Assembly: GCF_020923435.1 (NCBI RefSeq)
Contig: NZ_CP087263.1
Span: 1,135,970 to 1,199,969, forward strand
Source of the DNA: Brevibacillus humidisoli
GTDB taxonomy: Bacteria > Bacillota > Bacilli > Brevibacillales > Brevibacillaceae
DNA: 64,000 bases
Direction of reading: 5' to 3'
Shown: one piece after another, positions 1-64,000 of the stretch
Layout: the number at the start of each line of letters is the position of its first letter
How positions within the stretch are numbered: position 1 is the first letter of the stretch
Translations under genes and position numbers: made by a program
The notes under the pieces: generated by a model
Seen by the model: the letters and a program-made list of their open reading frames with translations, nothing else
What the model was told of the DNA's origin: nothing
The model's database searches: none

Positions 1-1088
1 CGTATCCGCCAGGAGAAGCCGGGCGTACAGGAGGGCCGAGAGTAGATAACACTGGTTTGTGTTATCCCAGTACCAATCGGAACAAGCGCAGTGTGGCACT
101 TAATTTGCGCACGGCTGCGGGCAGAGAGTTGGCATTTGCGCTGGCTGCCCAGGCAGACGTGGTAGTTGAGAGCTTTCGCCCCGGAGTGATGAGCCACCTC
201 GGGCTGGATTACGAGGCACTTGTCGAAGCCAAACCTGACCTGATTTACTGTTCGTTGACAGGCTATGGCCAGTCCGGCACGATGTATCAGTTGGGAGGGC
301 ATGATCTTAATTATCAAGCGGTCAGCGGCTTCTCTGCTGCAAACCGTGACAGCGAAGGACGCCCCGTTATCCCGGAAGTTCCACTGGCTGATTTTGCAGG
401 AGGATTGTACGCTGCTGAGCAGATTTGTGCCGCATTGGTCCAGAAGGAGAGGACTGGAAGGGGAGTCTTTCTGGATGTCGCTTCCGTCGATGTGATGGCT
501 TCCTGGACGGCACTGCACATGCTGCTGCTTGGCCACACCCGACAGGAGGCGACGATCGGCCAGTATTTATTCGGCCTCATCAACTACAATGTATATGAGA
601 CCTCGGACGGTCGTTTTGTAGCATTAGCTGCCCTGGAGGAAAAATTCTGGCACAATTTCTGCCACGCGGTGGGACGGGAGGATTGGGAGCCGTATATCGG
701 ACGGAGTGTGCTCGACCAGTCGGACGTGTACGAGGAGATGAAAGCACTGTTCCTCACCCGGACACAAACTGAGTGGAATGATCTGGGGATGGAAGTAGAC
801 TGTTGTTTGACAGCCGTAGAGGAGATCGATACCTGGCTTGCTAGCCCGTACGTTACAAGCCGCCTATCCCCCTTTGTTGTTCGACATGCACTGGAGACAC
901 ACGGGGCGCCCGCCAAGCTGCAGGAAGCGACGGAGCCAGTCCCGCCCACTGGAGGCGATACCTATGATGTGCTCCGTTCACGGTTGTCCGTAAATGACGG
1001 GCAGTTGCAGCGCTATGCCATGTTGGGAATCATTCCGAAAGGAGTCATGAATGATGAATCAACCGATGATCGATACCGTACTGACTAA
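1..1088 (+). CDS. Family III CoA-transferase (CaiB/BaiF), 5' end outside window
   Basis: Moves CoA between an acyl-CoA donor and a carboxylate acceptor. The reading frame is open without a stop from base 3, and the residues before the first possible start (TTG at 57) still read like the family's N-terminal region (a YPPGEAGRTG stretch), so the gene begins before the window and at least 361 residues are visible. The likely catalytic Asp is the second Asp of LDVASVDV, about 60 codons after the conserved LIYCSLTGYGQSG segment. It overlaps the next gene, an enoyl-CoA hydratase, by 38 bases, which points to one acyl-CoA catabolic operon. The substrate cannot be told from sequence. Family assignment is firm; the exact acid is unknown. 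Confidence 0.88.
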   Translation, partial: YPPGEAGRTGGPRVDNTGLCYPSTNRNKRSVALNLRTAAGRELAFALAAQADVVVESFRPGVMSHLGLDYEALVEAKPDLIYCSLTGYGQSGTMYQLGGHDLNYQAVSGFSAANRDSEGRPVIPEVPLADFAGGLYAAEQICAALVQKERTGRGVFLDVASVDVMASWTALHMLLLGHTRQEATIGQYLFGLINYNVYETSDGRFVALAALEEKFWHNFCHAVGREDWEPYIGRSVLDQSDVYEEMKALFLTRTQTEWNDLGMEVDCCLTAVEEIDTWLASPYVTSRLSPFVVRHALETHGAPAKLQEATEPVPPTGGDTYDVLRSRLSVNDGQLQRYAMLGIIPKGVMNDESTDDRYRTD

Positions 1089-1824
1089 CCTCACTGACGA
1101 TGTTTATACGATTACCCTTAACAGGCCGCATGTGATGAATGCGATGGACATGTCGATGTTTACAGGATTGTCCGAGGCGATCAGCCAGGCGGCACATGAC
1201 CAGACAATCCGTGTGGTGGTGCTACGTGGCGCGGGCGGCCATTTTTGCTCAGGCGCTGATCTCAACGCACTGAAAAAGATGTCTGATCCGCGAGAAGTTG
1301 ATTCGCTGCTGGTGATGATTAATGGATTCCTCAGCCAGCTTGCTGCGATAGACAAGCCTACCGTTGCTGTGTTGGAAGGTGCAGCGGTAGGAGCCGGGCT
1401 GAACTTGGCCTTACATGCTGACTTCGTCATCGCCAGGGAAGATGCACTGCTGCAGGAGCCTTTCGTACAGATTGGGTTGACTACCGATTTTGGAGGAACC
1501 TATCTGCTGCCACGACTCGTCGGGATGCCCCAAGCCAAGCGACTGGCACTGCTCGGTGAGCGGTTGACAGGGGCGGAAGCGGAGCGAATCGGGCTGATTT
1601 ACAAGGCCGTCCCTGAGGCCGGCCTGCAGCAGGCTTTCGAACAGCTTATTGGCGTGCTGCGACGCTTGCCGCGAAAGGCGTATGCCGTCACCAAAGATGG
1701 CTTTGCCAAAGGGCTGACTGCCAGTCTGGCCGATATGCTGGTGTGGGAAAAAGAGCAGCAGCCGCGACTTATCGCCTCTCCAGAGTTTCAGGAGTTGATA
1801 GCAGCGAAGACGAAGCGAGGATAG
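1051..1824 (+). CDS. Enoyl-CoA hydratase/isomerase family protein
   Basis: A crotonase-fold protein of 257 residues, the usual family length, expected to hydrate or isomerise enoyl-CoA thioesters in the cytoplasm. Visible features are the N-terminal ITLNRPHVMNAM segment, the first oxyanion-hole loop HFCSGADLNALK and the second loop EGAAVGAGLNLALHADF. A Glu lies in the LLQEPFVQIGL region where hydratases carry catalytic acids. GGAG at 1041-1044 serves ATG 1051 or the adjacent ATG 1054. It is translationally coupled to the CoA-transferase upstream. A downstream hairpin at 2131 is too far away to be its own terminator, because a separate promoter lies between. Confidence 0.9.
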   Translation: MMNQPMIDTVLTNLTDDVYTITLNRPHVMNAMDMSMFTGLSEAISQAAHDQTIRVVVLRGAGGHFCSGADLNALKKMSDPREVDSLLVMINGFLSQLAAIDKPTVAVLEGAAVGAGLNLALHADFVIAREDALLQEPFVQIGLTTDFGGTYLLPRLVGMPQAKRLALLGERLTGAEAERIGLIYKAVPEAGLQQAFEQLIGVLRRLPRKAYAVTKDGFAKGLTASLADMLVWEKEQQPRLIASPEFQELIAAKTKRG

Positions 1825-1881
1825 CTCGGAGATGCGGTTCCTGTCAATGGCGGAAGCAGGATACAGTGGAAACAATTCACG

Positions 1882-1910
1882 TTGCGTTCGCGATCGCTCT
1901 GTGCTAGGAT
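1882..1910 (+). promoter_or_regulatory. SigA-type promoter for a noncoding transcript
   Basis: TTGCGT (1882-1887), a 17-base spacer and TAGGAT (1905-1910). No ribosome-binding site and convincing ORF follow before the terminator at 2131-2168, so the predicted product starting near 1917 is an untranslated RNA. Confidence 0.55.
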
Positions 1911-1916
1911 AAAAAC

Positions 1917-2172
1917 GTACATAGAACGATCCTGCGATGTACGTTCGGCCGTATATGTTTTTAACCTTGAGTGTTTCGAGGGAGACAGAACTCTGCGAGG
2001 TATGTCAGGCCCACCTCCCGTATGGGACGCATGGGAAGACAGAAGCGTGGACGGGTCACCCACCTGTTGAGAGCAGGTTAAAGAAACATGAGGTTGGACG
2101 GCAGAGCGGGGCTTACTTACATAAACAAAACCCCGTCCGTGAGGCAGCACAGCTGCTTCCGGGCGGGGTCTT
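1917..2172 (+). ncRNA. Structured noncoding RNA, 6S-like fold
   Basis: About 250 bases lie between a good promoter (1882-1910) and a terminator (2131-2168) with no credible ORF. A 9-bp inverted repeat (1914-1922 with 1937-1945) opens the transcript. A long closing stem pairs 1963-1977 with 2083-2095 (AACCTT/GAGGTT and TGTTTC/GAAACA). Inside it is a large bubble, a short hairpin on the 3' side (ACCTG 2062-2066 with CAGGT 2074-2078), and a terminal rod (CCCGT 2017-2021 with ACGGG 2051-2055; ACGC 2027-2030 with GCGT 2045-2048). A closing stem, open bulge with a 3'-side hairpin, and apical rod is the layout known for Firmicute 6S RNA. The 6S identity is inference from architecture only; another regulatory RNA is possible. 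Confidence 0.5.
2131..2168. terminator. Bidirectional intrinsic terminator
   Basis: A long stem from CCCCGTCCG on the left to the matching GGGCGGGG arm, with an inner AGCAGCTGTGCT-like core. T-rich tracts flank it on both strands (TCTTTT on plus, TTTTGTTT on minus). It ends the plus-strand RNA and the minus-strand gene that stops at 2173. Confidence 0.85.
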
Positions 2173-2508
2173 TTACTGTCGACCTCTTGTTCCATGACCC
2201 TGCTGGTTTTGTTCGTCGCCGTTGTTGACAATCGTTAAATTGCGTTCCAGGTCGTGCATTTCTCTGGCATCTTGAATAATCTGGTACATCTGGAGAAAGG
2301 TTGCCTTTTGCCCTTCTGGGACTCCTTTGATCCGCACAGTCATTTCCTGAAAGTTTTGCTGTTCTTCTTCACCGCCGCCCCGATCGTCCTGTTCGCCGAA
2401 CCCGAAAAATCCTTGCGAGCCATCCCCGTCCTGCCGCCGTCTGTTGTGGTCCTCGAAGAGAATGTTGAACTCGTTGAGATCTGTTTGCACAATACCGATT
2501 ACATTCAT
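2173..2508 (-). CDS. Hypothetical acidic/Gln-rich protein, 111 residues
   Basis: I do not recognise a family. The start ATG at 2508 has a strong GGAGGT site 8 bases upstream and the stop abuts a terminator, so this is a real single-gene transcription unit. The N-terminal 20 residues (MNVIGIVQTDLNEFNILFED) look folded. A polar linker rich in Gly, Gln, Asp and Glu follows (about 22-55), then a second folded stretch with MTVRIKGVPEGQK and a helical LQMYQIIQDAREM segment, and a Gln/Gly/Arg tail. No signal peptide or membrane span. Short proteins like this in spore formers are often spore-associated, but nothing here shows that. Confidence 0.7.
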   Translation of the reverse strand: MNVIGIVQTDLNEFNILFEDHNRRRQDGDGSQGFFGFGEQDDRGGGEEEQQNFQEMTVRIKGVPEGQKATFLQMYQIIQDAREMHDLERNLTIVNNGDEQNQQGHGTRGRQ

Positions 2509-2545
2509 GTCATAACCTCCGTCAGTGTTTGATCAACGGAACAGC

Positions 2546-2890
2546 TCAGCCTGGGTGCTTGGAATGATGGGCCCCTCGGCGCTGCAGATAATCATGGTAG
2601 AAGAATTCGACAACTGAGATCACAAACGAAGTAAGGAACAGACCGACCAACTGGTAAGGCTGGCGAAACACCGTGCTCACTGCCCATAAGAAGCTGAAAC
2701 TGAGCAGCAGATCAGCCGTGCTGGCAAACGTATTGTTGGTTTTTGGCAAGATGAACAGATCCCCTATGGCGTATGAAAGCAGCCCAAACAGCAGGCTGAC
2801 GAGTACGGCAAAGACCAGGGAGGTGCCGGACCAGAGCAGACCAGGGATAGCGACCATTCCGGTTAGCAAGAGCTTGAGAAGGATGTTCAC
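2546..2890 (-). CDS. DUF2512 (YndM-like) four-helix membrane protein
   Basis: A 114-residue integral membrane protein with four hydrophobic spans and the family hallmark YAIGDLFILPKTNN between spans two and three. The start is GTG at 2890, chosen because AAAGGAGG lies 10 bases upstream. Function unknown for the family, which is widespread in spore-forming Bacillales. It is on the minus strand between an unknown gene and rqcH, probably transcribed on its own or by read-through from rqcH. Confidence 0.8.
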   Translation of the reverse strand: MNILLKLLLTGMVAIPGLLWSGTSLVFAVLVSLLFGLLSYAIGDLFILPKTNNTFASTADLLLSFSFLWAVSTVFRQPYQLVGLFLTSFVISVVEFFYHDYLQRRGAHHSKHPG

Positions 2891-2932
2891 GGCAGCGATG
2901 CCTCCTTTGCTCTTAGTATGAACCGCGTGGTC

Positions 2933-4672
2933 TCAGCTATTCGCCTGACTGCTGGCAGCGGGTTTGTTTTTTTGCAGTTGTCGTACCAGTGCTTCGTCGG
3001 GGGTCACGTACAGCGTACGCTGGTTTTCGTAAATACAAAAGCCTGGTTTGGCCCCGCTCGGTTTCTTTACGTGTTTGACAAGCGTGTAGTCGACGGGCAC
3101 TTGACTTCCCTGACGTGCTTTGCTGTAGTAAGCGGCAAGTACAGCCGCTTCTCGCAGTGTCTGGTCGGGGATGCTGCGGGAACGAACCACCACATGCGAA
3201 CCCGGAATATCCTTGGTATGCAGCCACGTATCGGAGGAGGCGGCCAGTTTGTTCGTCAGATAGTCGTTTTGTTTGTTGTTGCGACCAACGAGAATGGGAA
3301 TCCCGTCACTGGAGTGGTAGACGGTTAACTCCAGTTGGTCTGGTTTTTTCCGTTTCGTACCTTGTCGACTGCGGTTTCGTACATATCCTTGTTCACCCAG
3401 TTCCTCCCGTATCTCTTCTGCTTCGCGCAACGAGGCGTATTCCAGCTGTACGAGTATCCCTTCCAGGTAACTGATCTCCTCCCGTGCTGCAGCGATCTGC
3501 TCATTCACGACCTTCACACTGTTTTTCGCCTTATTATATCGTTTGTAGTAGGATTGCATGTTTTCCGAAGGCGTTTTTAACGGATCAAGCGGGATCGTGA
3601 TGGTTGGCTGGTCTTCATCGTACCAGTTGGTGACCGTACATTCACGATCTCCACGTTGGATCAGATGCAGATTGGCGGCTAACAGTTCTCCATGCAGGCG
3701 GAACCGGTCAGCGTCTTGTGCCTCAGACAGTGTCTGTTCCAGTTTTTCGATCTTTTTCTCATTTTTGTTTTTTTCACCCGTGACGATCCGGATCAGATCG
3801 GACACCTTTTGTTTGACGACGTCACGCATCGCTTTTTCCTGATAGTAGCTCTGCGGACAGGCGCTGATCGATTCAAAACGATGCTGTTCACCGTCGAGGT
3901 GGTTTAGGGTCGTAATGGAAAAGACAGTTTTGGTGGCGGAGTGCACGATCGTTGGCTCATACTGGTTTGCTTTGATGCGGGACATCAGTTCGTTGAACGC
4001 ATGCCATAGGTTCTCCCGCGTCGGCACACCCGCCCGGTGCAGCACCTCTTTGGCCAGAAGCGGGCTGATCCCGCTGTAGACGTCGACGATCTGCCTGTCC
4101 AGTTTACCGGCGTTCCAATTGATTGCCCTGTAAAACTGATCTTGAGTGGACTGAAGCGGGTTGCTCTTCCCTTGATCGGGCGGCGCTACGTAATGGCGCC
4201 CCGGTAGAACTTGCCGGTACTGGCTGATCGAGTGAGATACGTGCTGGGCACTGTCCAGGATCTGGTTGCTCTCAGGGTCGGTCAGGATCACGTTGCTGTG
4301 ACGACCCATGATTTCCACGATGATTCGCTTCACAATCATATCGCCCAACTCGTTGCGTGCCTTCACGTCCATGTGAATGATTCGCTCTGTATCTACCTGA
4401 CGAATCGCTTCTATGGTTCCGCCTTCACAGTGCTTTCTCAGCAACATGCAGAACATGGGTGGTTCTGTAGGATTCACAAAATCCTCGCTTGTCAGGTGCA
4501 GCCGGGGATAAGTGGGGTTCGCAGAGAGCAGCAGTTTGTGGTTGCCGCCTTGCGCGCGTATAGCTAGCACGATATCGTGCGGGTGCGGCTGGTATATTCG
4601 TGAGATGCGGCCGCCTACAAGCTGCTGCAATTCAGCAGCGACCGCGCGTGTGACCATTCCGTCGTACGCCAT
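2933..4672 (-). CDS. rqcH: RqcH/NFACT ribosome quality-control factor (YloA/FbpA family)
   Basis: Binds stalled 50S subunits and recruits tRNA-Ala to add C-terminal alanine tails that mark incomplete chains for degradation. The start is ATG 4672 (an AGAGGTG site precedes it) rather than an upstream extension, giving 579 residues, normal for the family. The N-terminal NFACT-N domain has YQPHPHDIVLAIRA and a coiled-coil middle spans roughly 270-400. The C-terminal NFACT-R domain has DTWLHTKDIPGSHVVVRS. The residues at the catalytic DR motif read E96-R97 (TERIIHM), a conservative change from Asp-Arg. The old name, fibronectin-binding protein, is a moonlighting label. Confidence 0.92.
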   Translation of the reverse strand: MAYDGMVTRAVAAELQQLVGGRISRIYQPHPHDIVLAIRAQGGNHKLLLSANPTYPRLHLTSEDFVNPTEPPMFCMLLRKHCEGGTIEAIRQVDTERIIHMDVKARNELGDMIVKRIIVEIMGRHSNVILTDPESNQILDSAQHVSHSISQYRQVLPGRHYVAPPDQGKSNPLQSTQDQFYRAINWNAGKLDRQIVDVYSGISPLLAKEVLHRAGVPTRENLWHAFNELMSRIKANQYEPTIVHSATKTVFSITTLNHLDGEQHRFESISACPQSYYQEKAMRDVVKQKVSDLIRIVTGEKNKNEKKIEKLEQTLSEAQDADRFRLHGELLAANLHLIQRGDRECTVTNWYDEDQPTITIPLDPLKTPSENMQSYYKRYNKAKNSVKVVNEQIAAAREEISYLEGILVQLEYASLREAEEIREELGEQGYVRNRSRQGTKRKKPDQLELTVYHSSDGIPILVGRNNKQNDYLTNKLAASSDTWLHTKDIPGSHVVVRSRSIPDQTLREAAVLAAYYSKARQGSQVPVDYTLVKHVKKPSGAKPGFCIYENQRTLYVTPDEALVRQLQKNKPAASSQANS

Positions 4673-4764
4673 TGTATTCACCTCTGACGCTTCTTGTTTC
4701 TCACACAGTCTACCATATCCCCGGGCACAACCCAAGCGGAATCAGGAATCGCGCCGTGCTCGAG

Positions 4765-4794
4765 TTGACACTTGTCGGGATTGTTTCCTATAAT
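4765..4794 (+). promoter_or_regulatory. Consensus SigA promoter of the yicC-remA-gmk operon
   Basis: Perfect TTGACA (4765-4770) and perfect TATAAT (4789-4794) with an 18-base spacer, 64 bases ahead of the yicC start. It should drive a strong constitutive transcript. Confidence 0.9.
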
Positions 4795-4857
4795 GAATTA
4801 ACGATTTTTTCGGTGATACAACGTGGCAGCTGTCACTCCATCGTGGATGTGGTATGA

Positions 4858-5739
4858 ATGATACGAAGTATGACAGGTTACGGGCGCAGAGAAGCAGAGC
4901 ATGCACATCTGCGCCTTGTAGTGGAAATGCGGGCAGTCAATCATCGCTTTTGTGAGGTTGTGGTTCGCCTACCGAAAAGTTGGACAGCGTTGGAAGATCA
5001 GGTGAGAAAAGCGGTCTTGCGTAAGGTGCGCCGCGGCCGAGTCGAGGTGTTCGTCTCGGTTGAAGCGTCAGCCGGGCAGGGCGGCGGATTCTCAATCAAT
5101 CGGGAAGTGGCTGCGGCGTATATCCTGGCAGCCAAAGATTTGAGCGAGCAATATGTGCTCAACGACGAACTTGCGGTGAAGGATCTGCTGCAACTGCCAG
5201 GTGTCGTACAGACGGGTGAAGAGGCGTCCCATACACTGGAGGAAGCAGCAGAATGGCTGCTGCCGCTGGTGGAAGGGGCGGCGGACGACCTCCTCGTGAT
5301 GAGGAAAACAGAAGGCAGCGCCTTGGTTGGTGATCTGCGTCAGCGGCTGCAAAACATCAAAAGCTGGAGTCAGCAGATCGGTGAGCAGGCGGCTGGGGCA
5401 GTGGCCGATTACCGCAAGCGGTTGAAAGAACGGTTGGCTGAATGGTCGGCTGACATTCAGATTGACGAACAGCGGATTGCTCAGGAAGTGCTGCTGTTTG
5501 CTGACCGGGCAGACATTTCTGAAGAAGCAACTCGTCTCGCCAGCCATTGTCAACAATTTGCGGAACTGCTTGACAAAGATGAGGTCGTTGGACGCAAACT
5601 AGATTTTTTATTGCAGGAGATGAACCGTGAGGCCAACACGATTGCGGCAAAAGCCAATTATCTGCCGATCCAGCGCCTCGCCGTAGAGATGAAGACCGAA
5701 CTGGAAAAGATGAGAGAACAAGTACAAAACGTTGAATGA
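4858..5739 (+). CDS. yicC: YicC/YloC family endoribonuclease
   Basis: A 293-residue protein, the family's usual size. It starts with the signature [12 protein letters not shown] and has the conserved [15 protein letters not shown] segment. The C-terminal DUF1732 part carries [17 protein letters not shown]. coli YicC is a metal-dependent endoribonuclease acting on small RNAs; the Bacillus homologue's role is less clear. It is first in the operon driven by the consensus promoter at 4765. Its stop overlaps an out-of-use ATG of the remA frame. GGATGTGG just upstream is the likely ribosome-binding site. Confidence 0.9.
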
Positions 5740-5762
5740 CGAGGAAAGGAGGAGCTGGTACA

Positions 5763-6023
5763 GTGGGAATCAAACTGATTAACATTGGATTTGGCAACAT
5801 TGTCAACGCGAATCGCATCATCTCCATTGTCAGTCCCGAATCAGCGCCGATCAAACGGATCATCCAGGAAGCGCGTGACCGCAGCATGCTGGTAGACGCG
5901 ACTTATGGACGCAGGACCCGTGCCGTCATCATTACCGATAGTGATCATGTCATTTTGTCTGCCGTACAACCTGAAACGGTGGCACAACGATTACATACCA
6001 AAGACGACGTATCTGATGAATAA
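5763..6023 (+). CDS. remA: RemA-like biofilm-matrix regulator (DUF370)
   Basis: An 86-residue DNA-binding protein related to RemA, which forms ring-shaped oligomers and activates matrix and osmoprotection genes in Bacillus subtilis. The conserved block runs through [23 protein letters not shown] and [13 protein letters not shown]. The start is GTG 5763, because AAAGGAGG (5745-5752) sits 10 bases upstream and the protein then begins [11 protein letters not shown] as in relatives. An ATG at 5736 in frame lies ahead of the ribosome-binding site and is not used. It sits between yicC and gmk, the normal Bacillales order. Confidence 0.93.
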
Positions 6024-6044
6024 GCTAGGAGTTGAATTCGAAGG

Positions 6045-6659
6045 ATGGACAATGACAACGGTCTGCTGCTGGTCCTCTCCGGCCCTTCCGGAGTAGGCAA
6101 AGGAACCGTCTGTACAGCGCTGCGCCAGCGTATTACAGACGTTGTGTACTCAGTCTCAGCGACCACGCGGCCTCCGCGGGCTGGCGAGGTGGAAGGGGTT
6201 AACTATTTTTTCAAGACAAAGCAAGAGTTCAAGCGCATGATTGAACAGGACGAGCTGTTGGAATGGGCGGAATACGTAGGCAACTATTACGGGACACCCC
6301 GCCGCTTCGTAGAGGAGACACTGGCTAGCGGGAGAGATGTGATCCTTGAGATCGAGGTACAGGGTGCCATGCAGGTAAAACAAAAATTTCCGCAAGGTAT
6401 CTTTCTGTTCCTCGCCCCGCCAGACTTGCAGGAACTGCAGAACCGGATTGTCGGACGCGGCACCGAGACCGAAGAATCGGTACGCAAACGGATGGATGCC
6501 GCCAGGGCAGAAATCGAGTTGATGAACCAATATGATTACGTGGTGGTAAACGACGAGATCGAGCAGGCGTGTCAGCGAATCGAAGCGATTATCACAGCAG
6601 AGCATCTGCGAAAAGAAAGGCAAATCCACAAGTTTCGCCAATGGATGAAGGAGGATTGA
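6045..6659 (+). CDS. gmk: Guanylate kinase
   Basis: Phosphorylates GMP to GDP with ATP. Of 204 residues, with the P-loop [10 protein letters not shown] near the start, the GMP-binding [19 protein letters not shown] segment and the Arg-containing lid [16 protein letters not shown]. The ATG at 6045 fits the family N-terminus. The ribosome-binding site is weak (CTAGGA about 14 bases away), so expression may depend on coupling with remA. It lies in the remA-gmk-rpoZ operon. Confidence 0.96.
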
Positions 6660-6665
6660 ACATTG

Positions 6666-6872
6666 ATGTTGTACCCATCGATTGACAAGCTGACCGAGAA
6701 AATGGACAGCAAATACGTACTGGTATCTGTCGCAGCCAAGCGTGCCCGTCAACTGCGTGAAAACAGCAACGTACAGATTGAGAAGCCAAAGTCCAAAAAA
6801 TACGTGGGGCAGGCTTTGGAAGAGATCATCACGGATCAACTGGTCTATATAGAAAGCGATTCCCGTCAGTAA
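6666..6872 (+). CDS. rpoZ: RNA polymerase omega subunit
   Basis: A 68-residue assembly and stability subunit of RNA polymerase. It begins [20 protein letters not shown], matching the family start, so ATG 6666 is preferred over TTG 6663. AAGGAGG (6648-6654) precedes it. Conserved AAKRARQL is present. A strong hairpin terminator directly follows the stop. Confidence 0.95.
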
Positions 6873-6873
6873 A

Positions 6874-6899
6874 ACAACCTCACGGCAGGTTGTTTTTTT
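6874..6899 (+). terminator. Intrinsic terminator after rpoZ, inside a conserved gene block
   Basis: ACAACCT (6874-6880) pairs with AGGTTGT (6887-6893) and is followed by seven Ts. It separates rpoZ from coaBC, so downstream genes need read-through or their own promoter. Confidence 0.85.
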
Positions 6900-6931
6900 C
6901 TTCATTCCTACTGGAGAGGAGCAGACGCATC

Positions 6932-8179
6932 TTGCAACCGTTAACTGGAAAAACCATTATCTTGGGGGTAACAGGTGGGATTGCTGCCTATAAGGCGGCG
7001 GCCTTAACCAGCAAACTGACGCAAATGGGTGCAGCTGTTCACGTGATCTTGACCGATCACGCCCAGAAGTTCATACAGCCGCTAACCTTTCAGGCACTTT
7101 CTCACTTGCCTGTCCACAGCGATACGTTTACCGAGCCAGATCCTGAATTGATCGCCCACATCGACCTGGCTGACCGGGCCGATCTGGTGGTCATCGCGCC
7201 GGCTACGGCCAACTTGATCGGTAAAATGGCAAACGGCATTGCAGACGATATGCTGACGACTACCTTGTTGGCAACGAAAGCTCCCATCCTGATCGCTCCT
7301 GCGATGAATGTCAATATGTACAACCATCCTGCCGTTCAAGCCAACATGCAGCGGTTGGCAGCATACGGCTGCCGCTTCATCGAACCAGGTGAGGGACTGC
7401 TCGCCTGTGGCTGGATTGGCAAAGGGCGGCTGGCCGAACCGGAAGAGATAGCAGAAGCCGTTGTACGCTTCGTCGATGAACAATCCCATCAGCATACAGA
7501 AAGTCGCGATCTCGCCGGTGTACGGGTGTTGGTCACCGCCGGTCCGACACGGGAGAAGATTGATCCCGTTCGCTATATCTCCAACCATTCTTCTGGCAAG
7601 ATGGGCTATGCCATCGCCGAAGCGGCACGGGATCGAGGTGCAGAAGTGACTTTGGTCAGCGGACCTGTTGCTTTGCCCCGTCCGTCCGGTATCACATATA
7701 TCGCTGTCGAATCGGTGCAGCAGATGTACGACGCCGTCATGGCTCATTTGCCGGAGAGTGATATCGTCGTAAAAGCTGCTGCTGTCTCCGACTACAGGCC
7801 TGCTGTCACCCACACCCACAAAGTGAAAAAAGGGGAAGACGGCTTGACCCTGCAGTTGGAAAAGGCACCCGACATCTTACAGGCGGTCGGCGAGCGGAAA
7901 CACCCAGGACAGTTCGTGGTCGGATTTGCTGCGGAAACACAGGATTTGGCGCGGCATGCGACCGACAAGCTGCGGCGGAAAAACGCCGATCTGATTGTCG
8001 GCAATAATGTGCTTGCTGAAGGAGCCGGTATGGGGACAGATACCAATCTTGTCACGTTTTTTTCGGCCGATGGAGGGATTTTTGAACAGCCGCTGATGAG
8101 CAAGCGCCAGGTGGCGGAGAAGCTGTTCGATCTGGTGTTGGAAAAAAGGGCTGCCCGAAAACGCAGGGTTGATGGATGA
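6932..8179 (+). CDS. coaBC: Bifunctional phosphopantothenoylcysteine synthetase/decarboxylase
   Basis: Carries out two steps of CoA synthesis: joining cysteine to 4'-phosphopantothenate, then decarboxylation. The N-terminal CoaC flavoprotein half has GVTGGIAAYKAA, the Asn-containing PAMNVNMYNHPAV motif and the ACGWIGKGRLAEP substrate clamp. The C-terminal CoaB half begins near residue 195 with VLVTAGPTREKIDPVRYISN. The start is TTG 6932, chosen because GGAGAGGAG lies 10 bases upstream; it gives 415 residues and the family-like MQPLTGKTIILGVTGG. It overlaps priA by four bases. Confidence 0.94.
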   Translation: MQPLTGKTIILGVTGGIAAYKAAALTSKLTQMGAAVHVILTDHAQKFIQPLTFQALSHLPVHSDTFTEPDPELIAHIDLADRADLVVIAPATANLIGKMANGIADDMLTTTLLATKAPILIAPAMNVNMYNHPAVQANMQRLAAYGCRFIEPGEGLLACGWIGKGRLAEPEEIAEAVVRFVDEQSHQHTESRDLAGVRVLVTAGPTREKIDPVRYISNHSSGKMGYAIAEAARDRGAEVTLVSGPVALPRPSGITYIAVESVQQMYDAVMAHLPESDIVVKAAAVSDYRPAVTHTHKVKKGEDGLTLQLEKAPDILQAVGERKHPGQFVVGFAAETQDLARHATDKLRRKNADLIVGNNVLAEGAGMGTDTNLVTFFSADGGIFEQPLMSKRQVAEKLFDLVLEKRAARKRRVDG

Positions 8180-10626
8180 TGCTGGCACAAGTGATTGTCG
8201 ATGTCCCGACCGCGCGTACCAATCGCCCATTTGACTATCTTGTCCCGGAGGCGTTGAGTGATCGGGTGGCGGTTGGCAGCCGTGTGATTGTTCCCTTTGG
8301 ACCGCGCAAGCTGCAGGGCTACATCGTTGGTCTACAGCAGAGCGAACAGGCGGATCTGCCGCAACTTGGCGGTATGGAGCAAAGACTGAAACCGATCGAG
8401 CAGGTAATGGACGAGCTGCCGCCGCTCACTTCAGAGTTGATCCAGCTGGCGGAATGGATGAGCAAACAGTATCTCTGTCCCTGGGTAACCGCACTGCAAG
8501 CGATGATCCCTGCTGTTTTGAAGGGAAAAGCGGAGAAGCAGCTGGCCGCTACCGAGCTCCTCGATGCGGCAGCTGCCTCCACTTCCTCGCTGCTGAGTGA
8601 ACTGAGGCAGGGACGTGTGCTGCCTCTCTCGGAAGTGGAGAAGCGGTTTCCCGAGGAGGCTGTGCTGCTACAGGGGTGGTTGAAGGCTGGATGGGTTACC
8701 CTTACCCAGCGCGTGCGTGATCGCGTCACCCGCAAGCAGGTGACAATGGTTTCGCTGGCAGTGACAAAAGAAGAGGTCGCAGAATTGATTGCCTCTCTGC
8801 CTACCCGTGCGGAACGGATGAAGCAGGTGCTCAGCTACCTGTCCGACCTCGAGCAGCCAATCTCAATGACCGAGCTCCTCGATCTGCTGCAGACAAGCCG
8901 TTCTACCGTAAACAGTTTGCAGAAAAAAGGCTGGGTGCGGATCGAGCGCAGGGAAGTGTACCGGGATCCATATGAGCATAAACAAGTTGAGTCACAGCCC
9001 CGGCACGAACTGACAGATGAACAAGCAGAGAGTCTGGCACAGATCGGACGTATGCTTGCAGCGAGGCAATACGCTTCGTTTTTACTGCATGGCGTGACGG
9101 GAAGCGGCAAGACGGAAGTGTACATGGAAGCGATTGAGCAGACGATCGCATCGGGGCGGGAGGCTATCTTTTTGGTGCCTGAGATTTCACTTACCCCGCA
9201 GATGGTGGACCGGTTTAAAGCACGGTTTGGCCAAAAAGTGGCTGTTTTGCACAGCGCGCTCTCTCAAGGGGAGCGCTACGACGAGTGGCGCAAGATTCAG
9301 CGTCAGGAAGTACAAGTAGTGGTCGGGGCGCGTTCGGCGATCTTCGCTCCGTTTCGGCGGTTGGGCCTGATCGTGATTGACGAAGAACACGAAACCTCTT
9401 ACAAACAAGAAGAGACTCCTCGTTATCATGCACGTGACGTAGCGATCTGGCGGGCCAAGCAGAATCAGGCGGTTCTCGTATTGGGCAGTGCTACACCTTC
9501 ATTGGAAACATACGCGCTGGCCACACGCGGACGTTATCATCTGCTTAGTATGAGAGAGAGGGGCGGCGGTCGATCGATGCCGTCTGTCCATCTGGTAGAC
9601 ATGCGGGAAGAATTGCGTTCCGACAACCGCTCGATGTTCAGTCGGACGCTGCACGAGATGATCGAGGATCGCCTGGCCAAGCAGGAACAGATTGTGCTCT
9701 TTTTGAACCGACGAGGTTTTTCTACCTTTGTCATGTGTCGTTCTTGCGGCTATACGATGCGTTGTCCCCACTGTGACATCTCGCTTACCTATCACCGTAC
9801 AAATCATTCTGCACGCTGTCATTATTGCGGCTATGCGGTACCTCAGCCCAATCACTGTCCGGACTGCCAAAGTCCACATATCCGCTTCTTCGGCACTGGC
9901 ACGCAGAAGGTGGAGCAAGAGTTGGCCCGTCTGTTCCCGGGCGTGCGGGTGATACGAATGGACGTGGATACGACATCGCGCAAAGGAGCCCATGAAACGC
10001 TGCTTGGCCGGTTTCGCAGTCATCAGGGAGACGTGCTGCTCGGTACGCAGATGATTGCCAAAGGACTTGATTTTCCGCGTGTTACGCTGGTCGGCGTGAT
10101 CGCTGCTGATACATCACTCCACCTGCCTGATTTTCGGGCAGCGGAAAAGACCTTTCAACTGCTCACCCAGGTAGGGGGGCGGGCAGGGCGCCATTCCTTA
10201 GCTGGAGATGTGGTGATCCAGACGTACACGCCGGAGCACTACAGTATCCGCCATGCCACTCATTACGACTATGAAGGGTTTTATCAGATCGAGATGGGGC
10301 ACCGCAAAAAGACGGGCTACCCGCCTTTTTATCGGTTAGTGCTGCTTACCTTTTCTCACCAGGATGTGCCGGTCGTGATCCGCGCCGCAGAAAACTACGC
10401 TGGCTATCTCCGCCCCCGTCTCTCTCCTACCACGCAGCTCCTGGGTCCGGTGGCATCGCCGATTGCCCGTCTGAAGGATAGATTTCGCTTCCAACTCATG
10501 CTAAAATATCGGGATGAACCAAAAGTGGTGGAACTGCTTGCCCAAGCAAATCAGCACTTTTCTGAGTGGATCAAACAGCATCAGGTGGCAGTGACGATTG
10601 ACGTCGACCCCCAGATGTTACTATAG
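8176..10626 (+). CDS. priA: Primosomal replication helicase PriA
   Basis: Restarts replication at stalled forks by loading the primosome. Of 816 residues: an N-terminal DNA-binding domain, Walker [16 protein letters not shown], the DEEH box in [22 protein letters not shown], and the zinc-binding module with paired Cys motifs (CRSCGY, CPHC, CHYCGY, CPDC) near residues 518-560, followed by the C-terminal helicase lobe. It overlaps coaBC by an ATGA junction, so translation is coupled. Confidence 0.97.
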
Positions 10627-10639
10627 GAGGCAAAAAGAA

Positions 10640-11116
10640 ATGGCGATACGAACAATTGTGAAGCATCCCGATCCGATTTTACGGGAGAAAGCAAAGCCGG
10701 TCACCAAGTTTACACCGAACCTGCATAAGCTGCTGGATGATATGGCGGAGACGATGTACGATGCCGACGGTGTGGGACTGGCTGCACCCCAGGTAAGCAT
10801 CCTCAAGCGAGTTATCGTGATGGACTGTGGTGAGGGTCTGATAGAAATGGTAAATCCTGAAATCATCGCTAGCGAAGGAGAACAGTTCGATTACCCGGAG
10901 GGCTGCCTGAGCATACCTGGCCTGCGCGGCGACGTACGCCGATACCAATGGGTGAAGTTGCGGGCACAGGATCGACACGGTCAGCCGTTTGAGATGGAGG
11001 CAGAAGAACTGCTCGCCCGGTGTGCCCAGCACGAGATTGACCATCTGGACGGCATCTTGTTCCTCGACAGAGCGGAACGTGTCTATCCGATCAGCAAGGA
11101 TGAGGAAGGGGAGTAG
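10640..11116 (+). CDS. def: Peptide deformylase
   Basis: Removes the formyl group from nascent proteins. All three family motifs are present: [13 protein letters not shown] and the metal-binding HEIDH (QHEIDHLDG). ATG 10640 follows TAGGAGG, giving 158 residues; a longer frame overlapping priA is not used. It forms the standard def-fmt-rsmB translation cluster with the next genes. Confidence 0.97.
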
Positions 11117-11121
11117 CAGGT

Positions 11122-12072
11122 TTGAGCAACGCGCGGATCTTGTTCATGGGAACTCCAGATTTTGCCGCTGCCAGCCTGGCGGCGCTGATTGCGGCCGGAC
11201 AATCGGTGGTCGGCGTCGTGACCCAGCCGGATCGGCCAGTTGGCCGAAACCAGGTGCTTAGGCCCTCGCCGGTGAAAGAATTGGCGCTGCAGCATGGATT
11301 GCCGGTGCTGCAGCCGGAAAAAATAAAAGAGCGGGCTGCGCTGGACGAAGTGCTGGCGCAGAATCCCGACTTGATTGTCACCGCAGCTTATGGACAAATT
11401 TTGCCCAAAGAGCTGCTGGAAGCACCGCGATTCGGTGCGATTAATGTACATGCTTCCCTGCTGCCCAAATATCGTGGCGGCGCACCGATCCACCAAGCGA
11501 TTATCGATGGGGAGACGCAATCAGGCGTTACCATTATGTACATGGTGGAACAGCTGGATGCAGGCGACATGCTGAGCAGCGTAACCGTACCAATCGAGGA
11601 GCGTGATACGGTCGGCACCCTGCATGACAAATTGGCGGCTGTCGGCGCCTCCCTGCTGGTCGATACCATCCCCCAACTGCTCCAAGGCAGGATTCAACCG
11701 GTACCCCAGGATCACCAGGCTGCCACGTTCGCTCCGACCATTAAGCGTTCTGACGAACAGATTGACTGGAGCAAGCCGGCAGAGAACGTCTACAATCAGG
11801 TCCGCGGCCTGAATCCTTGGCCGGTCGCTTTTACCAAGTATCAAGGGAAAATCTGGAAAGTATGGTGGGTGGAGAAGGTATCGACGGACAGTCATGTCGG
11901 ACAGCCAGGAACGATCGTAGAGCGCGACCGTGATGGAGTCGTTGTAGCCTGTGGGACAGGCAGCGTCAAATTAATCGAGATTCAGCCGGAAGGAAAAAAG
12001 CGGATGAGTATGCGTGATTTCCTGCAGGGAGCTGGTGCCAAGCTTCAACCTGGCTGCACGTTGGGAGACTGA
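11122..12072 (+). CDS. fmt: Methionyl-tRNA formyltransferase
   Basis: Formylates initiator Met-tRNA using 10-formyl-tetrahydrofolate, the partner reaction of def. Of 316 residues, with MGTPDFAAASL at the N-terminus, the catalytic Asn-His-Asp set in INVHASLLPKYRGGAPIHQAI and GVTIMYM, and a C-terminal tRNA-binding domain. The start is TTG 11122 behind GGAAGGGGAG. Five bases separate it from def. Confidence 0.97.
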   Translation: MSNARILFMGTPDFAAASLAALIAAGQSVVGVVTQPDRPVGRNQVLRPSPVKELALQHGLPVLQPEKIKERAALDEVLAQNPDLIVTAAYGQILPKELLEAPRFGAINVHASLLPKYRGGAPIHQAIIDGETQSGVTIMYMVEQLDAGDMLSSVTVPIEERDTVGTLHDKLAAVGASLLVDTIPQLLQGRIQPVPQDHQAATFAPTIKRSDEQIDWSKPAENVYNQVRGLNPWPVAFTKYQGKIWKVWWVEKVSTDSHVGQPGTIVERDRDGVVVACGTGSVKLIEIQPEGKKRMSMRDFLQGAGAKLQPGCTLGD

Positions 12073-12075
12073 TCG

Positions 12076-13440
12076 ATGAGACAGCCAAGATCGGCGACCG
12101 CTCGGGATGTCGCTCTAGATGTATTGACCAAAGTGGACGAGCACCAATCGTACAGCAATTTGGAGTTGAAAAGCGCGTTGACGAACGCTTCCCTCTCGTC
12201 ACCTGATGTCGGCTTGGTTACGGAACTGGTATACGGGACAACACAACGACGGGGGACGATTGACGGGGTGATCGGCCGCTTGGTCAAAGGGGGGATCGCC
12301 AGGCTGCAGCCGTGGGTACGCAACCTGCTGCGCATGAGCCTGTATCAGATCCGTTACCTGGATCGCGTGCCGGATCGGGCAGCCGTTCACGAGGCGGTCG
12401 AGATCGCCAAACGGAGGGGGCATAAAGGGGTGGCTTCACTGGTGAACGGTGTGCTGCGCAATGTTCTCCGCCGCCCGGAGGTCTGGGACGAACCGCCCCG
12501 CCGTGGTACAGCAGCTGAGATTGCCTGGCTCCACTCACATCCAGAGTGGCTGGTGAAGCGCTGGTTGAAACAGTTTGGCGAGGAGACTACCCGTGCCATC
12601 TGTGAGAGCAACAACCAGCCGCCGCTGCCATCTCTCCGCGTCAATCGATTGAGGATGGAGCGGGATCAATTGTTGTCCGAGCTGCAACGTGAGTTTCCAG
12701 AGGCCGTCAGCTCTCGGCTGAGTAAGCAAGGGGTTGTGCTGCAGAGTGGAAACGTGGCCAAAACGGATTGGTTCGCTTCCGGTTATTGTACGATTCAAGA
12801 CGAAAGTTCGATGCTGGTAGCCCCTGCTCTCACTCCTCGCCCCGGTATGCGGGTGTTGGATGCCTGTGCCGCACCGGGTGGAAAAACAACGCATATCGCT
12901 GAATTGATGGACAACCAGGGAGAAATCGTCGCCTGTGACATCCATCCGCACAAGCGTCAGTTGATCGAGCAGTCTGCAGAGCGGCTGGGTGTGACGATCA
13001 TCAAGACGCTCGTCTGCGACGCAGCCGACCTGCCTGAGCAGGGGATTGGCTTGTTTGACCGGATCTTGCTGGACGCGCCCTGCACTGGTTTGGGTGTGAT
13101 CCGTCGCAAACCAGACCTGAAGTGGAACAAAAAGCCCGATGATATTGCCGATATTGCTCACCTGCAGTATCACCTTTTGACGCAGGTAGCCCCTATGCTG
13201 GCTCCCGGTGGCCTCCTGGTCTACAGTACCTGTACGATTGAACCGGAGGAAAACCAGGAACTGGTGGAGCGGTTCGTTGCCGAACATGAAAACTTTCAGC
13301 TGGATCACTCACTTGTTGAGGACCTTCCTGAGTCAGTAGTCGAACACTGTGATGCAAGCAGTGGCTACGTGCAGATTTTGCCTCACCAGTTTTCAAGCGA
13401 TGGGTTTTTTATCTCCCGGATCAAGCGGGCAGATCTTTAG
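12076..13440 (+). CDS. rsmB: 16S rRNA m5C967 methyltransferase RsmB (Sun)
   Basis: Methylates cytosine 967 of 16S rRNA with S-adenosylmethionine. The first ~140 residues are a NusB-like RNA-binding domain and the C-terminal catalytic domain has the SAM motif LDACAAPGGKTTHIAE and two catalytic Cys contexts, DAPCTGLGVIRRKPD and YSTCTIEPEENQ. 454 residues, normal for the family. It starts three bases after fmt. Confidence 0.96.
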   Translation: MRQPRSATARDVALDVLTKVDEHQSYSNLELKSALTNASLSSPDVGLVTELVYGTTQRRGTIDGVIGRLVKGGIARLQPWVRNLLRMSLYQIRYLDRVPDRAAVHEAVEIAKRRGHKGVASLVNGVLRNVLRRPEVWDEPPRRGTAAEIAWLHSHPEWLVKRWLKQFGEETTRAICESNNQPPLPSLRVNRLRMERDQLLSELQREFPEAVSSRLSKQGVVLQSGNVAKTDWFASGYCTIQDESSMLVAPALTPRPGMRVLDACAAPGGKTTHIAELMDNQGEIVACDIHPHKRQLIEQSAERLGVTIIKTLVCDAADLPEQGIGLFDRILLDAPCTGLGVIRRKPDLKWNKKPDDIADIAHLQYHLLTQVAPMLAPGGLLVYSTCTIEPEENQELVERFVAEHENFQLDHSLVEDLPESVVEHCDASSGYVQILPHQFSSDGFFISRIKRADL

Positions 13441-13603
13441 CGTGTAGGGGTGGAGAGGTGCGAGGGCAACTGTCCAACCCTTTTTTCGTGTCTGCCAAAG
13501 ACGGGAGTGAATTCCCTTTTCCTTTCGATGACCAAAGGGTACAATGTAGATTGATGTTGAGCCCAAATGAGCACCTACTTTTATCATAAAAAAGGTGAAA
13601 TCA

Positions 13604-14674
13604 ATGAAAAACGATACAGCAAACGAGCAACACCCCCTCCTCTACAGTTTGACACTGGATGCATTGAAGGAGTGGCTTACCCAGCAGGGGGAAAAACCGT
13701 TTCGCGCGCAACAGATTTTTGACTGGTTGTACGTCAAGCGGGTGAGGTCATTCGACGAGATGAGCAATCTGTCAAAGTCGCTGCGCGAAAAGTTGAGTGA
13801 GCAGTTTCGCCTCAACGCTCTTGCGGAGATTACCCGCCAGACGTCTGCGGACGGAACGGTCAAGTTTTTGTTCCAATTGCATGACGGCCATGCGATTGAA
13901 ACGGTAATCATGCGCCACAACTACGGCAACAGTGTTTGCGTAACGACACAGGTGGGCTGCCGGATCGGCTGCACCTTTTGCGCCTCTACCCTTGGCGGTC
14001 TGAAGCGCAATCTGGAAGCCGGGGAGATCGTCGCCCAAGTGTTGGCAGCTCAGCGGGCCCTTGACGAGGAAGGGGGGCGGGCTAGCCACGTGGTGGTGAT
14101 GGGAATCGGCGAGCCGTTTGAAAACTTTGAGGCGCTGCTTTCGTTCCTGTCCATCATCAACGACAACCGTGGTCTCAACATCGGACAACGCCATATGACG
14201 GTATCAACCAGCGGGATCGTTCCCAAGATTTACGAGTTTGCCGAGCGGGGCGGTCAGGTGAACCTGGCGATCTCCCTGCATGCACCCAACAGCGAATTGA
14301 GGTCCAAGCTAATGCCGATCAACCGGGGCTTTCCACTGCCCAAACTGTTGGAAGCCTGCCGCAACTATACAGAGAAGACAAATAGACGGATTACGTTTGA
14401 GTATGGTTTGTTCGGCGGCGTAAACGACCAGCCGGAACATGCCGAGGAGTTGGCGGACCTGATCGGAGATATGATGTGCCATATCAACCTGATCCCGGTC
14501 AACTACGTACCTGAGCGTGATTACGTGCGAACGTCCCGCGATGACATCTTTCAGTTTAAGCGAATTTTGGAGAACAGGGGGCTCAACGTCACAATCCGGC
14601 GTGAACACGGCAGCGATATCGCCGCAGCCTGTGGACAGCTGCGGGCGCAGCACGCCAAAGAGACGGTGGGGTGA
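13604..14674 (+). CDS. rlmN: Dual-specificity 23S rRNA/tRNA m2A methyltransferase RlmN
   Basis: A radical-SAM enzyme that methylates A2503 of 23S rRNA and A37 of some tRNAs. The 4Fe-4S motif CRIGCTFC (C-X3-C-X2-C) is intact, as are MGIGEP and the C-terminal catalytic Cys region AAACGQL. ATG 13604 is chosen over GTG 13595 because AAAGGTG at 13591-13597 fits it, giving 356 residues. A 160-base gap after rsmB suggests an internal promoter (a TACAAT at 13540-13545 has only a poor -35). Confidence 0.95.
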
Positions 14675-15444
14675 TGGAGATGGAGATTGCGATGAAATCA
14701 CATGTCGGATGCGTCCGACAGGTGAACGGGGACTTCTACGCCTGTACGATCGACGAGCGAGGACGAGTGCTGGCGGTCGTGGCGGACGGCATGGGCGGTC
14801 ACGCCGCTGGCGATGTCGCGAGCCGAATGGCTGTAGAGATGATCCTGGAAGAACTGCAGAATTCAAAGATCGGTCAGACCTTAGAGGATGAACGAGAAGG
14901 GCTGATGAATGCGCTGCTTCGCGCAAATGAGGAAATCTACCGCTATGCGGAGACTCATCCTGAGTGTGACGGAATGGGAACAACTGTCGTGGCGACGATT
15001 CTCACCCCGTCAGGCGGCGCAACGGCCCATATCGGCGACAGTCGGCTGTACCTGTACGGTGCAGCCGGTTTGTCCCAGCATACAGAAGATCATTCGCTGG
15101 TACAAGAGTTGCTCAAAACGGGACAGATCACGGTTCAGGAGGCGTCCCACCACCCTCAACGCAACGTACTGATGCGGGCGCTGGGGACCGAGCAAAACGT
15201 GCGGATCGATCTGGGCCAGATCACCTGGACAGCAGGTGATGTCGTACTGCTATGTTCAGACGGTTTAAGCAACAAGGTACCGGCTGATGTGATCGAGACG
15301 TGGCTGGAGAAGCCACTCAGCCTGCAGGAACAAATAGATGGGCTGGTTCAATACGCACTGGATTCCGGCGGCGAAGACAACATCACGGTCATTGCGGTAC
15401 GCAACATGGACAAGTCGGTTGACGTCAGTGGGGGAGAGGGGTGA
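14674..15444 (+). CDS. prpC: PP2C-type protein phosphatase (PrpC/Stp)
   Basis: Removes phosphates placed by the neighbouring kinase PrkC. PP2C motifs VVADGMGGHAAGDVAS, GDSRLYLYG, SDGLSN and GGEDNITVI are present in about 256 residues. The first motif, normally R-X-X-N-E-D, reads RQVNGD: the Glu that helps bind the second metal is Gly here. A GTG at 14671 and ATGs at 14680 and 14692 are alternative starts. It overlaps rlmN and prkC by a few bases, so the three genes are coupled. Confidence 0.92.
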   Translation: MEMEIAMKSHVGCVRQVNGDFYACTIDERGRVLAVVADGMGGHAAGDVASRMAVEMILEELQNSKIGQTLEDEREGLMNALLRANEEIYRYAETHPECDGMGTTVVATILTPSGGATAHIGDSRLYLYGAAGLSQHTEDHSLVQELLKTGQITVQEASHHPQRNVLMRALGTEQNVRIDLGQITWTAGDVVLLCSDGLSNKVPADVIETWLEKPLSLQEQIDGLVQYALDSGGEDNITVIAVRNMDKSVDVSGGEG

Positions 15445-15449
15445 GGAGA

Positions 15450-17381
15450 ATGGAAGGTCAACGTCTGGGCGGGCGCTATCAACTGCAGAATCGCATTGGC
15501 GGCGGAGGCATGGCAGTCGTATACAAAGCGACAGATCTCGTACTAAACCGTATCGTTGCCGTCAAAGTACTGCGGTCCCAGTTTGGCAGCGATGAAGATT
15601 TTGTCCAGCGGTTCCGGCGGGAGGCGCAGGCTGTCGCCAGCTTGTCTCATCCAAATGTTGTGAGTGTATACGATGTTGGTCAGGAAGACGATACCTACTT
15701 TATGGTCATGGAATACATAGAAGGATCCAATCTAAAAGATGTGATCAACGAACGAGGGGCCCTGCCGGTTGCAGAAGCGGTGCGAATTGCGCTGCAGATC
15801 TGCGACGCTCTGGATCACGCCCATCAGAATCACATCATTCACCGTGACATCAAACCGCAAAACATCCTGATCGGCACAAACGGCCGGGTGAAAGTAACAG
15901 ACTTTGGCATCGCACGTGCGGTCACCTCAGCGACCATCACACATACTGGTTCCGTCCTCGGTTCTGTTCACTACTTTTCGCCGGAACAGGCTCGCGGCGG
16001 GGTAACGGCTGAAAAATCGGACATTTATTCATTAGGAATTGTCTTATACGAAATGGTGACCGGACAGCTTCCGTTTTCCGGCGATTCACCGATTACGATT
16101 GCCTTGAAGCATTTGCAGGAACCGCTCCCTGAACCGCGCCAAATCAACCCTGACATTCCGCAGAGTGTAGAGAATATCGTGCTCAAAGCACTGGTGAAGG
16201 ATCCGTTTTTGCGATATAGATCGGCGAAGGAAATGATGCTTGATCTGGAAACCTGCCTTGCGCCGGAGCGGCTCAACGAAGAAAAGATCCGCTTTCCTAT
16301 CGATGACGAAGAGACCAAGGTGCTCCCGGCGATCACGCCCGAGATGATGGCCCAGTACAAACCGGAGCATCAGCTTGACAGACGAACGGGTGATGAAGAG
16401 GGAGAATCAGCGGAAGTCAAGAGCAACTGGTGGACGAGAACACTGATCTGGGTCGGTACGATTGGACTTTTTCTGCTGTTGGCTGCTGCCGGGGTGATCT
16501 ATCTCCTGGATGCGATTGAGGTGCCGGAAGTAGCCGTCCCGCCTGTGACCGGCACACCTGTTGCGACGGCTAAACTCAAAATTGAACAAGCCGAACTTGT
16601 CCCAAATGTGATTGAAGACTATCACGAAGAAGAGGAAGGAACAGTCTACAGACAGGAGCCAGCGCCGCCCATGCGGTTGAAGCGAAACAGTGAGGTCACC
16701 TTGTACGTCAGCAAAGGGCCTGAGGAAGTGGCCATGCCGCGAGTGATCGGAGAGAAGGCAAGCATGGTGCAGCAGCAGTTGCAGCAGGATAAGTACAAAG
16801 AAGTGATCATCAAAGAGCGGGAAGACCCAGAGGTTCCGGCAGGACACGTGATTGAGCAGATACCGGCTCCAGACACGCAGGTCGTACCGACAAAGACGGC
16901 GGTTACCCTATATGTCAGCAAAGGGAAAAAGTATGTGAAACTGCCAGAGGTGATCGGCAAGCAATTGGCTGAAGCGAGAGTAGATCTGCTGCAGGCTGGT
17001 TTGGAGGTAGGAGAAGTATCGGAAGAACCTTCCTATGAAGAACAAGATCCGAATGTCGTCCTGTCTACCTATCCGCATGAGCCGGGAATGGAAGTGGCCA
17101 CTGGCACGAAAATTAATTTGCGGGTAAGCAACGGCAAGTATCCGGCCGATGCTCGGATTGGCAGCTATGTGATACATGTCGACCCGGATGGAGAGAAAAT
17201 GGATATACGCATCGTGCGACAAGACGCACGGGGTGAAGGAGTGGTGGAGCAAACGATCAGACAGCCACAGGATTTAACGCTATCACTTGTGCTGTCACCG
17301 GAGAAAGACGCGAAGATTGAAGTCTTCAAAAATGGAGTGCTAGACCAGACGCATCATATCTCGTACGAAAACCTGGAGTAA
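15450..17381 (+). CDS. prkC: Ser/Thr protein kinase with PASTA repeats (PrkC)
   Basis: Membrane kinase that senses muropeptides or lipid II and controls germination and wall homeostasis. The kinase domain (about 1-270) has the Gly-rich loop GGGGMAVVYKATD, the VAVKVL Lys, the HRDIKPQN catalytic loop and VTDFGIARA. One membrane span follows near residues 330-350 (LIWVGTIGLFLLLAAAGVIYLL), then three extracellular PASTA repeats and a C-terminal beta domain. ATG 15450 follows GGGGAGAGGGG; a GTG at 15441 is also in frame. 643 residues. Confidence 0.95.
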   Translation: MEGQRLGGRYQLQNRIGGGGMAVVYKATDLVLNRIVAVKVLRSQFGSDEDFVQRFRREAQAVASLSHPNVVSVYDVGQEDDTYFMVMEYIEGSNLKDVINERGALPVAEAVRIALQICDALDHAHQNHIIHRDIKPQNILIGTNGRVKVTDFGIARAVTSATITHTGSVLGSVHYFSPEQARGGVTAEKSDIYSLGIVLYEMVTGQLPFSGDSPITIALKHLQEPLPEPRQINPDIPQSVENIVLKALVKDPFLRYRSAKEMMLDLETCLAPERLNEEKIRFPIDDEETKVLPAITPEMMAQYKPEHQLDRRTGDEEGESAEVKSNWWTRTLIWVGTIGLFLLLAAAGVIYLLDAIEVPEVAVPPVTGTPVATAKLKIEQAELVPNVIEDYHEEEEGTVYRQEPAPPMRLKRNSEVTLYVSKGPEEVAMPRVIGEKASMVQQQLQQDKYKEVIIKEREDPEVPAGHVIEQIPAPDTQVVPTKTAVTLYVSKGKKYVKLPEVIGKQLAEARVDLLQAGLEVGEVSEEPSYEEQDPNVVLSTYPHEPGMEVATGTKINLRVSNGKYPADARIGSYVIHVDPDGEKMDIRIVRQDARGEGVVEQTIRQPQDLTLSLVLSPEKDAKIEVFKNGVLDQTHHISYENLE

Positions 17382-17397
17382 CGTTGGAGGGAAGCAA

Positions 17398-18291
17398 ATG
17401 CCGGAAGGGCGCATTGTGAAAGCATTGAGCGGATTTTACTACGTGGCGGACGGCCAGCGGGTGCTGCAGTGTCGTGCACGCGGCTTGTTTAAGAAAAAAG
17501 ATGCCAAAGTGACCCCGCTCGTTGGTGATTGGGTCCGCTACGACGAGATCAGTGACAGCGAGGGATACGTGATGGAAGTGACGGACAGGGAGACAGAACT
17601 GGTTCGCCCGCCGATCGCCAATGTGGATCTCGCCATGCTTGTGTTTTCCATGCGGGAGCCGGCATTTGCCTCCATGTTGCTGGACAAATTTTTGGTTCAT
17701 ACGGAGCAGGCTGGGATTGATGCAGTAATTCTCTTGTCCAAAGCAGATCTGGCACCGTCGGAGGAAGTAGACTTGATACGCGCGAAGTACCAGCAGATCG
17801 GATATCGGGTGATTCCCACCTCTACCGTGGAACAGCAGGGGTTGGCTGAGGTTCGTTCCGAATTGGCCGGACATATCACTGTCTTTGCAGGTCAGTCCGG
17901 TGTCGGCAAATCTTCGTTGATCAACCATCTGTTTCCGGGAGTCAGCCTGCAGACGGGCGAGGTGAGTCACCGCTTGGGCAGAGGTCGACACACCACACGT
18001 CATGTAGAGTTGATTCCACTTCTTGACGTGGGCGGCTATGTTGCCGATACTCCCGGATTCAGCTCGCTTGATTTCAACGAACTGAGCGAACTTGACCTGG
18101 CCCAGGCTTTTCGAGATTTCCGCCGACATGCAGACCACTGCAAGTTTCGCGGCTGCCTCCATCTCAGCGAACCGGGATGTGCGGTGCTGGCCGCTTTGGA
18201 AAAAGGTGAGATAGACGCTGAACGGTATCAGCACTATCAGCAGTTTGTGGAAGAGCAAAAAGAACAAAAACGGAGGAACAAATCATGGTAA
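17398..18291 (+). CDS. rsgA: Ribosome small subunit GTPase RsgA
   Basis: Circularly permuted GTPase that checks late 30S maturation. An OB domain (first ~70 residues) is followed by the permuted G motifs in the order G4 (LLSKADL), G1 ([12 protein letters not shown]), G3 (DTPGFSS). The C-terminal zinc module has Cys and His in [14 protein letters not shown]. 297 residues; GGAGGG precedes ATG 17398. It lies between prkC and rpe as in other Bacillales. Confidence 0.96.
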
Positions 18292-18932
18292 AGATCGCGC
18301 CATCCATCCTGTCAGCAGATTTTGCCAAGCTGGGAGATGAGATTCGTGATGTGGAACGCGGCGGGGCAGACTGGATTCATGTTGATGTGATGGACGGCCA
18401 CTTTGTGCCGAACATCACGATCGGTCCACTGATTGTGGAAGCGATTCGACCAGTCACGACGCTTCCGCTCGATGTACACTTGATGATCGAAGAGCCTGAC
18501 CGCTACATCCCCCAGTTCGTCAAAAGTGGTGCCGATATCCTGAGTGTTCACCAGGAAGCATGCCGTCACTTGCATCGGACGGTCCATCTGATCAAAGACC
18601 AAGGGGCTAAGGCAGGTGTCGTCCTCAACCCGGCTACACCACTGGTAACGATTGAATCGATTCTTGAAGATGTTGACATGGTCCTGTTCATGACGGTCAA
18701 CCCTGGATTTGGTGGACAACGCTTTATTCACAGTGTCCTGCCCAAGATCCGCTCCCTTCGTCAACTGCTTGAGGAGCGTGGGCTGACCCACGTCGAGATC
18801 GAGGTTGATGGCGGTGTCAATCCGGATACGGCAAGACTGTGCCAACAAGCAGGAGCAAGCGTACTGGTGGCAGGTTCCGCAGTATTTAACCAGGCGGATC
18901 GAGCGCAAGCAATCGCAGCGATTCGCGGCTAG
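18285..18932 (+). CDS. rpe: Ribulose-phosphate 3-epimerase
   Basis: Interconverts ribulose 5-phosphate and xylulose 5-phosphate. TIM-barrel of 215 residues with [13 protein letters not shown], the metal-binding [12 protein letters not shown] and DVHLMI segments, the NPGFGGQ phosphate loop and the VDGGVN metal Asp. It overlaps rsgA by seven bases, with GGAGGAAC inside rsgA as ribosome-binding site. Confidence 0.96.
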
Positions 18933-18962
18933 TGCAAACCGAACGAATTCCATACCAACCGA

Positions 18963-18992
18963 CGAAGGGCTCCCAAAACAGGGAGCCCTTCG
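18963..18992 (+). terminator. Hairpin after rpe
   Basis: A perfect 12-bp stem (CGAAGGGCTCCC with GGGAGCCCTTCG) with a six-base loop, 30 bases past the rpe stop. The following bases are only moderately T-rich (CTTCATT). It likely ends the long housekeeping transcript. The rest of the 290-base gap up to 19226 shows nothing I can name; a sporulation promoter for spoVM should lie there. Confidence 0.7.
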
Positions 18993-19225
18993 CTTCATTG
19001 TCCGCTGCAGAAAGATATCCGAACCGGGTGTAAGTTTATGTCGGTTGTGACCTTGGTCGCAGGAACGATTCGCTTCTGGGGGCATATACTGATCAGGTAA
19101 TGGTAGTCGTTGTCATACCCTCTTTTTCGTATTTCTCCGTTGAACAGGGCTCATGTTTGTAATGGTACGGAATATGATGTAATAACAATGATTTCGGTTT
19201 GCCCTTAAGGGAGGTGCGGTATGAC

Positions 19226-19402
19226 ATGGGATTTCGTTCCTTTCGAATGCGACAAGGGTTCGCCCTTAAACGAGTACTTGGAATCATTCTTGCCGTCGGA
19301 GGGCTAACCATTCTCCTCAGCACAGCGCCTCAGTGGGTCTGGTATACCGCCACAGGAATTGCACTGATAGCGGCTGGTTGGTTTCTCTTTCATCACAAGT
19401 AA
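19226..19402 (+). CDS. Small two-span membrane protein ahead of spoVM
   Basis: A 58-residue protein with a basic N-terminus and two hydrophobic helices (about 19-37 and 38-55, ending LFHHK). ATG 19226 is chosen because GGGAGGTG lies nine bases upstream; an ATG six bases earlier is in another frame. I do not recognise the family. It is 19 bases ahead of spoVM and likely shares its transcript, so a sporulation role is a reasonable guess and no more. Confidence 0.65.
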   Translation: MGFRSFRMRQGFALKRVLGIILAVGGLTILLSTAPQWVWYTATGIALIAAGWFLFHHK

Positions 19403-19421
19403 CTCATAAGGAGGGGTTCGT

Positions 19422-19505
19422 ATGCGATTTTATACGATCAAGCTGCCAAAATTCCTGGGCGGCATGATCCGCGCGGTGATTGAGGCGTTCAACAAAAAGA
19501 AGTGA
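19422..19505 (+). CDS. spoVM: Stage V sporulation peptide SpoVM
   Basis: A 27-residue amphipathic peptide that recognises the positively curved forespore membrane and anchors SpoIVA, the base of the spore coat. It reads MRFYTIKLPKFLGG at the N-terminus, nearly identical to Bacillus subtilis SpoVM (MKFYTIKLPKFLGG), with the helix-breaking Pro9 that makes curvature sensing possible. The C-terminus (IEAFNKKK) is one residue longer than the B. subtilis peptide. A strong AAGGAGGGG site precedes ATG 19422. Its place between rpe and rpmB is the conserved Bacillales position. Confidence 0.95.
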   Translation: MRFYTIKLPKFLGGMIRAVIEAFNKKK

Positions 19506-19550
19506 GTAGAATGGGGCAGCCTTCCGGGCGGAAGAAGGTAAAAATAAAAA

Positions 19551-19574
19551 AGCACCTGCACGGGTGCTTTTTTT
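19551..19574. terminator. Bidirectional terminator between spoVM and rpmB
   Basis: AGCACC (19551-19556) pairs with GGTGCT (19563-19568), with A-rich and T-rich flanks on both sides, so it can stop spoVM from the left and rpmB from the right. Confidence 0.9.
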
Positions 19575-19606
19575 ACGACAATATCACAATGGTTTGATCC
19601 ACTTAT

Positions 19607-19795
19607 TTATACGCGAGTCACCAAACCGGACTTCAGCGCTTTTGTGCTTACATATACACGTTTCGGTTTACCGTCAACGAGAATGCGCACTTTTTGTACA
19701 TTAACACCCCATTTGCGGCGAGAAGCGCGCATGGAGTGAGAGCGTGCGTTGCCAGCTTTCGCGGACTTGCCAGTAACATAACATCTGCGTGCCAT
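19607..19795 (-). CDS. rpmB: 50S ribosomal protein L28
   Basis: A 62-residue ribosomal protein beginning [21 protein letters not shown] and ending LKSGLVTRV, close to Bacillus subtilis L28. Only one Cys is present, so it is the zinc-independent form. ATG 19795 is preceded by GGGAGGTG. It is the lone minus-strand gene in this block, as in other Bacillales. Confidence 0.97.
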
Positions 19796-19862
19796 CAGTT
19801 TCCACCTCCCTTGAAGCATCGTGAGACGAATGGTATGATCTGTACCGTACAAACACTTGAAT

Positions 19863-19891
19863 ATAGTAGCACATCGCTGTGTCAATTGCAA
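19863..19891 (-). promoter_or_regulatory. rpmB promoter
   Basis: Read on the minus strand: TTGCAA (-35, 19891-19886), 17-base spacer, TACTAT (-10, 19868-19863), about 70 bases ahead of the rpmB start. An overlapping TTGACA lies inside the spacer. Confidence 0.55.
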
Positions 19892-20080
19892 GACTTGACA
19901 CAATAAGGTATCGTTGGCCGTACATGGCGAAATCACTTCACATTCCAGTACAGCATGTAGTAAAATTGTAGGAAGGCACTGTAAACAGCAGATTGTGCCA
20001 TGTTCCGTTCTTGTACGTACAGGTGGTACAAGAGATCTGCACTTTTTATATCCAATGGCTTCCAAAAGGAGGGTCCTTGC

Positions 20081-20446
20081 ATGGCAGTGGAAATCAGTAC
20101 TCCTCTGGGTAAGATTGATGTCACGGAAGAAGTAATCGCACGAATCGCCGGAGGTGCGGCGATGGAAGTGTTTGGACTAGTTGGTATGGCATCGCGCAAA
20201 GCGTTCAAGGATGGCATCGCCGAATTGCTGCGGCTGGAAAACCTGAGCAAGGGGATTGTCGTTCGCAGTGAAGGTGACGAAGTCAGCCTGGACATGCATA
20301 TCATTGTCAGCTATGGAACGAAGATCTCTGAAGTGGCTGGCAACGTGCAGCGGCGCGTTCGCTATACATTGGAACAAACCGTTGGTATCGAGGCTACCAC
20401 GATCAATATCTTTGTGCAGGGAGTCCGTACAGATAGGGACACGTAA
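20081..20446 (+). CDS. yloU: Asp23/Gls24 family protein (YloU)
   Basis: A 121-residue alkaline-shock/Gls24-type protein with the typical [23 protein letters not shown] opening in shortened form and [15 protein letters not shown] in the middle. The family associates with the membrane surface and envelope stress; in this locus it is always next to the fakA homologue. ATG 20081 follows AAAAGGAGGG; frame upstream of it is not used. A 7-bp inverted repeat CTTGTAC/GTACAAG (20010-20032) lies in the leader. Confidence 0.9.
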
Positions 20447-20458
20447 GGAGGAACGTGA

Positions 20459-22207
20459 GTGATACATAAGCTTCTCGGTGGCGAACTGTTCAGCCAGATG
20501 GTCTACCAGGGCGCCGGCCAGCTGAAACATCATGTACATACCGTTGACTCGCTCAACGTATTCCCCGTGCCGGATGGCGACACGGGCACCAACATGAATC
20601 TCACCATTAGTTCTGGTGTGGACGAGCTTGCCCGCAAAGAGCGGGAGGAGATTGGCGAAGCCGCCTCTGCGTTTGCCAGGGGGCTGCTGATGGGAGCGCG
20701 AGGCAATTCCGGGGTGATTCTCTCCCAATTGTTTCGCGGCTTCTACAAAGCGGTCAGCGGCAAGCGTGAGATTAACGCCCGACAATTTGCCGATGCGTTG
20801 AAAGCAGGTGTCGACACGGCGTATCAAGCAGTTATGAAACCGGTTGAGGGAACCATTTTGACGGTTGCGCGGGAAGCGGCGGAGATGGCGGTCCGCACCG
20901 CTCGCATAACGGACGACGTGACCAAGGTGATGGAACAGACGTATGAACAGGCACAGGAAACCCTCGCACGCACACCTGACATGCTGCCTATTTTAAAAGA
21001 AGTCGGTGTGGTCGATTCCGGAGGCCAAGGCCTTGTTTTTATTTATGAAGGATTTCTCCGTACATTAAAAGGAGAGACAGCCCCGACGTGGGAAAAGCAG
21101 CCCAGTCCGCCTGCCATCGCAGGCGAGATGGAGCAGATCGTCGCTGAACAGCATCGTGCCCAGGCTCATCTGAAGACGGAGGATATCACCTTTGGCTACT
21201 GCACCGAGTTTATGGTTTGGTTGACCCGCAGCACGGAAGCGAACAAGAAACCGTTCGTAGAGTCGCTGTTCCGCACCAAACTGGATGGAATGGGCGACTC
21301 CCTCTTGGTAGTGACGGACGATGAAGTGGTCAAAGTGCACATCCACGCCGAAAATCCAGGTGAGGTGTTGAATTACGCCCAGCAGTTTGGCAGTCTGCAT
21401 CGGATCAAAATCGACAACATGCGCGAGCAGCATGCCGCCATCGTTCAAGACGATGCCAATCAGACGGAAAAGCAAAAAACGGCAACCCAGGTAGAAGATG
21501 AAGCCGTTTCTGCGCCAACTGCCGGAGTGTCACAAGAGGCGCAGGAGTTGCAGCCATACGGCATTGTCGCCGTAGCCGCCGGGGGCGGGATTGCCGAGAT
21601 TTTCCGGAGCCTTGGGGTGCACGTCGTGGTGGAAGGCGGACAAACGATGAACCCCAGTACGGAAGATTTGTTGAAAGCGATTTCGGAATGCAACGCCGAG
21701 CAAGTAATCCTTTTGCCCAATAACAGCAACATTGTGATGGCTGCTCAGCAAGCGGCGGTGCTTTCAGAAGTTCCCGCAGGTGTCGTCCCGACAAAAAGCG
21801 TCCCGCAGGGGATGGCGGCACTGGTCGCCTTTAACGGTGGAGCCGATCTGGAGAGCAACGTAGAGGCGATGACCGAAGCTGGCAAACAAGTGAAGACAGG
21901 TCTGGTGACACATGCGGTGCGCGACACCCAAATGGGCGATGTACAGATCAAGGAAGGCGACTACATCGGCATCGCTGACGGAACGATTGTCACCGCGGAG
22001 TCTGATATGATGAGAAGTGCCGAGCAGCTGCTGGAACAGCTTGTCGACGAGGTGACAGAGATCGTGACGATCTTGTTCGGTGAGGATGTTACGGAAGAAC
22101 AGGCCAACACACTGCAACAGACGTTGGCAGATGCTCACCCCGATGTGGAAGTGGAAGTACTGCCCGGCGGACAACCTCTCTATCCGTTCATCATCTCAGT
22201 CGAATAA
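20459..22207 (+). CDS. fakA: Fatty-acid kinase catalytic subunit (FakA/YloV, DhaL domain)
   Basis: Phosphorylates fatty acids carried by DegV/FakB proteins, feeding exogenous fatty acids into phospholipid synthesis. The N-terminal DhaL nucleotide domain has NVFPVPDGDTGTNMNLT with metal-binding Asp residues and the LLMGARGNSGVILSQ loop. A central domain follows, and a C-terminal region with ILLPNNSNIVMAA and GDYIGIADG binds the partner. The start is GTG 20459, seven bases after AAGGAGG. 582 residues, slightly longer than Staphylococcus FakA. The next gene encodes a DegV partner. Confidence 0.92.
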   Translation: MIHKLLGGELFSQMVYQGAGQLKHHVHTVDSLNVFPVPDGDTGTNMNLTISSGVDELARKEREEIGEAASAFARGLLMGARGNSGVILSQLFRGFYKAVSGKREINARQFADALKAGVDTAYQAVMKPVEGTILTVAREAAEMAVRTARITDDVTKVMEQTYEQAQETLARTPDMLPILKEVGVVDSGGQGLVFIYEGFLRTLKGETAPTWEKQPSPPAIAGEMEQIVAEQHRAQAHLKTEDITFGYCTEFMVWLTRSTEANKKPFVESLFRTKLDGMGDSLLVVTDDEVVKVHIHAENPGEVLNYAQQFGSLHRIKIDNMREQHAAIVQDDANQTEKQKTATQVEDEAVSAPTAGVSQEAQELQPYGIVAVAAGGGIAEIFRSLGVHVVVEGGQTMNPSTEDLLKAISECNAEQVILLPNNSNIVMAAQQAAVLSEVPAGVVPTKSVPQGMAALVAFNGGADLESNVEAMTEAGKQVKTGLVTHAVRDTQMGDVQIKEGDYIGIADGTIVTAESDMMRSAEQLLEQLVDEVTEIVTILFGEDVTEEQANTLQQTLADAHPDVEVEVLPGGQPLYPFIISVE

Positions 22208-22230
22208 ACGTTGTTGAAAGAGGTGCAGGC

Positions 22231-23091
22231 ATGAAGCCTATCGTAATCTTGACAGACAGTGCGGCCGACATTGATGCCTCCATGCGTCAGTCGCTTGATA
22301 TCGAAATGGTGCCGCTCAAGGTGTTGTTTGGTTCCGAAAGTTTTTTGGACAGTGTAACCATCCAGGCGGGGGACTTTTACAAGCGATTGAAGCAGTCTGA
22401 GGTGATGCCGACCACGTCGCAGCCATCACCGGCTGAATTCGCCGATACATACCAAAAGATTGCAGCGAAACACGGTTCCGAAGTGCAGATTATTGGCATC
22501 TTTTTATCTGCTGCGCTGTCCGGTACCTACCAATCAGCGGTCATCGGCAAATCGATGTTGGATGATCCGATTGACATTACGCTGATTGATTCCAAGAAGG
22601 CATCGTTCGTTCACGGGCTTGTTGTGGTGGAAGCGGCCCGGGCTGTCCGGGAGGGGAAAAGCAAGCAGCAGGTGCTTGACCTGATCGAACGGCTGCTGCA
22701 TGACATCCAGGTGTACTTCATGGTGGATACCCTGGAATACTTGCAAAAAGGGGGACGGATTGGCAAAGCTTCGGCGCTGCTGGGCTCCTTGTTGAATATC
22801 AAGCCGATCCTCACGCTGGATCCGACTGGTGTCGTGACGCCGTTTGAACGTGTTCGGGGAAGCAAAAAGGCCATCGCCCGCATCAAGGAGGAGTTAAGGG
22901 CGTACGCGCAGGATCAACCGGTCAAAGTAGCAGTTGTTCATGCCGATTCGCGGACGGTTGCAGAAGATTTGCTGGAGCAGATCAAAGGTGAGCTTCCAGT
23001 CACGGAATCGTTTGTCGCGGAGATCGGCCCTGTAATCGGGACGCACGCCGGACCTGGCACCATTGGCTGCCTGATCGTGAAAGACCGGTAG
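22231..23091 (+). CDS. DegV family fatty-acid binding protein (FakB type)
   Basis: Binds a fatty acid for phosphorylation by FakA. Of 286 residues, with the N-terminal ILTDSAADI, the TTSQPSPAEF loop, the LSAALSGTYQSA phosphate-contact segment and the C-terminal HAGPGTIG motif. It lies 24 bases after the fakA homologue, which supports a kinase-carrier pair. Which fatty acid it prefers cannot be told. Confidence 0.92.
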   Translation: MKPIVILTDSAADIDASMRQSLDIEMVPLKVLFGSESFLDSVTIQAGDFYKRLKQSEVMPTTSQPSPAEFADTYQKIAAKHGSEVQIIGIFLSAALSGTYQSAVIGKSMLDDPIDITLIDSKKASFVHGLVVVEAARAVREGKSKQQVLDLIERLLHDIQVYFMVDTLEYLQKGGRIGKASALLGSLLNIKPILTLDPTGVVTPFERVRGSKKAIARIKEELRAYAQDQPVKVAVVHADSRTVAEDLLEQIKGELPVTESFVAEIGPVIGTHAGPGTIGCLIVKDR

Positions 23092-23135
23092 TCTGAAGGC
23101 AGGGGTAGGAAGAAAATATGATTTCTTGATTGCGT

Positions 23136-23168
23136 ACGCGCATACTCCATGTGAGTCATGCGCGTTTT
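23136..23168 (+). terminator. Terminator after degV
   Basis: ACGCGCAT (23136-23143) pairs with ATGCGCGT (23158-23165), followed by TTTT. It closes the yloU-fakA-degV transcript. Confidence 0.8.
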
Positions 23169-23297
23169 TGCGTTTGGGGGATTGCCGCCTTCGTGATTGG
23201 GTGTAGCGCTTCCAACGGGGATTGCGATACAATAGAGTATGACCTTGATTATCTCTGATCTAATCGTTTCCCGAATCGAGACGGGAGGAGAGTATAC

Positions 23298-23963
23298 ATG
23301 AAGTACAAGAGTGTATTTGACATTATCGGACCGGTCATGGTTGGACCGTCCAGTTCGCATACAGCAGGGGCAGCGCGGATCGGCCGGGTTGCCAGGACCG
23401 TATTTGGCAGGGAGCCGAAGAGGGCCGTCATTACCTTTTACGGTTCGTTTGCCAAGACGTACAAGGGGCATGGTTCCGATGTGGCAACTGTTGCCGGTAT
23501 TCTCGACTTTGATACGTACGACCTGCGGATGAAGGATTCCTTTGAGATTGCCAAGGAACGCGGGATTGAAGTAATATTGCGCACATCTGACGAGATGACG
23601 GATCACCCCAACACCTCGCGGATTCAACTAAGCGATGATCAGGGCAGCCTGGAAGTTGCGGGTGTTTCCATCGGCGGGGGTAAGATAGAGATAACCGAGA
23701 TCAATGGGTTTCCACTCAAGTTGTCGGGCAATGCCCATACCTTGATGGTGCTGCACGAAGATCGTTATGGGATGATTGCCGCCGTCTCCAATATCCTGAC
23801 CAAGTACGAGATCAACATCGGGCACATGGAAGTGTCGCGCCGTGACCGCGGCGACGAGGCGCTGATGGTGATCGAAGTGGATTCGGAGGTTGGTGAGGGG
23901 GCAGTCGAAGAGATTGAGCAGATCCCCCACATCCGGGGTGTATCCGTACTGCTGCCAACCTAG
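23298..23963 (+). CDS. sdaAB: L-serine dehydratase, beta subunit
   Basis: Partner of the iron-sulfur alpha subunit in conversion of L-serine to pyruvate and ammonia. Of 221 residues, with the family signature GPVMVGPSSSHTAGAARIGR and a C-terminal ACT-like domain (LMVLHEDRYGMIAAVSNIL) that probably senses serine. GGGAGGAG precedes ATG 23298. A TACAAT at 23228-23233 may be its -10, but I see no good -35. Confidence 0.95.
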   Translation: MKYKSVFDIIGPVMVGPSSSHTAGAARIGRVARTVFGREPKRAVITFYGSFAKTYKGHGSDVATVAGILDFDTYDLRMKDSFEIAKERGIEVILRTSDEMTDHPNTSRIQLSDDQGSLEVAGVSIGGGKIEITEINGFPLKLSGNAHTLMVLHEDRYGMIAAVSNILTKYEINIGHMEVSRRDRGDEALMVIEVDSEVGEGAVEEIEQIPHIRGVSVLLPT

Positions 23964-24000
23964 TACCAAACAAACACAACCTCTCAAAGGAGTGGGCTCC

Positions 24001-24885
24001 ATGTTTCGCAATGTGGCAGAACTGGTCGAACTGGCTGAGTCACAGGGAAAGCCGATTTCGCACGTGATGATAGAAGCCGAGATGAAAGTGTCCCAGCGCA
24101 CACGAGAAGAGATCATGAATCAGATGTACAACAACCTGGATGTGATGGAAAAAGCGGTCCAGCGCGGTTTGACGGAAGATATCCGCTCACACAGCGGGCT
24201 GACCGGCGGAGATGCCAAACGGCTGCAAACCTATATGCAGGAAAAGCCCTATCTCTCCGGTGAGACGCTGCTGAACGCTGTCAGTATGTCTACTGCCGTC
24301 AATGAGGTAAACGCGGCGATGGGCACGATCGTCGCTACGCCAACGGCTGGAGCATGCGGCATTGTGCCAGGTACGCTGTTTGCTGTGTCAAAAAAGCTGA
24401 ATCCCACCCGGGAAGAGATGGTAAACTTCCTGTTCACAGCGGGAGCGATCGGCTACTGTATTGCCAACAACGCATTTATCTCCGGGGCAGCGGGCGGCTG
24501 TCAGGCGGAGGTTGGGTCAGCCACAGCGATGGCGGCGGCAGCGATTGTGGAGATGGCTGGAGGAACCCCAGAGCAGTCGGCGCAGGCTGTGGCGATTGCT
24601 TTGAAAAATATGCTTGGTCTGGTGTGCGACCCCGTTGCCGGACTGGTAGAAGTGCCGTGTGTCAAGCGGAATGCGATGGGGGCGGCGATTGCCACCGTTG
24701 CGGCCGATATGGCTCTGGCCGGGATTAAAAGTGTTATCCCGACGGACGAAGTGATTCTGGCGATGTATCGCATTGGCTGTACGATGCCGACTGCACTCAA
24801 AGAGACGGCACAAGGCGGTCTGGCCGCGACACAGACTGGTCGCCAGATCGAGGCCAAAATCTTTGGAGTGCCGTTAAATCAGTAA
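24001..24885 (+). CDS. sdaAA: L-serine dehydratase, iron-sulfur alpha subunit
   Basis: Holds the oxygen-sensitive 4Fe-4S cluster that acts as Lewis acid on serine. Conserved Cys contexts are TPTAGACGIVPG, GAAGGCQAEVGSA, GLVCDPVAG and VPCVKRN. ATG 24001 is preceded by AAAGGAG, giving 294 residues; the frame upstream within sdaAB is not used. It is coupled to sdaAB and followed by recG after three bases. Confidence 0.95.
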   Translation: MFRNVAELVELAESQGKPISHVMIEAEMKVSQRTREEIMNQMYNNLDVMEKAVQRGLTEDIRSHSGLTGGDAKRLQTYMQEKPYLSGETLLNAVSMSTAVNEVNAAMGTIVATPTAGACGIVPGTLFAVSKKLNPTREEMVNFLFTAGAIGYCIANNAFISGAAGGCQAEVGSATAMAAAAIVEMAGGTPEQSAQAVAIALKNMLGLVCDPVAGLVEVPCVKRNAMGAAIATVAADMALAGIKSVIPTDEVILAMYRIGCTMPTALKETAQGGLAATQTGRQIEAKIFGVPLNQ

Positions 24886-24888
24886 ACG

Positions 24889-26943
24889 ATGAACGAAGTG
24901 TTGGCGTCGTCCGTAACTTGCCTGTACGGGGTGGGCGAGGAGCGGGCGAATGATCTGAAAGCATTAGGTATCGAGACGATCCAGGATTTGCTGGAGTATT
25001 TTCCGGTCCGTTACGAAGATTACCGGATACGCGACCTAAGCGAAGTGAAGGACGGGGAGAGGGTTACGCTTGTGGCGACGGTCTACAGTGAGCCCTCCGT
25101 TCGTTTCTACGGCAAAAAAAAATCCCGGTTGACGGTCCGTCTGGTGATCGACCGGGTCGCGGTGACAGGTGTCTGGTTTAACCAGCCTTTTGTAAAAAAA
25201 CATCTCTCTCCTGGAAAGCAGGTTGTCGTGACCGGAAAATGGGACAAGCACAAACTGCAGATCATCGTATCAGAATTAATGGATGCCGATTCACCACGTG
25301 CCCGCAAGCGATCCGACCTGGCCGCTGTATACCCGCTGTCTGGGAGTGTCTCGCTTGCTTTTCTGCGCAAGCTGATCGACCAGGCACTGACTCAATATGG
25401 TGATCACGTCACCGAGACCCTGCCGTCAGAACTGGTGGAGCGCTACCGGCTGATGCCGCGTGCACAGGCAATCCGTGCCATCCACGCGCCCGGCGATCTG
25501 GAGGAGGGGCGACAGGCAAGAAGGCGGATCATGTTTGAGGAACTTTTTTTGTTCCAGCTCAAAATCCAGGCGTATCGTCGGATCACCCGCCAGCAGACGG
25601 AGGGAGTGGCTCAGCAGATTCCGATGGAAGAGGTGCGCAGCTTTATCCGCTCTCTGCCGTTTTCGCTGACCGGGGCGCAAAAACGGGTCATCAAGGAGAT
25701 TCTCGACGACATGCAAGCCAACTATGCGATGAACCGGCTGCTGCAGGGAGATGTAGGGTCCGGCAAAACGGTAGTGGCGGCCATCGCCTTGTTGGCAAGT
25801 GTTAAAGCAGGATTTCAAGGTGCGTTAATGGTGCCGACGGAGATACTGGCCGAACAGCACCTGCAGTCCCTCCGTTCTCTGCTGGAACCGTGCGGCATAC
25901 AGGTTGCCCTGCTGAGCGGTTCGCTGACAGCCAAGCAGCGGCGTGACGTGATCGATGGGCTGCAAATGGGACTGATTGACGTGGCAGTCGGGACCCATGC
26001 GTTGATTCAAGAGGATGTCTATTTTCGCCGCTTGGGGCTGGTGATCACCGATGAGCAGCACCGCTTCGGTGTAGAGCAGCGGCGGATTTTACGCAGCAAG
26101 GGGTTTTCCCCCGACGTACTGTTTATGACGGCGACACCGATTCCCCGCACACTAGCGATTACCGCTTTTGGCGACATGGATGTCTCGACGATTGACGAAC
26201 TCCCTGCAGGACGCAAACCAGTGGAGACAAGCTGGGCCAAGCATGAGCAGTTCCACCTAGTCTTGGAACAGATGCGGCGTGAACTGGATAGAGGCCGTCA
26301 GGCTTATGTGATCTGTCCCTTGATCGAAGAGTCCGACAAGTTGGACGTACAAAACGCGATAGACGTCCACGCACAGCTGACAACCTACTTCCGCCAGTAC
26401 CGCGTTGGACTGATGCATGGGCGATTGCCTGCCAAAGAGAAGGACGATGTGATGCAGCGATTTGCTTCTGGGGAGCTTCAGGTGCTGGTTTCCACAACCG
26501 TTGTTGAGGTAGGCGTCAATGTCCCCAACGCTACGTATATGGTCGTCTACGATGCCGAGCGGTTCGGCCTGGCCCAACTGCACCAACTGCGGGGACGGGT
26601 TGGGCGGGGGGCAGACCAGTCGTACTGCGTACTGATTGCCGATCCGAAAACAGAAGTAGGTCGCGAACGGATGCGGGTGATGTGTGAGACCAATGACGGT
26701 TTTGAGCTGTCACAGCGCGATCTGGAGCTGCGCGGACCGGGTGACTTCTTTGGCACCAAGCAGAGCGGCCTGCCGGAGTTTAAAGTAGCTGACCTGACCA
26801 CCGATTACAAGGCGTTGGAAGTAGCCCGGCAGGAAGCGGCATCATTGGTCGCAAGCGATCACTTTTGGCGAGGTCCAGAATTTGAGGCGCTGCGCAATCT
26901 GTTGAGACGAGAGGGGATTCTGGAGGGGACGGTGCTGGATTAA
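24889..26943 (+). CDS. recG: ATP-dependent DNA helicase RecG
   Basis: Branch-migration helicase acting at stalled forks and recombination junctions. 684 residues: wedge/OB domain in the first ~230, Walker A GDVGSGKTVVAA, the TDEQHRFG helicase II motif, FMTATPIPRTLA, and the C-terminal TRG-like region with DLELRGPGDFFGTKQSG. No clear ribosome-binding site precedes ATG 24889, so it probably relies on coupling with sdaAA. In most Bacillales fapR-plsX follow; here they do not. Confidence 0.96.
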   Translation: MNEVLASSVTCLYGVGEERANDLKALGIETIQDLLEYFPVRYEDYRIRDLSEVKDGERVTLVATVYSEPSVRFYGKKKSRLTVRLVIDRVAVTGVWFNQPFVKKHLSPGKQVVVTGKWDKHKLQIIVSELMDADSPRARKRSDLAAVYPLSGSVSLAFLRKLIDQALTQYGDHVTETLPSELVERYRLMPRAQAIRAIHAPGDLEEGRQARRRIMFEELFLFQLKIQAYRRITRQQTEGVAQQIPMEEVRSFIRSLPFSLTGAQKRVIKEILDDMQANYAMNRLLQGDVGSGKTVVAAIALLASVKAGFQGALMVPTEILAEQHLQSLRSLLEPCGIQVALLSGSLTAKQRRDVIDGLQMGLIDVAVGTHALIQEDVYFRRLGLVITDEQHRFGVEQRRILRSKGFSPDVLFMTATPIPRTLAITAFGDMDVSTIDELPAGRKPVETSWAKHEQFHLVLEQMRRELDRGRQAYVICPLIEESDKLDVQNAIDVHAQLTTYFRQYRVGLMHGRLPAKEKDDVMQRFASGELQVLVSTTVVEVGVNVPNATYMVVYDAERFGLAQLHQLRGRVGRGADQSYCVLIADPKTEVGRERMRVMCETNDGFELSQRDLELRGPGDFFGTKQSGLPEFKVADLTTDYKALEVARQEAASLVASDHFWRGPEFEALRNLLRREGILEGTVLD

Positions 26944-26999
26944 CAAATCAATATAGGGAGCGGGAGTCCAAGATCGGCTTACGATGATTTCATAAAAAG

Positions 27000-27035
27000 A
27001 CAGGTTGTCGGGATGTCCTGACAACCTGTTTGTGT
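27000..27035. terminator. Bidirectional terminator after recG and the lipoprotein gene
   Basis: ACAGGTTGTC (27000-27009) pairs with GACAACCTGT (27020-27029). TTTGTGTT follows on plus and TCTTTTTAT follows on minus. Confidence 0.88.
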
Positions 27036-27039
27036 TGCA

Positions 27040-28605
27040 CTATTTTTTTGCCGTATTCGAATCGCCTGCTGCATCGAGTGGTTCCACTGTCATCAGATAG
27101 AACCATTTGCCGTCCGCACTGGTGCCAACCAATTGCGTATAGTGGTGCAGTCCTTCGATGAGCGTCCGCTGTTCTCCCGTATCCGCATCAAACGATTGGA
27201 TGCTGACTGTATGAGGCCGGTTGTCTGTCGACTGCACGAATTGTTTGTAGAGGATGGTGTGCGTTCCGTCCAGCCAGACGCCGTCGTATATCCGCTCTCC
27301 CTCCACAAGCTGTTTGCCTTTGTACAGCCCGGCGTTGGGGTACAACCGGTACAGGCCGTCACTGGAGGAGGAGAATCCGGACCAGTCCTGGGGCTGTACG
27401 GGTGGACTCCAGTCAGTGATCTTTTGCGTCTGCCAGGAATACTGGTAACGTCGTTCTTGATATGTTTCCCCGTCTACGGCGGCAAAATGGACGGAATCAC
27501 CGTCGTCCCAAAAAGCAATGCCGATCTCCGCATCGTCCAGTGCACTGCGTGGCTCTTCTCCTTTGATCGCATTCGGCAACCGAAGGACGTTTTGCGTCTT
27601 CAGATCGTAAATCAGCAGATCGAAATCTTTTCTTTGTTCTTTTGCTCCGACAGCCATGATCAGGTGGGAGTGGTCCCGGCTGAAGTTGGCACCGTGCACA
27701 TAACCGTCTACCTGTACATTCACTGTCGTGTCACTGGTTGGTACCGTGACATCAGCAGTTGACTTGGCGTAAAAGAAGCCGCGTGTATCGGCTGTGAACG
27801 TTCCTTCGCCCAGATAGTGGGTTTGCAGCGGAATCGGATAGGGAATCAGCTCGTTCTGCTCCGTGTCGTACAGAGCATACAACCGCTCCAGTCGTGCGTC
27901 ACACTCGCAGTACTCTTTATATCGGCTCAGCAGCAGGTAACGTTTATCGGGACCGATAAACGAAGCAGTGGGATAAGAAAGATCAAAAGCACGAAGTTGG
28001 ATCTTTTCCTCTCCGTCTGTTGACACCTTCCACAGTTGAGAAGGGGTGTAGACAACAGCCACTAGAGAAGGCGGTTCCTGCAGTACGGTTCCGCTTTTCG
28101 TAATCGCTCCATTTACACTGAGCAGATAGGAGCGAGAGCCAATGTCAGGTTCTGCTGCTTTGGGGATCTCTACGGTTAGCCGCAATTGACGATCCGAGGC
28201 CCACTGATACGCAAATGTCGGGATCAGTGGATGGAAGTGTTCTGCCGCCTGCCGCTTGAGTGCGTCCTCCACAGACGAACGATCCATCGGTTCGCGGAAA
28301 AAAAGGAAAAAGTGCTGCGGAGTGTCTGCCACAACGCTCTGAATCGGTGAATGAATCCGGGGATCTTTTTCCCATTGGATCAGGACGGGCTCTTTCATCG
28401 CGGCGTAGTCAAACGGAATCTGTGCCAATGGTTCGGATCCCGAGGACGACAAGTTGATTGGGTCACCTGATGCAGCGGATGGGGCTGAGTTGGGATCAGG
28501 TCCGGTCTGGGATGGTGGAGGTGAAGTATCAGATGTTGAGAGTGAGCAGGCCGTCAGTAATGCCACAACAGGCAGAATCAGGAATAAAAGTCGTTGTCTC
28601 ATCAT
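27040..28605 (-). CDS. Large predicted lipoprotein with beta-propeller-like repeats
   Basis: Secreted, lipid-anchored protein of about 521 residues. A signal peptide with lipobox (VVALLTAC) is followed by a Ser/Pro-rich linker to about residue 60. Then comes an SbsA-like Ig segment (FLFFREPMDRSSVEDALKRQ) typical of bacterial Ig-like domains. The rest has repeated WD40-like or TolB-like blades (YLLLSRYKEYCECDARLERL, HLIMAVGAKEQRKDFDLLIY, YRLYPNAGLYKG). ATG 28605 (or the adjacent ATG) is chosen because GAAGGAAGG precedes it and the signal peptide then starts MMRQRLL. Function unknown; a surface sensing or scaffolding role is plausible. It is alone between recG and the TRAP cluster. Confidence 0.72.
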   Translation of the reverse strand: MMRQRLLFLILPVVALLTACSLSTSDTSPPPSQTGPDPNSAPSAASGDPINLSSSGSEPLAQIPFDYAAMKEPVLIQWEKDPRIHSPIQSVVADTPQHFFLFFREPMDRSSVEDALKRQAAEHFHPLIPTFAYQWASDRQLRLTVEIPKAAEPDIGSRSYLLSVNGAITKSGTVLQEPPSLVAVVYTPSQLWKVSTDGEEKIQLRAFDLSYPTASFIGPDKRYLLLSRYKEYCECDARLERLYALYDTEQNELIPYPIPLQTHYLGEGTFTADTRGFFYAKSTADVTVPTSDTTVNVQVDGYVHGANFSRDHSHLIMAVGAKEQRKDFDLLIYDLKTQNVLRLPNAIKGEEPRSALDDAEIGIAFWDDGDSVHFAAVDGETYQERRYQYSWQTQKITDWSPPVQPQDWSGFSSSSDGLYRLYPNAGLYKGKQLVEGERIYDGVWLDGTHTILYKQFVQSTDNRPHTVSIQSFDADTGEQRTLIEGLHHYTQLVGTSADGKWFYLMTVEPLDAAGDSNTAKK

Positions 28606-28833
28606 CGCCCTTCCTTCTTGTCGTATTTGCTCCATATCCGTTATACGATGTTGTGCGGCGCTTCGTTTCACGTGCAGGGACGGTTGTCGGGTGTCCAGGC
28701 AGCGTATTTTATGTCGTGCTCCCAGTATGCAGTCGGCCGATGAAACATTCGCAATAGAAGGGTAGTTGCCAATCTGCCGTTTATTATGAATGTTCTGAAA
28801 TTATCCTTGACCTTAGTATTATGTATGTAGTAC

Positions 28834-28845
28834 TGTGTATACATA
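28834..28845. promoter_or_regulatory. GTATAC-centred operator candidate 1
   Basis: TGTGTATACATA, five of six positions palindromic, overlapping the -10 of the possible promoter at 28807. This core is typical of FadR-type (FCD) GntR operators. The regulator is not in the window. Confidence 0.45.
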
Positions 28846-28978
28846 AAGAGAGGGGTCATTCCTGATCCGCAAGGGCTTCAAGAGAATCTGCGATCACCGA
28901 AGAAGGAAATGGAGACCGTTTGCAGGAGGGTGCTGCCCATGGCCCTGCCCTACGCAACTCTCTTTTTTTCACATCGTA

Positions 28979-28992
28979 TTGTGTATACACAA
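28979..28992. promoter_or_regulatory. GTATAC-centred operator candidate 2
   Basis: TTGTGTATACACAA is a perfect 14-base palindrome sharing TGTGTATACA with the site at 28834. Two copies in one intergenic region ahead of a catabolic operon suggest a repressor dimer pair. Confidence 0.55.
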
Positions 28993-29253
28993 CACAATAT
29001 TCTTTATTCTGAATGTGTAATCCGTTTTCGGCCAAGCATTTTCAGTCGGCGCTGAAACCATTGCAGTCAGGACACTGTCAGAAGAGCGAATCAAACAGCC
29101 GATCCGCAGATATCGCCGTAGGTGTCGGAAGGGGGAGTAGCAACACGCATAAACCGGGCATGTTAGGATCTTCGTGTCATGCAGGATATGTTTGTGGGCC
29201 CAACGTCATACGCGTTCTGGAGTCGATCAATCAGATGAGAGAGTAGGTGTTTT

Positions 29254-29928
29254 ATGCAGCTTTTTACTTGGGATGCGACAATCCGCTGGTCTCCACAAAG
29301 GCTCGTTATCGCTGGCTATACGGCAAAAGACCAAGCGGCGGTGAAGCAGCACATTGATGAGTTGCGAGAACTAGGCGTGCCTGCTCCCAGGCGGGTTCCG
29401 ATGATCTACGACGTATCGCCTGAACTGCTGCAAACCGCAGAGGAGATTACGGTTGTTCGAAACGACAGCAGCGGCGAGGCAGAAGCTGTTCTGTTGGACG
29501 TTGATGGCAGATGGTACATAGGTCTTGGCAGTGACCATACCGATCGGGTTCTAGAGGCGGTCTCGATCCAAAAATCGAAGCAGGCCTGCGGCAAGCCGAT
29601 TGCCAAAGAAGTGTGGCTGCTTGATTCGATCAGTGATCGTTGGGACGAGATAGAGATGCGAAGTTGGGTAACAGTGGACGGCGAGGAACGGTTGTATCAA
29701 TCCGGAAAGCTAGGGGCCTTCCTCAACCCGGATGAGCTGCTCGCAATCGTCCGGGAGCGAGGTTATGCAGCTCCGGGCATCGCTCTATTCTGTGGTACGC
29801 TGCCGCTGGTAGAGGGACAGTTCCAGTTCGGCGAATCCTTCCGTGCTGAACTGCTTGACGAGCGGAACAATCGCTCCATCCAGCTTTCTTATCAGATCAA
29901 ACACTTAAAAGATGCGGAGCAAGATTAG
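29254..29928 (+). CDS. DUF2848 family protein
   Basis: A 224-residue protein of the DUF2848 family, which is distantly related to fumarylacetoacetate-hydrolase-like enzymes. Visible family segments are AGYTAKDQAAVKQHIDELRELGVPAPRRVPMIYDVSP, best cited as its two halves around ELGVPAP, plus the Asp-His-Thr-Asp patch IGLGSDHTDR, a likely metal or substrate site, and GIALFCGTLPL. It begins a cluster with a TRAP transporter and UbiD/UbiX, so it may process the imported acid or its decarboxylated product. The catalytic activity is not known. The start ATG 29254 has GTAGGTG upstream. Confidence 0.75.
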   Translation: MQLFTWDATIRWSPQRLVIAGYTAKDQAAVKQHIDELRELGVPAPRRVPMIYDVSPELLQTAEEITVVRNDSSGEAEAVLLDVDGRWYIGLGSDHTDRVLEAVSIQKSKQACGKPIAKEVWLLDSISDRWDEIEMRSWVTVDGEERLYQSGKLGAFLNPDELLAIVRERGYAAPGIALFCGTLPLVEGQFQFGESFRAELLDERNNRSIQLSYQIKHLKDAEQD

Positions 29929-30049
29929 CCAGGTCGGCGGTGCAGGATAGCACGTCGCGCATCTTTACAGGTTGGATCCATGAACGGGCATCGAACCGTT
30001 CCGAGAAAGAAGAACGACTCTTCATTTTTGTCACAAGGGGGCAATCAAC

Positions 30050-31114
30050 ATGAAACAGAACATCACTTACCGCTGGATGGTATGGGCGTCACTTCTCCTT
30101 TGCTTTGTATGGATAGCGGCTGGTTGCGGCAGCCCAGCTTCCGATGCCGGGGGCTCGCCTTCGACCGGACAACCCGCTGACAATGGTGGACCGATCCACC
30201 TAAAAGTGGCGTCCAATAACACACAAACCTCCTGGTACATGTTTACCGCAGCGTTGGCTGAAGTGCTGAAAAACAATGGTTCCAATATCAACTTGGAAGT
30301 TCTGCCATTTGCTGGTGGTATCGGGAACATTGAATTGGTGGCGCAAAAAGAAGCCGATTTTGCGGTCAGCTTTAACATTGCCAACAAGTGGGCAAGCGAT
30401 GGTGTGGTCGCATACGACAAGAAGTATCCTGACATCCGCGCATTGGTTGGTGGGATCAACCAGTATTACGTTGGCATTATCGCCAGGACCGACTTTTTAA
30501 AGGAACATGGAATCGACTCGATCGCAGACATCAAAGAAAAGAAGATCCCTGTGCGTATCATCACCAATCCAGTCGGTTCGCTGGCGGAGTACAACACCAG
30601 AATGGTTCTGGATGCATACGGATTGGACTACGACACCGTCAAGAGTTTTGGCGGTTCTGTCGAACTCACCTCCAACGATGTGATCAAAACGGCATTCCAA
30701 AACGGAACGGCCGACCTGCACGTGCTGGCGATGAGCAAGGCACATCCGGTGATTACGGAGATCGCCTTGCAGACAGACATTGCGGTGATGGGAATTGAGG
30801 ATGAGGTCCGCGAGTGGTTTAAACAGTACGGCTATAAGAACATCGGATTCCCCGGCGGGCAGTTTAAAGGGCAGGAACAGGAAGTCGATACGGTCGGCTT
30901 TGTCGTAAGCTACATCACGCATAAAGATATGGACGAAGAACTGGTCTATCAGCTCACGAAAGCGGTGAACGAGAACAAGGAGGCGCTGGTGAACGGGCAT
31001 AAATCAGTAAACGATTTTGATCCGCAGGAAGCGGCCAACCCGGAGTTGCTCGGCGTCCCGCTGCACCCTGGCGCAGAGCGTTACTACCGTGAAGCAGGCA
31101 TCCTGAAAGAATGA
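30050..31114 (+). CDS. TAXI-family TRAP transporter substrate-binding lipoprotein
   Basis: Extracytoplasmic receptor that hands a carboxylate to the TRAP permease. 354 residues: signal peptide and lipobox (VWIAAGC, Cys at about residue 25), a short low-complexity linker, then the TAXI domain with LKVASNNTQTSWYMFTAALAE and GGIGNIELVAQKEADFAVSFNI. Lipid anchoring is expected for a Gram-positive receptor. A site AAGGGGG precedes ATG 30050. The permease is the next gene. The ligand is unknown, but neighbouring UbiD/UbiX point to an aromatic or unsaturated acid. Confidence 0.9.
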   Translation: MKQNITYRWMVWASLLLCFVWIAAGCGSPASDAGGSPSTGQPADNGGPIHLKVASNNTQTSWYMFTAALAEVLKNNGSNINLEVLPFAGGIGNIELVAQKEADFAVSFNIANKWASDGVVAYDKKYPDIRALVGGINQYYVGIIARTDFLKEHGIDSIADIKEKKIPVRIITNPVGSLAEYNTRMVLDAYGLDYDTVKSFGGSVELTSNDVIKTAFQNGTADLHVLAMSKAHPVITEIALQTDIAVMGIEDEVREWFKQYGYKNIGFPGGQFKGQEQEVDTVGFVVSYITHKDMDEELVYQLTKAVNENKEALVNGHKSVNDFDPQEAANPELLGVPLHPGAERYYREAGILKE

Positions 31115-31219
31115 CCAAACGAATCGTTTGCGTCCTGTCCGGGCGGGCAGGACGCAAACGTTCGACATGATGTGCTCCACTCTGAAAGACATCCCATGTT
31201 TTGGCCGGGAGGCGAAATA

Positions 31220-33106
31220 ATGGCTAGAAAATACTTGCGATGGGTACCGCTGGTTGCGATCATATGGGCTTTATTCCAATTGTACCTTGCAGCGGTCGGT
31301 CCCTTGACAGCCCAGCTGCAACGCTCCATTCACGTCGCCTTCGCACTTGCTCTAACATTTCTGCTAGTGCGGCGAGGAGAGAATGCGAAAAACGGGTTGG
31401 TTCGACAACTCGACTATCTGTTTGCCTTGGTTTCTATAGCATCTGGCCTATACATCTACTTTGAAGCGGACAGACTTGTCTCCCGCATTCAGTTCGTCAG
31501 CGAACTAACGGCGATGGACTATGCCGTCTGCATTTCGATCACGCTGCTGATCCTAGAAGCATCCCGGCGTACAGTGGGAAAAGCGATGACCATTTTAGCG
31601 GTATTTTTTCTCTTTTACGCGTTTGCAGGGGCGTATTTCCCCGGACCATTAGCGCATACGGGTATTTCCCTCAAGCGGATGGTTGAGATCATGTATTTCT
31701 CGTTAGAAGGAATCCTGGGCGTTCCGATCGGTGTGTCGGTTGATTACGTCTTTTACTTCGTCTTGTTTGCCGCGTTTCTGGACCGATCGGGCGGGGGGAA
31801 ACTGTTCATCGATCTTGCCTTCAAAATGACGAAACGGTCGAAAGGAGGGCCTGCCAAAGCGGCGATTCTCGGCAGCGGCGGTATGGGCACGATCAGCGGC
31901 AGTGCGATCGGCAACGTCGTCAGTACAGGGGTATTCACGATTCCTCTGATGAAGCGGGCTGGCTACACACCAACCTTTGCGGCATCCATTGAAGCGCTTG
32001 CCTCCACAGGGGGACAAATCCTGCCGCCGATTATGGGGGCGGCCGCCTTCATCATGGCCGATACGGTTGGCATCCCGTATGTGGATGTTGCTCTGGCGGC
32101 GCTTATCCCTGCCGTCCTGTACTTTGTGTCGCTTTACGTGATGGTACATCTGGAAGCAGGCAAAAAAAATCTGCAAGCTAGTCCGGACAACACAAGCGAT
32201 AAAGCGGCTGAGCAGACAAAGGAAAAGCTGCTAGGCCGCCTTCATTTGCTGCTGCCGTTGGCTATCCTGATCATCCTGATTTTCTCCGGAAAAACCCTGC
32301 AGTTGTCAGCCTTCTGGTCGATCGTGACGATCGTGGCGGTCAGTTTTTTGAGAAAGGCGACACGGATGAGTGTGACAGACATTTTGGACGCACTGGTCGA
32401 TGGCGCTAAACAGGCGATCCAGGTAGCTATCCCGTGTGCCGTGGCTGGCATCGTCGTGGGTGTGATCATTCATTCCGGACTGGGCTTGAAGTTCAGCAGC
32501 ATGATTGTGAACTACTCGTTCGGCATACCGCTGCTTTCCGTTCTGCTGGTTTGTCTGGGATGCATCATACTTGGCATGGGGATGCCAACCACCTCTGCCT
32601 ATATCATGGGCGCGGTCTTGCTCGCTCCTTCCCTGCAAAGTCTCGGGTTTGAGCCCATCGCAAGCCACCTGTTCATCCTGTATCTCGCGTGCTTGTCGAT
32701 GGTGACGCCTCCTGTTGCGTTGGCAGCCTACAGCGCGGCAAGCATCGCCCAATGTGATGCCAATCGCACCGGTTACCTCGCCTTTTTCTTGTGCATACCC
32801 GGATTTTTGATTCCGCTCTCTTTTGTGTTCAATCCAGCCCTGGTTCTGGTGGGAGATCCACTGGAGATCATCTGGATGACAATCAAGACACTGTTGGGTC
32901 TTATCGCCATGTCCGGCGCAATCATCGGCTTCTTATTGGTTAAGGTCGAGATGCTGCAGCGAGTACTGTTGGCGGCGACAGGGCTGGCCATGATCGTGCG
33001 CGGCCAGATAACCGATATCATCGGGATTCTGCTCTTTATCGTCCTGCTTGCTTTCCTATGGAAAGAGAAGAAAAAGGGAGAGCGGATTGCCGTTGAGTCT
33101 TTATAG
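31220..33106 (+). CDS. Fused TRAP transporter permease (4TM/12TM, DctQM type)
   Basis: Single polypeptide combining the small and large TRAP membrane subunits, as is normal for TAXI systems. 628 residues with about 16 hydrophobic spans. Large-subunit signatures include SGSAIGNVVSTGVFTIPLMK, ASTGGQILPPIMGAAAFIMA and GMGMPTTSAYIMGA. ATG 31220 is chosen because GGGAGGCG lies seven to nine bases upstream; an upstream in-frame extension has none. Sodium-driven uptake is expected from the family. Confidence 0.92.
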   Translation: MARKYLRWVPLVAIIWALFQLYLAAVGPLTAQLQRSIHVAFALALTFLLVRRGENAKNGLVRQLDYLFALVSIASGLYIYFEADRLVSRIQFVSELTAMDYAVCISITLLILEASRRTVGKAMTILAVFFLFYAFAGAYFPGPLAHTGISLKRMVEIMYFSLEGILGVPIGVSVDYVFYFVLFAAFLDRSGGGKLFIDLAFKMTKRSKGGPAKAAILGSGGMGTISGSAIGNVVSTGVFTIPLMKRAGYTPTFAASIEALASTGGQILPPIMGAAAFIMADTVGIPYVDVALAALIPAVLYFVSLYVMVHLEAGKKNLQASPDNTSDKAAEQTKEKLLGRLHLLLPLAILIILIFSGKTLQLSAFWSIVTIVAVSFLRKATRMSVTDILDALVDGAKQAIQVAIPCAVAGIVVGVIIHSGLGLKFSSMIVNYSFGIPLLSVLLVCLGCIILGMGMPTTSAYIMGAVLLAPSLQSLGFEPIASHLFILYLACLSMVTPPVALAAYSAASIAQCDANRTGYLAFFLCIPGFLIPLSFVFNPALVLVGDPLEIIWMTIKTLLGLIAMSGAIIGFLLVKVEMLQRVLLAATGLAMIVRGQITDIIGILLFIVLLAFLWKEKKKGERIAVESL

Positions 33107-33163
33107 TCACGGGAAGTTTTCGATTAGCGTCAAAGCTTTTCTCTCAAAGACAGAGGAATAGGA

Positions 33164-34570
33164 ATGGAGGCGTTTTTCTTGTCGGCACCTTTTCAATCTC
33201 TTCGCGCATGGCTGCGTTATTTGCATAACAAAGAGGAATTGGCTGTTGTGACCAAACCGGTTTCCACCCGATATGAGATCGCAGCGTATACCAAGCATCT
33301 TGACGGCAGCAGACCGGTGTATTTCCCTGATGTAGATGGGTACACCATACCTGTCGTCTCCGGCATCGCCAGTACACGTCAACATTTTGCGGAAGCGCTG
33401 GGCTGTCGGACGGATGAGATGATCGACAAGTTTTTGCATGCCATCGATCATCCGATCCCGTCTGAGATGGTGAAAAGTGAAGCAGCGCCTGTTCAGCAAC
33501 ACGTGGTAACCGAGGATATCGACTTGATGAAGATGTTCCCCATCTGTCTGCATCAGGAGAAGGATTCCGGTCCCTACATCACTGCAGGATTAGCGATCGT
33601 CCGGGACCCGGAAACAGGGAAACAAAACGTGTCCATTCATCGTTTGCAGGTGTCCGGCAAAAACCGGTTGGGTGCGCTGATTCTGCCTCGTCACACATTT
33701 GCTGCCTTTAAAAAAATGGAGGAGAAAGGGGAGCCGCTCGAGATTGCCATTGTGTTGGGAGTGGACCCGATATTGATGCTGGCGTCCCAGGCGATCGCGC
33801 CGCTCGGCCAGGACGAATTGGAGATCGCGGGCGGGCTGCGAGGGGAAGCCGTTCCCGTCGTGCGCTGCAAGACGGTCAACATCGATGTGCCGGCTTATGC
33901 CGAGATTGTATTGGAAGGCAAGATCCTTCCCCACGTTCGCGAACCGGAAGGCCCGTTTGGCGAGTTTCCCGCCTATTACGGACCGAAAAGCAACAAAGAA
34001 GTGATCGAGATTCACTGTGTCACCCATCGGGAGAAACCGATCTATCAAGCTTGCCTGGCTGGCTCGGATGAAAACTTGCTGCTGGGAGCCATTCCGCGTG
34101 AGGCCAGCCTGCTTCGTGCGCTGCGCAACACAGTTCCTACTGTTCGCAACGTACATCTGACGATGGGCGGCAAATGCAGGTTCCATCTGGTGGTCTCCAT
34201 GAAAAAGAGAAATGAAGGGGAAGCGAAAAATGTGATTTTCGCTGCTTTTGCCGGCCATTATGATGTGAAAAAAGTAATCGTGGTCGATGAAGAGATCGAT
34301 ATTTTTGACATGGATCAGGTGGAATGGTGTGTGGCGACTCGCTTTCAGGCGGAACGAGACCTGGTCGTGGTCCACGGTGCGCTTGGTTCCAAACTGGATC
34401 CCTCGGCCGATGACGGGGTAAGCTCCAAACTGGGATTTGATTGTACGGTTCCGCTAGGTGCCGAGCCAGAGGATTATGAAGTGACGCGGATCCCCAGTAT
34501 GGAGGGGTACCACTTCGACCAACATATTGAGAGTCGGCTCGCAGACGATCGCAGCTTCTCTGAGGATTGA
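33164..34570 (+). CDS. UbiD family (prenylated-FMN) decarboxylase
   Basis: Reversible decarboxylase of aromatic or alpha,beta-unsaturated acids using prenylated FMN made by UbiX. 468 residues. Cofactor and active-site segments are visible: VSIHRLQVSGKNRLGA near 165 and REPEGPFGEFPAYYG near 265 with both conserved Glu residues, so it should be active. ATG 33164 is weakly supported. TTG 33179, eight bases after GGAGG, is an equally good start and gives MSAPFQSLRAW. The gene for UbiX follows directly, and a TRAP importer precedes, so the imported acid is the likely substrate. Confidence 0.9.
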   Translation: MEAFFLSAPFQSLRAWLRYLHNKEELAVVTKPVSTRYEIAAYTKHLDGSRPVYFPDVDGYTIPVVSGIASTRQHFAEALGCRTDEMIDKFLHAIDHPIPSEMVKSEAAPVQQHVVTEDIDLMKMFPICLHQEKDSGPYITAGLAIVRDPETGKQNVSIHRLQVSGKNRLGALILPRHTFAAFKKMEEKGEPLEIAIVLGVDPILMLASQAIAPLGQDELEIAGGLRGEAVPVVRCKTVNIDVPAYAEIVLEGKILPHVREPEGPFGEFPAYYGPKSNKEVIEIHCVTHREKPIYQACLAGSDENLLLGAIPREASLLRALRNTVPTVRNVHLTMGGKCRFHLVVSMKKRNEGEAKNVIFAAFAGHYDVKKVIVVDEEIDIFDMDQVEWCVATRFQAERDLVVVHGALGSKLDPSADDGVSSKLGFDCTVPLGAEPEDYEVTRIPSMEGYHFDQHIESRLADDRSFSED

Positions 34571-34582
34571 CAGGTGGACCAG

Positions 34583-35146
34583 ATGGACAAAAAAATCATC
34601 GTTGGCATTACGGGCGGTTCCGGCGCGATTTATGGGGTTCGTCTACTGGAAGCACTTAACGAAGCAGGTGTAGAGACTCATCTGATCATCAGCGAGTGGG
34701 GGGAGAAGACGATCCAGATGGAAACATCGTATACCCTGCCGGAAGTAAAGAAGATGGCTGCGGTTTCGTACAGTGTAAAAAATCAGGCCGCTGCCATCTC
34801 GTCCGGGTCGTTTCGGGTAGATGGGATGGTCATCGCCCCTTGCAGTATGAAAACCCTGGCAGGGATAGCAACCGGGCTCGCTTCCGATCTGATTGCGCGA
34901 GCGGCTGATGTGATGCTCAAAGAGCGTAAGAAGTTGATCCTGCTCACACGTGAGTCACCACTCAATCTCGTCCACGTCAGAAACATGGAAACGGTCATAC
35001 TGGCCGGGGCCATGGTTTTCCCGCCCGTGCCCGCCTTTTACAACCAGCCGAAATCAATTGACGATATCGTCAACCATACAGTGGGCAGGGTGTTGGACCA
35101 GTTGGATTTAGACCCTGATTGGGTAAATAGATGGGGCAAGCAGTAA
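34583..35146 (+). CDS. ubiX: UbiX family flavin prenyltransferase
   Basis: Joins a dimethylallyl group to FMN to make the cofactor for UbiD. 187 residues with the flavin-binding GITGGSGAIYGVRLLEAL start, the FRVDGMVIAPCSMKTLAGIATGL core and LILLTRESPLNLVHVRNM. ATG 34583 is preferred over GTG 34574 because AGGTGG overlaps the earlier codon. Pairing with UbiD is the standard arrangement and supports a functional decarboxylase. Confidence 0.93.
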   Translation: MDKKIIVGITGGSGAIYGVRLLEALNEAGVETHLIISEWGEKTIQMETSYTLPEVKKMAAVSYSVKNQAAAISSGSFRVDGMVIAPCSMKTLAGIATGLASDLIARAADVMLKERKKLILLTRESPLNLVHVRNMETVILAGAMVFPPVPAFYNQPKSIDDIVNHTVGRVLDQLDLDPDWVNRWGKQ

Positions 35147-35191
35147 AAAGAAAACGAAACGTTTTGCCAAAAAGAAAGCTTTTGCCACAAC

Positions 35192-35217
35192 AAGCGGCTG
35201 AACACACCTCAGCCGCT
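35192..35217. terminator. Hairpin between ubiX and the glycosylase gene
   Basis: AGCGGCTGA (35192-35200) pairs with TCAGCCGCT (35209-35217). Convergent genes end on both sides. The T-run is weak on both strands, so termination efficiency is uncertain. Confidence 0.6.
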
Positions 35218-35235
35218 CGTCTGTTATACACACGA

Positions 35236-36129
35236 TTACCGAAACAGTTCGCTCGCCCGTAGATAGTGAGCCCAATACCCCCGCCACAGACCGTAATCGG
35301 GCCATCCTGTTCCTGCCGGTCTGCGGTACAATCGAGAATATACTCGCTCTAGCGCGCCTTCACCAGTGGGGAGTTCTTCCATTCTGCCTAAACCTCGGAT
35401 TAGAATGAACGACGCCGACCATTCGCCGATTCCTTTGATCCCCAGCAAGAAGCGGCGTACCTGCTGGTAGTCGCCCCTCTGCAGGAAATCGTCGCCTACA
35501 TGCTGAAAGGCTTCGCTCATAGCCAGCAGATATTCCTGCTTTTTTTGCTGACCGACGATCGTTAGCATCTCCTCTCTGTCTGCCGCCAGCAGGTCGGCCG
35601 GTTCGGGAAAAGCCGGATACGGCTGGTTATGGATCGTTACGTTGCCGCCATAACGTCTGGACAGCTCCTGTTTGACGCTTTTCGCTGCGGGCATCGGCAC
35701 CCGTTGGGAGAGAACAGCCCAACAGGCGTTTTCAAACGGTGTCAAAAACTTTACCTGGTGATAGCCGTACAGCCGCTCCACGATCGGCTGAAACACCGGA
35801 TCTTTGCTCCCCAACTGATAAAACGGACGCAGTTCATCGTCGAGACTAAACACAAAACGGATTTTTTCCTCAAGCTCCCGCTGCTGACTATCTGTGATGG
35901 CCTCTGTGGAAAACAGTGTGTAGACGAGCCGAGGGTGTTCGAGGGTACCTGTCGAACGCAGAGAAAAAGCGAATACTTGTCCCTGCCACTTGATCGCTTT
36001 GACGATCTCGCTGCTTCCGGTCGCCTGCTCGCCTTTTGTCGGAGAAAAGCCTTGTAGGAATGCAGCCGATTTGTTGAAATCATAGGGAGCTGCCGGGTAT
36101 AGTGTACCTTGCTTTGTAAACTGTTTCAC
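35236..36129 (-). CDS. AlkA-like DNA-3-methyladenine glycosylase
   Basis: HhH-GPD base-excision enzyme expected to remove alkylated purines. 297 residues: N-terminal AlkA-type domain, then FENACWAVLSQRVPMPAAKSV and the helix-hairpin-helix LLGIKGIGEWSASFILIRGLG. The residue where the catalytic Asp normally sits appears to be Glu (LPTGEGAL, codon 35359-35361). The start is GTG 36129 behind GGGAGG with five-base spacing, in preference to the GTG at 36144 that lies before the ribosome-binding site. Alkylation repair is inferred from family only. Confidence 0.85.
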   Translation of the reverse strand: MKQFTKQGTLYPAAPYDFNKSAAFLQGFSPTKGEQATGSSEIVKAIKWQGQVFAFSLRSTGTLEHPRLVYTLFSTEAITDSQQRELEEKIRFVFSLDDELRPFYQLGSKDPVFQPIVERLYGYHQVKFLTPFENACWAVLSQRVPMPAAKSVKQELSRRYGGNVTIHNQPYPAFPEPADLLAADREEMLTIVGQQKKQEYLLAMSEAFQHVGDDFLQRGDYQQVRRFLLGIKGIGEWSASFILIRGLGRMEELPTGEGALERVYSRLYRRPAGTGWPDYGLWRGYWAHYLRASELFR

Positions 36130-36140
36130 GCCAACCTCCC

Positions 36141-36344
36141 TCACTTCTTTACCTCATAGACAACTAACGTTTGCCCTTCAGGGTCTCGCGCCATAAACTT
36201 TCGACCCAATGGAAAATCGATCAGTTCTGTGCTCAGCGCAACTCCTTTTTCCTGCCATCTGGCATAAACAGACTCGATTGCCTCTACCTCAAAGCTGATT
36301 TCTACCTTTTCGTTTGCTTCTGGCCTCACTCCCCATAGCAAACC
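36141..36344 (-). pseudogene. C-terminal remnant of a VOC/glyoxalase-family gene
   Basis: About 67 residues of a PhnB-like VOC domain remain (EISFEVEAIESVYARWQEKG, FMARDPEGQTLVVYEV), ending at a normal stop. The N-terminal half and start are gone. To the right of about 36344 the minus frame stays open but is only the shadow of a WYL-domain gene on the other strand. Together with the next entry this marks a deletion that joined two divergent genes by their 5' parts. Confidence 0.75.
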
Positions 36345-37025
36345 GCGCAGGCAGCCAGTAAGAAGATTGAGGCCATTTTGCCGCATTCGCTGCGCCAGCG
36401 GGTACAGCACCTGAGAGACAGTATGCGCTTTCTCGCGCTTGATCCGAGCTATCATCGCAAGCAGCAGAACAAGCAGCAGGAGGAGCAGCTGCAAATGATC
36501 AGGAGGGCGGTATTGGAGAGCTCCCGACTGGAACTTCACTATCAGAAGCGGCAGCGGCTGGATCGCATTCCGCCTATCGAGCCGCGTCGGGTTGACCCCT
36601 ACGGCATGGTCAACGTACACGGGGCCTTGTACTTGATCGGCTACTGCCACCTGAGAAAAGGCGTAAGACAGTTTCGGCTCGATCGCATTCGCCGTCTGGA
36701 TGTACTGCCGGAGAGGTTCCGCCGTCCGGAGGAGTTTTCCATTCAGCAGTATCAGCCGGAGCAAAACCGCAATCTGATCGTTCGCGTACAGTTTCCTGCC
36801 GCGATGGCCGCTTACGTTCGGGAATCGCGCCCGTTTTTTTGGGAAACCGAGAAAGAGACGGAGCAGGGACTGGAGGTGACGCTGCGCGTACGCGATGAGG
36901 ATGAAGTACTCTCCTGGATTCTCAGTTGGGGAGGGCAGGCGCTGGTGCTGGAGCCATCTTCCCTGCGGCATAAAATCTATGAGCAAGCCCGCCATATGAT
37001 CGCCCGCTATGATCCGGAAGGGTAA
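36345..37025 (+). pseudogene. N-terminally truncated WYL-domain transcription regulator
   Basis: The WYL effector domain and C-terminal part are present (KIEAILPHSLRQRV, VDPYGMVNVHGALYLIGYC, FRLDRIRRLDVL, LRHKIYEQARHMI), about 225 residues. The ~100-residue helix-turn-helix half is missing and an in-frame TAG at 36336-36338 lies just before the homology begins. No ribosome-binding site suits the TTG at 36378. It cannot bind DNA as a normal WYL repressor would. The junction with the VOC remnant is at about 36345. Confidence 0.78.
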
Positions 37026-37080
37026 TCCACAGCAGGTGTCTGATGGGATCGCTGCGTCTGCAAGATGATTTTTTTACCAG

Positions 37081-37110
37081 TTGAGATCGAACGTATATTC
37101 CCCTTATAAT
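37081..37110 (+). promoter_or_regulatory. SOS-controlled promoter of the polY operon
   Basis: TTGAGA (37081-37086), 18-base spacer, TATAAT (37105-37110). One LexA box fills the spacer and a second lies just downstream of the -10, so LexA would block both polymerase binding and escape. Confidence 0.75.
37088..37101. promoter_or_regulatory. LexA box 1 (one mismatch)
   Basis: CGAACGTATATTCC against the Bacillus consensus CGAACRNRYGTTYC; the only mismatch is G to A in the second half. It lies inside the promoter spacer. Confidence 0.7.
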
Positions 37111-37122
37111 GAGCATACAATA

Positions 37123-37136
37123 AGAACAGGTGTTCC
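37123..37136. promoter_or_regulatory. LexA box 2
   Basis: AGAACAGGTGTTCC matches all consensus positions except the first base, with intact GAAC and GTTC halves. It covers the predicted start region, 21 bases ahead of the polymerase gene. Confidence 0.85.
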
Positions 37137-37156
37137 TATTATGAGGGGGTGGCATC

Positions 37157-38389
37157 ATGAAAAGCCGAATCATCTTTCTTGCCGACATGCAAAGCTTTTT
37201 CGCCAGTGTGGAAAAGGCGGCTGACCCGACGATTCGCGACAAACCGATCGTTGTTGCTGGTGATCCCGAACGGCGCAGCGGTGTCGTGTTGGCCGCCTGC
37301 CCGCTTGCCAAGGCATATGGCGTGACCACCGCAGAAGCCCTCTGGCAGGCACAGCAGAAATGTCGTCAGTTGGTCGTGGTCAAGCCGCGAATGGAGACGT
37401 ACATTCGCGTATCGCTGCAGATCACCCGCATTTTTGAGTCCTTCACAGACCTGGTAGAGCCGTATTCGATCGATGAGCAGTTTCTCGATGTGACCGGCAG
37501 TGCGGCACTGTTTGGCGATCCGCTGACGATTGCCGAACAGATTCGGGAGCGAGTCCGGCTGGAGACGGGGATTGTCTGCCGGATTGGGATTGGCGAAAAC
37601 AAAGTGTTGGCGAAAATGGCCTGCGACAACTTCGCTAAGAAGCAGTCACAGGGAGTGTTCTGGCTGAAGCGCTCGGATCTGGCTGAGACGCTTTGGCCGC
37701 TGCCGGTGGAGAAGTTGTTTGGAGTCGGTTCCCGGATGAAGCGGCATTTCCACCGGATTGGCGTGTATACGATCGGACAAGTGGCTAAGCTTTCTCCTGC
37801 CGTCCTGACCCGCCGTTGGGGCGTCAACGGAGAGATCCTGTGGCGAACCGCTCACGGGCTTGACGATTCGCCGGTTTCTCCTCGAACGCACGAACTGCAA
37901 AAAGGGATCGGCCACCATATGACGCTGCCGCGTGATTACCACACGGCGGCTGATATCAAAGTGATCCTGCTGGAGCTGTGCGAAGAAGTGTGTCGGCGGG
38001 CGCGCAGCAAGAACTTGATGGGATCGGTCGTCTCTGTTGGCTGCCGTGGGGCCGACTTTGATACAGCCACCGGCTTTTGGCGGCAGATGAAGCTGTTCGA
38101 GCCAACGCATGACGCAATGACGTTGTTTCAGGCGGTGGGCCATTTGTTTGAGCGGCACTGGCGGCACACACCGGTCCGAAGCATTGGGGTCAACCTCAGT
38201 CAACTCATCGAGGATGATACGTATCAGCTCAGCCTGTTTGAAGACAAACAGCGGCAGCGGGCGCTGGCTGCTGCGATCGACGGCATTCGCGCCCGTTATG
38301 GAAATGCTGCCGTGCTGCGGGCCATCTCACTGCTTGACTCCGGGCAGGCACGCGAGCGGGCGCGCAAGATCGGAGGCCACTACAAATGA
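37157..38389 (+). CDS. Y-family DNA polymerase (UvrX/YqjW type)
   Basis: Translesion polymerase expected to copy damaged DNA with low fidelity. 410 residues with the palm motifs FLADMQSFFASVEKA and the catalytic YSIDEQFLDVTG, the fingers segment VVLAACPLAKAYGV, thumb HhH (LFGVGSRMKRHFHRIGVYT) and a little-finger domain. The family's beta-clamp motif may be QLSLF near the C-terminus. Two LexA boxes stand upstream. A short YolD-like protein gene, the usual partner of UvrX-type polymerases, lies two genes downstream. Confidence 0.92.
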   Translation: MKSRIIFLADMQSFFASVEKAADPTIRDKPIVVAGDPERRSGVVLAACPLAKAYGVTTAEALWQAQQKCRQLVVVKPRMETYIRVSLQITRIFESFTDLVEPYSIDEQFLDVTGSAALFGDPLTIAEQIRERVRLETGIVCRIGIGENKVLAKMACDNFAKKQSQGVFWLKRSDLAETLWPLPVEKLFGVGSRMKRHFHRIGVYTIGQVAKLSPAVLTRRWGVNGEILWRTAHGLDDSPVSPRTHELQKGIGHHMTLPRDYHTAADIKVILLELCEEVCRRARSKNLMGSVVSVGCRGADFDTATGFWRQMKLFEPTHDAMTLFQAVGHLFERHWRHTPVRSIGVNLSQLIEDDTYQLSLFEDKQRQRALAAAIDGIRARYGNAAVLRAISLLDSGQARERARKIGGHYK

Positions 38390-38829
38390 ACAAGCGCAGG
38401 CTGCTGGGACTGGATGGAGAAGGCAGACGAGAGGAGAACGGCGGCCAACAGGGCAGCGTATCCCGGATGCAGCCGGACGGTTGGCGGGAGACGCTGCAGG
38501 AGTGTGTCATCTTTGGCGTTTTATTCAAGGCGGTCATGGTCGATTTGACGGTGCTGCAGGCGAGGGCGCTCAAGCTGTCGTACCAGGCACCGCTTGAGGA
38601 ACTGTCCCATTGGGCGGAACGGCGCCATTATCAGCTGCGACGCCGCTTGCGCGAGCAAGGCTGCTTCTTGTTGAACAGCGAGCGGCTTGATCAGGTCTAC
38701 CGGATCCAATTGATCATCGGGGGTTATCAACAGGAAGCGGTGTACTCGGTCGAATGGATCAGAGCCGAATGCGAAGAGCGGATTCGCATCTGGCTGATGG
38801 AACGAGGAGGAGAGCGGAATGGGGCGTAA
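38386..38829 (+). CDS. Unrecognised protein between a Y-family polymerase and YolD
   Basis: A 147-residue protein I cannot assign. About 30 charged, probably disordered residues are followed by a helical region (ECVIFGVLFKAVMVDLTVLQARALKL), an Arg-rich helix RRHYQLRRRLREQG and a beta-rich end (YRIQLIIGGYQQEAVYSVEWIRAECEERI). Its start overlaps the polymerase stop (ATGA) with GGAGG 10 bases upstream, and its end overlaps the yolD-like gene by 11 bases. It is thus the middle gene of an SOS-regulated operon and probably works with the polymerase. No catalytic motif is visible. Confidence 0.75.
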   Translation: MNKRRLLGLDGEGRREENGGQQGSVSRMQPDGWRETLQECVIFGVLFKAVMVDLTVLQARALKLSYQAPLEELSHWAERRHYQLRRRLREQGCFLLNSERLDQVYRIQLIIGGYQQEAVYSVEWIRAECEERIRIWLMERGGERNGA

Positions 38830-39163
38830 GGCGGTGTCCAAAAAGGAGAATTTGTTTGCGGCCAGCCGGTTTGTTCTGCCGGAGCACCGGGAGATCTATC
38901 TCCAGATGAAGCAGGAGCAGGTCTTTTACGTTCCTCCGCAACTAGATGAACACCAGCGGGCAGAACTTGCCAGTCGACTGTGGCAGGCATTTCAAGAGAA
39001 GCAGGAAGTGGAGGTCACCTGTTACGATCGGCGTGGGCCGCGGCAAGTGCGGGGAGTGATTCTCCACATGGAACAGGTGACACGGCGGATCAAGCTGAGA
39101 ACAGATCAAGGAACGGAGTGGATTTCTGTCGATCACCTGCTTGATGTTGGGGGTGGTGGGTGA
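38819..39163 (+). CDS. YolD-like protein
   Basis: A 114-residue YolD-family protein with RFVLPEHREIYLQMKQEQ, PPQLDEHQRAELASRLWQAF and a small beta barrel (VRGVILHMEQVTRRIKL). Family members are commonly encoded next to UvrX-type polymerases under LexA control and are thought to modulate them. GAGGAGGAG precedes ATG 38819. Confidence 0.85.
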   Translation: MGRKAVSKKENLFAASRFVLPEHREIYLQMKQEQVFYVPPQLDEHQRAELASRLWQAFQEKQEVEVTCYDRRGPRQVRGVILHMEQVTRRIKLRTDQGTEWISVDHLLDVGGGG

Positions 39164-39235
39164 AAACTTCCCAGGTTCCAGACACATAGCGGCAGATAGA
39201 TTAGGGGAGGATGTGAGTAAAAAGGAGTACGCATC

Positions 39236-40045
39236 GTGAGAAGAGTGTTCTCGCCAAAACGCGGGATCGTCACCGTCACGTTTCTGTGCATCTTGACGGT
39301 GGTGGGATGTTCTGCTTCGCAGCCTCCTGCAGCAGAACGGCAGCCGATTACCACACAGCTCACGCAGAGCCCAGAGAGCCCGGTGCAGGTGGCAGAACCG
39401 ATCAAGTCGGCTTCACCACAGCGACAGGTGAGTCAGCAGGAGAAAGTACCTGATCGTCGCATGCTTGACGTGCCGCTGATCAAACAAAACCCGGAATTGA
39501 AGTACGGGTGTGAGATAACCAGTTTGACCATGCTCCTCAGATACGCAGGCTATGATGTTGACAAGATGACGCTTGCCAGTCAGGTGTCCAAAGACGAGGA
39601 ACCGCTCGTGCAGCAGAAAGGAGACATTCGCCAGTGGGGCGACCCTAATCAGGGGTTTGTCGGTGATATGACCGGAAAACGGAAAGGTTTTGCCGTATAC
39701 CACAAACCGCTGGAGAAACTGCTGCGTCACTATATGGGAGAACGGACGGTCAACTTGACCGGGCAGTCGTTTGATCGCGTGTTGCAAAGCGTGCGAAAAG
39801 GAAGACCTGTCGTCGTCTGGACGACTGGCGATTTCAGACTGCCCACAGAGTGGGAAAGTTGGTACAAGGACGGGAAAAAGATCGTCGCTCCGTTTGACGA
39901 ACATGCCGTCTTGATCGTCGGCTATGACCCGACCTATGTATACGTCAACGACCCGCTTCGGGGAGGGAAGAATCAGCCGGTAGAGCGTGGAGCGATGATA
40001 AAGAGCTGGGAAGCGCTGGGAAAGCAGGCGCTTACCTACCGATAG
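39236..40045 (+). CDS. C39-family cysteine peptidase-like lipoprotein
   Basis: Secreted, lipid-anchored protein of 269 residues. N-terminal signal with lipobox (LTVVGC), a Gln/Pro/Ser-rich linker to about residue 70, then a Peptidase_C39_2 domain. The Cys-His-Asp triad is present in KYGCEITSLTMLLRYAGY, DEHAVLIVGYDP and VYVNDPLRGG. It resembles Bacillus YvpB-type proteins. GTG 39236 follows AAAAGGAG. Substrate unknown; cell-wall surface location is inferred. Confidence 0.85.
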   Translation: MRRVFSPKRGIVTVTFLCILTVVGCSASQPPAAERQPITTQLTQSPESPVQVAEPIKSASPQRQVSQQEKVPDRRMLDVPLIKQNPELKYGCEITSLTMLLRYAGYDVDKMTLASQVSKDEEPLVQQKGDIRQWGDPNQGFVGDMTGKRKGFAVYHKPLEKLLRHYMGERTVNLTGQSFDRVLQSVRKGRPVVVWTTGDFRLPTEWESWYKDGKKIVAPFDEHAVLIVGYDPTYVYVNDPLRGGKNQPVERGAMIKSWEALGKQALTYR

Positions 40046-40117
40046 TGACGTGAGAAGTTGAAATGCAAGTGGCAAGTGAGCAAGCATAAAGTCAAAAAAG
40101 GAAGGGCGATGCGGTAA

Positions 40118-40216
40118 ATGGAATATGATCTTCCAAAACCAAAAAAATCAGCTGATTTTAGCCAAATGCATCGCGAAATGACTTTTGCGTGGGAAGGGAG
40201 CCATCGCGTAGGATAG
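40118..40216 (+). CDS. Possible 32-residue ORF
   Basis: Reads MEYDLPKPKKSADFSQMHRE at the start and ends GSHRVG. GGAAGG lies 11-16 bases upstream. It sits in a 220-base gap with no other gene. The hydrophilic composition and codon use look plausible for a small spore or cytosolic protein, but there is no homology evidence. Confidence 0.3.
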   Translation: MEYDLPKPKKSADFSQMHREMTFAWEGSHRVG

Positions 40217-40265
40217 ACGAAGAAATCTTGCAGCCACATTGCATCGTGTGAAAAGGGGACTCTAC

Positions 40266-40535
40266 ATGTTAGCACAAGAAATGGGCAAAATCTTCACCAA
40301 ACACGCGGGAGTGATGACGCCCAAACGATGGACTGAGTTTCTTGAGCAGTTGGAGAACAAAGGTTTGTACGTTGTCATCGAAACCGAAACCAATGGTAAG
40401 ATGATGAGCCCGTTGGGAGGATTGATGCCGATGCCGTGCAAAGACGAGACGTTCTGCATCATGAGTGCTGACGAGTTAAAAGCCAAAGGGTTGTCCATTG
40501 GTCATCATGTCGTAAGCAAGACAAAAGAGAAATAA
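40266..40535 (+). CDS. Hypothetical 89-residue protein
   Basis: Start ATG 40266 with AAAGGGGA upstream and a strong terminator 20 bases past the stop, so it is a real monocistronic gene. The protein has an N-terminal helical part (MGKIFTKHAGVMTPKRWTEF), a beta strand YVVIETET, then LGGLMPMPCKDETFCIM with two Cys, and a basic tail. I do not recognise the family. Confidence 0.65.
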   Translation: MLAQEMGKIFTKHAGVMTPKRWTEFLEQLENKGLYVVIETETNGKMMSPLGGLMPMPCKDETFCIMSADELKAKGLSIGHHVVSKTKEK

Positions 40536-40553
40536 TCATACAGAAGCGAAGCG

Positions 40554-40592
40554 AGCTCTTCTTCCTGCCACGTGTGGGGAAGAGCTTTTTTT
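40554..40592 (+). terminator. Terminator of the 89-residue gene
   Basis: AGCTCTTC (40554-40561) pairs with GAAGAGCT (40579-40586), followed by seven Ts. Confidence 0.9.
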
Positions 40593-40651
40593 ATTTCCGG
40601 CGATTGCTGTTTCCCCTAAGGTCTCAGTGCGAGATGACAATAGATTTTACG

Positions 40652-40681
40652 TTGACAAGTTATGATCTTCACCATTAGAAT
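40652..40681 (+). promoter_or_regulatory. Promoter of the regulator-MFS pair
   Basis: TTGACA (40652-40657), 18-base spacer, TAGAAT (40676-40681). The start codon follows only 36 bases later, so the leader is very short. Confidence 0.7.
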
Positions 40682-40700
40682 ATGATCAAACAAAATTTAT

Positions 40701-40718
40701 ATTCGATGGTGATCGAAT
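40701..40718. promoter_or_regulatory. Operator candidate overlapping the regulator's start codon
   Basis: ATTCGAT-GGTG-ATCGAAT is an 18-base perfect inverted repeat with a four-base centre; its last bases are inside the ATG at 40717. A related CACCAT half lies at 40670-40675. This fits self-repression of the adjacent ArsR-type gene. Confidence 0.5.
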
Positions 40719-41643
40719 GAATACGAAATATTCTATTAAGGTCGAATGCTCACCCGCTTACGAACTGTTAGTCAGCTTTTACGTGTACAGCTATCACCGA
40801 AACATCAAGTGGACCGATTTGGGAACCGCCTGGAAGGAAGAGACGAGGCGAAGACTTCCCGCTGCATATGCTCGCCAACTGGAGGATGAGCGCTGGGAGG
40901 TTCTTCACCGGATGGTTCTGCTCATCTCCCAATGTCCCCACAAGCAGAGTGTGGAAGGATTCCTTGCCTGGCTGGAGCAGCTTCCGCCGGGGGAGATTTA
41001 CGAGAGGCTGGTGCCGTGGGTCCGTTCGATTCCTTTAGATCTGGGAGACATTCGCGATCGCAGTCTGTATCTGCTGTCAGAATGGAACCAGCATTACTTC
41101 CGCCACCTGCCTGCCGAGCTGCTGAGCCGCTTGGAGCAGGAGGCTGTCAGGACCACTGCATTGGTACAGGAGCAACAGCCAATCGACCTGGTGGAGCAGC
41201 TAACCGATGGCATGCGGATCGAACCAGTAGCTGAGCTTCGTCAGGTGATTCTGATTCCCCAATATCACTGTGCGCCTTCTACCATTCTCGATTTCTTTCG
41301 CGGGATGGCGACTTGCCTATACCCGATCAGCCCAGAGCCGCTTCATGACCCGGTGGGCGAATTGCTGCCACTGGCACAGTGCCTTGCCGATGAGAAACGA
41401 TTGCGGATTCTTCATTTTTTGGCTGAAAAGCCACGTACCCTGATCGAGATCCATCAGCAGGTTGGATTGGCCAAAAGCACGGTTCACCACCATATCACAT
41501 CGCTTCGTCGGGCAGGGATGATCCGCAGTCACTACGTAGGTGATACCACTCCCGCCTACTACAGTTTGCGTGAACAATTTGTGGAGACGGTATACGCAGG
41601 TCTTCGGCGACTGGTCAACAGGCAGGTGAGTACTGGTGAGTAA
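40717..41643 (+). CDS. ArsR-type winged-helix transcription regulator
   Basis: A 308-residue regulator: an uncharacterised helical N-terminal part (first ~215 residues) and a C-terminal winged helix (LADEKRLRILHFLAEKPRTL, with recognition helix VGLAKSTVHHHITSLRRAG). No Cys pair for metal sensing is seen. An inverted repeat covers the start codon, and the only recognisable ribosome-binding element (GGTGATC) is part of that repeat. It overlaps the MFS gene by eight bases, so it likely controls the exporter. Confidence 0.8.
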   Translation: MNTKYSIKVECSPAYELLVSFYVYSYHRNIKWTDLGTAWKEETRRRLPAAYARQLEDERWEVLHRMVLLISQCPHKQSVEGFLAWLEQLPPGEIYERLVPWVRSIPLDLGDIRDRSLYLLSEWNQHYFRHLPAELLSRLEQEAVRTTALVQEQQPIDLVEQLTDGMRIEPVAELRQVILIPQYHCAPSTILDFFRGMATCLYPISPEPLHDPVGELLPLAQCLADEKRLRILHFLAEKPRTLIEIHQQVGLAKSTVHHHITSLRRAGMIRSHYVGDTTPAYYSLREQFVETVYAGLRRLVNRQVSTGE

Positions 41644-42892
41644 GATCCGGCAGTATCTGAGTGCTTATCATCCGATCGTCCAGGTTTTGTTGGCGGGAAC
41701 GGTTTTCATCAGCTTGACCAGCTCGATGAGTATGCCGTTTTTAGCGATTTATCTCGCGGAACAGACAGAGTTGGACTATGCGCTGATCGGTCTGATTATT
41801 GGGGCAGGACCACTCGCTGGAACGATTGGCGGCTTTGTCGGCGGCACGCTGTCTGACTTTTTTGGCCGTAAACGACTGATGATTCTCTCGCTCCTGGTGC
41901 TGTTCATCGTTTTTGGCGGCTTTGTGTACGCCCGAAGCACGATTATGCTGTTGCTGCTAAGCATCGTCAGAGGGTTGGCCGCTTCGTTCTTTGCGACCAT
42001 TTCCAAAGCATTGATGGGCGATCTGACACCAGAGGAGAAGCGATTTCGCGTCTTTTCCAATCGCTATCTGGCGATAAACCTGGGCTATTCCATCGGCCCG
42101 GTTGTCGGTGCTTTTCTTGGGATTAGCGGAAGCGCTTTGACGTTTTTCCTCACGGCAGCTATTTTTTTGCTGTATGCTCTGGTGCTGCCGCTGCTGTTTA
42201 GCCGTTATCTGTCGGGAAGAGAGTCGGCAGAGTCGACAGCAGATGATGAACCCCTTTCCGTCGCACATGTCTGGAGCGTTGTCCGCAATGACGGAGCCCT
42301 ATTGATGTTCGTCTTAGGGGGAGTGATGCTGATGACGGTGCATGGTGAAGTGTCCGTACCGCTCTCCCAGTACTTGCAAAAAGACTTTGTCGATGGCGTG
42401 AAACTGTTTGGTTTGCTGATGAGTGTGAACGGTTTGACCGTCCTGCTGATCCAGGTATGGCTGACACGCTGGTCAGAACGTTTTTCGTTATTTCGCAGAA
42501 TGGTGATGGGCAGTCTGCTGCTTTCCGCTGGAGCAGTGGTTTTTGCCTTTGCACAAGGGTGGATCTCTTTTATTGTGGCGATGTTTGTATTTACGCTGGG
42601 AGAAATTTTGCTGGTCCCAGCCGAATACGCCCAAATCGATCAAATCACACCGCCCGGCATGCGCGGCACATACTATGGTGCACAAGGATTTAGCGAATTG
42701 GGCAACTTCCTCGGCCCCTGGTTGGGCGGCATGTTGCTGTCAGCGTTTGGCGGTACGACGATGTTTCTCGTCCTGGCCTTGATTTCCCTGGCTAGCCTGC
42801 TCTGCTTTGCCAGAGGACGAAAGCTGTATGAGATGAGGAAGAAGCAGGCTGGTGCAGTCAAACCACCTGTCTCTACAACCAATCTGGCATAA
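41636..42892 (+). CDS. MFS transporter, probable efflux
   Basis: A 418-residue major facilitator with 12 predicted spans. The loop 2-3 signature reads GTLSDFFGRKRLMILS. GPVVGAFLG in span 5 resembles the antiporter motif C (GPxxGG-like) of drug exporters. GTG 41636 overlaps the regulator gene, with AGGTGAG inside it. Substrate unknown. Confidence 0.85.
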   Translation: MSKIRQYLSAYHPIVQVLLAGTVFISLTSSMSMPFLAIYLAEQTELDYALIGLIIGAGPLAGTIGGFVGGTLSDFFGRKRLMILSLLVLFIVFGGFVYARSTIMLLLLSIVRGLAASFFATISKALMGDLTPEEKRFRVFSNRYLAINLGYSIGPVVGAFLGISGSALTFFLTAAIFLLYALVLPLLFSRYLSGRESAESTADDEPLSVAHVWSVVRNDGALLMFVLGGVMLMTVHGEVSVPLSQYLQKDFVDGVKLFGLLMSVNGLTVLLIQVWLTRWSERFSLFRRMVMGSLLLSAGAVVFAFAQGWISFIVAMFVFTLGEILLVPAEYAQIDQITPPGMRGTYYGAQGFSELGNFLGPWLGGMLLSAFGGTTMFLVLALISLASLLCFARGRKLYEMRKKQAGAVKPPVSTTNLA

Positions 42893-43001
42893 GGCGATCT
42901 GGTGGATGCAAGCACGCGAAAAAAATGGGCAGCAAGATCAGGGACGGTCATCTGCCTACTTGCATAGGCTATAGCGTAATGACGACCAGGAGGGGAAATG
43001 G

Positions 43002-43250
43002 ATGGATCACGATACCCTATGCAAATTGCAGGAAGTGCAGTTCGGCCTGGTGGAACTGCAGCTTTATCTGGACATGAACCCGGCTGACCAGCGAGCTGTC
43101 CACCAATACAATGTTCTGTCTGAAGAGTTGCACCGATTGAAGCACCGGTTTGAAATGCAGTACGGACCGCTGATGCAGTACGGCTTTTCCGGATCACCGA
43201 ACAGATGGGTGTGGACGAGTACGCCCTGGCCATGGGAAATCGAATACTGA
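43002..43250 (+). CDS. cotJB: Spore coat protein CotJB
   Basis: An 82-residue coat protein with the family core LQEVQFGLVELQLYLDMNP and the C-terminal YGPLMQYGFSGSP and PWPWEIEY. AGGAGGGG precedes ATG 43002. It begins a CotJ operon expected to be made in the mother cell by SigE; a CATAGGCT upstream near 42963 is a weak -10 candidate. Confidence 0.88.
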   Translation: MDHDTLCKLQEVQFGLVELQLYLDMNPADQRAVHQYNVLSEELHRLKHRFEMQYGPLMQYGFSGSPNRWVWTSTPWPWEIEY

Positions 43251-43261
43251 GGTGAAACGGT

Positions 43262-43834
43262 ATGTGGATTTATGAGAAAAAGCTGGAAATACCCGTCCGC
43301 GTCAGCAAGCCAGACCTGCAAATGGCTAAGTTTCTAATTACGCAGTACGGCGGGCCCGACGGCGAATTATCGGCTGCCCTTCGTTATCTCAACCAGCGTT
43401 ACACGATGCCAAACGAACGGGCCAAGGCACTCCTGACCGATATTGGTACCGAAGAACTGGGCCACCTCGAGGTGATTGCCACACTCGTGTATAAACTGGT
43501 GAAAGACGCCACACCAGAGCAGATGCGAGCAGCCGGGTTGGGTGCTCATTACGCCGATCACGACAAGGCCTTGTTCTATACAGATGCCAACGGCAACCCC
43601 TGGACCGCTTCATACATCCAGGCTAAGGGGGATCCGATTGCGGATCTCGCTGAAGATATTGCCGCCGAGGAGAAAGCGCGAGCCACCTACCAGTGGTTGA
43701 TCAACCTGACGGATGATCCTGATGTGATCGACGTGCTGAAATACCTGCGCGAGCGTGAAGTGGTGCACTCCCAGCGTTTCCGTGAGGCTCTCTACATTGT
43801 GGAGGAGCATTACAATACGCGAAAGTTCTTTTAA
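43262..43834 (+). CDS. cotJC: Spore coat protein CotJC (manganese-catalase fold)
   Basis: A 190-residue ferritin-like, manganese-catalase-type coat protein. Metal-ligand helices are visible: LITQYGGPDGELSAALRYLNQR, best cited as GGPDGELSAA, GTEELGHLEVI, and LAEDIAAEEKARATYQWL with REVVHSQRF. It probably protects the spore from peroxide or acts as a structural coat enzyme. It is 12 bases after cotJB. Confidence 0.93.
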   Translation: MWIYEKKLEIPVRVSKPDLQMAKFLITQYGGPDGELSAALRYLNQRYTMPNERAKALLTDIGTEELGHLEVIATLVYKLVKDATPEQMRAAGLGAHYADHDKALFYTDANGNPWTASYIQAKGDPIADLAEDIAAEEKARATYQWLINLTDDPDVIDVLKYLREREVVHSQRFREALYIVEEHYNTRKFF

Positions 43835-43843
43835 AGTTCTTTT
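43822..43843 (+). repeat. Tandem 11-base duplication at the cotJC stop
   Basis: AAAGTTCTTTT occurs twice in tandem, the first copy running into the stop codon and the second lying just after it. It looks like a replication slip. Confidence 0.8.
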
Positions 43844-43860
43844 AAGGAAGGAGTGGCGAG

Positions 43861-44097
43861 ATGGGCAATTCCTACAAGGGAGGTAGTCCGGAGGAGAATC
43901 GCGCGCTTGGCAGAAGAGGCCGCCATTGGCCGCCGGAGGTGCGGCGCGGCTACCCGCCGGTCAATCTGCCGCCGGTGAAGCCATACCCGCCGGACCCGTA
44001 TATCGACCAGTTTCCGTTGCCGGAGGCGCTGAGGACAGGAACGTTGTTTCGCTGGCTGTACGATCCGTATGTGAATCCGTACGAGTATGATTGTTGA
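43861..44097 (+). CDS. cotJA: CotJA-like spore coat protein
   Basis: A 78-residue, Pro- and Tyr-rich protein. Its C-terminal half (YIDQFPLPEALRTGTLFRWLYDPY) matches the CotJA pattern of an FPxxEAL-xxGTLF-xxLYxPY motif. The first 40 residues are basic and low-complexity. AAGGAAGGAG precedes ATG 43861. It lies after cotJC, whereas in the classical operon cotJA is first. Confidence 0.75.
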   Translation: MGNSYKGGSPEENRALGRRGRHWPPEVRRGYPPVNLPPVKPYPPDPYIDQFPLPEALRTGTLFRWLYDPYVNPYEYDC

Positions 44098-44130
44098 GGG
44101 TAGGCAGCGATATGATGAGCGAGAAATAGG

Positions 44131-44164
44131 ACCAGTACCTTTGAAAAAGAGGTGCTGGTTTTTT
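44131..44164 (+). terminator. Terminator of the cotJ operon
   Basis: ACCAGTACCT (44131-44140) pairs with AGGTGCTGGT (44150-44159) with one mismatch, followed by six Ts. Confidence 0.88.
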
Positions 44165-44204
44165 GTTCCAAAACGAGGGGCCATCCAGCGGCGATCAGGG
44201 AATT

Positions 44205-44234
44205 TTTAACTATAGGATTTCTGTTTCATATACT
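44205..44234 (+). promoter_or_regulatory. Possible odhA promoter
   Basis: TTTAAC (44205-44210), 18-base spacer, TATACT (44229-44234), 47 bases ahead of odhA. The -35 is weak. Confidence 0.4.
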
Positions 44235-44280
44235 GCCAAAAGGGACACATTATACCTGAAAACGGCCGGGGGTGTGCTCA

Positions 44281-47217
44281 ATGGACGATCAAAACAATGG
44301 GAGAGAATTACCGTGGCAGAAATTTTACGGTACCAATCTTGGCTATATTGTTGAAAAATACGAGCAGTACGCCAATAACCCCTACTCCATTGAAGAGTCG
44401 CTGAGGGAGCTGTTTGATCAGTGGGGGCCTCCGCCACTATCTCTTGGCGAAGGCATGTCTGCCGAGTATAGTAGCGTCTCGCCTCGGTTGACAGATCAGA
44501 TCTCTCTTCTAAAAAAAGCGGTAGAGACTGAAAAGCTGGTGCAGAATATTCGTACATATGGCCATTTGGCCGCCAAGATCAATACGTTTTCGGAAAAAGA
44601 AGATGTTCGCATCGCCCTCTTGGATCCGGACGAATACCAGCTCAGCGAACATGATCTGGAGGCCATTTCAGCTGAGTATATTTGGCCGGACGCGCCGCGC
44701 CATGTTCGTACGGCAAAGGATGCGGTCCGTTACCTGCGGGGCGTATACACCGATACGTTGGCTTTTCAATTCTCTCACGTCTACAACGTCGAAGAGCGAA
44801 ACTGGTTGTACAGGATGGTGGAATCGGGAGAAGTGATTCGTAGGCCATCAACGGAACAACGTGTGGCGCTGCTGAAACGGCTCACAGAGGTGGAAGGCTT
44901 TGAACGGTTTCTCCACCGCACTTTTGTAGGGCAAAAGCGGTTTTCTATCGAGGGACTGGATATGTTGGTACCCATGCTTGATGAGTTGATTCGCCAGGGG
45001 GTAGATGGCGGGGCATCCAACATCCTGATCGGGATGGCTCATCGCGGCCGGCTAAACGTTTTGGCCCACGTGCTGGGGAAACCGTACAAAACCATTTTCT
45101 CCGAATTTCTGCAAACGCCGAATAAAGAACTGGTGCCATCCGAAGGGTCAATGGGGATCAATTACGGCTGGACCGGTGATGTGAAATATCACCCGGGGGC
45201 GGATCGGCAGATCGAAAAGACGGATGCGATCCGTGCGCGGATCACCTTGGCGAATAATCCCAGCCACCTGGAGTTTGTCAACCCCGTCGTGGTGGGATTT
45301 ACGCGCGCCGCTCAGGAGCAACGACAGTCGGCCGGCCTGCCCAAACAAGACGTGACACGGGCGTTCGCCGTGTTAATCCACGGCGATGCCGCATTTCCCG
45401 GCGAAGGGATAGTGGCGGAGACCTTTAATCTAAGCCGGCTTCGCGGCTATCATACGGGGGGCACCATTCACATCATCGCCAACAATCAGCTGGGATTCAC
45501 TACGGACAGCGGGGATTCCCGCTCCACCATTTACGCCAGCGATCTAGCAAAAGGTTTCGAAATCCCGATTGTTCACGTCAATGCCGATGATCCGGAGGCG
45601 TGCCTGCAGGCCGCTCGTCTTGCCATCGAATACCGCAAGCGATTCCACAAGGATTTTCTAATCGACTTAATCGGTTACCGACGGCTCGGACACAATGAGA
45701 TGGATGACCCGGCGGTCACACAGCCTCAGCTATATGCCAAGGTTGGCACCCACCCAGGAGTCCGCCGTCAGTATGACCAGAGATTGCAATCGGAAGGGTT
45801 AATCACTTCGGCACAAGTCGAAGAGATGGAAAAAATGGTACAAGACCGTCTGCATAGGGAGTATGAAGAGCTGAAGAAGCAGTTGGAGACCGGACGGGAG
45901 TCTGATCAAGACGGGATGGTGCATGCAGCGGAACGCCCGTTGCCCCCGGATGAGGTCGTCTATGGGCTGCCTGACGTACACACGGCCGTTTCACTTGATG
46001 TTCTCCGTGAGATCAATCAACATTTGCTGAAATGGCCGGAGGGGTTTACGATCAATCCCAAACTGGAGCGCGTTTTAAAGCGTCGGGCGGAAGCGTTGGA
46101 GGAAGGGGGGAAAGTGGACTGGGCTTTGGCGGAGACGCTTGCTTTTGCCAGTATCCTGGCCGACGGAACACCGATTCGCATCACCGGCCAGGATACGGAA
46201 CGAGGCACTTTTGCCCAGCGCCATCTGATTCTGCATGACAGCAAGACCGGAGAACGGTTTGCCCCTTTGCAAGTCCTTCCCCAGGCGCGGGCGTCGTTTG
46301 CCATTTACAACAGTCCGTTGTCGGAAGCGTCCGTTTTGGGCTTTGAATATGGATATGACGTGTTCGCGCAAAATACACTGGTTCTATGGGAAGCACAATA
46401 CGGTGATTTCGTCAATGCCGCGCAGGTCATGATCGACACCTTCCTTGCCGCGGGCAGGGCCAAATGGGGGCAAAAATCGAATCTTGTCCTGCTTCTGCCC
46501 CACGGATATGAAGGACAGGGACCCGAGCATTCCAACGCCCGTCCGGAACGGTTCCTGCAGTTGGCTGCGGAAAACAACTGGATAGTGGCCAACATGTCGA
46601 GCGCAGCGCAATACTTCCATATTTTGCGCAGGCAGGCGGCGATTGTAGGGAAACATGAGGCTCGCCCGCTCATCATCATGACGCCGAAAAGTTTGCTGCG
46701 CAACCAGCGTGTCGCTTCCCCCGGTTCAGCTTTGAGCGAAGGAACATTTGCTGCCGTAATCGAACAGTCGAAGCCGAAGGAGCAAGCAGACCAGGCTGAG
46801 CGGCTGGTTCTGTGCAGCGGCAAAATCGCGATTGATCTTGAGGAGGAGCTAGAGTCCAGACGAAATCGCGGGGCGCTTCCCTACGGGCTGCATCTGATGC
46901 GCGTAGAACAGCTGTACCCCTTTCCAGAGGAAGAAATAAAGACAGTGGTGGGCCGCTGCAAACGATTAAGGGAAATCGTCTGGGTACAGGAAGAGCCGCG
47001 CAACATGGGTGCCTGGACGTATTTGGAACCGAGGCTGAGAAACATCGCCCCTGAGCAGGTGGCTGTTCGCTATATCGGCCGCCCTCGGCGGTCCAGTCCA
47101 GCCGAGGGTCAACCGGATCTGCACAAGATAGAACAAAACCGTATTCTCCAGGAAGCCCTGCATCCCATCGGTTCAAAACTGCCCAACGAAGGAGGCGACA
47201 CCCGTGATCGAAATTAA
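44281..47217 (+). CDS. odhA: 2-oxoglutarate dehydrogenase E1 component
   Basis: Thiamine-diphosphate enzyme that decarboxylates 2-oxoglutarate in the TCA cycle. 978 residues. N-terminal E2-binding part, then [19 protein letters not shown], the ThDP motif region [18 protein letters not shown] and the C-terminal transketolase half with [26 protein letters not shown] 44281 is chosen because GGGGGTG lies eight bases upstream; a GTG at 44272 is part of that site. It overlaps odhB by 14 bases. Confidence 0.97.
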
Positions 47218-48526
47218 AGTACCGGAGCTTGCAGAATCCATTACGGAAGGAACCATCTCCCAGTGGTTCATATCAGAAGGCGATCGCGTAAGTCAGGGGC
47301 AACTCCTGGTTGAGTTGGAAACGGACAAGGTAAACGTAGAGATCAACGCGGAGCACGACGGGGTGGCAGAGAAGATCCTGAGCCAAGCGGGAGACAACGT
47401 TGAAGTAGGACAGGTCATTGCAATACTAAAGGAAAGTGCCGAGTCACAGCAGCCTGAGGGGGCTGACCAATCCGCCGATCAACCCGCTGTGTCGTCCGCT
47501 GCAGTACCAGCGGATGAACGGGAGACGGAAGAAAAACCTGGTCGCGACGAGCCTGGTGAGCGAGATTCCCGCAACAGGCCGACTGCTACCCCTGCCGCGA
47601 GAAAGCTGGCCAGACAGCTGGGGATAGACTTGGGACAAGTGCAAACACGGGATCCTTTGGGCAGGGTCGCCGTAGAGGATATCATGGCTCACTCTTCGGC
47701 CAAAACAATACCATCACCACAGGATGTACCAGCGGGCACTGAGACCGTTCGCCTTGAACATGCAGCACGGCCAGACAACGATCGTACGCATGTCGAGGCA
47801 TCCGAGCCAGCTATTGCCCCCGACAAACCTGTGGAGCGTCTCCGCATGTCAAGGCGCAGACAGACGATCGCAAAAAGGTTGGTCGAAGCACAGCGGACGG
47901 CAGCGATGCTTACGACCTTCAATGAAGTGGACATGACTGCGATTCTCGATCTCCGCCGCCGTCGTCAGGATGCATTCACAAAACAACACGGTGTACGGCT
48001 CGGGTTTATGTCCTTTTTTACCAAAGCAGTGATTGGCGCTTTAAAGGCGTTTCCCATGCTAAACGCTGAGATTCAAGGCGACGAGATCCTGCTCAAGCGA
48101 TATTACGACATCGGAATTGCCGTTTCCACCGACAAGGGGCTGGTAGTACCCGTTGTCCGCAACGGCGACAGCCTCTCTTTTGCCGAGATTGAACGGGAGA
48201 TTCTCACCCTTGCGGAAAAGGCCAGAGACAATACCCTCAGTCTGTCCGACCTGCAGGACGGAACGTTTTCGATCACGAACGGGGGGATCTTCGGCTCACT
48301 GCTGTCCACGCCCATCCTGAACACCCCACAGGTCGGCATCCTGGGCATGCACAAGATTCAAACACGCCCGGTAGCTGTTGACAAAGACAGGATGGAGAAT
48401 CGTCCGATGATGTACGTAGCCCTCTCCTACGATCACCGCATCGTGGACGGAAAGGAAGCGGTGAGCTTTCTCGTTAAGGTAAAAGAACTGCTGGAAGATC
48501 CTGAAAATCTACTGCTGGAAGGGTAG
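47204..48526 (+). CDS. odhB: 2-oxoglutarate dehydrogenase E2 (dihydrolipoyl succinyltransferase)
   Basis: Transfers the succinyl group to CoA. 440 residues: lipoyl domain with the lipoylated Lys in ETDKVNVEI, an acidic Pro/Glu linker, the peripheral-subunit-binding segment [15 protein letters not shown], and the catalytic core with DHRIVDG (His and Asp) near the end. GTG 47204 follows GAAGGAGG. The E3 subunit is not in the window and is normally shared. Confidence 0.96.
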
Positions 48527-48633
48527 AGCGAGCACGTATTGGAGGGGAAGAATTGTGAAACGATAACGGGGCGCAAGGAGTATTGAGGTAGCCAAGCCGG
48601 TTAGAACTACCAATCAGCCTGCGTTTTTTTGAT

Positions 48634-48683
48634 GACAGTAAGAAAGTGATGCATGGATAAACATGCATCACTTTCTTACTGTC
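48634..48683. repeat. 22-bp perfect inverted repeat
   Basis: Left arm 48634-48655 and right arm 48662-48683 are exact reverse complements with a six-base loop. The right arm includes the last codons and stop of the minus-strand hydrolase gene. No T-run follows on either strand in the right place. It may still act as a terminator between the convergent genes, or be a mobile-element trace. Confidence 0.8.
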
Positions 48684-49521
48684 CGACGTAAACGTTTTGT
48701 CCCACAACAGGTGCGCTTCTTTGCAGATGCTGCAACAGCTCCTGGGAGAATAAAAGCGGATTGTCGATCATGGAGTAGTGACCACATTGGGGGAGTACTC
48801 GAAAATGCGAATGTGGGATCACCTCCTGCAGACGGGCTCCCCAGTATGCGGGAAGGAAACGGTCATGCTGCCCCCACATTAAGGTTACCGGGACCCGAAT
48901 GCTTGGCAAATAGGGGACAAGTTCTTCCGTTTGATGATGCTCAAGAGCCAGAGATGCCTGTTGTAATTCATCAGCACCCCCCGGATGGGAGAAAGGAAAA
49001 ACAAAAGCTTCAACCCATTGGGGTGTTACCAGATCCTGGTGATAAGTACCCACTCGCAGCATTCGTTCAATAAACTGGGGTGTCGGCTCAAACTCTGGTG
49101 CGGTAGGATATCGCAAAGCGACAACGGGAGGCAGCGGCCAGTTGCTAAAGCAGACCCCGTCTACTACAACCATGCTCTTTACTCTTTCAGGATAACGAAC
49201 GGCCAAAATCTGCGCGATTCCCCCTCCCAGATCGTGTCCGACGATGTGTGCAGATTGAACACCCAATTGATCAAGTATTCCAATGACATATTTTGCTTGT
49301 TTGGGAAGGTCTAACTCTTTGGCTGCTGCTCTTCCAGATTGGCCATAGCCCAGCAGGTCTGGTGCAATAACCCGGTATTTTGCGGATAAGGAAGGAATGA
49401 TTTGCATCCAAAGCAGCGAATTTGTTGGAATGCCATGTAAAAAAACGACGTCTTCATTCCCGTTCCCGGCGATACGAGCAAACATTTTGTGGGGACCGAT
49501 TTGAAAGGTTGCTTGTTGCAT
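48676..49521 (-). CDS. Alpha/beta-fold hydrolase with Asp nucleophile
   Basis: A 281-residue cytosolic hydrolase. The nucleophile elbow reads VGHDLGGG, so the nucleophile is Asp rather than Ser, as in haloalkane dehalogenases and epoxide hydrolases. The oxyanion motif HGIPTNSLLW and the acid and His residues (WGQHDRFLP; CGHYSMIDNP) are in place. The Trp that follows the nucleophile in dehalogenases is Leu, which favours an epoxide-hydrolase-like or other activity. ATG 49521 lies behind a GGAAGGAGC-type site. Substrate unknown. Confidence 0.85.
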   Translation of the reverse strand: MQQATFQIGPHKMFARIAGNGNEDVVFLHGIPTNSLLWMQIIPSLSAKYRVIAPDLLGYGQSGRAAAKELDLPKQAKYVIGILDQLGVQSAHIVGHDLGGGIAQILAVRYPERVKSMVVVDGVCFSNWPLPPVVALRYPTAPEFEPTPQFIERMLRVGTYHQDLVTPQWVEAFVFPFSHPGGADELQQASLALEHHQTEELVPYLPSIRVPVTLMWGQHDRFLPAYWGARLQEVIPHSHFRVLPQCGHYSMIDNPLLFSQELLQHLQRSAPVVGQNVYVGQ

Positions 49522-49762
49522 ATGGGTAAATTGCTCCTTCCATTACAGATGGTTGCTGTTTTACTCTTCCACAAGCCCGTGTTTTCCATGCAAAGAATGG
49601 AAGCCCCCACCTGAAACAGAATTGATGAGTTCAACGAGGAGAAGGGGACTGAGCTATGAGTGCGGCCATAGCGTTGCATGAGATAGGTTGCAAGCTCAAT
49701 CGGATAGGAATGCTTGCAAAGGTTCATAATAAAAACTATAACGGTGGGGAAGGGAGGAGCAT

Positions 49763-50302
49763 ATGTCAAACCAACAAGTGAATGAATTGCTCGTTCGATT
49801 GGATCAATCGGCTCAGGCTTTTAACCAATTGTCCGGCAACATGGCAGATCCCAATCAAGTACAAAACATCGCTCAGTCTGTACAAGCTGTTACACAAAAG
49901 CTTGCCAACCCAAATACAAGTATGAATCATCAACAGATTGAAACGATTCGAAAGCAGATTACCCAGATCAGGCAGGAGCTTGAAAATCTGGACGAGTGGC
50001 TGGAAGAATCATCTGGACAGCTTGCCAGCTTGTACAGGTCTTCTCTAGGGGATACCAAGCCTCAATTCGAGAACGCCCCTGCAGTCCAACAGCAAACAAT
50101 GAACGCTTACGCCAGTCAAACCCTGCAAGCGTATCGGAAGCAAGCTCAGGTAAGTGAACATTTGCATCAGTTAAACGCTGACCTGATGGCATTGAGCCAC
50201 CAGTTGGAACAGCAAACGTATAGCTCACAAATCCCAGTTCAGGCGCCGGGAGAGCCGCTTCAAACAGATCATGATCCTGAAAAGAATATCTACATTTCTT
50301 AA
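49763..50302 (+). CDS. Gln-rich coiled-coil protein, hypothetical
   Basis: A 179-residue protein with no signal or membrane span. Almost the whole length is predicted helical (QVNELLVRLDQSAQAFNQL, ETIRKQITQIRQELENLDEW, HLHQLNADLMALSHQLEQQ) with very high Gln and Asn. AGGGAGGAG precedes ATG 49763. It is convergent with CotF-type coat genes, and similar Gln-rich helical proteins occur in spores, so a coat or mother-cell role is a guess. Family not recognised. Confidence 0.7.
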   Translation: MSNQQVNELLVRLDQSAQAFNQLSGNMADPNQVQNIAQSVQAVTQKLANPNTSMNHQQIETIRKQITQIRQELENLDEWLEESSGQLASLYRSSLGDTKPQFENAPAVQQQTMNAYASQTLQAYRKQAQVSEHLHQLNADLMALSHQLEQQTYSSQIPVQAPGEPLQTDHDPEKNIYIS

Positions 50303-50430
50303 TGAAGCCAAATGTTGCTGCAGTAATGGTGTAGGGAAAACGCAACGGTCATATCATCCAGAACAAATCTTGGCGGCTCCCTATAGGGGAGTTTGCCGCA
50401 AATCCATATCTTCTCATGACAAAAAAAGTG

Positions 50431-50465
50431 GCCCTCCTTTAACAGGTTACGCTGGAGGGCTTTTT
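50431..50465. terminator. Bidirectional terminator
   Basis: GCCCTCC (50431-50437) pairs with GGAGGGC (50454-50460). TTTTTG follows on plus and CACTTTTTTT on minus. It separates the coiled-coil gene from the coat genes. Confidence 0.9.
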
Positions 50466-50481
50466 GTTTCCGTTGAGTTAC

Positions 50482-50790
50482 CTATTGGCGAGAGACATGG
50501 AGTGCTGTGTCCGCGCTCTTTAAGACCAAATCCAACTGTTGCTGCGGATTGTAGGGGTGGTACCATCCTTTTTCCACCATGTAATTTGTCACTTTTTCAT
50601 GGTAGGCGATCCCGTCTTCCAAATGCTTGCGAAGCGTTGCCCGCACTTCCGGAGAAGCTGTTTCAGTGATGGCCACTGCATAATTGCGAATGCCGCTCTT
50701 TGCAGCGAACAAAAGATCCGTAGCAATAACCTGATCTGTCATCACATTCATACCAGTTAAGTTTTCTACCACTGTGTTCAACTGTTTCAC
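50482..50790 (-). CDS. CotF-family spore coat protein
   Basis: A 102-residue Coat_F domain protein (MTDQVIATDLLFAAKSGIRNYA, then a four-helix-type end with HLEDGIAYHEKVTNYMVEKGWYHPYNP, best recognised by the YHP-Y-P-x-Q tail). Spore coat, mother-cell expression expected. It overlaps the smaller coat-like gene upstream by four bases. Confidence 0.88.
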   Translation of the reverse strand: MKQLNTVVENLTGMNVMTDQVIATDLLFAAKSGIRNYAVAITETASPEVRATLRKHLEDGIAYHEKVTNYMVEKGWYHPYNPQQQLDLVLKSADTALHVSRQ

Positions 50791-51002
50791 CTCGAATCTA
50801 CATTCATTCCTTGGGATAGTTGTGTTTGCAGCTCCTGGATATGCCGCTGAGTATTTTGGACGTCCTGTTGGAGAAGTTGCTTGAGAGTCTCGTCAGAAAC
50901 CAGCGTTTGAGAGACGGTTGATCTGGTTAAACAAACACTTTTGAAATTAAGCAATTCAGATACATCCATCGCTTCATGAATGGCCAAACGGTTTTCTGCC
51001 AC
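50787..51002 (-). CDS. Small CotF-like coat protein
   Basis: A 71-residue helical protein (AENRLAIHEAMDVSELLNFKSVCLTRS and a C-terminal coiled coil HIQELQTQLSQGM, given in parts) that matches the N-terminal helix pattern of CotF-type proteins. GTG 51002 is chosen because AAGGAGGTG precedes it at 8-base spacing; the longer frame to 51068 has none. It is coupled with the CotF gene and likely forms a heteromer. Confidence 0.72.
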   Translation of the reverse strand: MAENRLAIHEAMDVSELLNFKSVCLTRSTVSQTLVSDETLKQLLQQDVQNTQRHIQELQTQLSQGMNVDSR

Positions 51003-51148
51003 CAGCGACCCACCTCCTTCCACAAGTATGGTATCCTGTGCGAAATAAATTATGCCAACTCCCATCATCAGAGATTGGCATGCATGAATTTGCTACTGTT
51101 TACAAACCATACAATTACCAAATCATCTCTGCTAAAGGACGGTTACCT

Positions 51149-52633
51149 GTGACAACTACAACTGAACCTATCATCGTTCATTCCATCATTAATGGTGAGA
51201 AGGTACTGACAGAAAAAAGGATTCCTCGAGAAAATCCGTCAAATGGAAAAGAAATCGTCGGCTATGCGCCCTTTAACACAAAAGAAGAGACAGTTGCGGC
51301 AATTGAAGCGGCGTATGAAGCTTTTGGCAAGTGGAAATGGGTACCGGTTGAAGAAAGAATCGAGCGTATGCGCCGAGCGATTGAAAAGATAAAATCTGCC
51401 ATTCCCGAATTATCTCGTCTGCTATCGAGAGAGCACGGCAAGCCGCTTTATGATTCAGAAGGAGAGTTTGCCGTATCACTGATGTGGATGGAGTTCGCAT
51501 GTGATAACGCGAAAGAGGTGCTTCAACAAACAGTAAAAGAGCACGAGAAGGGGAAAACCATCATTACCTATGACCCGATCGGTGTCGTTTCTGCGATCAC
51601 TCCTTGGAATTACCCTATCTCTCTTTCTACGATAAAAATTGCTCCCGCACTTCTGGCTGGCAATACGATGGTGCTCAAGCCAAGTCCTTTTGCCCCTCTT
51701 ACGGTCAGCAAGGTCGCGGAAATGATCTCCTCTGAGTTCCCTCCTGGGGTGCTGAATCTTGTACATGGAGAAGCGGAGGTAGGTGTAGAGCTAACATCGA
51801 ATCCAAAAGTAGCCAAAATCGCATTCACTGGCGGAACCAAAACTGCTAAAAGTATTATGAAGGCCGCTTCGGAAACGATCAAGAAGTTGACGTTGGAATT
51901 AGGCGGAAATGATGCCGCGATTATTCTTAAGAGTTTTGATGTGAATGACGAACGGGCTATGCGGCGTCTGGTCATTTCAAACTTTTTAACCGCAGGCCAG
52001 ATCTGTATGATTGCCAAACGCGTATATGTACACCGGTCGATCTATGATCAGTTTGTAGAAAAATATATCGAAGCGGCTAATAAGTGGATTCGTGTCGGCA
52101 ACCCGTTTAATCCGAATGTAACCATAGGACCTGTAAACAATGCGGGTCAAGTAAAGTATGTGCAGAGTCTGGTTGACGATGCAGAAAGTCGCGGTGCCGA
52201 GGTGATCAAGCTTGGCACAATCATCGATCCAGAGATCTTCGATCAAGGTAATTTCATGCAGCCGACGCTGGTCTTGGGCTGTGATTATAACGACCCTATC
52301 GTTGTGGAAGAGCAGTTTGGTCCGACAGTTCCTATTTTGACGTTCGATGATGAGGAACAGGTCATTGCGCTGCATAATGAAAGCATCTACGGTCTGACAA
52401 GCTCTGTCTGGGGCAACGAAGAAGATGCTGTGCGTATCGCTCGTCGGATCGAAGCGGGGACGACAATGATCAACACAGCTGCAGTGCAGGGGCTGGATGT
52501 ACGCTTTCCGTTTGGTGGAGTGAAACAGTCCGGGGTTGGCCGGGAATACGGTGTGGAAGGGATTCTCTCTTATACGGAAACACACGTCATTAACATCCCA
52601 ACCGTGTTGGATTTGCCTTACATCCCTGAATAA
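51149..52633 (+). CDS. NAD(P)-dependent aldehyde dehydrogenase
   Basis: Oxidises an aldehyde to the acid. 494 residues, standard ALDH length, when started at GTG 51149 (AAAGGA nine bases upstream); the frame extends to 51038 without a usable site. Motifs: TPWNYPISLSTIKIAPALLAG, FTGGTKTAKSIM, catalytic Glu in LELGGND and catalytic Cys in GQICMIAKR. Substrate unknown. It is transcribed divergently from the coat genes. Confidence 0.93.
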   Translation: MTTTTEPIIVHSIINGEKVLTEKRIPRENPSNGKEIVGYAPFNTKEETVAAIEAAYEAFGKWKWVPVEERIERMRRAIEKIKSAIPELSRLLSREHGKPLYDSEGEFAVSLMWMEFACDNAKEVLQQTVKEHEKGKTIITYDPIGVVSAITPWNYPISLSTIKIAPALLAGNTMVLKPSPFAPLTVSKVAEMISSEFPPGVLNLVHGEAEVGVELTSNPKVAKIAFTGGTKTAKSIMKAASETIKKLTLELGGNDAAIILKSFDVNDERAMRRLVISNFLTAGQICMIAKRVYVHRSIYDQFVEKYIEAANKWIRVGNPFNPNVTIGPVNNAGQVKYVQSLVDDAESRGAEVIKLGTIIDPEIFDQGNFMQPTLVLGCDYNDPIVVEEQFGPTVPILTFDDEEQVIALHNESIYGLTSSVWGNEEDAVRIARRIEAGTTMINTAAVQGLDVRFPFGGVKQSGVGREYGVEGILSYTETHVINIPTVLDLPYIPE

Positions 52634-52664
52634 AACATAAATGCATGGACGACGAGAAAACAAA

Positions 52665-52699
52665 TCAGCACCTTGTGAACAGAGGTGCTGACTTTTTTT
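52665..52699 (+). terminator. Terminator of the aldehyde dehydrogenase gene
   Basis: TCAGCACCT (52665-52673) pairs with AGGTGCTGA (52683-52691), followed by C and seven Ts. Confidence 0.92.
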
Positions 52700-52889
52700 G
52701 TTCCCACAGTTGAATAAAGAACAAAATGTGGTCGAGACGGACCTTAGCACAACGATTTCTCCGTATTTGGATCGTAGTGATCTGTCAAGAATTTCGTGTG
52801 AAACGACTTTCAAGAGAGTGATGAGCAATCGGTAAGATACCGTAACCTTGTACCACATGATATGATCGAACCAAAAGGAGTGATGGTGG

Positions 52890-53351
52890 ATGACAATGTT
52901 GAATCAGGTACCGGTCGTGCAAGCAGAAATGCTTATACGAAAACCGGTAAAAGAGGTGTTTGAGGCTTTTACCGATCCGGCTATAACGACAAAATTCTGG
53001 TTCACCAAAAGCAGCGGAAGGTTGGAAGCAGGCAAGCATGTCCGCTGGGATTGGGAGATGTACGGAGTTTGGGATAACGTCTATGTAGAAGAAATCCAGC
53101 CAAACAAGCTGATTCGGATTAAATCATCAGACAACACTATAGTGGAGTGGACATTTACTCCCCGCACCGATAACCAAACCTTTGTCACAATTACGAATAC
53201 AGGATTTGCGGGAAATGGAGATGAGATCGTAAAACAAGCCATTGACGCTATGGGAGGATATACGATCGTGCTCTGTGGACTGAAGGCGCTGCTTGAACAT
53301 AACGTCGTTCTTGATCTGGTATCGGATAAGGCACCGGACGCCCATATGTAA
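52890..53351 (+). CDS. SRPBCC (AHSA1-like) domain protein
   Basis: A 153-residue START-like ligand-binding fold with VQAEMLIRKPVKEVFEAFTDPAITTKFWFT at the start in typical AHSA1 style (key residues VFEAFTDP and WF) and IVEWTFTPR near the middle. AAAGGAG precedes ATG 52890. These proteins bind small hydrophobic ligands or assist chaperones; the specific role is unknown. It stands alone. Confidence 0.85.
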   Translation: MTMLNQVPVVQAEMLIRKPVKEVFEAFTDPAITTKFWFTKSSGRLEAGKHVRWDWEMYGVWDNVYVEEIQPNKLIRIKSSDNTIVEWTFTPRTDNQTFVTITNTGFAGNGDEIVKQAIDAMGGYTIVLCGLKALLEHNVVLDLVSDKAPDAHM

Positions 53352-53450
53352 GGAAATGAGTTTCATAAGATTCGAGAAGCTCGGTAAGAACAACCCGTTG
53401 ACGAGCAAATCTTCGATGGGTGCTTTTTAACGGTAGCTTGGATCCGACAA

Positions 53451-53477
53451 GGGGGACCATGTGAAGGTCTCCCTTTT
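53451..53477 (+). terminator. Terminator after the SRPBCC gene
   Basis: GGGGGACC (53451-53458) pairs with GGTCTCCC (53466-53473, one G-U), followed by TTTTC. Confidence 0.75.
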
Positions 53478-53633
53478 CTATTTCGCATGACTCGGCTGAG
53501 GCGTGACCTTGGCCGGAAAGTGGAGAGCTGCTCCTCGTTAGTACAAGTTTCCTAATTTCACCTATCTACATGTCGGCATGGTATGACTTTGGGATTATTT
53601 TCTAAATTCCCACATAAAATGGAATTTTTTAAA

Positions 53634-53662
53634 TTGAAAGATCTTTCCTTCTATTCTATTAT
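53634..53662 (+). promoter_or_regulatory. Promoter of the subtilisin gene
   Basis: TTGAAA (53634-53639), 17-base spacer, TATTAT (53657-53662), about 45 bases ahead of the start. Confidence 0.65.
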
Positions 53663-53707
53663 AGTAGTAAGGGTACCCAATATTTTCTAGTAAAGGAAGT
53701 GAATGAG

Positions 53708-54985
53708 TTGAAAAGGAAAAAACTGTTCGGTGGTGTCGTTCTGTCAGCGGCGTTGGTGCTCTCCGTCTTTTCTGGTAGTGCAGGGGCTGTGAGCGAAGAG
53801 GCTAACAAGGATAAGAATTCGGACAAGGTTCGCGTCTTGATTCAAGCGGAGGAACTCAGCGCAAAATCGGTTTTTGCCCAAAAGTTTGGCCAGCGGCATG
53901 ACTTTGGGAAGCTGGGCTTTACCACGGATGTGACCAAAGAGCAACTGAAAGAGTTGCAAAAAGCTTCGTCGTTGAACGTCTCATTGGTAGAAACTCTGTC
54001 AATCGCCGAATACGAGAAAGGAAAACGCAGCAAGGTGTTGGCTGTTCCATCTGATTCTACGCCGTGGGGCATCGAAGCGATCTACCAGGATCCGTCGATT
54101 CAAGCTACCAGCGGCGGGGCTGGCATCCGTGTCGCCGTGCTCGATACCGGCGTCTATACGAACCATCCAGACCTCTCCGCCAATGTGGAGCAGTGCTACA
54201 ACTTTACTTCCTGGTGGTCACCGGTAGTCAATGGTTGCAATGACGGTCACGGACATGGTACGCATGTGGCTGGTTCGGTCTTGGCTAACGGCGGCAACGG
54301 TAGCGGGATTTACGGGGTCGCTCCGGAAGCCAAGCTATGGGCGTATAAAGTGCTGAGCGACAGCGGCAGCGGGTACGCGGATGACATCGCCTACGCCATT
54401 CGGTACGCGGCGGATCAAGCCAACAGCCAAGGGGAAAACGTGGTCATTTCCATGTCGCTTGGTTCTGCAACCGAAAGTTCGCTGATCTCCAATGCGGTCG
54501 AATACGCGACGCAAAATGGAGCACTGGTGGTAGCAGCAGCAGGTAATTCCGGTCCGGACCCGGATACGATCGGTTATCCAGGCGGCCTGAAGGAGGCTGT
54601 TGGCGTCGCTGCTCTGGAAAATGTACAGGAAAACGGCAACTACCGCGTGGTTTACTTCTCTTCTCGCGGCAATCCGGATACTGCTGGTGACTACGTGATT
54701 CAGGATCGAGATGTGGAGGTAGCGGCACCGGGAGCTGCCATCGAATCGACGTGGAACAACGGAGGTTACAGATCGATTAGCGGCACCTCGATGGCCACTC
54801 CGCATATCTCCGGACTGGCTGCTAAAATCTGGGCAACCCATCCGTCGTGGAGCAATGATCAGGTTCGGGCAGAACTGCAACAACGGGCACAGGCAAATGA
54901 CATTCAGGGCGGCGATAGCGCAGGAGCAGGTGACGATATTGCTGCCGGCTTCGGCTTCCCGACCGTACAAGCAGGCGATAACTAG
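53708..54985 (+). CDS. Secreted subtilisin-family serine protease
   Basis: Extracellular protease of 425 residues: a Sec signal peptide (KRKKLFGGVVLSAALVLSVF, cut near AGA), an I9-type propeptide (to about 105) and a subtilisin catalytic domain. The triad is Asp in VAVLDTGVYTNHPDL, His in GHGTHVAGSVLA and Ser in SGTSMATPHISG. Two Cys (EQCYNF and NGCNDG) close to the His motif may form a disulfide, unusual for subtilisins. The start is TTG 53708, ten bases after AAAGGA; the GTG at 53699 is too close to that site. Confidence 0.93.
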   Translation: MKRKKLFGGVVLSAALVLSVFSGSAGAVSEEANKDKNSDKVRVLIQAEELSAKSVFAQKFGQRHDFGKLGFTTDVTKEQLKELQKASSLNVSLVETLSIAEYEKGKRSKVLAVPSDSTPWGIEAIYQDPSIQATSGGAGIRVAVLDTGVYTNHPDLSANVEQCYNFTSWWSPVVNGCNDGHGHGTHVAGSVLANGGNGSGIYGVAPEAKLWAYKVLSDSGSGYADDIAYAIRYAADQANSQGENVVISMSLGSATESSLISNAVEYATQNGALVVAAAGNSGPDPDTIGYPGGLKEAVGVAALENVQENGNYRVVYFSSRGNPDTAGDYVIQDRDVEVAAPGAAIESTWNNGGYRSISGTSMATPHISGLAAKIWATHPSWSNDQVRAELQQRAQANDIQGGDSAGAGDDIAAGFGFPTVQAGDN

Positions 54986-55001
54986 GATTTCCAGTAGAAA
55001 A

Positions 55002-55030
55002 ACCGGCCTCCATGCAGGAGGTCGGTTTTT
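55002..55030 (+). terminator. Terminator of the subtilisin gene
   Basis: ACCGGCCTCC (55002-55011) pairs with GGAGGTCGGT (55017-55026, one G-U), followed by TTTTC. Confidence 0.92.
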
Positions 55031-55141
55031 CGTTGGGCGGGGCGAGCAGCCAGTGTTTCTGATTGGAAATATAAGGTGGGTGGCTCATTAGAATTGGTAC
55101 AAGAGATGGAGACCCTCCGCTCCCGCCATCGACAAGTGTGA

Positions 55142-55633
55142 TCAGGACATAGAGCCGCAGTTTCCACACTGCAGGCTGTGCCGAATCTTTTCCAGGCGCT
55201 TCTGGCAGAGTTCAGGTGTCACCCGGAAACGTTCCGTCAGATTTTCAATGATGCCCGGATCGCGGAAGTCGAATGAGAGCAGCATATGCAACGGAAGCGC
55301 TGCGTAGCGGGTAAAATGGTGCGCGTCCCGCTCCTGCAGCTCGCGAAAAGCAGCCGGCATCATGCTCTGTCGCCCGGCATGCCGCAGCAGATGGCACAAT
55401 TCGTGGAAAAAGTGTTCACGCTGCACCTGCGAGGGCATCCGGGAGTCAATGGTAATGCTCTTAAACCGGCCCATTTCATATGAGAGAGAAGGCACATCTC
55501 TATAGCTGAGGTAAATGTTTAAGCTGTGGGCGATCTCAGTTTCGGCTAAATCTTCCGGCTGTTCAATCCGCAGTCGACGGTAAAACTGGACAACCCACGC
55601 TTCCAGTGCAGTAGGACGATAGAAAAGAAGCAT
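55142..55633 (-). CDS. ImmA/IrrE-type metalloprotease
   Basis: A 163-residue zinc protease with the HEXXH motif HELCHLL. Proteins of this family cleave XRE-type repressors of mobile elements and so trigger induction. The partner here is the XRE gene just upstream. A LexA-like box lies 23-36 bases ahead of the start, between the xre terminator and this gene, so the protease may be made on DNA damage. ATG 55633 has GAGGCAGGTG upstream. Two C-terminal Cys pairs (CGNCG) are of unknown use. Confidence 0.87.
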   Translation of the reverse strand: MLLFYRPTALEAWVVQFYRRLRIEQPEDLAETEIAHSLNIYLSYRDVPSLSYEMGRFKSITIDSRMPSQVQREHFFHELCHLLRHAGRQSMMPAAFRELQERDAHHFTRYAALPLHMLLSFDFRDPGIIENLTERFRVTPELCQKRLEKIRHSLQCGNCGSMS

Positions 55634-55655
55634 AGGAACACCTGCCTCGGAAAAA

Positions 55656-55669
55656 GGAATGTATGTTCG
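55656..55669. promoter_or_regulatory. LexA-like box upstream of the ImmA protease gene
   Basis: Read on the minus strand it is CGAACATACATTCC, one mismatch from CGAACRNRYGTTYC and differing at only two bases from LexA box 1 of the polY operon. It overlaps a possible -10. Confidence 0.6.
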
Positions 55670-55681
55670 TTATTTGGATGA

Positions 55682-55721
55682 GAAAAAAGACACGCATCTC
55701 GTTGCAAATCGGCGCGTGTCT
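55682..55721 (-). terminator. Terminator of the xre repressor gene
   Basis: On the minus strand AGACACGC (from 55721) pairs with GCGTGTCT (ending at 55688), followed by TTTTTT. It isolates repressor transcription from the protease gene. Confidence 0.85.
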
Positions 55722-55726
55722 CGTTG

Positions 55727-56080
55727 TTATTTCTGGTTTTGTTCTTTTTCGGCTAAATAGCGCAAGTACTTGATATGCTCCAAAGCTTTATGCTTGTCTT
55801 CATCGCTCAACTTGTCCAATTCGTAAAAGAAGATGTGTTCCAATTGGTTGCGGGGTGACATTTCCTCGCTGCGTGTCGATTCCCTGCCCAGCAGCAGGTA
55901 ATCAGTGGTGACTTGGAAAAAATCAGCAATTCGTTGGATTGTTTCAAAGCCTGGCTCTCGTTTATCTGTTTCGTACATGGCAAGTGTACTTTTGGCAAGC
56001 TGCAAGTGGGAAGCCAGCTCTGCCTGAGACATTTTCTTTTCCGTTCTCAGTTTGGCGACTCGTTCACCAAATGTGCTCAC
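55727..56080 (-). CDS. XRE-family repressor of the tailocin element
   Basis: A 117-residue phage-type repressor. Helix-turn-helix in residues 5-60 (MSQAELASHLQLAKSTLAMYE, in part), followed by a short linker and an acidic helical tail (KLSDEDKHKALEHIKYLRYL) for dimerisation. The start is GTG 56080 with GAGGTGG upstream. Operators of the form TCACA-N3-TGTGA lie in its own promoter and in the divergent promoter, so it controls both directions like Xre of PBSX. Confidence 0.9.
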   Translation of the reverse strand: MSTFGERVAKLRTEKKMSQAELASHLQLAKSTLAMYETDKREPGFETIQRIADFFQVTTDYLLLGRESTRSEEMSPRNQLEHIFFYELDKLSDEDKHKALEHIKYLRYLAEKEQNQK

Positions 56081-56100
56081 CAAAACCACCTCGCTTCTTT

Positions 56101-56129
56101 ATTATACCTCACAATATGTGATTGGTAAA
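56101..56129 (-). promoter_or_regulatory. Promoter of the xre repressor gene
   Basis: On the minus strand TTTACC (56129-56124), 17-base spacer, TATAAT (56106-56101). Operator O1 fills the spacer, which fits self-repression. Confidence 0.7.
56109..56121. promoter_or_regulatory. Repressor operator O1
   Basis: TCACAATATGTGA, the first of three TCACA-N3-TGTGA sites in the divergent control region. Confidence 0.75.
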
Positions 56130-56245
56130 TGCTTTTCTAAGAAGATATATTTTCCTATGGTCATCAAGCATGCTGTATTGAATAGCAAAGAATACGCAAT
56201 AGGTGGAGTCGTCTAAACGTGTCGAATAGAGAGGGATTTTATTGC

Positions 56246-56273
56246 TTGCATGATCACGAAATGTGACTATAAT
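56246..56273 (+). promoter_or_regulatory. Early rightward promoter of the tailocin element
   Basis: TTGCAT (56246-56251), 16-base spacer, TATAAT (56268-56273). Operator O2 fills the spacer and O3 covers the start region. Confidence 0.65.
56254..56266. promoter_or_regulatory. Repressor operator O2
   Basis: TCACGAAATGTGA, one base from the TCACA-N3-TGTGA consensus of O1 and O3. Confidence 0.7.
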
Positions 56274-56287
56274 AAAAAGAGTGTTAG

Positions 56288-56300
56288 TCACACATTGTGA
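56288..56300. promoter_or_regulatory. Repressor operator O3
   Basis: TCACACATTGTGA, a perfect TCACA-N3-TGTGA site 15 bases past the -10 of the rightward promoter. Confidence 0.75.
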
Positions 56301-56344
56301 TCGACAGTGCCGATAACGTTGATTGGTCCAGAGGAGGGGCGCAG

Positions 56345-56542
56345 ATGGAGATCATTACACAGAAAGAAGCGATCCTGGAAATCCCGCAAGAAAAAGGGGT
56401 AAGAGTGATCATCTTCGAAGATGGCCAACTGGTTGAAAACTACAAGTTGGAAGCATTCCACAGGTATACGATCATTACCCAGGATCACAAGCTGTTGGAC
56501 ACGGAAGAGACGAAGCGCAAGCGTTACAAAATCTCCAGATAG
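56345..56542 (+). CDS. Small early protein of the tailocin element, unknown
   Basis: A 65-residue protein and the first gene of the operator-controlled rightward transcript. An N-terminal beta-rich part (EIITQKEAILEIPQEKGVRV) is followed by EDGQLVENYKLEAFHRYTII and a strongly basic end KRKRYKISR. ATG 56345 has GAGGAGGGG upstream; a longer frame from 56297 is not used. A terminator follows directly, so a role in antirepression or antitermination could fit, but there is no family evidence. Confidence 0.65.
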   Translation: MEIITQKEAILEIPQEKGVRVIIFEDGQLVENYKLEAFHRYTIITQDHKLLDTEETKRKRYKISR

Positions 56543-56559
56543 CCTGACCGAAAAGCGGA

Positions 56560-56610
56560 GGGCGTCGGAACCAGCACCCGATAGGGGTGTTGTTCTGACG
56601 CCCTTTTTTT
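56560..56610 (+). terminator. Terminator after the first early gene
   Basis: GGGCGTC (56560-56566) pairs with GACGCCC (56597-56603), extended by further inner pairs, followed by seven Ts. Confidence 0.88.
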
Positions 56611-56746
56611 CCTTTCGGATTCGCGAAATCGACTGACGCGCGCTGGTGATGCAAGGAAAAAACTTTGACTGCCAACAAGGAAGCGATCGGCTACGGCTGC
56701 AGCAGCATTTGTTGTGGCAGGGAGATATGTGACGGGAGGAGATAGC

Positions 56747-56929
56747 GTGGATTGTGAGAGTGGTATAGGCAAGATGAATGATAACCGGGCAGCCAAGCGA
56801 GTGAAGTTTTTCACACGGTACGAGAAGACGGCTCAACAGCAGCTTCCCAAGAAGTGCCACCGCTGTGTTTGGGGCCGAAGCGAGGGACTTCGCCTGATGT
56901 GTATGAGACCGCAGTGTGTAAAGGAATAG
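56747..56929 (+). CDS. Small zinc-ribbon-like protein
   Basis: A 60-residue basic protein with a C-X2-C and C-X4-C arrangement in KKCHRCVWGR and LMCMRPQCVKE, likely one zinc site. GTG 56747 follows GGGAGGAG. It sits 17 bases ahead of the late regulator gene. Function unknown; small zinc proteins are common beside phage late regulators. Confidence 0.6.
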   Translation: MDCESGIGKMNDNRAAKRVKFFTRYEKTAQQQLPKKCHRCVWGRSEGLRLMCMRPQCVKE

Positions 56930-56946
56930 AGAAGGGCGGGAAAGGT

Positions 56947-57579
56947 ATGGAAAAGCAGCATCTTATCGAAAGCGTATGCGCCAACTGTCCGGGCACCCAA
57001 TGGGGATCGAGAAGCATCTGTAGTGTCTTCGGGAAAAGTGTGGGCTATATCGAAGAGTGTGAGGAATGGAAACGATACCCCGTGAAGCGCGCTTCGGCTC
57101 GTGCGAAGGACGTATCTGTATCTGTGACGGATCAGCTGCGGCCTGCTCTCGAATGGGTGCAGCGAACAGAAGAAGAGCTGCGGGATTACCGCTTCATGGT
57201 ACGGGAGATCGGCCGCATCGAGGAGTATCTGGGAAATGTCGGCCAAGGTCTGGTCAGTGCCTACGGCATTGATGGCTGCCAACCGAAAGGGAAAGGACTG
57301 ACGGCCAACAAAACCCAGAATGAAGTGGTCCATCGGGAGCGGAAGTGGAAACGATTGATGAAACTGAAAGAAACAGTGGACCGTATCGAACAGGCAGCTG
57401 AAGAAATCGCAGATGAGCGGGAAAGGACCGTGCTGGATGGATTGATGGATGGGGAGAAAAACAATTACATCGCCCGTCAACTGGGGGTGAGTCGGCAGCG
57501 CTACTACGAGATCAAACGCAGCTTGATCGGGAAAATGGCGTGGTCGATGTACGGGGAGCAGAACGAATCAGGTGATTGA
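56947..57579 (+). CDS. Late transcription regulator (Xpf/ArpU-like)
   Basis: A 210-residue DNA-binding protein. Four Cys in the first 60 residues (CANCPGT, SICSVFG, EECEEW) may bind zinc, a helical middle follows, and a C-terminal sigma-region-4-like helix-turn-helix reads NYIARQLGVSRQRYYEIKRSL. In PBSX-type elements a protein at this place activates the late operon. The repeats at 57576-57608 and the late promoter at 57613 begin inside or right after this gene, so it may act on them. ATG 56947 has AAAGGT upstream. Confidence 0.72.
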   Translation: MEKQHLIESVCANCPGTQWGSRSICSVFGKSVGYIEECEEWKRYPVKRASARAKDVSVSVTDQLRPALEWVQRTEEELRDYRFMVREIGRIEEYLGNVGQGLVSAYGIDGCQPKGKGLTANKTQNEVVHRERKWKRLMKLKETVDRIEQAAEEIADERERTVLDGLMDGEKNNYIARQLGVSRQRYYEIKRSLIGKMAWSMYGEQNESGD

Positions 57580-57608
57580 CACTTTGGACAGATTGGACAC
57601 TTTGAACG
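57576..57608 (+). repeat. Four tandem TTGnACA-like units with ~9-base spacing
   Basis: TTGACA at 57576, TTGGACA at 57584, TTGGACA at 57593 and TTGAACG at 57602. They are spaced 8-9 bases apart and stand directly upstream of the late promoter, where an activator would bind. Confidence 0.65.
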
Positions 57609-57612
57609 GTTT

Positions 57613-57642
57613 TTGCGAACAGTCGAGCCAACAGGTTATAAT
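57613..57642 (+). promoter_or_regulatory. Late promoter of the tail operon
   Basis: Weak TTGCGA (57613-57618), 18-base spacer, perfect TATAAT (57637-57642). A weak -35 with an upstream repeat array fits an activator-dependent promoter. Confidence 0.65.
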
Positions 57643-57667
57643 GGGGTCAAGCAAGATGAGAGAGAAA

Positions 57668-57694
57668 GCCATCCGGCCACCGGGTGGCTTTTTT
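57668..57694 (+). terminator. Terminator in the leader of the tail operon
   Basis: GCCATCCGG (57668-57676) pairs with CCGGGTGGC (57680-57688), followed by TTTTTT. It is only about 20 bases past the predicted start site and 130 bases ahead of the first structural gene. Confidence 0.82.
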
Positions 57695-57823
57695 CATGTA
57701 CAGCGTACAGGGAACTGATCTTGCGAGGTGGAAAAGCTATGCTCCTCGCTCCCTGTGCGGTAGACATGAGATGTTTACCATCAGCAGCACAATTGAAAAG
57801 AGAGGGAAAGGAGGAGTTGTCCC

Positions 57824-58204
57824 ATGCTGACACCAGAGCAGGTGAAGCAGTGGAGCAGTACGAGAGTCGCAGCGGAGAAGACGACGGATCGGCTGCAGTA
57901 CTTAATCGACGAGGCGAAGCTGCGGATCGAGCTGTTTGCCGCGCGGCCATTTGTCGAAGGAGACAGCCGTCTGGCGATGATTCATTTCCGCCTTGTAGAA
58001 TCAATGGCCTTGACCGACAATGACGAGTCTCTAGGTTTAGATGCACGAGGCATTGTATCAGAAGGTGACCTCGGGTACTCGTACACGATCAACAGGGAAG
58101 CGGTAACGACTGGTTTTCCCTTGATCGATTCTCTGCTTCGTCAGTGGATGACCTATGTGGATCAACAGACGGATGGCGGTACGACGCAGGCGATGTCGTC
58201 ATGA
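57824..58204 (+). CDS. Phage neck protein (head-tail connector, gp6/YqbG-like)
   Basis: A 126-residue protein of the head-tail connector type (helical N-terminus MLTPEQVKQW, LQYLIDEAKLRIELFAARPF, IDSLLRQWMTYVDQQ). In capsid-less tailocins such proteins cap the tail. ATG 57824 has AAAGGAGGAG upstream. It is first of the structural operon. Confidence 0.65.
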   Translation: MLTPEQVKQWSSTRVAAEKTTDRLQYLIDEAKLRIELFAARPFVEGDSRLAMIHFRLVESMALTDNDESLGLDARGIVSEGDLGYSYTINREAVTTGFPLIDSLLRQWMTYVDQQTDGGTTQAMSS

Positions 58205-58527
58205 GGTGGCGGATGAGCGTTCCGATTGAGGTCTTTCGGCGGGAGGAACTGGTGGGTGATCGCAATGTGATTGGCTTCTCTGCGCTGTCGGCACGAGAGG
58301 TGTACGGATCGATTCGCGAGGTGGAGAGTGTTTGGGAGCATACCGGGACCAATCCGGTCGAATGGGAGTACAAGGCCTTTATCGGTTTTGCACCAGAAGA
58401 GGACATACGCCCAAACGACCGTTTGAGACTGCCCGGCTTTCGAGAGTCGTTTCTCGTCAAGAATGTGCAGCGCACACGACTTTTTCTGGCAGTGACCGCA
58501 ATCCGCAAGAAACGGGGGGACATCTGA
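58201..58527 (+). CDS. Phage head-tail adaptor-like protein (XkdH/YqbH type)
   Basis: A 108-residue beta-rich protein (VFRREELVGDRNVIGFSALS, ESVWEHTGTNPVEWEYK, LRLPGFRESFLVKNVQR). ATG 58201 overlaps the previous stop; ATG 58213 behind GAGGTGG is an equally good start. Synteny and length match XkdH-type adaptors ahead of XkdI. The family call is by position and general pattern. Confidence 0.6.
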   Translation: MRWRMSVPIEVFRREELVGDRNVIGFSALSAREVYGSIREVESVWEHTGTNPVEWEYKAFIGFAPEEDIRPNDRLRLPGFRESFLVKNVQRTRLFLAVTAIRKKRGDI

Positions 58528-58979
58528 TGGAACAAGACCTATCGGTGATCGTCGATCTGGTGCATGAAGCCTACCCCAACCTGCCCATCTTGCTCAATCT
58601 CCAGGAGTGGGAGGCTGAAAGCATCTCTCCTCCCTATGCTTTTGTGCAGATCAAGGAACTGGGTGAAACAGGACATACCTTAACATCTCACAACGTGCTC
58701 GTCGATACCACTGTGATTCTGCTTCATGAAGAAGTGAACAGCGTCTACACCGCGATCCCCGCTGAACCGATCCGCAGCCTGCTGCAAAGCAAACAGTTCG
58801 CCTATCGTGGTCAGACGGACGGGCGCTACATCGAGATTGAGAGGGATTCGTTTCGCGTGCGCTCCAAAGACAGCGACCGGACTGAGATCACCTTTCGCTT
58901 CACCTATACGGCCGCTATTCCGAAGGAAGCAACAGAAAAAATTCACGTTTTTGAAACAGAGGAGGTTTGGCATCGTTGA
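58527..58979 (+). CDS. Tail terminator-like protein (XkdI type)
   Basis: A 150-residue protein located two genes before the sheath gene, where PBSX-type elements encode XkdI. It begins MEQDLSVIVDLVHEAYPNLP and has alternating beta strands (YAFVQIKELGETGHT, YIEIERDSFRVR). It overlaps the previous stop by one base. A tail-completion role is inferred from position. Confidence 0.6.
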   Translation: MEQDLSVIVDLVHEAYPNLPILLNLQEWEAESISPPYAFVQIKELGETGHTLTSHNVLVDTTVILLHEEVNSVYTAIPAEPIRSLLQSKQFAYRGQTDGRYIEIERDSFRVRSKDSDRTEITFRFTYTAAIPKEATEKIHVFETEEVWHR

Positions 58980-59176
58980 CGCGCAAGAAACAACCAGTAA
59001 AAAAGCGGATGGAGATCGAACGCAGCAAACGAGAGTGGATCGATACGGGCGCCGCCAGTCTGAAAGCAGAACGCTTTGAGATTGCTGGTGCCCTTTTTGC
59101 TGAAAGTGACGATAAACTGCTGAGTGAAACAGTGGTCAGACAAAAGTTAAAAGAATACAAAGGCGGTGGCAAGTAA
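58976..59176 (+). CDS. Small basic tail protein (XkdJ-position)
   Basis: A 66-residue protein with a basic start (TRKKQPVKKRM) and two helices. The start is TTG 58976, because GGAGG at 58961 is ten bases away and the TTG at 58967 is only one base from it. It overlaps both neighbours by one to four bases. PBSX carries a similarly short gene just before the sheath gene. Function unknown. Confidence 0.6.
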   Translation: MTRKKQPVKKRMEIERSKREWIDTGAASLKAERFEIAGALFAESDDKLLSETVVRQKLKEYKGGGK

Positions 59177-60513
59177 TGACCATTCAACGTGAAAGACCAG
59201 GTGTGACCATTGAGATGATCGCGAAAGCACAGGAACGTGTGCTGCCCAAAAGCGGCGTTGTGCTGGTTCCGTACCAGGCGGAGTGGGGAGAGCCTGACGC
59301 GGTTGTGCGCATGACAGGCTACGAAGAGCGAATTGCTGAAACGTACGGTGAGGTGGATGTGATTGAACTGGCTGCAGAAAGCGGTGCTACGATCCTCGGA
59401 TACCGCATCACAAACGGCAACGCGACTGCCGCCAGCTATATGCAGGATGGAGCGATTACCATCCAGGCTCGCTACCCGGGATTGCGTGGAAACGACATCT
59501 CGATCTCGATTGCAGATTCAACGGCCGAACCAGGTAAAAAAGAACTGGTGGTCAAAGGACCGGTCAGCACGGAGAAATACTCCTTTGCCGATGCGGATGA
59601 GCTGGTCAGCAAGACGGCTCTGTCGATTTACATCCGGGTGACAAAACTGGGAGAGACCGCAATTGCAGACGTTGCCGAGACCCAACTGGCCGGCGGCACG
59701 ACGGGTACTGCGCCACTTACTGCTGCTGATGCGACTGTATTGTTTACGGCTACGGCGGGAGTAGACTACGATGCCTTTTACCTCCCATTTGCCGATGCTG
59801 CTGTGCAGTTTGCGGCAAAGCAGTTCATGCAGGATCGACGTACGCAGAACAAGAAATTGAGCACGCTGGTGATCGGTGGTGACGCGGCTTCCGATACGAT
59901 GATGACCGCTCATACGGATCGCTCGCTGGCGATGAATGCCCGCTACGTCGTCAACTGCGCAATCTCCGGCACCCACCAAAATGGAACAGAGTACAGCAGT
60001 CTGGAGTGGGCTGCCTGGACTGCCGGTATGATTGCGGCTGCCCCGGCCGACCAATCGCTGACGGCGGTAGTCGTTCCGTTAAAAAAGGCGAAAAAGGATT
60101 GGGGACATACTGAGATCCTGCAAGCTCTCTCGACAGGGACACTGATTGCCGTTCGCGACGGGGACGTCTACCTGATCGAAAGTGCGGTCAATACCTTATC
60201 GACGCTGGGTCCTGGTGAGCGCGAGGACTTTGGCAAGATTCGCGTTGCGATGACGCTGGATCAGATCGTCAACGATATCCAAACGGTCGGGAAAAAGTAC
60301 AAAGGAAAACTGGACAACAACGATATTGGAGCGGCCACCTTTGTCGGGGCGGTAAAGGCGTATCTGGAAGTGCGGGAACAGCAGGGAGCGATTGACGCAG
60401 GCTGGAGCTTCGCGGACAAGAAGAACGGCAGCGGTGACCGGCGCGGATTTCTCTTGTCGGCCAAACCGCTTGATGCGATTGAGTACTTCGATATCGAATG
60501 GGAGGTGCTGTAG
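59176..60513 (+). CDS. xkdK: Contractile tail sheath protein (XkdK-like)
   Basis: A 445-residue sheath subunit that shortens to drive the tube through the target envelope. N-terminal RERPGVTIEMIAKAQERV, an inserted domain with GATILGYRITNGNATAAS, and the conserved C-terminal sheath core ending SAKPLDAIEYFDIEWEVL. It makes this a contractile (R-type/PBSX-type) structure, not a flexible tail. It is three bases ahead of the tube gene. Confidence 0.9.
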   Translation: MTIQRERPGVTIEMIAKAQERVLPKSGVVLVPYQAEWGEPDAVVRMTGYEERIAETYGEVDVIELAAESGATILGYRITNGNATAASYMQDGAITIQARYPGLRGNDISISIADSTAEPGKKELVVKGPVSTEKYSFADADELVSKTALSIYIRVTKLGETAIADVAETQLAGGTTGTAPLTAADATVLFTATAGVDYDAFYLPFADAAVQFAAKQFMQDRRTQNKKLSTLVIGGDAASDTMMTAHTDRSLAMNARYVVNCAISGTHQNGTEYSSLEWAAWTAGMIAAAPADQSLTAVVVPLKKAKKDWGHTEILQALSTGTLIAVRDGDVYLIESAVNTLSTLGPGEREDFGKIRVAMTLDQIVNDIQTVGKKYKGKLDNNDIGAATFVGAVKAYLEVREQQGAIDAGWSFADKKNGSGDRRGFLLSAKPLDAIEYFDIEWEVL

Positions 60514-60516
60514 ACG

Positions 60517-60963
60517 ATGCAGCGAGATATTAAACTAAAAAACTGCCAGATCTACAATGACAGCGGCGACGTGATTGAAGGCACGCTGGAAGGACGCTTT
60601 GTGTTTAAGACCAATTACGGCGAGGTTCACCGCCTGCAAAAAGGGGCGGTCCAGACAGTAAACGACTGGTTTGTCGAGGTGACGCTGCGGATAACCTCAG
60701 CCAACGCAGAATTGAAATATTACTGTGTTGAGCAATTGAGCAAAGGCAAAACACCGGTACTGCCGATGCTGATCGGTGAGACGGTGGACAAAGAAGCGGG
60801 CAACAGTGAACTGGTCCGCCTCTCCGACATTTATCTCAGCCCGGAAGAGATCACGCTGTGGGAGGCGAAGGCGGAGGGCAGCGACAACGCAACCTACGAG
60901 ATCAAGGGACGCAGCAACAAGGTGCCTGATTTCCTGGAAAAACTGCCGGAGTACGCAGAATAG
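60517..60963 (+). CDS. xkdM: Tail tube protein (XkdM-like)
   Basis: A 148-residue tube subunit (DIKLKNCQIYNDSGDVIEGT, YLSPEEITLWEAKAEGSDNA, ending PEYAE). Size, position directly after the sheath and the beta-rich pattern match XkdM. It forms the rigid inner tube that punctures the target cell. Confidence 0.88.
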   Translation: MQRDIKLKNCQIYNDSGDVIEGTLEGRFVFKTNYGEVHRLQKGAVQTVNDWFVEVTLRITSANAELKYYCVEQLSKGKTPVLPMLIGETVDKEAGNSELVRLSDIYLSPEEITLWEAKAEGSDNATYEIKGRSNKVPDFLEKLPEYAE

Positions 60964-60973
60964 GAGCGAGAGT

Positions 60974-61360
60974 ATGGGGAAACTGGAAAAATACTTGGCA
61001 AAGTCAAATGAAACGGGACAGCGCAGGACGGAAACGGTTCTCATCCATGACGAGGAGTGGGAAGTACGCGAACTGACGTTTCTGCAGAATCGGCAGTGTT
61101 ACCGCCTGGCCGAAGAAGCAGATGGACGGTTCGATTTTTTCCGCTACAACGATGCGCGTATCGTAAAGGCGACCGAACACGCTTTTCCCTGGCATCACAG
61201 CGAACTGCTGAAAGCATACAAGGCGAAAGACAAGTTTGAGATGCCGGCCCGTCTGTTTAATGACGATCCGCAGGGCTACAACCTGCTGCTGGAAGCGGTA
61301 AACCGCGTCAACAGCGAAGTGCAGACGGAAGATCAGGTGGTTGAAGAACTAAAAAACTGA
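60974..61360 (+). CDS. xkdN: Tail assembly chaperone, short form (XkdN-like)
   Basis: A 128-residue chaperone needed to build the tape measure and tube. It begins MGKLEKYLAKSNETGQRRTE and ends VEELKN. ATG 60974 has TAGGAGCGAGAG upstream. Just before its stop the sequence A AAA AAC at 61351-61357 is a canonical -1 slippery site. Slippage would continue 55 codons to a TAG at 61522-61524, giving a ~183-residue long form, as in lambda G/GT. Confidence 0.85.
   Translation: MGKLEKYLAKSNETGQRRTETVLIHDEEWEVRELTFLQNRQCYRLAEEADGRFDFFRYNDARIVKATEHAFPWHHSELLKAYKAKDKFEMPARLFNDDPQGYNLLLEAVNRVNSEVQTEDQVVEELKN
61351..61357 (+). other. Programmed -1 ribosomal frameshift site
   Basis: Heptamer A AAA AAC in the reading phase needed for -1 slippage, immediately before the zero-frame TGA at 61358. 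The -1 frame stays open for 55 codons. A 10-bp hairpin at 61506-61532 is too far to be the usual stimulator. Confidence 0.75.
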
Positions 61361-61524
61361 TTCGTATCGACGGAGAATCATCCCATCTCTGTCGCGCTTT
61401 CCTCAATGGCCGCGGACGGCCGTGCGACCTGCTGGAATACGAGGTAGACCGCCATATGCAAAAACTGTTTATCATTGCTTGTCAAAGTATAGAGGAAGAA
61501 GAGATGGAGAAGGCTGGCGGATAG
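61357..61524 (+). CDS. Frameshift extension of the tail chaperone (T part)
   Basis: Fifty-five codons in the -1 frame from the slippery site, without an internal stop. The product reads LIRIDGESSHLCRAFLNGRG, then helical EVDRHMQKLFIIACQSI and a short acidic end. It has no start signal of its own. It is expected only as the tail of a G-T type fusion, which in other phages helps the tape measure fold. Confidence 0.7.
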   Translation: MIRIDGESSHLCRAFLNGRGRPCDLLEYEVDRHMQKLFIIACQSIEEEEMEKAGG

Positions 61525-61545
61525 CCTTCTCCCTTCTCTTTTTTT
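61506..61545 (+). terminator. Hairpin between chaperone and tape-measure genes
   Basis: GGAGAAGGCT (61506-61515) pairs perfectly with AGCCTTCTCC (61523-61532). Seven Ts follow six bases later. It overlaps the end of the frameshift extension and may lower expression of downstream genes. Confidence 0.55.
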
Positions 61546-61634
61546 GGAACGTTTGTATTCGCTAAGGCGATCAAATGCTTTCGCCATTAGGATGGATGAC
61601 TAGCCAATTTTATAAAAAGGAAAGGGAGGTGACG

Positions 61635-63929
61635 ATGGATATGGATGCTGGAGCGGTGGTTCGGATCATTGCACAGAACCAGTTGGCACCTGAGCTGCGG
61701 GAGGTCGTAAAGAGCTTGAAACAAGTCACAAAAGAAGTGCTCCTGCTCGTTGATGGGACAAGAGAACTAACCAAGCAATTCCATGCCATTCGGCAGGCGG
61801 TCGATCAGGGAGAGCAGTCTTTTCACCGCAGTCTGCGCCGGATGCAGCAAGACGTAACCCGATTGGGTCAGGCACTGCACCGCTTACACGCGGCAAATGC
61901 TCGACCAGACGTCACGGTAGATGCCGTTCAGGCAAGACGGGAGATCGCAGCCATTCGCCAGGAACTGCAGGAATTGGGCAGTACCAAGATATCGGCACAG
62001 ATGGTGCCTGTCCAAGCGACTGTTAGCCAACCACCGTCTAGTCTGCAGATGGCGCAACTGCCAACAGGCAGCAGCAAGGGGTGGTTCGGACCATTGTCCG
62101 CAGAGAGCCAGGCCCTGGCCAGGTTAGCTGCTCAGGGGTTTACTGATGAACAGCAGAGCCAGATCCAGCAGGCAGTCGATGAGCTGACAGTAATGAATCC
62201 CAGGGTTGACCGGGCTCAGGTTTACGATCTCGTAAACAAAGCTTTGCTTGCCGATCCCGAGAATGGGCTCACGATGGCTCGCCAGGCTCTACAGCTGCAT
62301 AGGATTCGTCCCGACTTGGGCAGTGCCGTTCAGTACCTGAATGCGCAAATCGCAATTAAGAATGCCTCGCCAAATGCGAGTGTGAAAGGCATTGGAGACG
62401 CACTGGCTAATCAAGCCTACGCCGCGGGTCCGCACAGTCAAATGCTCACTTCCGTACAAAAGCAGGCCCAGGAAATGATCACTGGTAATCCGACCGGCAG
62501 TGGTGCCATGGTGGAAGGACAATTGGACCAATCCTTCCAGACAGTAAAACAGGCAGATCCTCTGTCCGGCATCTTGGAGGCACAGACACAACTCAATAAC
62601 CAGTTTATCGGGCTAGGCATGGTTCTCGCCAAGGATCTTTCTCCTGCCGTCAGCGCAGCCGCTAATGCAGTCCGCAACTTCAATCAGTTTCTCAATAATT
62701 TGCCGCCCGTTCCTGCGCTGCTCGCCTTAGGAGCTGCTGTCGCAGGGGTGAAAATGGCGATGGGAATGCTCAAAGATGTTGTAATCGGTGCATGGATGGG
62801 AATGAAGGATCGGGTTAACGGGAAGTTTGGCTGGGAGGGAACCCTGCAGGAACGGGTGAGACGCAAGATCGGCGGGGGAAACCCCGATAACGACAAACTG
62901 CAGTCATTTTGCTGCTGTTGGGAAGACTCAACAGGCAGCAAGAAAAAAAGACGGAAGCGCAACGAGTCTAAGGGTGGCCGATCTAAAGATGGCAGCTCTA
63001 AGAAAGGAAACGCCTCTGTCCGACGGAATTTATCCTCGCAAACCATTCGCAGGACATTAGGCGGCGGCGGGGAATCGAGAGAACCGAAGAGAAAGGGATG
63101 GCTGGAACGATTGAAGGGAGGGCTTGGCGGACTGCTGCCAAGAAAGGACACACTGCTATCCGTTGTGAAACAGGCCTGGGATGGAATAACAGGGATGGGT
63201 CGAAAAGCACTTCCGGCAGCCGGCAAGATGCTTCGGGGAATCCCTGGTATCGGCAGTTTGCTCGGAGCAGCGGGACTTTTTACAGCCGAAGACAAACTGG
63301 ACGCTGTCGGAAAACTAGGGGCCGGATCACTTGGAGCCTGGGGGGGAGCGGCAGCCGGTGCAGCGATTGGCTCTGTCGTACCGGTGATTGGCACTGCAGT
63401 TGGCGGGATCGTCGGGGGAACCATCGGCGCGTTTGGTGGCGAAGCGATCTACGAGAAGAGCCAAGCGATTTACGAGAAAGTGAAGGCTTGGTTCGGTGTT
63501 GAACCTCCTAAACCTCCTAAACCACCAAGACCACCAGCAGAGATTCTCAAGGATGTCGGAAACACATTGCAAGAGATGGCATCGAAAACGAGACTTGGTA
63601 TGGTCGGTACAGCGCTGGCGCCAATCGGTCAACGAATCTGGACTGAAATGAAAAAGAAGATGGAGGAGAACAGACAGGCAGGGCAACCAGGAGTAAAACC
63701 TGCCAGTGTCCCAGTGGTCTCCCCGACCAGGGTACAAGAGAAGCAGCGGCAGCCAATAGCGCTAACGGTCCACAACATGCCAATCACACTGAAAGCGGAC
63801 GGTATCCTGCAAGACGTCGGCGGATTGCTTCGTCTGCTTCAAGACCCTTCTATAAGCAACGAAATCAAAGCGATGGTAGAAAAATTCTTCGTGGATGGAA
63901 TTGAAACGCTGGGAGGACTTGTCAGTTGA
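61635..63929 (+). CDS. Tail tape-measure protein
   Basis: A 764-residue protein setting tail length. Helical N-terminus (LAPELREVVKSLKQVTKEV, coiled-coil to about 150), a hydrophobic stretch near 370-390 (VPALLALGAAVAGVKMAMGM), then an unusual Cys/Trp and Lys/Arg-rich segment (CCCW, KKKRRKR) near 435-470. Later come Gly/Ala-rich helices (LGAWGGAAAGAAIGSVVPVIG) and a Pro-rich PPKPPKPPRPP linker. ATG 61635 has GGGAGGTG upstream; the frame to 61575 lacks one. Position after the chaperone and length fit a tape measure. Confidence 0.8.
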   Translation: MDMDAGAVVRIIAQNQLAPELREVVKSLKQVTKEVLLLVDGTRELTKQFHAIRQAVDQGEQSFHRSLRRMQQDVTRLGQALHRLHAANARPDVTVDAVQARREIAAIRQELQELGSTKISAQMVPVQATVSQPPSSLQMAQLPTGSSKGWFGPLSAESQALARLAAQGFTDEQQSQIQQAVDELTVMNPRVDRAQVYDLVNKALLADPENGLTMARQALQLHRIRPDLGSAVQYLNAQIAIKNASPNASVKGIGDALANQAYAAGPHSQMLTSVQKQAQEMITGNPTGSGAMVEGQLDQSFQTVKQADPLSGILEAQTQLNNQFIGLGMVLAKDLSPAVSAAANAVRNFNQFLNNLPPVPALLALGAAVAGVKMAMGMLKDVVIGAWMGMKDRVNGKFGWEGTLQERVRRKIGGGNPDNDKLQSFCCCWEDSTGSKKKRRKRNESKGGRSKDGSSKKGNASVRRNLSSQTIRRTLGGGGESREPKRKGWLERLKGGLGGLLPRKDTLLSVVKQAWDGITGMGRKALPAAGKMLRGIPGIGSLLGAAGLFTAEDKLDAVGKLGAGSLGAWGGAAAGAAIGSVVPVIGTAVGGIVGGTIGAFGGEAIYEKSQAIYEKVKAWFGVEPPKPPKPPRPPAEILKDVGNTLQEMASKTRLGMVGTALAPIGQRIWTEMKKKMEENRQAGQPGVKPASVPVVSPTRVQEKQRQPIALTVHNMPITLKADGILQDVGGLLRLLQDPSISNEIKAMVEKFFVDGIETLGGLVS

Positions 63930-63933
63930 CAAG

Positions 63934-64000
63934 ATGCTCTTTCTATTTAGTCGGGATGCAGCGATGACTAGGGAAAAGAAGCGATCAAAACGGGAGACAA
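63934..64000 (+). CDS. Possible start of the next tail gene, cut by the window
   Basis: ATG 63934 opens a frame of 22 residues (MLFLFSRDAAMTREKKRSKR) to the edge. GGGAGG lies 17 bases upstream, farther than usual. AAACGGGAG near the end could be the ribosome-binding site of a later gene instead. Confidence 0.25.
   Translation, partial: MLFLFSRDAAMTREKKRSKRET

Follow-up and report, generated by a model that had tools for sequence, protein, structure and literature searches.

The closest described counterparts of the operon analyzed here are the HmfF/HmfG pairs of Cupriavidus basilensis and P. thermopropionicum (PDB 6h6v), with which it shares the UbiD clade, a UbiX partner, a pair of active-site Arg residues, and a diacid logic. 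According to extracts of PMC7976604, the furan specificity of HmfF is set by its His residue, and Asn318 of HudA (PA0254), a pyrrole-2-carboxylate (P2C) decarboxylase, contacts the ring nitrogen in an imidazole complex, with Glu316 holding this Asn. HudA differs in belonging to another UbiD branch, which clusters with the Fdc1 clades, and in turning a monoacid into pyrrole. PtHmfF is reported to tolerate P2C (excerpt of PMC8252502), and P2C monooxygenase (EC 1.14.13.130) is placed in group D together with HpaB-type enzymes (excerpt of PMC6165268). The metal and catalytic residues of FAHD1, from the FAH superfamily, are given as H30-E33, E71-R106, D102, and K123 in an excerpt of PMC8398924. A literature search on DUF2848 returned nothing, and none of the titles listed by searches on P2C names the genes described below. 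A search for pyrrole-2,5-dicarboxylic acid also returned nothing, in a term form that may miss the comma form.

Gene content of the operon

The window is the whole stretch of 64,000 nucleotides of the Brevibacillus humidisoli genome that was analyzed. Five of its genes resemble the first section of a pathway not yet described, in which a nitrogen-ring diacid would be imported and lose one carboxyl before the product goes to a second gene cluster for conversion to a central metabolite. Coordinates, strand, and profile scores bore out the five same-strand genes and the identities that the initial annotation had given them, the gene starts being mechanical open reading frame (ORF) calls.

29254..29928, + strand: DUF2848 protein (PF11010, E 1.8e-70, 237 bits), a distant FAH-superfamily candidate
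30050..31114, + strand: TAXI-type TRAP solute-binding lipoprotein (TIGR02122, 149.6 bits, cut-off 84.35; PF16868; lipobox AAGC in the sequence)
31172..33106, + strand: fused TRAP permease (TIGR02123, 645.7, cut-off 320.65; PF06808)
33164..34570, + strand: HmfF-clade UbiD decarboxylase, D302-N304-R312-R339 (TIGR00148, 386.4, cut-off 244.85)
34574..35146, + strand: UbiX flavin prenyltransferase (TIGR00421, 256.9 bits, cut-off 108.9)
35193..35217, + strand: terminator-like hairpin after the operon (consensus match only)

The intergenic gaps were, in gene order, 121, 57, 57, and 3 bp, the gene for the UbiX partner starting 3 bp downstream of that for UbiD. The TAXI-TRAP pair comprised a receptor with a lipoprotein signal and a fused permease, both scoring above the model cut-offs. 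Terminator-like matches as a class were not clearly above shuffles (10 found versus a mean of 6.8). The TAXI-TRAP-UbiD-UbiX set recurred in two Paenibacillus genomes, and DUF2848 recurred together with the same UbiD subtype, defined below as Asn type, in genome G788, indicating that the gene set is more than a chance assembly.

Active site of the decarboxylase

Profile searches identified PF20695, PF01977, and PF20696 domains in the window UbiD. Its closest solved relative was HmfF (6h6v; phmmer E 1e-149), and in the tree the enzyme was nested inside the HmfF His-type clade with a support of 1.0. Alignment revealed that the furan-selecting His of HmfF is replaced by Asn304, whereas R312 and R339 are kept. 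Positions 302 and 304 are occupied by Asp and Asn in the window enzyme versus Tyr and His in most His-type relatives. Asn was found at this position in 3 of the 34 aligned UbiDs, namely those of the window and of the two Paenibacillus genomes, and in no others; a fourth Asn-type UbiD was found later, beyond that alignment, so that the subtype is known here from 4 genomes only. The motif formed by an acidic residue, any residue, and Asn is shared with HudA, in which it faces the ring nitrogen (extracts of PMC7976604). Since PtHmfF tolerates P2C, the difference between His and Asn would be one of preference rather than a switch. Asn304, held by Asp302, would accept the ring N-H, and the two conserved Arg residues would bind carboxylate, which we take to be their role in HmfF.

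The diacid imported by the TAXI-TRAP transporter would have a five-membered N-heteroaromatic ring and would most likely be pyrrole-2,5-dicarboxylate; UbiX would make prenyl-FMN, and UbiD would take off one carboxylate to give P2C. The substrate, left by the initial annotation as an unidentified aromatic or unsaturated acid, is narrowed to a likely pyrrole-type N-heteroaromatic diacid. The solved TAXI receptors nearest to the window receptor include a GluR0-like core, and another ligand is therefore possible.

A second locus and shared operator-like palindromes

Beyond the features of the initial annotation, operator-like palindromes were observed at two positions (about 28834 and 28980), as was a related locus ~0.71 Mb away in the same genome. 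The order of genes in this second locus (locus 2) is GntR-HpaC-HpaB-amidase-DUF2848-cupin-TRAP.

28833..28846, no strand: operator-like palindrome W1 (CTGTGTATACATAA), identical at 20 of 21 bases to the site that precedes the GntR gene of locus 2
28979..28992, no strand: operator-like palindrome W2 (TTGTGTATACACAA), identical at 23 of 24 bases to the site between the locus-2 HpaC and HpaB genes

Five exact palindrome sites, including W1 and W2, were present in the 4.9-Mb genome, versus about 0.1 expected from the base composition of the window, and four of the five were located upstream of genes of the window operon and locus 2. The fifth (4848776), which overlaps predicted ORFs (L192) with no labelled pathway genes beside it, was taken as chance. 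One-mismatch sites occurred elsewhere in the genome, including 4842877, 3141986, 2196644, and 1213234; no gene labelled as HpaB, DUF2848, amidase, or UbiD was found around the first three of these. Also at one mismatch, operator-like sites were present in four non-HpaB loci (the window, L082, L084, and L085). Both observations weigh against the proposal. The window operon and locus 2 are apparently co-regulated, and one GntR regulator would bind the sites and control both loci.

The locus-2 oxygenase HpaB satisfied models PF11794 and PF03241. Its 150-residue HpaC partner passed one model only (NF005232, named "hypothetical protein"), and a relative of this protein in L083 matched PNPOx_N below the cut-off. 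The combination of an HpaB-type oxygenase and a small, putative flavin reductase would resemble P2C monooxygenase in enzyme type; such a pair also occurred in an Arthrobacter plasmid and in several DUF2848 loci of Bacilli. The HpaB/HpaC pair would hydroxylate P2C at C5. Locus 2 has its own TRAP transporter, DctPQM, which could already import the substrate, and this counts against the proposal.

Genes for HpaB, the cupin, the Nit2-like amidase, and DUF2848 are present in each of the four genomes in which an Asn-type UbiD was found (neighbor counts were obtained with tblastn). G788 has most of the set in 13 kb, with HpaB, cupin, amidase, DUF2848, and UbiD in one gene run, as deduced from plus-strand ORFs; it retains a pair of aldehyde and iron alcohol dehydrogenases that also accompanies several His-type UbiDs. 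In Paenibacillus, both UbiD loci are devoid of DUF2848 but contain relatives of the cupin and HpaB of the DUF2848 locus. The initial proposal that a (hetero)aromatic acid is taken up and decarboxylated with prenyl-FMN, DUF2848 acting on what follows, is consistent with these comparisons. Its description of the cluster as self-contained does not hold, the hydroxylase pair, the amidase, and GntR being encoded in locus 2, which has the operator-like sites in common with the operon.

DUF2848 and the putative lower pathway

The initial annotation had named a rarity of DUF2848 beside UbiD elsewhere as something that would refute its proposal. Of 36 DUF2848 loci from the phylum of the window, 1 had an adjoining UbiD, and of 10 named plasmid loci none did, which, taken literally, is such a rarity. 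The usual partner was an amidase, closest to Nit2 (34/36 loci). HpaB was absent from 27 of the 36 loci, and the chemistry of DUF2848 must therefore be broader than P2C. As an explanation, we offer that DUF2848 and the Nit2-like amidase are part of a broader lower pathway to which the UbiD unit is an add-on.

DUF2848 matched the FAH profile weakly (hhalign E 4.9e-4, probability 32%; E values of 0.049 to 0.64 for five control families). Residues H33, E36, E75, E77, D94, and R98 were each invariant in 46/46 sequences, and the H-xx-E, E-x-E, and D-xxx-R motifs occur in the same order as in FAHD1, the correspondence being one of order and spacing, not structure, between different families. A single-sequence AlphaFold2 model of DUF2848 had a pLDDT of 46 and a pTM of 0.36, too poor to be of use. 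As a metal-dependent, FAH-like enzyme, DUF2848 would hydrate or open the lactam tautomer of the hydroxypyrrole to give 2-oxoglutaramate, perhaps with the help of the cupin, and the Nit2-like amidase would convert 2-oxoglutaramate to 2-oxoglutarate and NH3.

We lean toward regarding the operon as the entry step of a regulon for pyrrole-acid catabolism, in which P2C would be converted to 2-oxoglutarate and NH3 via locus 2. An ordinary HmfF system, importing furan-2,5-dicarboxylate and supplying 2-furoate to a furoyl-CoA pathway, would agree with the identity of the closest solved relative, with the conservation of both Arg residues, and with the TAXI-TRAP genes flanking a His-type UbiD with furoate genes in L148; these TAXI-TRAP genes, as evidence of a 2,5-diacid receptor, fit the favored reading too. 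We nevertheless regard it as improbable, since among the 34 aligned UbiDs the replacement of His by Asn is confined to this subclade and since the HpaB-DUF2848 locus has the same operator-like sites, common to a GntR locus, and the same partners (HpaB, cupin, DUF2848, and amidase instead of furoyl-CoA enzymes). Genes of the furoate pathway, encoding a Mo hydroxylase, an AMP ligase, or both, were present in 6 of 7 labelled His-type loci versus 0 of 4 Asn-type loci. No match to either gene was found anywhere in the window, and its only ECH and ALDH matches were distant (29% and 33%) and far from the operon. The genome has a single PF20256 match. It is 30% like the reference, a large subunit of furoyl-CoA dehydrogenase, with no labelled AMP-ligase or ECH gene adjoining it.

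The same regulon and logic could serve another N-heteroaromatic acid (a substituted pyrrole, imidazole, or similar) and an omega-amide other than 2-oxoglutaramate, since the regulon, the amidase, and the nitrogen-selecting residue suit any NH-containing five-ring acid; the locus of a sister Glu-type UbiD has purine-degradation-like genes. This alternative is unlikely, though it deserves serious attention: both Arg residues of the diacid site are kept, and a C5 2-oxoacid product would suit the 2-oxoacid:ferredoxin oxidoreductase genes, of putative 2-oxoglutarate specificity, near some DUF2848 genes. That of locus L028, with relatives in L026 and L031, scored above the cut-off of the general 2-oxoacid model alone, the 2-oxoglutarate-specific models being below theirs. 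Finally, it is very improbable that DUF2848 joined the UbiD operon by chance and that the two loci are unrelated. The single adjoining pair among 36 loci and the two Paenibacillus UbiD loci devoid of DUF2848 speak for this reading; the operator-like sites common to both loci, the cupin and HpaB relatives in those Paenibacillus loci, and the single gene run of G788 speak against it.

The pyrrole-acid regulon may tentatively be extended, at somewhat less than an even chance, to a nitrogen version of the entire hydroxymethylfurfural pathway under one GntR operator. Pyrroles bearing hydroxymethyl or formyl groups, for example Maillard products of sugars and amines, would be oxidized to pyrrole-2,5-dicarboxylate, decarboxylated by the Asn-type HmfF, and hydroxylated by the HpaB-type enzyme, so that the P2C monooxygenase of the Rhodococcus type would gain a sequence. 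DUF2848 would then act as a FAH-fold lactam hydratase or hydrolase, followed by deamidation to 2-oxoglutarate. If correct, the proposal would offer a candidate gene set for P2C catabolism, a natural enzyme in which Asn takes the place of the furan-selecting His of HmfF, and a testable role for DUF2848, a family of unknown function occurring in several phyla. For the enzymatic fixation of CO2 onto heteroaromatics, too, the Asn-type decarboxylase would be of interest.

A candidate HpaB remnant upstream of DUF2848 (tblastn E 1.4e-5) was rejected as a pseudogene; the match is operator-like DNA and is spurious because the start of the reference HpaB was over-extended into its own operator-like site. 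A scan of viral contigs revealed no DUF2848 relatives. Plasmid matches to DUF2848 spanned, by organism name, Pseudomonadota, Actinomycetota, Bacillota, and one archaeon.

Operator-like sites in the window and at a second locus

Gene calls in the window bore out the five genes on a single strand reported by the initial annotation. All five products scored above the Pfam and NCBIfam cut-offs, and the intergenic gaps, based on mechanical starts, were 121, 57, 57, and 3 bp. The operon and its surroundings comprise the following features.

27040-28671: divergent gene of no Pfam family, with a lipobox-like motif (LTAC) close to the start
28834 and 28980: palindromes W1 and W2
29254-35146, single strand: genes for DUF2848, TAXI receptor, fused TRAP permease, UbiD, and UbiX
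35193: terminator-like hairpin after the operon (10 such matches in the region versus a shuffle mean of 6.8)
36378-37025: WYL-WCX protein with no helix-turn-helix match in Pfam, perhaps a truncated regulator

At up to two mismatches, TGTGTATACACA had two matches in the 64 kb, W1 and W2, both upstream of DUF2848. The Brevibacillus humidisoli genome, a single contig of 4.9 Mb, contained five distinct exact sites for YTGTGTATACAYAA (two in a second DUF2848 locus, two before the window DUF2848, and one elsewhere), with about 0.1 expected from the window base composition. Allowing one mismatch gave nine distinct sites in the genome, four belonging to the two loci. The reversed-pattern control gave 1 match at this threshold versus 12 rows for the real pattern, in which a palindromic site can count as two rows. 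W1 is identical in 20/21 bases to the site preceding the GntR gene of the second locus, and W2 in 23/24 bases to the HpaC/HpaB intergenic site of that locus. We infer that these sites are bound by GntR. The intergenic region carrying W1 and W2 is common to both sides, and the divergent gene could be under the same control.

The second locus, at about 450 kb, has the order GntR-HpaC-HpaB-CN hydrolase-DUF2848-cupin-DctPQM, and its DUF2848 is 75% identical to the window copy. The HpaC label is weak: its only NCBIfam match is to a model titled "hypothetical protein," and for a relative (L083) the PNPOx_N match falls below the cut-off. HpaB scored under the 4-HPA equivalog cut-offs (373.5 versus 480.2 and 332.7 versus 885.2); because a separate HpaB of this genome lies near FAH- and ALDH-like genes (L190), the second-locus HpaB probably has a different substrate. 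The amidase passed no NCBIfam cut-off and is nearest Nit2 (2w1v, E 4e-42), an omega-amidase acting on 2-oxoglutaramate. It is very probable that the window operon is part of this HpaB-DUF2848-amidase system.

DUF2848 and its neighbors

DUF2848 was found in 12 of 398 genomes sampled across the phylum and in 22 of 398 across the class, B. humidisoli belonging to both samples. We examined 36 loci, comprising those of these genomes, with both B. humidisoli copies, plus two Paenibacillus loci. Within 8 kb, tblastn detected CN hydrolase (34 loci), GntR (30), TRAP (20), cupin (14), and HpaB (9); given the size of the GntR, TRAP, and CN hydrolase families, these labels hold at family level. Cupin was present in all nine HpaB loci and in five without HpaB. 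UbiD occurred in the window only (1/36) and in none of 10 named plasmid loci, hand-picked from 56 records, which contained HpaB (3), amidase-signature genes (6), and CN hydrolase (3). By count, this goes against the association of DUF2848 with UbiD drawn by the initial annotation; the explanation offered for the scarcity of the pairing is a modular arrangement. At up to one mismatch, operator-like sites were present in 9/9 HpaB-DUF2848 loci, in 4/27 loci without HpaB (the window, L082, L084, and L085), and in none of the 10 named plasmid loci or 14 H-type UbiD loci.

The Thioclava order is flavin reductase-HpaB-cupin-amidase-DUF2848; Caballeronia has the same order, but a transporter gene separates amidase from DUF2848, and in an Arthrobacter plasmid DUF2848 adjoins HpaB. 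In loci L026, L028, and L031, a PreA-like protein accompanies cupin, CN hydrolase, and DUF2848; these loci also carry a 2-oxoacid:ferredoxin oxidoreductase, which in L028 sits outside the 8-kb count. The alpha subunit of the L028 enzyme passed the general 2-oxoacid model, the 2-oxoglutarate-specific models remaining below cut-off. A Mo hydroxylase is present in L028 and L032. Two Rhodobacterales plasmid loci (L112 and L113) combine DUF2848 with TRAP and a "putative hydro-lyase," L112 also with hydantoinase/oxoprolinase, a setting that looks like lactam chemistry.

Residues invariant across 46 DUF2848 sequences include H33, E36, E75, E77, D94, D97, R98, E101, K109, Q149, and T182. The ExE signature presumably has FAHD1 E73 as a counterpart. 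The HxxE, ExE, and DxxxR signatures of DUF2848 match FAHD1 residues named in PMC8398924 (H30-E33, E71, R106, Q109, D102, and K123). The DUF2848 profile matched 30 FAH proteins with an E value of 4.9e-4, collinear over 176 columns, versus 0.049 to 0.64 for five neighbor families; because the nominal probability is just 32%, kinship to the FAH superfamily is a lead only.

UbiD subclades and the predicted substrate

The best solved relative of the window UbiD was 6h6v/6h6x (E 1e-149), 6H6V being named as HmfF in PMC8988006. Window N304, R312, and R339 align pairwise with H296, R304, and R331 of that chain. Both arginines, which we take to be part of the diacid site, were invariant in all 34 aligned UbiDs (the window, 4 loci from genome contigs, and 29 further matched places with locus sequence; 13/43 places of one search, having no locus, were left out). 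The HmfF variant H296N reportedly shifts towards pyrroles. According to PMC7976604, the HmfF residue matching N318 of the pyrrole-2-carboxylate decarboxylase HudA (H297 in that paper) is key to furan specificity; N318 itself bonds E316 and is close enough to the imidazole nitrogen for a hydrogen bond. An all-or-none reading of the His/Asn difference is weakened because wild-type PtHmfF tolerates pyrrole-2-carboxylate, as stated in a review (PMC8252502).

At position 304, 22 of the 34 sequences have H, 9 have E, and 3 have N; position 302 is D in N-type and mostly Y in H-type UbiDs. In a tree including six named plasmid UbiDs, the N-type sequences form a clade (support 1.0) nested inside the H-type clade, joining L115-L117 (support 1.0 for the group of six formed by the N-type sequences and L115-L117). 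A search of 394 genomes of one family (that of G219) gave one UbiD match at E <= 1e-130, in G788, with residues D-N-R-R.

Furoate-pathway Mo-hydroxylase and/or AMP-ligase genes occur in 6/7 labelled H-type loci (L147-L152 and L141), neither being present in the stretch covered for L150; several also contain iron alcohol dehydrogenase, aldehyde dehydrogenase, and R2-like oxidase genes, and in L148 TAXI and fused TRAP genes adjoin UbiD. No Mo-hydroxylase or AMP-ligase match was found in the four N-type loci, and the only ECH (29%, at 1111) and ALDH (33%, at 51143) matches in the 64-kb window are distant. Paenibacillus loci L005 and L006 have the order GntR-cupin-TAXI-TRAP-UbiD-UbiX-HpaB. G788 carries on one strand (L196) GntR-HpaB-cupin-UbiD-(HpaC-like plus HpaB in one frame)-CN hydrolase-DUF2848-ALDH-iron ADH-DctPQM, a run without TAXI or UbiX. 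Near sites number two in L196 and one in L006, L005 having the core octamer only.

The substrate is likely an N-heteroaromatic; whether it would be pyrrole-2,5-dicarboxylate specifically is an even call, and we are equally divided on DUF2848 catalyzing the step from a hydroxypyrrole to 2-oxoglutaramate. Counted against this pathway are the occurrence of N-type UbiD in only four of the genomes searched here, the lack of HpaB at most DUF2848 loci (27/36), and the GluR0-like core among the closest solved relatives of the TAXI receptor. The G788 dehydrogenase pair suggests, by analogy with the HMF route, that the diacid derives from hydroxymethyl or formyl precursors; Maillard pyrroles as its natural source are speculation.

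In L196:11410-13302, the HpaC-like flavin reductase and HpaB-type oxygenase appear to share one open frame with a start that is not fixed. The reductase part has no Pfam match, and the product is possibly a self-sufficient fused monooxygenase.

Bacilli loci L153, L154, and L155 belong to the E-type sister clade, in which Glu occupies the furan-selecting position. In L154, the one locus of the three searched with Pfam, UbiD is accompanied by genes for a BMC shell protein, a xanthine/uracil-type permease, several amidohydrolases (adenine-deaminase-like and others), and isochorismatase-like and cyclase proteins. L154 looks like a purine-degrading microcompartment, perhaps including an imidazole-carboxylate decarboxylase.
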